From: Deltaproteobacteria bacterium
Lineage (GTDB): Bacteria > Desulfobacterota > DSM-4660 > Desulfatiglandales > HGW-15
Direction: 5' to 3'
Length of the DNA stretch: 24,848 nt
Assembly: GCA_016932235.1 (NCBI GenBank)
Contig: JAFGDF010000298.1
Location: forward strand, 1 to 24,848
Shown piece after piece: positions 1 through 24,848 of the stretch. A model generated the notes under the pieces. The model saw only the letters and a list, made by a program, of their open reading frames with translations, was not told the DNA's origin and ran no database searches. Both the position numbers and the translations under genes were made by a program. How positions within the stretch are numbered: position 1 is the first letter of the stretch; every line of letters begins with the position of its first letter.

Positions 1-1
1 A

Positions 2-133
2 GAACATTTCAGATCTGGAGGATCGGTCGTTTGCCAAGCCGGAAGACGTATTGCCGCACAGATGGAAACGAATAAGGCGTTGGCAAAAACCATCAAAAAC
101 ATCGATGATTATCTGTCAAAAATGAAGACCTGA
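2..133 (+). CDS. 3' end of an unidentified gene (partial)
   Basis: An open frame enters from the left edge and ends at TGA 131-133, giving about 43 C-terminal residues. The last 25 or so (from RRIAAQMETNKAL onward) look like an amphipathic helix ending in a basic tail (DDYLSKMKT). The stop lies 10 bases before the stop of the convergent minus-strand gene, a spacing that fits a genuine gene end. I cannot name the family from this fragment, and the reading frame is unconfirmed without upstream sequence. Confidence 0.45.
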   Translation, partial: EHFRSGGSVVCQAGRRIAAQMETNKALAKTIKNIDDYLSKMKT

Positions 134-143
134 CACCTATAAT

Positions 144-794
144 TTATAATTTGCCGCGGATATAAATGATGCGTGATATGGCCGTGCAGTTGCTGGATAC
201 TGCCAGAATAATAAGCACAAGATTCATCAGGTAAGGGCCGGCACATGGGATTGAACCCAGCACCGCCCCAAAAATCAAAAGGATGACTCTTTCGGTCCTC
301 TGCATCAGTCCGACCCTGCACTCAACACCCAGTCCCTCGGCCCTGGCTCTGGCATAACTGACAACAAAAGACCCTGTAATAATGAATATAACAATCAAAA
401 CCATCCATGGAGAATGATCTGGCGCCATCCGGTCTCCTGCAGATATAAAATTGATACCTCCGGCGTAATAATATGCAAGTCCCATAAGCGGAAAAGCATC
501 GCTGTACCTGTCGATGGTACTGTCCAGAAATGCGCCGGATTTTGTCCCTTTTCCCGTTTCCCGGGCAATCGTTCCGTCAAGGGCATCACAGATACCTGAA
601 AAGAAAAGCATGATTGCCCCACCCCAAAAAATCCCGGCGCAAAAAAAGATGCCTGTTATAAAGCTCAGCAAAAGACCAGCGATGGTCATCACATTCGGAT
701 GGATACCCATCCTTCCAATAAATCGGCCCAGGGGGCTTATGACACTGTAAAACCAGGTTCTCCACCTTCCATTTATTATCTGCAATCTCATCAT
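144..794 (-). CDS. CDP-alcohol phosphatidyltransferase family membrane protein
   Basis: A 216-residue integral membrane enzyme that would transfer a phosphatidyl group from a CDP-lipid to an alcohol head group in the inner membrane. The complete family signature D-x2-D-G-x2-A-R-x8-G-x3-D-x3-D is readable, starting at CDALDGTIARETGKG and ending at FLDSTID. These residues bind the divalent metals and CDP. Several hydrophobic helices surround the motif (for example VMTIAGLLLSFITGIFFCAG and the IVIFIITGSFVVSYA stretch). The length suits PgsA or archaetidylinositol-phosphate-synthase-like members; the head group (glycerol-3-phosphate, inositol phosphate or other) cannot be decided here, so no symbol is given. 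Two adjacent ATGs (794 and 791) could serve as start; neither has a clear Shine-Dalgarno. It follows xth by 14 bases, so co-transcription is likely. Confidence 0.9.
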   Translation of the reverse strand: MMRLQIINGRWRTWFYSVISPLGRFIGRMGIHPNVMTIAGLLLSFITGIFFCAGIFWGGAIMLFFSGICDALDGTIARETGKGTKSGAFLDSTIDRYSDAFPLMGLAYYYAGGINFISAGDRMAPDHSPWMVLIVIFIITGSFVVSYARARAEGLGVECRVGLMQRTERVILLIFGAVLGSIPCAGPYLMNLVLIILAVSSNCTAISRIIYIRGKL

Positions 795-808
795 GCTTGG
801 AAATCTTT

Positions 809-1585
809 TTATGTTAAGCGTTTAAACTCCGCGACAAGAAATGTATGATCAGAAGGCTTCTCTTTTTTCCTCGGTTCCATGTCCACCCACACATTCTCGC
901 ATCTCTTCGCAAGAGGATCAGTCGCAAGCATATAATCAATACGCCAGCCCATATTCCGCTTGAAACCGTTGGGTATCCTGTAATCCCAGAACGTGTAACC
1001 ATTTTTCGCAGGTTCATGTTGGCGAAACAGATCCGTAAAACCCCACTGCAGGATATCCCGTATCGCCTTCTGCTCCTCTTCATGGAATCCCGCCTTTCCC
1101 CGAAGGCCTTCAGGGTCATAGACGTCCAAAGGCTGGAGCGCGACATTGAAATCTCCCACCATCAGCAAAGGCTCTCCGGGATTATATGTTGCTTTTACAT
1201 GGGATAGAAGATCCCTTAGCCATTTGATCTTATACTCAAATTTATCCGTACCCGGAGCGACGCCCTGAGGCACATACACATTTATTATCTGGGTATCGAG
1301 CAATCTGCCGCTTATAAAACGGGCCTGTTCATCACCCGAGTCATAAAGGTCCTTCCGGATATCTGAAATCGGCTGTCGTGAAATGAAAGCCACCCCGTTA
1401 TAGGATTTCTGTCCCCTGAAAAAAGCATTATAACCGATATCCTTAAAATCGCTCAGGGGAAAGTCCTTATCCTGCGCCTTGGTCTCCTGAAGGCAAAGAA
1501 TATCGGGCCATTCCTTTTCCAGCCACTCCATGATGATCGAGATTCTGGTTCTTATTGAATTGGCGTTGAATGTTGCGATCTTCAT
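809..1585 (-). CDS. xth: Exodeoxyribonuclease III (AP endonuclease)
   Basis: A 258-residue exonuclease III/AP endonuclease of base-excision repair, slightly shorter than the 268-residue E. coli enzyme. Visible motifs of the EEP fold are the N-terminal MKIATFNANSIRTR (Asn7 region), CLQETK with the metal-binding Glu34, the GDFNVA motif, and the C-terminal SDH (Asp246-His247) that completes the active site. It would cut DNA 5' to abasic sites and resect 3' ends in a Mg2+-dependent way. The start is fixed by family alignment, but no Shine-Dalgarno is visible. The ATG lies only 11 bases after the terminator hairpin of the cold-shock gene. The CDP-alcohol phosphatidyltransferase follows directly. 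Confidence 0.95.
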   Translation of the reverse strand: MKIATFNANSIRTRISIIMEWLEKEWPDILCLQETKAQDKDFPLSDFKDIGYNAFFRGQKSYNGVAFISRQPISDIRKDLYDSGDEQARFISGRLLDTQIINVYVPQGVAPGTDKFEYKIKWLRDLLSHVKATYNPGEPLLMVGDFNVALQPLDVYDPEGLRGKAGFHEEEQKAIRDILQWGFTDLFRQHEPAKNGYTFWDYRIPNGFKRNMGWRIDYMLATDPLAKRCENVWVDMEPRKKEKPSDHTFLVAEFKRLT

Positions 1586-1595
1586 AGATACAATA

Positions 1596-1634
1596 AAAAA
1601 GGCATCTCGCAGAGCAGTGTCGAGATGCCTTTTT
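1596..1634 (-). terminator. Rho-independent terminator of the cold-shock gene
   Basis: A perfect 14-bp stem (AAAAAGGCATCTCG paired with CGAGATGCCTTTTT) surrounds an 11-base loop. Read on the minus strand, it ends in a run of T, 15 bases downstream of the csp stop codon. The A/T ends make it potentially bidirectional. Confidence 0.9.
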
Positions 1635-1648
1635 GGATTATGGTGGAA

Positions 1649-1849
1649 TTAAACCTTCTTTACGTTTTTTGCCACTGGTCCGCGGTTTCCATCTTCTATA
1701 TCAAACATTACTTTTTCACCCTCGTTAAGGGTCTTAAAGCCGGGCATGTCGATTGATGAAAAATGGACAAAAACATCATTACCGCTTTCTTGTGAAATAA
1801 AACCAAACCCCTTCCTCTCGCTAAACCACTTAACTGTTCCTTCCGCCAA
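1649..1849 (-). CDS. Cold-shock domain protein (CspA family)
   Basis: A 66-residue single cold-shock domain (OB fold) that binds single-stranded nucleic acid and acts as RNA chaperone or antiterminator. RNP1 (KGFGFI, residues 13-18) and RNP2 (VFVHF, 26-30) are intact, as is the N-terminal GTVKWF. The start codon is TTG at 1849-1847. It is chosen because the conserved N-terminus begins there and a full AGGAGG lies 8 bases upstream (1858-1863). The gene has its own promoter candidate, a leader of about 120 bases (a long 5' UTR is typical of cspA-type genes) and a strong terminator, so it is probably a monocistronic transcript. Confidence 0.95.
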
Positions 1850-1857
1850 AACAAAGA

Positions 1858-1863
1858 CCTCCT
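1858..1863 (-). promoter_or_regulatory. Strong Shine-Dalgarno fixing the TTG start of csp
   Basis: On the minus strand the sequence reads AGGAGG followed by 8 bases and TTG. There is no in-frame ATG at the conserved N-terminus, so this site decides the non-ATG start. Confidence 0.85.
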
Positions 1864-1977
1864 ATCTAAAATTACCACAATGGGTCTGATCCATAGATAG
1901 CAAGGTGAGACATAAATAATCCACGGATCAAAACCCGCTCCCATGCTCAGAAAGCCTTACAGCCGCACTTAATATTA

Positions 1978-2007
1978 AAGATATGTTATAGTAATTATAA
2001 ACGTCAA
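1978..2007 (-). promoter_or_regulatory. Candidate sigma70 promoter for the cold-shock gene
   Basis: On the minus strand a TTGACG -35 (2002-2007) and a TATCTT -10 (1978-1983) are separated by 18 bases. Transcription would start near 1971 and leave a 5' UTR of about 120 bases before the TTG start. This is a motif match only. Confidence 0.45.
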
Positions 2008-2022
2008 GTAAAAAAAGCCGCA

Positions 2023-3927
2023 TTATTTAACAATACTGCCTGAAACGCTCTTGCGATCCGGATTGATCAGATGCACGCCCTGATCATCTTCAGCAGCAAG
2101 AATCATTCCACGCGACTCTATACCCATCAGTTTTATAGGTTCCAGGTTTGCGACCACGATCACCTGTTTTCCCTTTATCTCATCCGGTGTGTAATGCTGA
2201 GCAATGCCCGCCACAATAATCCTTTCTTCCCCGATATCAACCGTGAGCTTGATCAATTTCTTCGATTTTGGGACAGGTTCTGCGTTCAGAATAGTGCCTA
2301 TTTTTAAATCAAGTTTCTGAAAGTCCTCATATTTTATCATTTCTTTCTCTCCAGAGTCCCCCTTCTCACTGATTCCATGATCCCCTTTATCAACTTCCTT
2401 ATTTACATCAATCCTCGGAAATAATTGGATGGATTTTGAAACAGGTTTTTGAGGCAGGTTTGTCTCCCATGCCCTGGCGCCGTCAAGTCCGATATTATCC
2501 GGTCTCCCGGAGAAACCGAGAAGATCCAGCATCTTTTCAGCAGTTTCAGGCATGAAAGGCCACAGGAGAATCGAAATTATCCTGAGAGACTCAACAATAC
2601 AATTCATGACGGCAACCAGACGATCCTGGTCATTCTTTGCCAGGACCCATGGTGATGTCGAATCAATATATTTATTGACCTTTCCTATGATGTCCCAGAT
2701 GGCCATAAGCGCCTTATGGAATCCGAATTCCTCCATGAAAACCGGATAGGCCTCGACAAGTCCAAGAACTTCATTTTTAAGTTTAATATCCAGATCCTCG
2801 TACATTTTCGAACCTGGGATATCGCCCTTAAAATATTTTGACGCCATTGTCAGGCTTCTGCTGACAAGATTTCCCAGATCATTTGCCAGGTCAGCGTTTA
2901 TCCTGGCTATAAGTGCCTCTTCGCTGAATTCGGAATCAAGCCCGAAGACCATCTCTCTGAGCAGGAAATATCTGAAAGCGTCAAGACCGTATATATCGGC
3001 TAAATCGAGAGGCCTTACAATATTTCCTATACTTTTAGACATCTTCCCCTGATCGATCTTCCAGTACCCGTGTACATTGAGGTGCTGGTACGGTTCGATA
3101 CCGGCGGATCTCAGCATACAGGGCCAGTAGATACCATGGGGCTTTAGGATATCTTTTGCTATCAAATGTTGTGAATGGGGCCAATATTTTTTAAAAAGCT
3201 CACCTTCCGGATAATCAAGAGATGATATATAGTTTATCAACGCATCAAACCAGACATAGGTTACATACCTGTTGTCGAACGGGAGGCTGATACCCCACTC
3301 AAGTCTGGTTTTCGGCCTTGAGATACACAAATCCTCAAGCGGATCCTTGAGAAAAGCAAGCACTTCGTTCTTGTATCTCTCCGGCCTGATAAAGCCCGGG
3401 GTTCTTTTTATATAGTCAACAAGCCAATCCTGATATTTACTCATCCGGAAAAAATAGTTTGCCTCCTTAATGACTTCAGGGACATTCTGATGATCCGGGC
3501 ATTTGCCGTCAACCAGCTCTCTTTCGACATAGAATCGTTCACAACCAAAGCAATACAATCCTTCATATTCGCTGAAATATATATCACCTTTGTCATTTAC
3601 CTTATTCAATATGAGTTCAACCGTGCGCTTGTGAGCTGGATCCGTAGTCCTGATGAAATAATTGTTGCTGATATTCAACTTGGGCCATAACACCCTGAAA
3701 AGCTCGCTGGCCCTGTCAACGAATTCTTTTACGGACTCTCCCTTCTTTTCTGAGGCCTTGACTATTTTATCTCCATGTTCGTCAGTCCCCGTGAGGAAAA
3801 AAGATTCCGCACCGCTTAGAATCTGGAACCTGTTGAAAACATCGGCTACAATGGTTGTATAAGCGTGTCCCAGGTGAGGCTCAGCATTAACATAGTAGAT
3901 CGGGGTAGTGATATAAGATCTCTTCAT
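2023..3927 (-). CDS. metG: Methionyl-tRNA synthetase with C-terminal tRNA-binding domain
   Basis: A 634-residue class I synthetase that charges tRNA-Met with methionine. The HIGH-type motif is HLGH (residues 18-21) and the second signature is KMSKS (295-299). A single CxxC zinc-knuckle-type segment is visible (CFGC...GKCPDH, around residue 125). An alpha-helical anticodon-binding region follows. From about residue 530 there is a Trbp111/EMAP-like OB domain (starting KYEDFQKLDLKIGTIL), which normally adds tRNA affinity and mediates dimerisation. Between them lies a charged linker (VDKGDHGISEKGDSGEKE). It is the last gene of the tmk-holB-ricT-metG run, 42 bases after ricT. Confidence 0.97.
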   Translation of the reverse strand: MKRSYITTPIYYVNAEPHLGHAYTTIVADVFNRFQILSGAESFFLTGTDEHGDKIVKASEKKGESVKEFVDRASELFRVLWPKLNISNNYFIRTTDPAHKRTVELILNKVNDKGDIYFSEYEGLYCFGCERFYVERELVDGKCPDHQNVPEVIKEANYFFRMSKYQDWLVDYIKRTPGFIRPERYKNEVLAFLKDPLEDLCISRPKTRLEWGISLPFDNRYVTYVWFDALINYISSLDYPEGELFKKYWPHSQHLIAKDILKPHGIYWPCMLRSAGIEPYQHLNVHGYWKIDQGKMSKSIGNIVRPLDLADIYGLDAFRYFLLREMVFGLDSEFSEEALIARINADLANDLGNLVSRSLTMASKYFKGDIPGSKMYEDLDIKLKNEVLGLVEAYPVFMEEFGFHKALMAIWDIIGKVNKYIDSTSPWVLAKNDQDRLVAVMNCIVESLRIISILLWPFMPETAEKMLDLLGFSGRPDNIGLDGARAWETNLPQKPVSKSIQLFPRIDVNKEVDKGDHGISEKGDSGEKEMIKYEDFQKLDLKIGTILNAEPVPKSKKLIKLTVDIGEERIIVAGIAQHYTPDEIKGKQVIVVANLEPIKLMGIESRGMILAAEDDQGVHLINPDRKSVSGSIVK

Positions 3928-3969
3928 GAATATTATAAGTGGTTACTCCTTTCCTGGTCTTCCCTGTTT

Positions 3970-4779
3970 TTATTTTACTCTAATATCTTCAAAGGAAATC
4001 TCAATCTCCTCATTGGATTCAAGCATTATTGTCAGCGTCTGCTTCAATAGATTCTGACGGATTAGCTTTCCTTTGCCTTTCACCGTATCCAGATTTTTCC
4101 CTATCTTGGGTACATTTTTTTTAACCGTGTCATAATATTCCTGCTCATAAGCAAGACAGCACATCAATCTACCGCACATGCCTGATATCTTGGCCGGATT
4201 AAGCGATAGGTTCTGCGTCTTGGCCATCTTAATAGAAACAGGTTCAAAATTATTAAGGAAAGAGGAACAGCATAACTGGCGTCCGCAAGTACCCAGTCCA
4301 CCTACCATCTTAGCCTGATGCCGCACCCCTATCTGCCTCATTTCTATTCGCGTATGAAATTTGGAAACAAGGTCCTTTACGAGTTCCCTGAAATCAATCC
4401 TGCTTTCTGCGGAAAAATAGACTATGATCTTGTTTCCATCCAAAAGCCTGTCAACTGAAACCAGGCACATGGGCAGCGACCTGGCCTTGATCTTTTCATA
4501 GCAAAAACAGTATACCTCCTTTTCTATTTCGCATTTTTTTTCAAATTTCTGAATATCCTTGTCAGTGGCAAGCCTCAACACCTTTTTCAATATCCTTTCA
4601 GGATAGTCTTCCGCCGCAGCCTTAGATTCCATCTGGACCATTCCAAGCGCTTCACCCTGTTCGGTATCAACCACGACCCTATCACCTTTTTTAAGAACAA
4701 AGTGTCCGGACGCAAAGTCGTAGATCTTACCACCGGTCCTTAACTGTATTCCCACCACTTTTATGTTGTTATTATCCAT
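3970..4779 (-). CDS. ricT: PSP1 domain regulatory protein, RicT/YaaT family
   Basis: A 269-residue PSP1-domain protein. In Bacillus subtilis RicT (YaaT) works with RicA and RicF as a Fe-S-containing complex that helps RNase Y mature mRNAs. The two family cysteine signatures are present: GTCGRQLCC (Cys165, 170, 171) and MCGRLMCC (Cys202, 207, 208), which are likely cluster ligands. Further cysteines occur near residues 83-93. It sits between holB (46-base gap) and metG (42-base gap); the tmk-holB-ricT order is also seen in Firmicutes. Whether RicA/RicF-like partners exist in this organism cannot be judged here, so the family assignment is firm but the partner complex is inferred. Confidence 0.92.
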   Translation of the reverse strand: MDNNNIKVVGIQLRTGGKIYDFASGHFVLKKGDRVVVDTEQGEALGMVQMESKAAAEDYPERILKKVLRLATDKDIQKFEKKCEIEKEVYCFCYEKIKARSLPMCLVSVDRLLDGNKIIVYFSAESRIDFRELVKDLVSKFHTRIEMRQIGVRHQAKMVGGLGTCGRQLCCSSFLNNFEPVSIKMAKTQNLSLNPAKISGMCGRLMCCLAYEQEYYDTVKKNVPKIGKNLDTVKGKGKLIRQNLLKQTLTIMLESNEEIEISFEDIRVK

Positions 4780-4825
4780 CCGCGCTTACCATCGCCGAAT
4801 ATTTATAAAATGAACCATTGAAAAT

Positions 4826-5926
4826 CTAAATCTCACCGGGAGTCTTCGGGACAAAGGCCGGCAGACTCGCGGGGATTTCACTGAAACGCTTCAAGGCGAT
4901 CATAATATTCTCCATCATCAATCCAGGATTTGGATTTCTCATCATTTCTCTCTGTGCTCGATCAATTACCTGGAAACTTTCTAAAAGGTTGTCCAATCTA
5001 AAATTTTCTGAAATATTTTTCAACTTCCGTGAAAAATCAATGTTGATTATCTTATCCCGCGGACCCCTTACTTTGACCAGGATCAGGTCCCTGTACCAGG
5101 TTTTCCACATTCCGAGCAACTCAAAAAGACCGTTATCTTTTAACTCTGCACTATCTGAATTCCTTTTTTTTGATCTTTCTGAATAGTCCCACGCAGTTTG
5201 AAGGACCTGTTCCATTGGCAATTCCGGAAGCCTCATTAATTCAATCAAGCAATTCTGCCTGTATTCCAAAATATCATTTTCCTTGAACTGAATCGCCTTT
5301 CCCAGGCTCCCTTCGCTTATCCTTGAGAGGAGCGCGGCTTTTTCTTCATCTAAACCCATCTCGGTCTTTAGCCAATCCCGGATTTTGGATGCGGGCAGGG
5401 GTCGAAAAGGAACAATCTGGCATCTGGATATTATTGTGGGAAGGAGGTCTAGCGGCTCAACAACCTTTATGATAATTACATTATGCGGCGGTGGCTCTTC
5501 CAGACTCTTCAGGAAAGAGTTCGCCGCTTCCGCGGTCATCCTCTCCGCATGATTGACAATCACAACCCGGTATTTTCCCGAAACAGGCTTAAAGCTCAGC
5601 GCGCGGTTCAAGTCCCTTATCTGTTCAATTTTAATATTATGCCCGTCAGGCTCAATAAAAATAAGATCCGCAAAATTTCTGTTCCTAATCCGACGGCATG
5701 GGATGCAATCCCCGCAACCCTCAAAATCTCTGGGTTGCAGGCAGTTCAAAGCCTGCGCCAATGCAATGGCGGTAGTTGTTTTGCCGATTCCTTCGATACC
5801 GGTAAAGAGATAGGCATGGGGGATCTTGTCTCCCATCATCACCCTTTTCAGGTAACCCGTGGCCCTCTCCTGTGAAATAATCCCGGAGAATGGCCTGCAA
5901 ATTATCTCATTATCCGTCTGTGGCAT
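4826..5926 (-). CDS. holB: DNA polymerase III delta' subunit (clamp loader)
   Basis: A 366-residue AAA+ protein, the delta' stator of the clamp loader that opens the beta sliding clamp during replication. Visible are a P-loop (GIEGIGKT, 43-50), a zinc-binding set of cysteines (Cys62, 71, 74, 77: the CGDCIPC segment), the helix containing ANSFLKSLEEPP, and the sensor-like SRC motif (ISRCQ, 166-170). E. coli delta' lacks a working P-loop; here the loop looks intact, so a DnaX-like origin was considered, but the length, absence of a tau-type tail and position after tmk favour HolB. The ATG follows the tmk stop immediately with no intervening base, indicating translational coupling. Confidence 0.92.
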   Translation of the reverse strand: MPQTDNEIICRPFSGIISQERATGYLKRVMMGDKIPHAYLFTGIEGIGKTTTAIALAQALNCLQPRDFEGCGDCIPCRRIRNRNFADLIFIEPDGHNIKIEQIRDLNRALSFKPVSGKYRVVIVNHAERMTAEAANSFLKSLEEPPPHNVIIIKVVEPLDLLPTIISRCQIVPFRPLPASKIRDWLKTEMGLDEEKAALLSRISEGSLGKAIQFKENDILEYRQNCLIELMRLPELPMEQVLQTAWDYSERSKKRNSDSAELKDNGLFELLGMWKTWYRDLILVKVRGPRDKIINIDFSRKLKNISENFRLDNLLESFQVIDRAQREMMRNPNPGLMMENIMIALKRFSEIPASLPAFVPKTPGEI

Positions 5927-6586
5927 CTATTCTGTTCGCGGTTTCTCTTTCATAATATTAGGTTGAAGGGCTGAAAGAATCATTGATTCCACTTCTTGCA
6001 CGGATCTTGAGGCATCAATAATAAAAAATCGTCTCTTCTCTGCTTCAGCTAGCCGCAGATAGCCTTCCCTTACCCTGAGGTGAAAATCAATCCTTTCCCT
6101 CTCAAATCTATCCATACGACCCACCTCCTGACCTGCATTTCGATCAATAGCCCTTTTAAGCCCGATCTCAACAGGACAATCAAGGAGGAAAGTCATATGA
6201 GGCCTGACGCCTTTTGTGACTTTTTCATTTAATATTCTTATGAACTCCATTTCATGACCTCGGGCCGCTCCCTGATAGACAGTAGTCGCATCAAAAAAAC
6301 GATCACATATAACCCATTTCCCGAGTTTTAAAGCCGGGTTGATCACCTCCTCCACGTGCTGGGCCCTGTCTGCTTCATACAGCAAGAGTTCAGCCAGGGT
6401 ACATATATCTTTATTTCCGGAGTCAAGGAGCACATCCCTGATTCTTTTTCCGATTCTTGTTCCTCCGGGTTCCAGCGTAATGATATGCGGGATTGAATGA
6501 TGATTCAACCGTTTCCCAAGAAGCCTTATCTGGGTCGTTTTACCGCATCCCTCTATCCCCTCAAAAGTTATAAACAAATTTTTCAC
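5927..6586 (-). CDS. tmk: Thymidylate kinase
   Basis: A 219-residue dTMP kinase that phosphorylates dTMP to dTDP with ATP. It has the P-loop EGIEGCGKT (9-17), the LEPGGT segment (38-43) and the DRFFDATTVYQG motif that contacts dTMP. The LID region is arginine-rich (GRMDRFERERIDFH). The start is GTG at 6586-6584, chosen because the conserved N-terminus (KNLFITFEG) begins right after it; the ribosome site (AAGG just upstream) is weak. First gene of the tmk-holB-ricT-metG operon, with a promoter candidate about 40 bases upstream. Confidence 0.95.
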   Translation of the reverse strand: MKNLFITFEGIEGCGKTTQIRLLGKRLNHHSIPHIITLEPGGTRIGKRIRDVLLDSGNKDICTLAELLLYEADRAQHVEEVINPALKLGKWVICDRFFDATTVYQGAARGHEMEFIRILNEKVTKGVRPHMTFLLDCPVEIGLKRAIDRNAGQEVGRMDRFERERIDFHLRVREGYLRLAEAEKRRFFIIDASRSVQEVESMILSALQPNIMKEKPRTE

Positions 6587-6627
6587 CTTGCTTTATTTGC
6601 GATTTCCATACTGTCCCAGATTTTTAA

Positions 6628-6656
6628 AGTATATAGGATATAGCAGAGATAATCAA
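6628..6656 (-). promoter_or_regulatory. Candidate sigma70 promoter for the tmk-holB-ricT-metG operon
   Basis: On the minus strand TTGATT (6651-6656) and TATACT (6628-6633) are separated by exactly 17 bases. The predicted start near 6621 leaves a 35-base leader before the tmk GTG. Motif match only. Confidence 0.5.
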
Positions 6657-6948
6657 GAAATGATAACCAACCAGAATCCACCATCAAATCTCAGACAGTA
6701 TCCTCATAGTGCTGGATTTTGGCAGAACCCTGGCCACCAGCGAGGTGCCAGATGCCAGGCGCCAGGGAGCGACGGCTGAGGCGTATAAGTAATACGACCG
6801 CTTCCAGCCCGCAGGCCTCCAGGCCGGAGGGCAAGGAGGAGCGACCGCAGGCAACACAGCCCTTCGATTCCGCTCAGGGACATGAGCCTGTCGAATGGCA
6901 GATGGCGCCTTGATGGTGGATCAGGGACCGATATGGCCCAACAGGCTC
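6657..6948. repeat. Gene-free interval with degenerate repeats
   Basis: About 290 bases without a credible gene. It holds related GC-rich segments (GGAGCGACGGCTGAGG near 6767 and GGAGCGACCGCAGG near 6838) and an imperfect hairpin at 6863-6895 (TTCGA...GCTC...GAGC...TCGAA). The short open frames across it are low complexity and are best read as translated repeat. From memory, similar hairpins are dispersed in Desulfobacterota intergenic regions; a genome-wide search would settle this. Confidence 0.5.
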
Positions 6949-8511
6949 CTAGAATACGGCAGACGGCCGAATGGATGGAAACAACGAAGCGTCAGTGTGA
7001 GGGATAAATTTAGCCGCATTGAACATATTCATGAACTCTTGGTTAACGTTCAGCTCGATATAAGTGATCCTGTCTCTGATATCACAAGCCCTTGCCTTCA
7101 TTTCTGAAGACAGCAAGGCCAGTGTCGCTCCTTCAAGCGAACTGTTTCCCAGCGATTTATATTTTTCAAGAGGCAGATCGGGAAGCATCCCGATGGTGAC
7201 TGCCGATAGGGGGTCCACATAGGTTCCGAAAGTTCCGGCGATAAAAAATTCATTCACCTCGCTCATGGGCACGTTAACCATTCCGGATATAGTGGAGAGG
7301 ATGGTAAACATGGCGGCCTTTGAGCGAAGGAGCCTATCGATATCCGTCTGGCTTAATGTTAACTCTCTGCCACAGGCACTCTCCTCGGCCTTCACTAAGA
7401 TAAAATGATTTGTCCCCTCCAATTCTTTCAGCCGGTCTCCACATCTCTTTACATCATACTTCCCGCGCATATCAATCATACCTGCAAGAAAAAGATTTGC
7501 CACGAGATCAATGAGACCCGAACCGCATATACCCGCTGCCGGTTTGTTGTCGATTGTCCTTAACACGAGGTCTTTGGAAACAGGATCTATCATCACACTA
7601 TCTATTATCCCCGGCCCAGCCATCATACCAATGCCTGCAACATCTCCCTCCAGAGCCGGGCCGGCTGCTCCTGCGCAGGCCACCATCCACTCTCTGTTCC
7701 CCATGACGACCTCGGCATTTGTTCCCATGTCCACAAGGATCGATATATCCTTTTTTCGATAGATCCCTGACGACAGGATGCCGGCTATCAGATCTCCGCC
7801 AAAATAGCTTCCCACATTAGGCAAGACAAACACCGGGGCCCGGGGATTGATATCAAGATCCAGATCTGCCGCATTCATGGTATCGGGACAATTAATGACC
7901 GGAATGTAGGGTTCCCGGCAGATCCAGTAGGGGTCCAGCCCTAAAAAAAAATGCGTCATTGCTGTATTACCCGAGGCGGACAATCCAATGATTCTTTCCT
8001 TTTCTATTCCGTTTTCATTTGCGAGCGATGATATTTCCTTATTAAGAGCTTTTATCAGCAGTGATCTTAGCTCATCGAGACCCCCATTCCTGGATGAATA
8101 TTTGATCCTTGTAAGGATATCAGGCCCTATTTCGATCTGGGGGTTCAAATAAGATCGCTCATCAATAACCTTCCCGGTTTCCAGATCCAAAAGACGGACG
8201 ACCAGCGTCGAACTCCCCAGGTCGATTGAAAGGCCGAAGTATCTCCCCTCTCCAGGTGTAAAAATATCGATTATCCTCCATCTGTCGCCCATGCTGTAAA
8301 CCGCGACCTCCGGGTGGTAACCGGACTGTCTGAGAGCGTGCGGGATTTTTCTGACTGCGGAAATATCAACGTTGATATCCGCAGAAGAAACAACTTTTTT
8401 TATTTCCCCGGTCAGCCGATCAACATCAGCGGTGTTATTCTTCAGGCTTGGCGGATCTGTTTTAATCCTCAGCACTCTTATCCATCCATCTTCCCTGCGG
8501 GTTCTCTCCAT
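6949..8511 (-). CDS. RACo-like ASKHA ATPase (DUF4445), without the ferredoxin domain
   Basis: A 520-residue protein of the reductive activator of corrinoid proteins type. These enzymes use ATP to drive an electron onto the cobalt of corrinoid methyltransferases. The ASKHA phosphate loop (GLSIDLGSSTLV, 93-104), the second loop (LVDMGTNAEVV), GICGSG and the late FIAGTFG motif are clear. The first 90 residues resemble the usual linker (DPPSLKNNTADVDRL). Family members normally carry an N-terminal [2Fe-2S] ferredoxin domain of about 80-100 residues with clustered cysteines; none is encoded here. The frame is open only about 25 codons further upstream, then stops, with no cysteine motif. A promoter candidate at 8548-8576 supports the ATG at 8511. 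The corrinoid partner is not in the window. An Fe-S partner in trans, or a different role, is possible. Confidence 0.85.
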   Translation of the reverse strand: MERTRREDGWIRVLRIKTDPPSLKNNTADVDRLTGEIKKVVSSADINVDISAVRKIPHALRQSGYHPEVAVYSMGDRWRIIDIFTPGEGRYFGLSIDLGSSTLVVRLLDLETGKVIDERSYLNPQIEIGPDILTRIKYSSRNGGLDELRSLLIKALNKEISSLANENGIEKERIIGLSASGNTAMTHFFLGLDPYWICREPYIPVINCPDTMNAADLDLDINPRAPVFVLPNVGSYFGGDLIAGILSSGIYRKKDISILVDMGTNAEVVMGNREWMVACAGAAGPALEGDVAGIGMMAGPGIIDSVMIDPVSKDLVLRTIDNKPAAGICGSGLIDLVANLFLAGMIDMRGKYDVKRCGDRLKELEGTNHFILVKAEESACGRELTLSQTDIDRLLRSKAAMFTILSTISGMVNVPMSEVNEFFIAGTFGTYVDPLSAVTIGMLPDLPLEKYKSLGNSSLEGATLALLSSEMKARACDIRDRITYIELNVNQEFMNMFNAAKFIPHTDASLFPSIRPSAVF

Positions 8512-8547
8512 CAGTATCCCATCGAAATCTTGATTATAAAAAAAATG

Positions 8548-8576
8548 TATATACAGCCAGGGGAAAAGATATTCAA
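8548..8576 (-). promoter_or_regulatory. Candidate promoter for the ASKHA gene
   Basis: On the minus strand TTGAAT (8571-8576), a 17-base spacer and TATATA (8548-8553). It would start transcription near 8541, about 30 bases before the ATG at 8511. It is divergent from the SPOR-gene promoter. Confidence 0.4.
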
Positions 8577-8598
8577 TAAAAATAGGGATTATGGCTTA

Positions 8599-8627
8599 TT
8601 GACATGCGCTTATCTGTCCCATATAAT
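8599..8627 (+). promoter_or_regulatory. Perfect consensus sigma70 promoter for the SPOR gene
   Basis: TTGACA at 8599-8604, a 17-base spacer and TATAAT at 8622-8627: both hexamers and the spacing match the consensus exactly. The start would be near 8634, giving a leader of about 48 bases before the ATG at 8682. Confidence 0.8.
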
Positions 8628-8681
8628 ATCACTGACAATCATATATCCGTTGATTCCCGGAAGTATGCGTGATTATCCCTG

Positions 8682-9326
8682 ATGATATCTTTTACGAACT
8701 TCAGATACTCTGAAAAAAGACCAGGATCGGCGTTAATATCCTTTCTATTGGTTTTATCGCTCTCGGTCCCATGCAATTTTCTGTTAAAAAACGCCTTTGC
8801 TCAAAGGGCTATCTACTCAATCCAGCTCGGAGCTTTCTGTGATGCTGATAACGCCAGGGAAATGACGGAAGATTTGATAAAGCTGGGACATCATTCCTTC
8901 TATCGAGAAGAATTTGATGGCGGGAATGTCTTATATCGAGTCTATATCGAAAAATATGCGACCCGGGCAGAAGCAAAAAAAGAGGCGGAGATACTGGAAA
9001 ATCTGGATCTGATATCAGGTTATATCATTAAGGAATTGCCGGATGATTCCAAACACCCTGTTAAAAAGCAACATGCCGACGCAGCCGCATGTTTCTGCCT
9101 GCATGTGGAATCATACAATGAAAAGGCGAACGCTGAAAAACGTGTGGATGAAATGAAGGAGTATGCTCACAGGGCATTTTATCTTGAGGAAGAAGTATCC
9201 GGTGGAAAATGGTATAGAATATATATAGGAGATTTCAGCAGCGAGGAGGATGCCAGGCAAAAGGGGGCTGAGCTGAAAAATAAAGGTATAATCAACTATT
9301 TTAAGCCTTCCAGGCTGCCAGACTAA
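8682..9326 (+). CDS. Exported protein with two SPOR domains
   Basis: A 214-residue predicted periplasmic or envelope protein. Residues 12-40 form a signal peptide (KRPGSALISFLLVLSLS core, AFA-Q cleavage site). Two SPOR repeats follow, at about 42-115 (AIYSIQLGAF...LYRVYIEKYATRAEAKKEAE) and 133-208 (CFCLHVESY...WYRIYIGDFSSEEDARQKG). SPOR domains bind glycan strands stripped of stem peptides at division sites, so a role in septal or cell-wall processes is likely but not proven. There is no other catalytic domain. The ATG overlaps the stop of a five-codon frame (8664-8682) that has its own GGAAG, so the start may be coupled to it. The stop codon lies inside a palindromic repeat (9311-9340). Confidence 0.88.
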   Translation: MISFTNFRYSEKRPGSALISFLLVLSLSVPCNFLLKNAFAQRAIYSIQLGAFCDADNAREMTEDLIKLGHHSFYREEFDGGNVLYRVYIEKYATRAEAKKEAEILENLDLISGYIIKELPDDSKHPVKKQHADAAACFCLHVESYNEKANAEKRVDEMKEYAHRAFYLEEEVSGGKWYRIYIGDFSSEEDARQKGAELKNKGIINYFKPSRLPD

Positions 9327-9340
9327 GTCCGGCAGACTCC
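9311..9340. repeat. Palindromic repeat, copy A (overlaps the SPOR-gene stop)
   Basis: CTGCCAGAC-TAA-GTCCGGCAG forms a stem with one mismatch. The TAA in the loop is the stop codon of the SPOR gene. It belongs to the family whose core reads like GTCGGACTTTGTCCGAC. Confidence 0.6.
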
Positions 9341-9451
9341 TTTCAAGCTTGATAAGGTGTGAGGGCCCTCTTTTTGTTGGCTTAAGTTGTCTATTTGTGT
9401 TACTAGTCACTCCGGGACAGGATGGTTCCTTAAGTGATCTATACCGTCGCC

Positions 9452-9484
9452 AGCAGCATGCCGGCCAAAGTCCGACAGACTGCT
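9452..9484. repeat. Palindromic repeat, copy B
   Basis: AGCAG...CCGGCC-AAA-GTCCG...CTGCT forms an imperfect hairpin with an AAA centre. It lies in the gene-free 9327-9577 interval, in which I see no gene. Confidence 0.6.
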
Positions 9485-9577
9485 AGAGGCTGGGAATATC
9501 CCCATTGGCCGCCTCCGGCTGGTCAAAAGCGGGTAGAGTTAGAAATATCTTAAAGCATATACATCGGAGGGGTCGTA

Positions 9578-9751
9578 ATGGATATCAGCAGGAAGATCGG
9601 GATTGGAATCGTGATGATTATTCCCACTTTTGTCGGATCTGGAGCCCTATGGGGAATCTTTCATAGCTGGATCGCCGTTATTGTTTGGATCCTCATAATG
9701 GGGCTCGTATATAAAAACATCATTTGCGGCAGATTCTCACAAGCCAGATAA
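9578..9751 (+). CDS. Small two-helix membrane protein (57 aa)
   Basis: A short frame starting at ATG 9578 with a strong ribosome site (CGGAGGGG, about 5 bases upstream). It encodes 57 residues: a short basic start (MDISRKIG), a first hydrophobic helix (IGIVMIIPTFVGSGALWGIF), a brief turn (HSW), a second helix (IAVIVWILIMGLVY) and a basic tail ending FSQAR. This layout is typical of a small inner-membrane hairpin protein. The family is not recognised. It is followed 33 bases later by another small gene in the same direction, so the two may be co-transcribed. Confidence 0.65.
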   Translation: MDISRKIGIGIVMIIPTFVGSGALWGIFHSWIAVIVWILIMGLVYKNIICGRFSQAR

Positions 9752-9784
9752 TGGATGAAATCCTTAATGAGGTGATACCAGGCG

Positions 9785-10012
9785 ATGACTGATAAACCGG
9801 GCAAGATAGAGCATTATGAGAAACAATTTGGAATAATTGCCATCGAAAAGGGATTTCTCCGTTCAGATGAGCTTATTGAGGCACTAAAGATACAGGTGGA
9901 AGAAGATATTCGGTATGAAACGCACCGTTTAATCGGAGAAATCCTGCTTGATAAAAACTACATAACTGTTCAACAGATCCAGGAAGTACTTAGTGTAATT
10001 TTTTCGAAATAA
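9785..10012 (+). CDS. Small MshEN/T2SSE_N-like protein
   Basis: A 75-residue soluble protein beginning MTDKPGKIEHYEKQFGIIA. The pattern FGIIAIEKGFLRSDELIEAL, then GEILLDKNYITVQQIQEVL, resembles the two-helix repeats at the N-terminus of type II secretion and MSHA ATPases (GspE/MshE N domain), which in some proteins bind c-di-GMP. Here the domain stands alone without an ATPase. The start is supported by GAGGTG about 10 bases upstream. Function is unknown; a signalling or adaptor role is only a guess. It lies 33 bases after the small membrane protein. Confidence 0.7.
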   Translation: MTDKPGKIEHYEKQFGIIAIEKGFLRSDELIEALKIQVEEDIRYETHRLIGEILLDKNYITVQQIQEVLSVIFSK

Positions 10013-10138
10013 CCCCCCGTTAATAATCCCTATGTGAATTTAATGGAACCCCATGAGCAAATCCCGTGGTTTCCTGCAAATGCGGATAAAGGAAAAGCCG
10101 CTGAGCTAAGAGGGTTAAGGAAAAACTCAGGTTGCCTT

Positions 10139-10169
10139 GGAGGCTGTCGGACTTTGTCCGGCATGCTCC
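10139..10169. repeat. Palindromic repeat, copy C
   Basis: GGAG...TGTCGGAC-TTT-GTCCGGCA...CTCC hairpin with small internal mismatches, about 125 bases downstream of the small MshEN-like gene. Confidence 0.65.
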
Positions 10170-10209
10170 TAAAAGATGTTTAACTGATATTTTGTTCTGA
10201 CTCAGCCTT

Positions 10210-10537
10210 GTCCGGTTAGGAAATTGCAGTTGAAGAAAAATACCGGATGGCTGTCAATAAAGCGATAAAATAACAGTAACTCAATATCCGGTTGCCGGAA
10301 CCGCGGTATGGGGAACTCTTTTTATCGGCGAAAACACTGGAAGCAGGATTATTGCGTAAGGCGCATGCCAGGCGGGCGGGATGCTTCTCGGTTGTCCAAC
10401 CTTATCTGGCCCTGACAACGACTGAGATGAACCGTCGCCCGCCTCGTAAGGCAATATGCGTAAAACTTGCCAGGAACGAGTTCGCCCGAAAAAAGAGTTC
10501 CCCATACCGCGATCTTTACGCAATTTCCTAACCGGAC
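10210..10537. repeat. MITE-like palindromic element with nested inverted repeats
   Basis: Two sets of inverted arms define a gene-free element. The outer arms (10210-10227 and 10520-10537) are 18 bases and perfect, reading GTCCGGTTAGGAAATTGC and its complement. The inner arms (10302-10323 and 10490-10511) are 22 bases and perfect, containing GGTATGGGGAACTC. The interior is an imperfect palindrome centred near 10405 with GTTGTC (10391) facing GACAAC (10414). No transposase is encoded; the short open frames on both strands are by-products. The rest of the 10013-10639 interval shows nothing else I can name apart from copy C at 10139. Confidence 0.7.
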
Positions 10538-10639
10538 ATCAATGTGAATAATTGATTCTTAACAACAAAATTACTCATTCATTAACCAGGTTTTTCTTAT
10601 AGATAAAAAATCTGTTCAAAAAAATTTGAGAAAATTTTA

Positions 10640-11905
10640 TTAGCAGAATGTCGGGCAAAGCCCGACATTCTGCTTGTAAAGACACAGCGGATTAAGTAAT
10701 TGTATCAGGATCTCCGCTCCTCGCTCAATAGTCTCACTACCTTCCGGGATAGTAATTAACGCATCTTTCAAGGCCATGGATTTTAATCTGCTCCCCTCCT
10801 TAAGGGGTTTAACGAGAAACAAATTCCCTTGCGTGCCGGTAATATTTGCGTGAATAAATTGAGTCCAATCCCTGTCCCCCTGCACCTTTTCGGTTAATCG
10901 TGCCCATACCAGGGGAAACAAGCTGTGAATATCCCCTTTCATCCTTAGCAACCCGGGCAGCGCCAGCTGAAGAAAAGCAATCTCATTTGAAGGAGGTCCC
11001 CCCGGTAGACAGAAAAATGGCCTGCCCTCTAAAAGACCGAAGCTAATCGCCTTTCCAGGACCTATCTTGACCTTATTATACAGACCGTACCAGCCAAGAT
11101 CTTCCAGCACTTTTATTGTCAGATCCCTGTCACTGCCCCAGGCTCCGCCGCTCGTGACGAATGCATCCACCTGAGTGAGGTGTTTCTCGATAGATGCCGC
11201 TATATTATCTCTCTTATCCCTTGCTATTTCGGTCGTAAAAGAGATGCCCTTGGTTGAAAGCCATGCGCAGATAGCAACCATATTACTCGCGTACAGCTTT
11301 CCGTCAGGAAGATGATGCCCCGGTGCGACCACCTCATCTCCTGTGGCGATTACGGCCACCCTTGGTGACCTGTACACAACCACCCTGTCCAGTCCTGCTG
11401 ACGCAATAAAACCAATAATGGGAGGAGTAAGTTTGGTCCCTTTTTCCGCTATCACTTCCCCTAGCGCGTTATCAGTGCCTCTTTTGAGCACATTTCTTCC
11501 TGCCCTCGCATTTCTATAGCAATAAACCTCATTATCCATATACCGGCTGAACTCTTCCGCGAGAACTGCATCCGCCCCATCCGGCAAAGGCGCGCCCGTG
11601 GTGACCTTTATCGCATTGCCCCTTGAAACAGTCATAGCGGATCTGTTTCCCGCCGTTGCATCGCCGATAACTCTTAATCTCACGGGGTTATTAAAATCCG
11701 CTTCTTTTAGATCATTCGAAAAAACCGCGAAGCCATCCTTTAAGGAGCAGTCCGTTGACGGGCTATCCACTTCGGAGATCACATCTTCAGCCAGAATCCT
11801 TCCGGAGATATCCCCCAGGGGGAGTTTTTCAGTACCCAGCAAGGGAATATTGGAAAATGTCAGATCAAATGCCTCTTTCAAACTTGCGAATCTTTTTATT
11901 GCCAT
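10640..11905 (-). CDS. moeA: Molybdopterin molybdenumtransferase
   Basis: A 421-residue MoeA/gephyrin-E-type enzyme that inserts molybdate into adenylated molybdopterin to make Mo cofactor, needed by formate dehydrogenases and other Mo/W enzymes. Visible motifs are LKDGFAV, VTTGAPLPDGADAVLAEE, the molybdopterin-binding TSGGAWGSDRDL (GGxSxGxxD type, here GGAWGSD) and LPGGPPSNE. The C-terminal domain IV is present. The last residues (KQNVGLCPTFC) and the stop codon are encoded by a palindromic repeat (10642-10674) and are not part of the family. It lies alone on the minus strand, divergent from the ABC-F gene. No strong Shine-Dalgarno is visible before the ATG. Confidence 0.94.
   Translation of the reverse strand: MAIKRFASLKEAFDLTFSNIPLLGTEKLPLGDISGRILAEDVISEVDSPSTDCSLKDGFAVFSNDLKEADFNNPVRLRVIGDATAGNRSAMTVSRGNAIKVTTGAPLPDGADAVLAEEFSRYMDNEVYCYRNARAGRNVLKRGTDNALGEVIAEKGTKLTPPIIGFIASAGLDRVVVYRSPRVAVIATGDEVVAPGHHLPDGKLYASNMVAICAWLSTKGISFTTEIARDKRDNIAASIEKHLTQVDAFVTSGGAWGSDRDLTIKVLEDLGWYGLYNKVKIGPGKAISFGLLEGRPFFCLPGGPPSNEIAFLQLALPGLLRMKGDIHSLFPLVWARLTEKVQGDRDWTQFIHANITGTQGNLFLVKPLKEGSRLKSMALKDALITIPEGSETIERGAEILIQLLNPLCLYKQNVGLCPTFC
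10642..10674. repeat. Palindromic repeat, copy D (encodes the MoeA tail and stop)
   Basis: A perfect 15-bp stem (AGCAGAATGTCGGGC paired with GCCCGACATTCTGCT) around an AAA loop. It contains the last ten sense codons of moeA and most of its stop codon, and could also act as the transcript-end hairpin. Confidence 0.85.
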
Positions 11906-12025
11906 AAAGGAATATGCTTAAATCCCTTTCTATATTTTCTCGCAGGCTTTTAGACACTTCTCCAAAGCCTGCTAGAAAAATAATATAAATGAAACATAAT
12001 AAAAGCGCAAGGATATTGAATTTCA

Positions 12026-12054
12026 TTGACAAAACCTGATAATATCTCATTAAT
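12026..12054 (+). promoter_or_regulatory. Candidate promoter for the ABC-F gene
   Basis: TTGACA (12026-12031), a 17-base spacer and ATTAAT (12049-12054). The -10 touches the edge of the diverged repeat copy at 12053, so that copy would be the transcribed leader. The -10 match is only moderate. Confidence 0.4.
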
Positions 12055-12097
12055 GTCCGGTTAGAAAATTACATAAAGATCGCAGTATGGAGGACTC
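12053..12097 (+). repeat. Diverged copy of the 10490-10537 repeat arm
   Basis: Over 45 bases this segment matches the reverse complement of 10493-10537 at 39 positions, by hand alignment. Five of the six differences read G there and A here. It lies between the moeA and ABC-F genes and covers the first in-frame ATG (12087) of the ABC-F frame. Confidence 0.75.
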
Positions 12098-12113
12098 GTG
12101 GAAAAAGAGGAAA

Positions 12114-14096
12114 ATGAGCCTGATTAATATTATAAACCTCTCACTCACATTTTCTGGCAAAAGCCTGTTTAAAGACCTCGGCTTCCAGGTGGAATCCGGG
12201 GACCGTATAGGGCTGGTCGGTCCTAACGGATCAGGGAAAACAAGCCTGCTCAGGATGATTACAGGAGAGCTTTCCCCTGAAAAGGGGGAGATAAGGGTTT
12301 CAAGCGGCATACGCCTGGGTTATCTGCCGCAGGACATTCACGACAGATTATCCGGATACCTGCTCAAATCAGTCCTTGAATCCATTCCCGGACGGCGGGA
12401 CCTTCAAAACAACATAAGCCAGATTGAAAAAAGGCTTGATAAAAGTCCAGTCAAAACCGAACAGGAAAAATTGGCCCTGCACCTGGCGGAGATACACAGT
12501 GAGCTGGATAGGCTGGATAATGAGTTCCCTAATCATAATGCGGAAAAGATTCTTGAAGGTCTGGGCTTCCAGTCCCGTGATTTTCAATCTCCCCTGTCAT
12601 CCTTCAGCGGCGGATGGCGGATGAGGGCGGCTCTGGGCAGCATACTTTATCAGGCTCCCGACCTACTCCTGCTCGATGAGCCTACCAACCACCTCGATAT
12701 CCCCTCCGTGCGATGGCTGGAACAGTTTCTCACGGACTACAGAGGCGCTGTTATACTTGTCTGCCATGACCGCGATTTTCTAAACAGGCAGATTAATCGG
12801 GTAATAAGTTTTGAACCTGAGGGGATTAGAAACTACAGCGGTAACTATGACCAGTACCTGAAGTTCCGCGAAGAGGAGAAGAAAACCCTCGAGGCGAATG
12901 CCCGCAATCAGGAAATAAAGGTCAAGGAAGCGAAGAAATTTATAGAACGATTCCGCTATAAAGCCACAAAGGCCCGGCAGGCCCAAAGCAAGATAAAACT
13001 GCTTAAAAAAATCGAACTCGTGAAATCCCATCGCAGCCATAAGGCGATGAGTTTTAGATTTCCCGAAGTTCCCAGAAGCGGAAGGGTCGTCGCCAGGATA
13101 CAGGGTCTTTCAAAATCTTTTGGTGAAAAGACACTTTACAAGGATATCGATCTTACGGTTATGAGGAACGAAAGGGTTGCTATAATAGGACCCAACGGTT
13201 CGGGGAAGACAACACTTTTGAAAATGCTGGCAGGGGAGATTGAACCGACCGGAGGTCGAATAGAACTGGGCCATAATGTCTCAATGAGCTATTATGCTCA
13301 GCATCACTCCGAGATGCTCGACCCGGGGAAAACGATTATAGATGAGGTTTACCAGATAGTCCCCAATGAATCCGTTAGCTTTGTGAGGGGCGTATGCGGT
13401 GCGTTCCTTTTTTCAGGCGACGAGGTTGATAAACAGATAAAAGTTCTTTCGGGAGGTGAAAGGGCCCGGGTGTGCATCGCGGAAATGCTTATTAAACCGG
13501 GGAACCTTCTTGTGATGGATGAACCGACAAATCACCTGGATCTGGTATCCTCGGAAATACTCATAGACGCCCTGGATGAATTCAGCGGCACCCTCATATT
13601 CGTGTCCCATAACCAATCATTTATCAACAGGCTCGCGACAAAGATCTGGGACCTGGAAAACGGGAAAATAACTGAGTATCCGGGAAAACTCTATGAATAT
13701 TATGATCATCTTGAACGAAAGGAGTATGAAACCAGGGCAAAGCGGGAAAAAACGGGCTTCCGCGCTGTGGATACCCGGGATGTTTCCAGCGGGGACGGCC
13801 TGAAAAAAAGACTTCTCAGGAAAGAAAAGGCTGAAAAACGCAAACTCATAAGCAACCGGCTTAATCCCATCAGATGCGAATTATCACGTATTGAGGAGAG
13901 AATAGCCAAGCTTGAAGAGAAGGAGAGAGATCTTTCGAAACAGCTTGCCGACCCGGAGGTATTCAGGGATATAAAAAAAAGCTCGCCCCTGCTGGGAGAG
14001 TATGGTCGCGTCAGAAAAGAGCTGGAAGATCTTATGTCGAGATGGGAGAACAGCCAGGCCCGGTTGGAATCAGCTGAGAAGGAGCTTGGCATCTGA
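12114..14096 (+). CDS. ABC-F family ATP-binding protein (Uup/YheS type)
   Basis: A soluble protein of 660 residues from ATG 12114, with two ABC ATPase domains and no membrane part. Each has Walker A (GPNGSGKTSLL; GPNGSGKTTLL), a signature (SFSGGWRMRAAL; LSGGERARVCI) and Walker B with DEPTNHLD. The inter-domain linker contains the FRYKATKARQAQSKIK motif of ABC-F proteins, which act at the ribosomal E site. The last 100 residues form a charged coiled coil (KKRLLRKEKAEKRKL...), as in Uup. A role in translation or ribosome quality control is likely; antibiotic resistance is not indicated. The frame is open from ATG 12087, but that stretch (MEDSWKKRK) comes from a diverged repeat, and GAGG precedes ATG 12114, where the conserved N-terminus (SLINIINLSLTF) begins. 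It ends two bases before the convergent selD stop. Confidence 0.93.
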   Translation: MSLINIINLSLTFSGKSLFKDLGFQVESGDRIGLVGPNGSGKTSLLRMITGELSPEKGEIRVSSGIRLGYLPQDIHDRLSGYLLKSVLESIPGRRDLQNNISQIEKRLDKSPVKTEQEKLALHLAEIHSELDRLDNEFPNHNAEKILEGLGFQSRDFQSPLSSFSGGWRMRAALGSILYQAPDLLLLDEPTNHLDIPSVRWLEQFLTDYRGAVILVCHDRDFLNRQINRVISFEPEGIRNYSGNYDQYLKFREEEKKTLEANARNQEIKVKEAKKFIERFRYKATKARQAQSKIKLLKKIELVKSHRSHKAMSFRFPEVPRSGRVVARIQGLSKSFGEKTLYKDIDLTVMRNERVAIIGPNGSGKTTLLKMLAGEIEPTGGRIELGHNVSMSYYAQHHSEMLDPGKTIIDEVYQIVPNESVSFVRGVCGAFLFSGDEVDKQIKVLSGGERARVCIAEMLIKPGNLLVMDEPTNHLDLVSSEILIDALDEFSGTLIFVSHNQSFINRLATKIWDLENGKITEYPGKLYEYYDHLERKEYETRAKREKTGFRAVDTRDVSSGDGLKKRLLRKEKAEKRKLISNRLNPIRCELSRIEERIAKLEEKERDLSKQLADPEVFRDIKKSSPLLGEYGRVRKELEDLMSRWENSQARLESAEKELGI

Positions 14097-14098
14097 AC

Positions 14099-15157
14099 TC
14101 ATATCCCTGTCCGGAGGACTATCTTGCCGGGAGACTCCCTGATGAATTCACCAATTTTCATTGCATCCTTAACTCCCTTTACCTTGAGCCCCGATACAAG
14201 ATCATCCGCCTGATCGCTTCCTATGGCGATAAGAAGCCCCCCCGAGGTCTGTGGATCAAAAAGTATATCCATAAGGGCCGGATCAACGCTCTCACTCCCG
14301 ATCAGACATCGATTTCTGAAATCCCGGTTGCGGTGAGCGCCCTCGGGGACTATCCCCATCCTGGAATAATTGAGCGCCTCACGGATTATGGGAACATGGT
14401 CAGGATAGATCTTCAGCCCCGTGTCTTCCCCGTCAATCATTTCACAGGCATGCCCGAGGAGTCCGAATCCTGTCACATCAGTGCAGGCGCTGATGTCAAA
14501 ACGGGCGAACTCTTCCGCGGCCAGGTTATTTAACTCAGACATGATGCTAGTTACTTCAACGACCAGATCTTCATCAGCAAGGTTCCCTTTGATCGCCGTA
14601 TTGATTATTCCGGTACCTATCGGCTTGGTAAGCACAAGGCTATCACCGGCTTTTGCTCCCCTGTTCGTGATGAACCGGCCCGGATGAACAATGCCGGTCA
14701 CCGCCAGTCCGTATTTGAATTCTTCATCCTCCACGCTGTGACCGCCTAAAAGAAGAGCTCCGGCTTCCTTGATTTTTTCCAGGCCACCTTTTAATGTATC
14801 CTGCAATACTTCTATACCCATTGACCTAATGGGAAAACAGATAATATTCATAGCTGTCAAAGGCTTTCCGCCCATCGCATAAATATCGCTGAAGGCATTG
14901 GCTGCTGCAATCTTACCGAAAGAGAACGGGTTATCAACGATAGGAGTGAAAAAGTCCACGGTCTGGATAATGGCAAGGTCATTGCTTATCCTGTACACAC
15001 CCGCGTCATCATTGGTTTCAAAACCGACAAGCAGATCAGGATGCTTCGGGATGTCAAGCCCGCAAAGGGCCTTTTCCAGGTCACCCGGACCCAGTTTTGA
15101 AGCTCACCCGGACCCCTTTACTGTTTCGGTAAGTCGTTTCGGTCTCTTTTCTTCCAT
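14099..15157 (-). CDS. selD: Selenide, water dikinase, selenocysteine-containing (in-frame UGA)
   Basis: SelD makes selenophosphate from selenide and ATP, the selenium donor for selenocysteine and selenouridine. A naive frame begins at an internal GTG (14998) and lacks the catalytic N-terminus. Extending upstream gives ATG 15157 and reads MEEKRPKRLTETVKGSG, then TGA (15104-15106), then ASKLGPGDLEKAL. This is the SelD active-site loop with selenocysteine (U18) in the place often taken by cysteine. The product is 352 codons including U, matching the usual length of about 345. Downstream motifs include VGFETNDDAGVY, FFTPIVDNPFSFGKIAAANA, GGHSVEDEEFKYGL and DPQTSGGLL. GGGAT lies about 8 bases before the ATG. 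A candidate SECIS hairpin follows the UGA. selA, selB and tRNA-Sec are not in the window, so recoding is inferred. Confidence 0.93.
15076..15094 (-). promoter_or_regulatory. Candidate bacterial SECIS hairpin in selD mRNA
   Basis: On the minus strand, 9 bases after the UGA, a 7-bp stem (C-G, two G-U wobbles, then GGTC paired with GACC) closes a five-base loop CGGGU. The distance and G-rich loop resemble the fdhF-type element recognised by SelB. Hand folding only. Confidence 0.6.
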
Positions 15158-15540
15158 GATATTCAATCCCCGGGAACCCGCCGGATCTTATCCGACAACC
15201 CCCTGTAATATTTATTGCGATTTTATATCAGATTACCGTTAATAAATCATCCAATTTCAGAACCTCAGAACCATATAGTCTTGAATATCAACTCCAACTG
15301 TCCTATAGTTGGGAAATGGGGTTCTTTTCCAGCATGGTTGTAAGGATCAGAAAAGATATACGACAGGCTTCTAAAAAGTTATTCAATTAATATCTTATTC
15401 TGATTAAATGATATATTATTTTTTATTTTGCCGGGCAAAGTCCGACAGACTGCGAGATTTAGCCTGATGGCTAAATATCGCAGCAGGAAAAGTCTTTTAT
15501 CTCCATTAGCTTCGATTTATACCAAAACCAGAGGTAGGCA
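15158..15540. other. Gene-free divergent region between selD and the helicase gene
   Basis: About 380 bases with no credible gene. It contains a short hairpin (CCAACT...AGTTGG near 15294-15312), an AT-rich stretch (15370-15430), a palindromic repeat half (15430-15448) and a strong 15-bp hairpin (15450-15483). The promoters of the two divergent genes should lie here, but I find no convincing match. Confidence 0.6.
15430..15483. repeat. Palindromic repeat, copy E, plus adjacent hairpin
   Basis: GCCGGGCAAAGTCCGACAG (15430-15448) matches the dispersed palindrome family. Directly after it CTGCGAGATTTAGCC (15450) pairs with GGCTAAATATCGCAG (ending 15483) around a TGAT loop, with one mismatch. Confidence 0.65.
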
Positions 15541-18450
15541 GTGAGGCTTTCAGATTTCGTTCACACGATCAAAAATCATCTGGACTTCGGTCCTGCCTTT
15601 GTTCACTACCATTATATTCCCGCAACCCAGCCAAGATATGTCGAATTCCCCGATCTGGATCCATCCGTTCTCCATGTTCTTGAAAAGTTCAACATCAACC
15701 GATTCTACAGTCATCAGAATGAAGCCTTGAGACATATCGGGAAAGGTGAAAACGTCCTGGTAGCCACCCCCACAGCAAGCGGAAAAAGCCTCATATACAA
15801 TATTGCCGTTATTGAAACACTTTTAAGGGATGAAAAACAAAAAGCGCTGTATATTTTCCCTCTTAAGGCCCTTGAGCAGGATCAGATGAAAAACCTTTCC
15901 TGCTTTATAGATGGGATTAATAAACAGAAGATCTCGGCAAGGATTTATGATGGCGACACCAGCCCATACAACCGAAAAAAGATGAGACATAATCCCCCGG
16001 AAATCCTTTTCACAAACCCTGATATGCTTCACCTTGGAATTATGGCCTACCATGAAAAGTGGGATAAACTTTTTAAAAACCTGTCCTACGTAATACTTGA
16101 CGAAGTCCACACCTACAGGGGAATCTTCGGATCCCACATGAATCAGATTATCAAGAGGCTGAAAAGGATTTGCGCCATTTACAGCAGGAATCCGCGCTTT
16201 ATCCTTCTGTCCGCGACAATAAACAATCCGCTCGAATTCGGTGAAAGCCTTATACAGGAAAAGATCCGAGTAGTTGAATCGAACGGCTCTCCAAGATCGG
16301 GGCAGCATTTCCTGTTCCTGAATCCGGAGATAAGCCCCAATTTCTCCGCCGCCAAGCTGTTCGCACACTGCATAAGTCACGGATTTAGGACCATCGCCTT
16401 TACCCAATCAAGAAAGGTAACTGAATTGATTCACATATGGGTGTCTCAACTTTCCCCTCAAGTCAGAGGGAAAATAAGTTCGTACCGGGCTGGATTTATG
16501 CCTGAAGAGAGAAGGGAGATAGAAAAGAAGCTGGCGAGAGGAGAGTTGCTGGGTGTTATTTCCACAAGCGCCCTCGAAATGGGTATCGATATAGGCTTCC
16601 TGGACATATGCCTGCTCGTGGGTTATCCCGGCACTATTATCAACACCTGGCAGAGAGGAGGGAGGGTCGGTCGCGGCGGCAATGATTCCATGGTCATCCT
16701 TATTGCCAAGCCGGACGCCCTGGATCAGTATTTCATAAAACACCCGGACGAACTCTTCACGAGATCCTATGAATCCGCCATCCTGGACCCCCATAATCCC
16801 TATGTCGTAAGGGCTCACCTCCCGTGCGCCGCGGATGAAAGCCCCCTTACCATCGAAGATGAAAAATACTGGTCCCGGGATCTGAAGATCCATCTGGATA
16901 CGCTTGAAGCCGAAGGCGAACTTACGAAGACGGCGGATGGCAGGCCTGAATACTTCCCGGTTAGATCCAGACCGCATCTTCTTGTCAATATAAGATCGAC
17001 CGGTGAAAGTTATACCATATTTGAAAGGGAAACAGGGCAGGCTATTGGCAGCATCGACGGACTCAGGGCTTTTAAGGAATGCCATCCCGGAGCCGTGTAC
17101 CTTCACAGGGCGAGACAGTACCTTGTGGATCGTCTTGACCTGGAAAAGAGTGATATCATTGTCCACGAATCGGACCTCAAATATTTTACCCGAGCGCGCT
17201 CGGAGAAGGACACCGAAATTATCAAAGTGACACGAAGCAAACCTGAAGGTCAATTTATTGTCCGCGAAGGCATTCTCAGGGTAACCGAACAGGTAACCGG
17301 TTATGAAAAAAGGGCATTACCCGGTCAGGAATTAATGGGTGTTTTTCCGCTGCAGCTTCCGGAAAGGACATTCGAGACTGTCGGCTTCTGGGTTGAAATA
17401 GAGCCGATTATCAACCATGCTGTTGAGAAGGAAAAACTTCATTTAATGGGAGGGATCCACGCCATTGAGCATGCCAGCATAGGACTGTTCCCCATTTTTG
17501 TACTATGTGACAGGAATGACATAGGAGGAATCTGTTTCCCTTACCATCCACAGGTCGAGAAAAGCGTGATATTTATCTATGACGGATATCCCGGTGGAGT
17601 GGGTCTGGCTCAAAAGGGATTCGAGGTGGTGAAAGACCTTTTTGAAAAAACGCTCGATCATCTCAATGAATGTGAATGTGATGAAGGTTGCCCTTCATGC
17701 ATACATTCCCCAAAATGCGGGTCAGGCAATAAACCTCTTGATAAAAAAGCGGCAATCCTGATTTTGAAAATGCTGCTGGGACATATCCCTTTCAGCCAGT
17801 CAAACGAAGAACATGCAGTTCAGGATCATGATGACACCTTAATTAAGCCCGAGCCCGTGAAGAAGCCAGGCGAACCGAGGATTATATACCTTGACCTGGA
17901 GACGCAGAAGCTTGCACAGGATGTAGGAGGGTGGAATAACAGCCATCTCATGAGGGTCTCCGTGGCTGTCATATACGACAGTGTCAGGGAATGTTTCTTA
18001 AGCTATACCGAGGATATGGTGGATGATCTGGTCAGGCATCTGAGGAAAGCGGATCTTGTAGTCGGATTTAATATCAAGCGCTTTGATTACGCCGTCCTCG
18101 GGGCATACACTTCGGAAAATCTCGGTGATCTGCCAACTTTTGATATCCTGGAGGATGTATACGGCCGGCTTGGTTTCAGGCTGGGACTGGATCACCTGGC
18201 AAAGGAAACGATTAATAAGGGCAAATCGGCAGACGGCCTCCAGGCCGTTGAATGGTTCAGGCATGGTGAAATGACCATGCTCACGGAATACTGCCGTAAT
18301 GACGTGGAGACGACAAGGGACCTTTTTCAGTACGGAGTAAACAATGGTTACCTTGTTTACAGGGGAAAAAAGAATAACAGGCGCTTGAGACTGCCTGTCG
18401 ACTGGAATCTGGAAGCGCTTATAAAGAGAGGCAGGACTGCCGGCGGCTGA
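15541..18450 (+). CDS. DEAD/DEAH helicase with DUF1998 fused to a DEDD exonuclease (MrfA-MrfB fusion)
   Basis: A 969-residue two-part protein. Residues 1 to about 740 are an SF2 helicase of the YprA/MrfA-Hrq1 kind: Walker A ATPTASGKS (75-83), DEVH (187-190), SAT (224-226), motif VI QRGGRVGRGGN (about 371-381), and a DUF1998 region with a cysteine cluster (CECDEGCPSCIHSPKC, about 711-727) that likely binds zinc. After a short linker, residues about 777-969 form an RNase H-like DEDD exonuclease like YprB/MrfB, with DLET (about 784-787), VGFNIKRFDY and YCRNDVET (about 916). In Bacillus subtilis MrfA and MrfB are separate proteins repairing mitomycin C damage; the same role is inferred here. Start is GTG with AGAGGT about 5 bases upstream. 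It heads a run of four plus-strand genes. Confidence 0.93.
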   Translation: MRLSDFVHTIKNHLDFGPAFVHYHYIPATQPRYVEFPDLDPSVLHVLEKFNINRFYSHQNEALRHIGKGENVLVATPTASGKSLIYNIAVIETLLRDEKQKALYIFPLKALEQDQMKNLSCFIDGINKQKISARIYDGDTSPYNRKKMRHNPPEILFTNPDMLHLGIMAYHEKWDKLFKNLSYVILDEVHTYRGIFGSHMNQIIKRLKRICAIYSRNPRFILLSATINNPLEFGESLIQEKIRVVESNGSPRSGQHFLFLNPEISPNFSAAKLFAHCISHGFRTIAFTQSRKVTELIHIWVSQLSPQVRGKISSYRAGFMPEERREIEKKLARGELLGVISTSALEMGIDIGFLDICLLVGYPGTIINTWQRGGRVGRGGNDSMVILIAKPDALDQYFIKHPDELFTRSYESAILDPHNPYVVRAHLPCAADESPLTIEDEKYWSRDLKIHLDTLEAEGELTKTADGRPEYFPVRSRPHLLVNIRSTGESYTIFERETGQAIGSIDGLRAFKECHPGAVYLHRARQYLVDRLDLEKSDIIVHESDLKYFTRARSEKDTEIIKVTRSKPEGQFIVREGILRVTEQVTGYEKRALPGQELMGVFPLQLPERTFETVGFWVEIEPIINHAVEKEKLHLMGGIHAIEHASIGLFPIFVLCDRNDIGGICFPYHPQVEKSVIFIYDGYPGGVGLAQKGFEVVKDLFEKTLDHLNECECDEGCPSCIHSPKCGSGNKPLDKKAAILILKMLLGHIPFSQSNEEHAVQDHDDTLIKPEPVKKPGEPRIIYLDLETQKLAQDVGGWNNSHLMRVSVAVIYDSVRECFLSYTEDMVDDLVRHLRKADLVVGFNIKRFDYAVLGAYTSENLGDLPTFDILEDVYGRLGFRLGLDHLAKETINKGKSADGLQAVEWFRHGEMTMLTEYCRNDVETTRDLFQYGVNNGYLVYRGKKNNRRLRLPVDWNLEALIKRGRTAGG

Positions 18451-18481
18451 TCCGTTTTCACGCATATAATGGAAAAAACAG

Positions 18482-18859
18482 ATGAAAGTCTTTGAATGCA
18501 AATTATGTGGTAATTGCTGTCACGGTAAGGGAGGAATCTACGTCAGTGAAGGTGAAATAGAAAGCATTGCATCCTTCATGAAGATGGATAAAGAATCCTT
18601 TGCGAGTAAGTTTCTATATAAAAACCACGGGCGTATCTACATAGCGAGCGGAAAAGACGGTTACTGCGTGTTCTTCGATATCGATCGAAAGTGCCTGATT
18701 CACCCTGTAAAGCCCGAGATATGCAGGATTTGGCCCTTTTTCCCGGCTAACCTCAAGGACAGGCAAAGCTGGGAGATTGCCAGGATTGCGTGCCTTGGAA
18801 TAAATCCGGATGCATCATTTGAGGAATTTATTGAAGAATCGAAAGAGATCGAAAAATAA
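18482..18859 (+). CDS. YkgJ-type cysteine cluster protein
   Basis: A 125-residue small protein with the N-terminal signature FECKLCGNCC (Cys6, 9, 12, 13) and a later set (GYCVFFD, KCLIHPVKPEICRIWPF). Such CxxCxxCC proteins (UPF0153/YkgJ family) are thought to bind zinc or an Fe-S cluster; no activity is established. The start ATG is 31 bases after the helicase stop with a weak GGAAAA upstream. It may be co-transcribed with the helicase and ComF-like genes, but no functional link is shown by the sequence. Confidence 0.85.
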   Translation: MKVFECKLCGNCCHGKGGIYVSEGEIESIASFMKMDKESFASKFLYKNHGRIYIASGKDGYCVFFDIDRKCLIHPVKPEICRIWPFFPANLKDRQSWEIARIACLGINPDASFEEFIEESKEIEK

Positions 18860-18875
18860 TTTCCGGTAAAAGAAC

Positions 18876-19688
18876 ATGACACTGCTCATTCCAGCAAAAG
18901 ATAGGATACATCACAAATTGCTCAACAGCCAGGTCCCTTCTTTATTTTTCCGGCAGATAAAAAATATGTTCAGGGAGTTGATGAATATCATTTATCCTCC
19001 TGTGTGTGCGGTCTGTCAGAGATTTATGGACCGCGACGAAATCCCTGAAATACTTATCTGTAATGATTGTCTTAACGACTTCCATGAGATTCGTCCGCCT
19101 TTCTGTACAATCTGTCGAACGCCCTTTTCTTCCCGGAAAGAGGAAAATCACCGTTGCGAGAGCTGCATCAGGAAGAGGCCCTGTTACCGGCAGTTGATCG
19201 CGCCATATTTATATGAGGGAAAGCTTATGGACGCGATACATAATTTTAAGTACGCGGGTAAAAGAGATTTGGGAAAGAGCCTGGGGAGTCTTCTCTCATC
19301 CTATGCATTGAAACACCTGAAAGACGTGAGCTCCGCATTAATAATGCCCGTCCCCCTTCACCCCGGAAGGATCAGGGAGCGGGGATTCAACCAGAGCCTT
19401 ATCCTTGCGCGGGAAGTGAGCAAAGGTCTGGGTTATGAACTGGACTTCTTATCCTTGAGAAGGATAAAATATACTTCACCCCAAACCGGTCTGAAAAGGC
19501 TGGAAAGGCGTAAAAATGTGCGCAATGTCTTCGAATACAGGGGCGGAACGGATATCAGGGGTCGGGATGTGCTGCTCGTGGATGATGTGGCTACAACCGG
19601 CAGCACACTGGATGAATGCGCCAAACAGCTTAAAAAGCATGGATGCAAAGATGTTTTCTGCCTTGTGCTTGCGCGAACTTCACCATAG
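18876..19688 (+). CDS. ComF family phosphoribosyltransferase-like protein
   Basis: A protein of up to 270 residues. The N-terminal half carries four CxxC pairs (Cys44/47, 62/65, 77/80, 94/97) forming the double zinc ribbon of ComF proteins. The C-terminal half is a type I phosphoribosyltransferase domain with the PRPP loop VLLVDDVATTGST and the family motif RERGFNQSLILA. ComF homologues (ComFC, GntX) are needed for DNA uptake in competent bacteria; in other bacteria the role is unclear. The start is uncertain: family members usually begin close to NIIYPPVCAVC, so ATG 18966 or 18981 is as plausible as 18876, and none has a strong ribosome site. It follows the YkgJ-type gene by 16 bases. Confidence 0.88.
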   Translation: MTLLIPAKDRIHHKLLNSQVPSLFFRQIKNMFRELMNIIYPPVCAVCQRFMDRDEIPEILICNDCLNDFHEIRPPFCTICRTPFSSRKEENHRCESCIRKRPCYRQLIAPYLYEGKLMDAIHNFKYAGKRDLGKSLGSLLSSYALKHLKDVSSALIMPVPLHPGRIRERGFNQSLILAREVSKGLGYELDFLSLRRIKYTSPQTGLKRLERRKNVRNVFEYRGGTDIRGRDVLLVDDVATTGSTLDECAKQLKKHGCKDVFCLVLARTSP

Positions 19689-19714
19689 GCCTGTCTCTTA
19701 TACTGGAGTGATCA

Positions 19715-20227
19715 ATGGAAAGATACCGATTAAAAATAATGGGGCTCGATGACGCTAAGAAAAAGATCGACAAATTAAAAACGCAAGGGGAAAAGATAGT
19801 CTTCACCAACGGATGCTTTGATATACTCCATCCCGGTCACGCCCGTTACCTGTATGCCGCCAGGGAACTGGGTGACCATCTCATCGTTGCCCTGAATAGT
19901 GATATGTCGGTAAAAGCCATTAAAAATCAGGAAAGACCCGTAATCCCTGAGAAAGACAGGGCCGAGATGCTCGCCGCGCTGGAGTTTGTTGACAGCATTG
20001 TTATCTTTGATGAGGATAATCCCCTGAGGGTTATCCAATCCCTGAATCCGGATGTTCTTGTGAAGGGAGGGGATTGGGATGAGGACCGAATCATCGGAGC
20101 TGAATTCGTAAAAAGCTCCGGAGGAGAAGTCAAAAGTATAGCCTATGTTGAAGGTTATTCCACGACATTGATCCTGGAAAAGATACTTGCCGGCTCTAAT
20201 CAAACGCACAAACCTGGTGATGAATGA
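19715..20227 (+). CDS. rfaE2: D-glycero-beta-D-manno-heptose 1-phosphate adenylyltransferase
   Basis: A 170-residue nucleotidyltransferase equivalent to the C-terminal half of E. coli HldE. It makes ADP-heptose for the LPS inner core. The motifs are FTNGCFDILHPGHARYL with HxGH at 39-42, ALNSDMSVKAIK, RPVIPEKDRAEMLAAL, and DVLVKGGDW. The separate-domain form implies that a kinase partner (RfaE1/HldA) is encoded elsewhere. The start is supported by GGAGTG about 4 bases before the ATG. It is the last of the closely spaced plus-strand group starting with the helicase. Confidence 0.93.
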   Translation: MERYRLKIMGLDDAKKKIDKLKTQGEKIVFTNGCFDILHPGHARYLYAARELGDHLIVALNSDMSVKAIKNQERPVIPEKDRAEMLAALEFVDSIVIFDEDNPLRVIQSLNPDVLVKGGDWDEDRIIGAEFVKSSGGEVKSIAYVEGYSTTLILEKILAGSNQTHKPGDE

Positions 20228-20436
20228 TGCTGATGTTTATCCTTGACATTATATAACCTATTATCCTAGATTCTATTCCTGATTTTTACTGACTGAAGTC
20301 TGCCTCGCCATGGAATCTTTCCGTTCAGGGTCCTGGGACGGTTAAAACTTTGTGACTGCTGAACAGATGTAAACCCTTCCGGATCAGATCTTCAATCTGT
20401 TTCGAACCGTAGATGGCTTCCAGTTAATATTTGAAA

Positions 20437-21432
20437 ATGCAGGAGATTTCTGAATTGAATGATACTTTTACCATGGATTTAAGCGACACACTGAAATCCG
20501 AGATAGTATGGTTGAATAGATACCTGGAAGATCTCAGCAAGGAATCCGAGGACATTCTTGGCGGCCTTCTCTCCTATGTCCTTGTAAATTCAGGAAAAAG
20601 AATAAGGCCCATGCTGGTTGTTCTGGGTTCCAATCTAGGAGAGTCTGATATCAATCACGTAAGACTGGTCGGGGCGGCGGTAGAAATGATTCATATCGCC
20701 ACTCTGGTACATGATGATATCATTGACAAATCCATCCTGAGACGCGGGCAAAAAACCGTTGCCAGCGAGCATGGGATAGACAAGGCGGTACTCCTGGGCG
20801 ATTACCTCTACTCACAGGCATTTGAAAAAATCATGGCAACCTCAAATATTGAAGTCCTGAAAATCATGGCAAAAACAGCCTCGGTAATCTGCAGAGGCGA
20901 AATCGAACAGTTAAATAAAAAGTTTGAGTTTGAAGTATCCGAATATGAATATTATTCCTTTATAAAAAGAAAGACAGCAAGTTTCTTCGGGGCAGCCGCT
21001 CGCTCAGGCGCTGTCATAGCCAACACCGACCTCAGAATTCAGATCGCGCTTGAATCCTATGGCATCAACCTTGGCATGGGTTTCCAGATCAAGGATGATC
21101 TCCTGGATATAACGGGGGACGAAGATGTGGTAGGGAAGACCCTGCATACAGACATGGTGAACGGAAGGATGACCCTGCCTCTGATACATTTCAGGGACAC
21201 CCTGCCCTCTCCGCAAGCTTTTAAAAAATTAATGGATGAAATGGCTCAATCGAATGACAACTTTTCCAAAATTCTGGAAAGGATTAGGGAAGCAGGTTCT
21301 ATCAGATACGCAGAGGACGTGGCCACGCAATACGTTGAAAAGGCGCTGGATAGTCTGAAAATGCTTCCTGAGGGGGAAGCGAAAGATCAGCTTTTCATCC
21401 TCGCGAAACAGTCACTGAAGAGGAAATCCTAG
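20437..21432 (+). CDS. Trans-polyprenyl diphosphate synthase
   Basis: A protein of about 331 residues that condenses isopentenyl diphosphate onto an allylic primer, probably giving the side chain of a respiratory quinone. Both aspartate-rich motifs are present: DDIID in LVHDDIIDKSILRRG (about 93-97) and DDLLD in QIKDDLLDITGD (about 220-224); GKRIRPML near residue 55 is also typical. Small residues before the first motif (MIHIATLVH) suggest a long product, as in IspB/heptaprenyl synthases, but chain length cannot be set by eye. The start is uncertain: ATG 20437 lacks a ribosome site, whereas AGGAG (20441-20445) lies 9 bases before an in-frame TTG at 20455. The stop codon touches a palindromic repeat. 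Confidence 0.92.
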   Translation: MQEISELNDTFTMDLSDTLKSEIVWLNRYLEDLSKESEDILGGLLSYVLVNSGKRIRPMLVVLGSNLGESDINHVRLVGAAVEMIHIATLVHDDIIDKSILRRGQKTVASEHGIDKAVLLGDYLYSQAFEKIMATSNIEVLKIMAKTASVICRGEIEQLNKKFEFEVSEYEYYSFIKRKTASFFGAAARSGAVIANTDLRIQIALESYGINLGMGFQIKDDLLDITGDEDVVGKTLHTDMVNGRMTLPLIHFRDTLPSPQAFKKLMDEMAQSNDNFSKILERIREAGSIRYAEDVATQYVEKALDSLKMLPEGEAKDQLFILAKQSLKRKS

Positions 21433-21462
21433 GAGCCTGTCGGACTTTATCCGTCAGGCTCC
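21432..21462. repeat. Palindromic repeat, copy F (adjoins the polyprenyl synthase stop)
   Basis: GGAGCCTGTCGGA paired with TCCGTCAGGCTCC around a CTTTA loop, with a single T-T mismatch in the stem. It begins at the last base of the TAG stop and may serve as the 3' hairpin of the transcript. Confidence 0.8.
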
Positions 21463-21500
21463 CGGTGCGAAGTTAGAACGTCGTTCGCTTCGCTCACAAT

Positions 21501-21532
21501 TGGAATAATGGAATACTAAAATGATGGAATAT
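21501..21532. repeat. Short 8-bp tandem repeat
   Basis: Four successive 8-base units (TGGAATAA, TGGAATAC, TAAAATGA, TGGAATAT) lie in the interval between the polyprenyl synthase and the sensor gene. The third is diverged. Confidence 0.6.
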
Positions 21533-21576
21533 TGAGTCACTCAGTGCTCTGTGCCATAATTTCGGTGACGTATTAC

Positions 21577-23457
21577 TTAAAAATCCTCCTCGGGATGCTG
21601 TCTATCTTTTCTTTCCTCCAATTCCGGCTTTCTCATTAAAATCATTACCAGCCTCTCATTTCTGATGCTGAATTTAATAAACTTTGCCTTAAATTCTTGA
21701 CCTGGCAGTTTGGCCCCTGCTGTTAAAATAGATTTCTGATTATAGACCCCTGCCCATGCATCCTTTATAGCCTTGTTTACCACCTGTTTATCATCACTGC
21801 TAACCAGATCTAATATGTTACTCTTAAGCAACTCAACCGTATTCAGCCCTGTGAACTCAAGCACTCCATCGGTAATACCCCGTATATGCCCATTTTTATC
21901 CACAAGCAAACCGGTGTCCTCTCCCTGAACATACATGCCTAAAAAGTCTTTCCATTCTCTCATGTGCGTATAGGCACCGGTCAGCCTCCTGTAAGACTCC
22001 GTAAGCTCGTCGTTTGTCTTTTTTAATGCATCCTGAAATCGTTTTATCTCACCGATATCGCGCCAAATACTTTGAACCAGTGTTTTTCCATGAATGGAAA
22101 TAGATCTGCTGCTTATAGATATATGTCTGAGTTCGCCATTTTTTGTCCTCTGCTTTGTTTCAAACCTGTCAGCCCCTTCGGTGATGATCTTTTTCAGACG
22201 CTCATTAACCTCCTCATTGGATTCAATCGCCTCAAAATCTGAAATCCTCAGCTTTTCAAACTCTTCGCGGTCATAACCAAGATCTTTATAAGCCTTTTCG
22301 TTAAATCCGGCCACGGCCCCTGACTCCGGATCTATGAGCACAATGGAGTCCGCGGCCTGCTCAAAAAGGGCGCGGTACCGGCCTTCACTTTCCCTGAGGG
22401 CATCCTCCTCCTGTTTCCGTTCGGTCATATCCCGCATGATTGCCAGGACAGCAGGTCTTCTCCTGTATTTTATCAGGCTTGACGTGATCTCCACAAATCG
22501 TTCTTCCCCGTCCGGTTTCCGAACACGTATGATATATTGTTTGGGAACATGGCCGCCCTCCAAAAGGGCATGAAAATGTCCCCGGACCTTTTCCCGGTCT
22601 TCCGGAATTATACGATCATAGAGATCTCCCGCGGTCAAACCGGTCAAGGACTGACCGCTTAAATCCCAACAGGCTGGATTGCCATAGACCACATTTTCAC
22701 CCTGTATCACCATGATACAATCATTCAAAAACTCCGTGATGACACGGTACTTTTCTTCCGACTCCATTTCTATATAGCTGTCAAATACTACCCAGAGGAC
22801 CACCAGGGCAAAGCCTATGAAGCCGTATTCCATAAGATACTGACAGGTATGGAGACCCAGGGAGACCAGACCGTCATGAATACCGAGCAGGATCCAGAAA
22901 ATCATCCCGGCTGCGAAAGGAGTGCGGTATTTTATCTCGGTTTCCCTGTGCCTTATCCAGATGATTATGGCAAAAGCACTGGCCATTACGGCATAAAGCA
23001 TAAACAGTGGACCAAGGGGGCCCAGTTCCAATTCAATATATGGGGCGCGAATATCGATGAAATGCCGTACTGTGAATTCTGCCGATACGATATAATCTGT
23101 AAACCATATCAGAATTAGAATGAGGATGTGAAAAAGTCCGGCAATCGGATGGTACCTTTTGCTCTCGATGTCAAGATAGGAGAAAGTAAATCCATAGAGG
23201 CAGTGGATCAAAAATATGATGGCCGTATATTCCAGGAGGCCGGAAAATCGGTTGATGGGTCCCGCCGGCGTATTGTACTCAATGAAAATGCCGATGGAAT
23301 AGATTAAGGACGAAAACGAGATGGCCGCGCTCCAGCCATACCATTTAATTTGACGCCTTCTGAAAAAGAATAAAGCCTGAATTAACATCATGATCAGTGA
23401 TAAAACTGCCACTGATAATGAACCTGCCGACTGTAGCATGATATTTTCGAAAGGCAT
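21577..23457 (-). CDS. 7TM membrane sensor with three PAS domains, no recognised output domain
   Basis: A 626-residue protein. Residues 1 to about 222 contain about seven hydrophobic helices (for example SVAVLSLIMMLIQALFFF, FAAGMIFWILLGIHDGLV, GFIGFALVVLWVVFD), resembling the 7TM N-terminal sensor of some histidine kinases. Then come three PAS domains at about 228-345 (followed by MRDMTERKQEEDALRESEG), 355-470 and 497-612. A helical linker (ALKKTNDELTESYRRL) lies between the second and third. The chain ends with a charged tail (KPELEERKDRQHPEEDF). No kinase, GGDEF, EAL, HTH or methyl-accepting region is present and the stop is clean, so it could work through a partner or be a degenerate kinase. 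Promoter and GGAAG ribosome site support the start. Confidence 0.85.
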   Translation of the reverse strand: MPFENIMLQSAGSLSVAVLSLIMMLIQALFFFRRRQIKWYGWSAAISFSSLIYSIGIFIEYNTPAGPINRFSGLLEYTAIIFLIHCLYGFTFSYLDIESKRYHPIAGLFHILILILIWFTDYIVSAEFTVRHFIDIRAPYIELELGPLGPLFMLYAVMASAFAIIIWIRHRETEIKYRTPFAAGMIFWILLGIHDGLVSLGLHTCQYLMEYGFIGFALVVLWVVFDSYIEMESEEKYRVITEFLNDCIMVIQGENVVYGNPACWDLSGQSLTGLTAGDLYDRIIPEDREKVRGHFHALLEGGHVPKQYIIRVRKPDGEERFVEITSSLIKYRRRPAVLAIMRDMTERKQEEDALRESEGRYRALFEQAADSIVLIDPESGAVAGFNEKAYKDLGYDREEFEKLRISDFEAIESNEEVNERLKKIITEGADRFETKQRTKNGELRHISISSRSISIHGKTLVQSIWRDIGEIKRFQDALKKTNDELTESYRRLTGAYTHMREWKDFLGMYVQGEDTGLLVDKNGHIRGITDGVLEFTGLNTVELLKSNILDLVSSDDKQVVNKAIKDAWAGVYNQKSILTAGAKLPGQEFKAKFIKFSIRNERLVMILMRKPELEERKDRQHPEEDF

Positions 23458-23481
23458 GATATATAATCTTCCGCTCAGCTA

Positions 23482-23511
23482 TATTTAAAGGCCTTCACAT
23501 AATTTTGTCAA
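23482..23511 (-). promoter_or_regulatory. Candidate promoter for the 7TM-PAS gene
   Basis: On the minus strand an exact TTGACA (23506-23511), an 18-base spacer and TAAATA (23482-23487). The start near 23475 leaves a short leader of about 18 bases. Confidence 0.5.
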
Positions 23512-23676
23512 AAAATAAAATTATTTTATATTAAGCTTCGAATGTTTAATCTATTTCAGGCAATAATTCCAACAAAAAATGGCAAAAAAGCTTCTTATTG
23601 TTACAACATCCGGATAACGGAAATTAACAGAGGACTTGTTAAAATGGCGGGTCGAATGGCATGGACTAAAATTTAT

Positions 23677-23705
23677 TTGCCAACAGGGTATTCTTTTGTT
23701 AATGT
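23677..23705 (+). promoter_or_regulatory. Possible promoter of the tRNA-Arg gene
   Basis: TTGCCA (23677-23682), a 17-base spacer and TAATGT (23700-23705) lie directly before the tRNA. The predicted start is about 5 bases upstream of the mature end. Both hexamers are imperfect. Confidence 0.35.
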
Positions 23706-23716
23706 CCCCAAAAAAC

Positions 23717-23793
23717 GCGCCCATAGCTCAGATGGATAGAGTGACGGACTACGAATCCGTAGGTCGCGTGTTCGAATCACGCTGGGCGCGCCA
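23717..23793 (+). tRNA. tRNA-Arg (anticodon ACG)
   Basis: A 77-base cloverleaf with encoded CCA. The acceptor stem is GCGCCCA paired with TGGGCGC, followed by discriminator G and CCA at 23791-23793. The D arm starts at GCTC, the anticodon stem is ACGGA/TCCGT around loop CTACGAA with ACG at 23751-23753, and the T arm contains GTTCGAATC. A34 would be deaminated to inosine by TadA to read CGU, CGC and CGA codons. A short plus-strand open frame overlapping it is not a gene. Confidence 0.97.
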
Positions 23794-23801
23794 GTAATAG
23801 C

Positions 23802-23836
23802 AAGGACTTAGCAATTTTGTTGTTAAGTCCTTTTTT
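23802..23836 (+). terminator. Rho-independent terminator after tRNA-Arg
   Basis: AAGGACTTAGCAA pairs with TTGTTAAGTCCTT (13 bp, one G-U) around the loop TTTTG and runs into six T residues. Confidence 0.9.
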
Positions 23837-23992
23837 AATTCACCTCATTTTGTACACGCATGGTACACGGTTTGCATTAAAAACCGGCCTTTTTCCCGCT
23901 TGTTTTGATAATGTTCCCTTTTAAACCTTGACTGATAATTATATTAATTTCATTATGTCTTTAAGATTAATTGTCTGTTAACCCTTACCCGA

Positions 23993-24595
23993 TCAGCCTG
24001 CCTCAGCTAGCCTCTCAAGCTCATTCAAATTTGCAGCAAACTCCTTTATCAAAACTCCTTTCATTCCCGCCTTGCGAAAGGCTTTCAGGAGAGAGCGATA
24101 AAACCACAGTTGTTCTTCTTTCCCCGCGTTAAACCGTGGCCAGAGCTTGTCCTTGATCATACGGTAATCAGCGAGGATCGAGCGAAGGTTATCCAATTTA
24201 TCAGCTAGGGCGACGCGACACACTAGGGAATCTGCTTGCTTGAGATGTTCGAGATAAGCGGTCTTTCTTTGGCGCCATAGCGGCTTTACGCCGCCTGAAT
24301 AGTCAGGAGGAGTATCGGTATTGTCTGAGACAATCCTTAACACCTCCGGGCCAAATCGCTGGCCTATGACCTCCCTGCTCGTCGATTCGGGATGGTCCTC
24401 CAATGCATCATGAAGTAGTGCGGCTATCGCTTCGTTTTCCCCTCCGCCGTCTGTAAGAACAAGGGCACACACACTCAGTAGATGTGCAACGTAGGGAATG
24501 GACGTTTCCTTTCGAAAATCAGATCCGTGCAGCTGAACAGCATACATCAAGGCATCGAGGAAGAGAGGTGTCGCGAATGAACGCAAGTGGGTCAT
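23993..24595 (-). CDS. HD-domain hydrolase, Mesh1-like small alarmone hydrolase type
   Basis: A 200-residue stand-alone HD domain of the SpoT/Mesh1 (HD_4) group, which remove the 3'-diphosphate of (p)ppGpp. The metal and catalytic set is readable: His38, His62-Asp63 (ALLHDALED), Glu66-Asp67, Asp132 and Asn136 (ADKLDN). The start of the domain (AVQLHGSDFRKETSIPYVAHLL) matches the family pattern. There is no synthetase, TGS or ACT domain. The start is decided by GGAGGT five bases before the ATG. It is isolated, 200 bases beyond the tRNA-Arg, with no partner gene visible, so it may be on a mobile or variable segment. Substrate is inferred. Confidence 0.85.
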   Translation of the reverse strand: MTHLRSFATPLFLDALMYAVQLHGSDFRKETSIPYVAHLLSVCALVLTDGGGENEAIAALLHDALEDHPESTSREVIGQRFGPEVLRIVSDNTDTPPDYSGGVKPLWRQRKTAYLEHLKQADSLVCRVALADKLDNLRSILADYRMIKDKLWPRFNAGKEEQLWFYRSLLKAFRKAGMKGVLIKEFAANLNELERLAEAG

Positions 24596-24600
24596 ATTTT

Positions 24601-24606
24601 ACCTCC
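24601..24606 (-). promoter_or_regulatory. Strong Shine-Dalgarno of the HD hydrolase gene
   Basis: GGAGGT on the minus strand, five bases (AAAAT) before the ATG at 24595. Confidence 0.8.
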
Positions 24607-24848
24607 ATCGACCATATTGCGGGCTAAAAACAATAATTGTAAGTCAGATTCCGACTGAGGTTGATATTATTCTCGTTTTGCAGGGTTTGGTGAAGTTATG
24701 ATCTATGAAAAATATCACAACCCTGAAGTTATTTGAATATTTGCGGTCGTTCCTCTGGTCCCTCCAATCCTAACGTGGAACTCACAGGCGCTTCATTTTG
24801 GCGTTCTGTGCAGTGCCGGTTTGTGCAGTTTTTTCATTCTTTGGTTTA

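What the first reader, a model, noticed from the sequence alone, without database searches (positions are those of the whole stretch)
15104..15157. selD is a selenoprotein gene: in-frame UGA in the active-site loop
Standard gene calling truncates selD to an internal GTG at 14998. Reading through TGA 15104-15106 from ATG 15157 restores 53 N-terminal codons including GSG-U-ASKLGPGDLEKAL, the SelD catalytic loop, and gives the normal family length. The frame is open on both sides, and the catalytic Cys/Sec position falls exactly on the UGA. SelD enzymes with Sec are known, so this is a correction with consequences: the organism should encode SelA, SelB and tRNA-Sec and probably other selenoproteins.
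Basis: partly seen in the sequence, partly recalled or inferred. Interest (0 to 1): 0.75.

Follow-up and report, generated by a model that had tools for sequence, protein, structure and literature searches.

The report
Selenocysteine-containing selenophosphate synthetase gene (selD)
The gene for the enzyme that activates selenium (SelD) has an internal UGA that very probably codes for selenocysteine in the enzyme's own active site; this is a real correction to the gene model, but selD genes of this kind are well known in related bacteria.

Summary
On the minus strand an in-frame TGA (15104-15106) is codon 18 of a 352-residue selD from ATG 15157 to TGA 14099; mechanical ORF calling leaves 299 codons from GTG 14998. 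The UGA falls on a Cys of solved SelD. Of 69 distinct SelD DNAs, window included, 65 have TGA there and 4 Cys. In 85 genomes of one class, all 70 matches spanning the site contain a TGA. Codons 24, 26 and 27 show reduced synonymous diversity. All 48 close Sec genes keep one of two hairpin registers, 0 of 4 Cys genes do, as expected of a bacterial SECIS. The window's genome is not held. In relatives, tRNA-Sec is found in 13 of 17 genomes, SelB in 14 of 17, SelA in 16 of 17. The nearest relative lacks all three, but appears incomplete and has other TGA-containing genes. Sec-type SelD in Deltaproteobacteria was in print in 2006. This is a new member of a known kind; interest is low.

The parts
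14099..15157 (-). selD coding sequence with predicted Sec at codon 18 (352 residues plus stop)
   Evidence: Read-through translation; TIGR00476 selD 369.5 bits against cut-off 125, residues 8-316; AIRS and AIRS_C domains
15104..15106 (-). UGA codon 18, predicted selenocysteine
   Evidence: Sequence; aligned with chain residue 17 (Cys) of 3u0o; TGA in 65 of 69 distinct DNAs, window included, Cys in 4
15075..15094 (-). Predicted bacterial SECIS hairpin, two alternative registers: 7 bp with loop CGGGU, or 6 bp with loop UGA
   Evidence: Folds; 48 of 48 close Sec genes (window included) keep the inner stem of register A or the whole of register B, 0 of 4 Cys genes do; codon diversity
15077..15088 (-). 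Codons 24-27 (Pro-Gly-Asp-Leu), with reduced synonymous diversity at 24, 26 and 27
   Evidence: P24, L27 and D26 rank 2nd, 4th and 5th of 135 scorable columns
14099..14101 (-). UGA at the end of the same gene, presumed ordinary stop
   Evidence: 5 of 18 window genes examined end in TGA
14999..15157 (-). 53 N-terminal codons lost when the gene is started at GTG 14998
   Evidence: ORF list

Best explanation
This is a selenoprotein gene, selD, from a Deltaproteobacteria/Desulfobacterota-type genome. The ribosome reads UGA codon 18 as selenocysteine because a hairpin just downstream (its loop starts 16 nt after the UGA in one register) acts as a SECIS and recruits SelB with Sec-tRNA(Sec). A second UGA ends the gene and is presumed to be read as an ordinary stop. 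The Sec stands in the N-terminal loop GSG-U-ASK and takes the place of the Cys of Cys-type SelD; that this Cys and the Lys three residues on are catalytic is recalled. The enzyme makes selenophosphate from selenide and ATP, so it supplies the selenium for its own Sec. Shown here: the sequence, its conservation, the codon-level pattern, and the machinery in relatives. Inferred: Sec insertion in this organism, function of the hairpin, and catalysis.
For: U18 aligns with Cys in 3u0o and 2yye; TIGR00476 match. TGA in 42 of 46 genome-contig loci covering the codon and 65 of 69 distinct DNAs, window included; Cys is the only alternative in both sets. In 85 genomes of one class, 77 matches in 68 genomes; 70 span residue 18 and all 70 contain a TGA, 7 do not reach it; the codon itself was read in the 30 fetched loci. 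Reduced synonymous diversity at codons 24, 26, 27. Register A pairs 254 of 288 cells, against 14 to 158 when slid by 1-3; every one of 48 keeps A's inner four pairs (37) or all of B (31). Mean folding z -1.16 over 65 Sec sequences against synonymous-codon shuffles, -0.49 for 4 Cys. Shared neighbours in L001, L002, L025. Strong tRNA-Sec in 13 of 17 genomes, SelB over cut-off in 14 of 17, SelA in 16 of 17; ARAGORN names tRNA-Sec, anticodon tca, in 12 of 12 loci given. FlpD and Fdh-alpha genes with in-frame TGA in close relatives.
Against: The window's own genome is not held. The nearest relative G001 (74% identity) has no SelA match, no SelB over cut-off and no strong tRNA-Sec; it has 28 tRNA matches against 43-46 in G002, G013, G076, G077 and 4 of its 5 FlpD matches contain a TGA, but none of its 13 Fdh-alpha matches does. 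The window alone folds unremarkably: z 0.04 on 55 nt, -0.40 on 34 nt and -1.18 on 22 nt, -0.67 against synonymous shuffles. No Rfam SECIS family matched, even at E up to 10. Full register A is intact in only 21 of 48; the either-register count was framed after seeing the data, part of the pairing is forced by the Pro-Gly-Asp-Leu protein sequence, and the 4 Cys controls differ in amino acids there. Three of the six top-ranked columns lie outside the hairpin. Sequences are related, so z-scores overstate significance.
Confidence: 0.96

Rival explanations
1. The TGA is a sequencing or assembly error for a Cys codon (TGC or TGT) in a Cys-type SelD.
For: Cys codons stand at this position in 4 of 69 distinct DNAs and Cys in 7 of the 120 listed database proteins, at 56-59% identity.
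Against: The separately assembled relatives with the same neighbours (L001, L002, L025) have TGA. In the class census 70 of 70 spanning matches contain a TGA. The hairpin kept by the 48 close Sec genes is present here and in none of 4 Cys genes.
Confidence: 0.01
2. selD is a pseudogene, or is made only as a short form from GTG 14998 that lacks the active-site loop.
For: Mechanical ORF calling gives that form, and 112 of the 120 listed database relatives begin after the UGA.
Against: Residues 19-53 are conserved as protein (against L083, 15 synonymous and 8 amino-acid differences in 35 codons) and the TGA itself is kept. The short form would lack the Cys/Sec position and Lys21. The starts implied for the 112 truncated proteins scatter from residue 22 to 67, as expected of a gene-caller artefact.
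Confidence: 0.02
3. The organism reads UGA as another amino acid throughout (for example Trp).
For: One listed database relative has Trp at this position (P0117).
Against: 5 of 18 window genes examined, selD among them, end in TGA. The residue otherwise found at the position in DNA is Cys. Relatives have tRNA-Sec with anticodon tca.
Confidence: 0.01

Closest known systems
Sec-containing SelD of Deltaproteobacteria (Syntrophobacter, Syntrophus, Desulfotalea, Desulfovibrio, Geobacter and others; Zhang et al. 2006, PMC1794560 Table 3, passage seen)
   Same: Same enzyme, related lineage, selenoprotein form of SelD
   Different: No difference of kind found; their sequences were not aligned here one by one
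Cys-type SelD, PDB 3u0o (recalled to be the E. coli enzyme) and 2yye
   Same: Same protein family and active-site loop; U18 aligns with chain residue 17, Cys, of 3u0o
   Different: Sec codon in place of Cys, followed by a hairpin-forming stretch
selD of MAGs Deltaproteobacteria AB_3033_Bin_183 (L001) and Zod_Metabat.1361 (L002)
   Same: 74% and 69% identity, TGA at the same codon, same neighbours: MrfA-type helicase upstream, ABC-F-like gene downstream
   Different: Sequence divergence only; no selA, selB or strong tRNA-Sec match was found in the genome of L001, which appears incomplete

Membership tests
SelD (selenide, water dikinase) | Full-length match to the curated SelD model | tested here: met
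   TIGR00476 369.5 bits against cut-off 125, residues 8-316, model 1-310 of 311
SelD (selenide, water dikinase) | Cys or Sec followed by Lys three residues later in the N-terminal loop | tested here: met
   U18 and K21 align with Cys and Lys of 3u0o and 2yye; that they are essential is recalled
SelD (selenide, water dikinase) | Selenophosphate synthesis | not testable with these tools
   Needs an enzyme assay
Bacterial selenoprotein gene | In-frame UGA aligned with Cys in homologues | tested here: met
   65 TGA and 4 Cys codons among 69 distinct DNAs, window included; 7 Cys and 1 Trp among the 8 of 120 listed proteins that cover the site
Bacterial selenoprotein gene | Conserved coding on both sides of the UGA | tested here: met
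   Clear for codons 19-53; weaker for codons 1-17, which are few (eight relatives)
Bacterial selenoprotein gene | SECIS hairpin just downstream with G in the apical loop | tested here: met
   Hairpin 15075-15094; loop CGGGU starts 16 nt after the UGA in register B; either register kept in 48 of 48 close Sec genes. Not significant by single-sequence folding. The distance rule is recalled; a conserved apical-loop G is named in a figure legend of PMC1794560
Bacterial selenoprotein gene | SelA, SelB and tRNA-Sec in the same genome | tested here: inconclusive
   Own genome not held; relatives: tRNA-Sec 13 of 17, SelB 14 of 17, SelA 16 of 17
Bacterial selenoprotein gene | Selenium in the protein | not testable with these tools
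   Needs mass spectrometry or 75Se labelling

The most novel reading that the evidence does not exclude
The UGA at codon 18 makes full-length SelD depend on its own product. In this lineage, where every one of the 70 class-census matches spanning the site contains a TGA, selD could act as a selenium-dependent positive-feedback switch and not only as a chemical upgrade of Cys; the two overlapping hairpin registers could tune it. Against a strict rule, 7 Cys forms at 56-59% identity stand among the listed database proteins.
Probability: 0.1. Interest if true: 0.45.

Novelty: new member of a known kind. Interest (0 to 1): 0.15.

Why it matters
It corrects the gene model: the short form given by mechanical calling lacks the Cys/Sec position. 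It marks the source organism as a probable Sec decoder, so other genes in its genome that end early at UGA should be re-read. The same truncation is seen in 112 of the 120 closest listed database proteins. It does not change what is known about SelD.

Tried and rejected
A scan of viral contigs matched 3 stretches, none encoding a relative. Rfam gave no SECIS family at gathering scores over the window or at E up to 10 over 14950-15250. A scan of all TGA-containing frames of the window against the loci for further selenoproteins gave mostly antisense matches and a cut output; I draw no conclusion from it. Single-sequence folding gives no significant excess stability, so the SECIS case rests on comparison. 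A sequencing error, a pseudogene and a changed code were considered and rejected for the reasons given under the rivals.

Rows dropped. L042, whose match begins after the codon; hits not reaching from residue 15 or less to residue 60, and duplicates (77 hits, 69 distinct, the window being one). Searches used 48 of the 65 distinct Sec sequences, the window being one: those with at least 51% identity, without L046 and L047 (short matches from records titled Bryobacterales and Acidobacteria). Of the other 17, only 3 keep the inner stem of register A and 4 keep register B, so this hairpin sequence is lineage-specific. In one search columns 141, 128 and 190, outside the hairpin, rank 1st, 3rd and 6th, so reduced codon diversity alone is no proof of a SECIS. 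In some searches only the strong tRNA-Sec matches (69.9 to 80.8 bits) were counted; weaker matches of 50.3 bits and less, some over the 47-bit cut-off, were not, and the first look was capped at 150 candidates in many genomes, G001 and G004 included, so a miss there is not final.

Full report
What is there. On the minus strand, ATG 15157 opens a frame that meets TGA at 15106-15104 (codon 18) and then runs open to TGA 14101-14099. The mechanical ORF list gives only the 299-codon piece from GTG 14998. Read through, the product is 352 residues and is SelD: TIGR00476 at 369.5 bits (cut-off 125), model positions 1-310 of 311. It matches the solved selenide, water dikinases 2yye (query residues 7-327) and 3u0o (7-345). 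The UGA falls on residue 17 of 3u0o, a Cys in GAGCGCK; that this is the catalytic Cys17 of the E. coli enzyme is recalled.

Conservation of the UGA. A scan of genome contigs with the read-through protein found 47 loci. Of the 46 that cover the codon, 42 have TGA and 4 have Cys codons; the 4 (L024, L026, L035, L044) are 46-49% identical, from records titled Clostridium, Lachnospiraceae (two) and Cyanobacteria. Joined with the census loci and the window and reduced to distinct DNA, 65 of 69 have TGA, 2 TGT and 2 TGC. A search of 85 genomes of the class of G002 at E up to 1e-30 gave 77 matches in 68 genomes; 17 genomes had none. 70 matches span residue 18 and all 70 contain an in-frame TGA; 7 do not reach it. 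I read the codon itself in the 30 loci fetched by that search: TGA in all 30. Six genomes hold two SelD matches that both contain a TGA (G001, G009, G013, G041, G081, G087).

Databases. Of the 120 best protein hits listed (7999 scored), 112 begin after the UGA, 7 have Cys there (56-59% identity) and 1 has Trp.

RNA signal. In 48 close Sec-type genes, the window included, codon diversity relative to the set's own codon usage is reduced at codons 24 (Pro: 30 CCG, 18 CCA, no CCT or CCC), 26 (Asp: 46 GAC, 1 GAT) and 27 (Leu: 39 CTG of 48); these rank 2nd, 5th and 4th of 135 scorable columns. Their third bases pair in a hairpin. Register A pairs bases 18-23 with 27-32 counted from the T of TGA; register B pairs 16-19 with 25-28 and, in the window, extends to 13-19 with 25-31. 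Register A is fully intact in 21 of 48, its inner four pairs in 37 of 48, register B in 31 of 48, and every one of the 48 keeps A's inner pairs or B; none of 4 Cys genes keeps either. Register A pairs 254 of 288 cells, against 14 to 158 when the partner is slid by 1-3 bases. The either-or count was framed after seeing the data, the protein sequence forces part of the pairing, and the Cys controls are few and differ in amino acids. The window folds either way, depending on the stretch given; the loop of register B (CGGGU) begins 16 nt after the UGA. Over 65 Sec sequences the mean z against synonymous-codon shuffles is -1.16, against -0.49 for 4 Cys sequences; the window alone is -0.67.

Machinery. 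The window's genome is not held. In relatives' genomes reached through the loci, strong tRNA-Sec matches (69.9 to 80.8 bits, 93-95 nt) occur in 9 of 13 and 4 of 4. SelB over cut-off occurs in 11 of 14 and 3 of 3. SelA over cut-off occurs in 13 of 14 and 3 of 3. In the 14 control genomes of these calls the tRNA-Sec model rings in 14 (over cut-off in 5), SelB in 14 (over cut-off in 2) and SelA in 4 (over cut-off in 1), so only matches over cut-off, and for the tRNA only strong ones, were counted. ARAGORN names tRNA-Sec with anticodon tca in 12 of 12 loci given to it, of the 13 genomes with strong matches (no locus was held for G011). Against this, the nearest relative G001 has none of the three, and G014 has no SelB over cut-off. 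G001 has 28 tRNA matches and G014 has 25, where G002, G013, G076 and G077 have 43-46 and G066 has 36, so both look incomplete. 4 of the 5 FlpD-family matches of G001 contain a TGA; that these TGAs stand at a known Sec position was not examined. Fdh-alpha matches with a TGA occur in G002, G013, G014 and G066; none of the matches of G001 (13), G076 (4) or G077 (3) has one.

Where it comes from. The order RfaE2-like, ComF-like, CxxCxxCC protein, MrfA-type helicase, selD, ABC-F-like is shared with L001 and L025, and the last four, with further window genes beyond, with L002; these records are titled Deltaproteobacteria or Desulfobacteraceae. L014 and L003 are short contigs and show only selD; L008 and L011 have selD in other surroundings (the names RfaE2, ComF and ABC-F are mine from domains and recall).

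Against what is known. Zhang et al. 2006 (PMC1794560, passages seen) name FdhA and SelD the most widespread bacterial selenoproteins and list SelD among the selenoproteins of many Deltaproteobacteria. Mariotti et al. [quoted passage not shown] PMC8318568 (passages) lists selenophosphate synthetase among the Sec-containing proteins of a marine deltaproteobacterium. Passages of PMC12013277 and PMC9312934 say, the first, that SelD is a selenoprotein in many organisms and, both, that some bacterial SECIS elements do not fit the consensus model. The finding is right, useful for annotation, and ordinary in kind.

Noticed in passing
9316-9344, 9459-9487, 10135-10169, 10649-10677, 15429-15457, 21428-21462: A family of about 30-nt imperfect palindromic repeats (like TGCCGGGCAAAGTCCGACAGACTG), mostly in or at the edge of spacers, in both orientations, REP-like; one copy lies about 270 bases upstream of selD, and a weaker one (63%) at 15169-15203 just before its start.
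   Followed up: no
10302-10332, 10481-10547, 12045-12097: A second spacer repeat (GAGTTCCCCATACCGCGATCTTT...) in inverted copies, 85-90% complementary.
   Followed up: no
9578-9751 and 9785-10012: Two small plus-strand ORFs (57 and 75 codons) in an otherwise ORF-poor stretch; DNA matches to L001 and L002 at 71-75% identity fall on them. Probably real small genes.
   Followed up: partly
15072-15115: The 21-nt stretch over the UGA and the one over the hairpin are direct repeats, 86% alike, 23 bases apart; GGGTCCGGGTGA stands in both, in different frames.
   Followed up: no
G001, G009, G013, G041, G081, G087: Six relatives carry two SelD matches that both contain an in-frame TGA, for example G001 (74% and 55% identity to the window's) and G013 (64% and 55%).
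   Followed up: no
P0117: A database relative is listed with Trp at the Sec position; perhaps a UGA translated with a Trp code.
   Followed up: no
6949-8511: RACo-type protein (PF14574, PF17651, PF17650), suggesting reactivation of a corrinoid protein.
   Followed up: no
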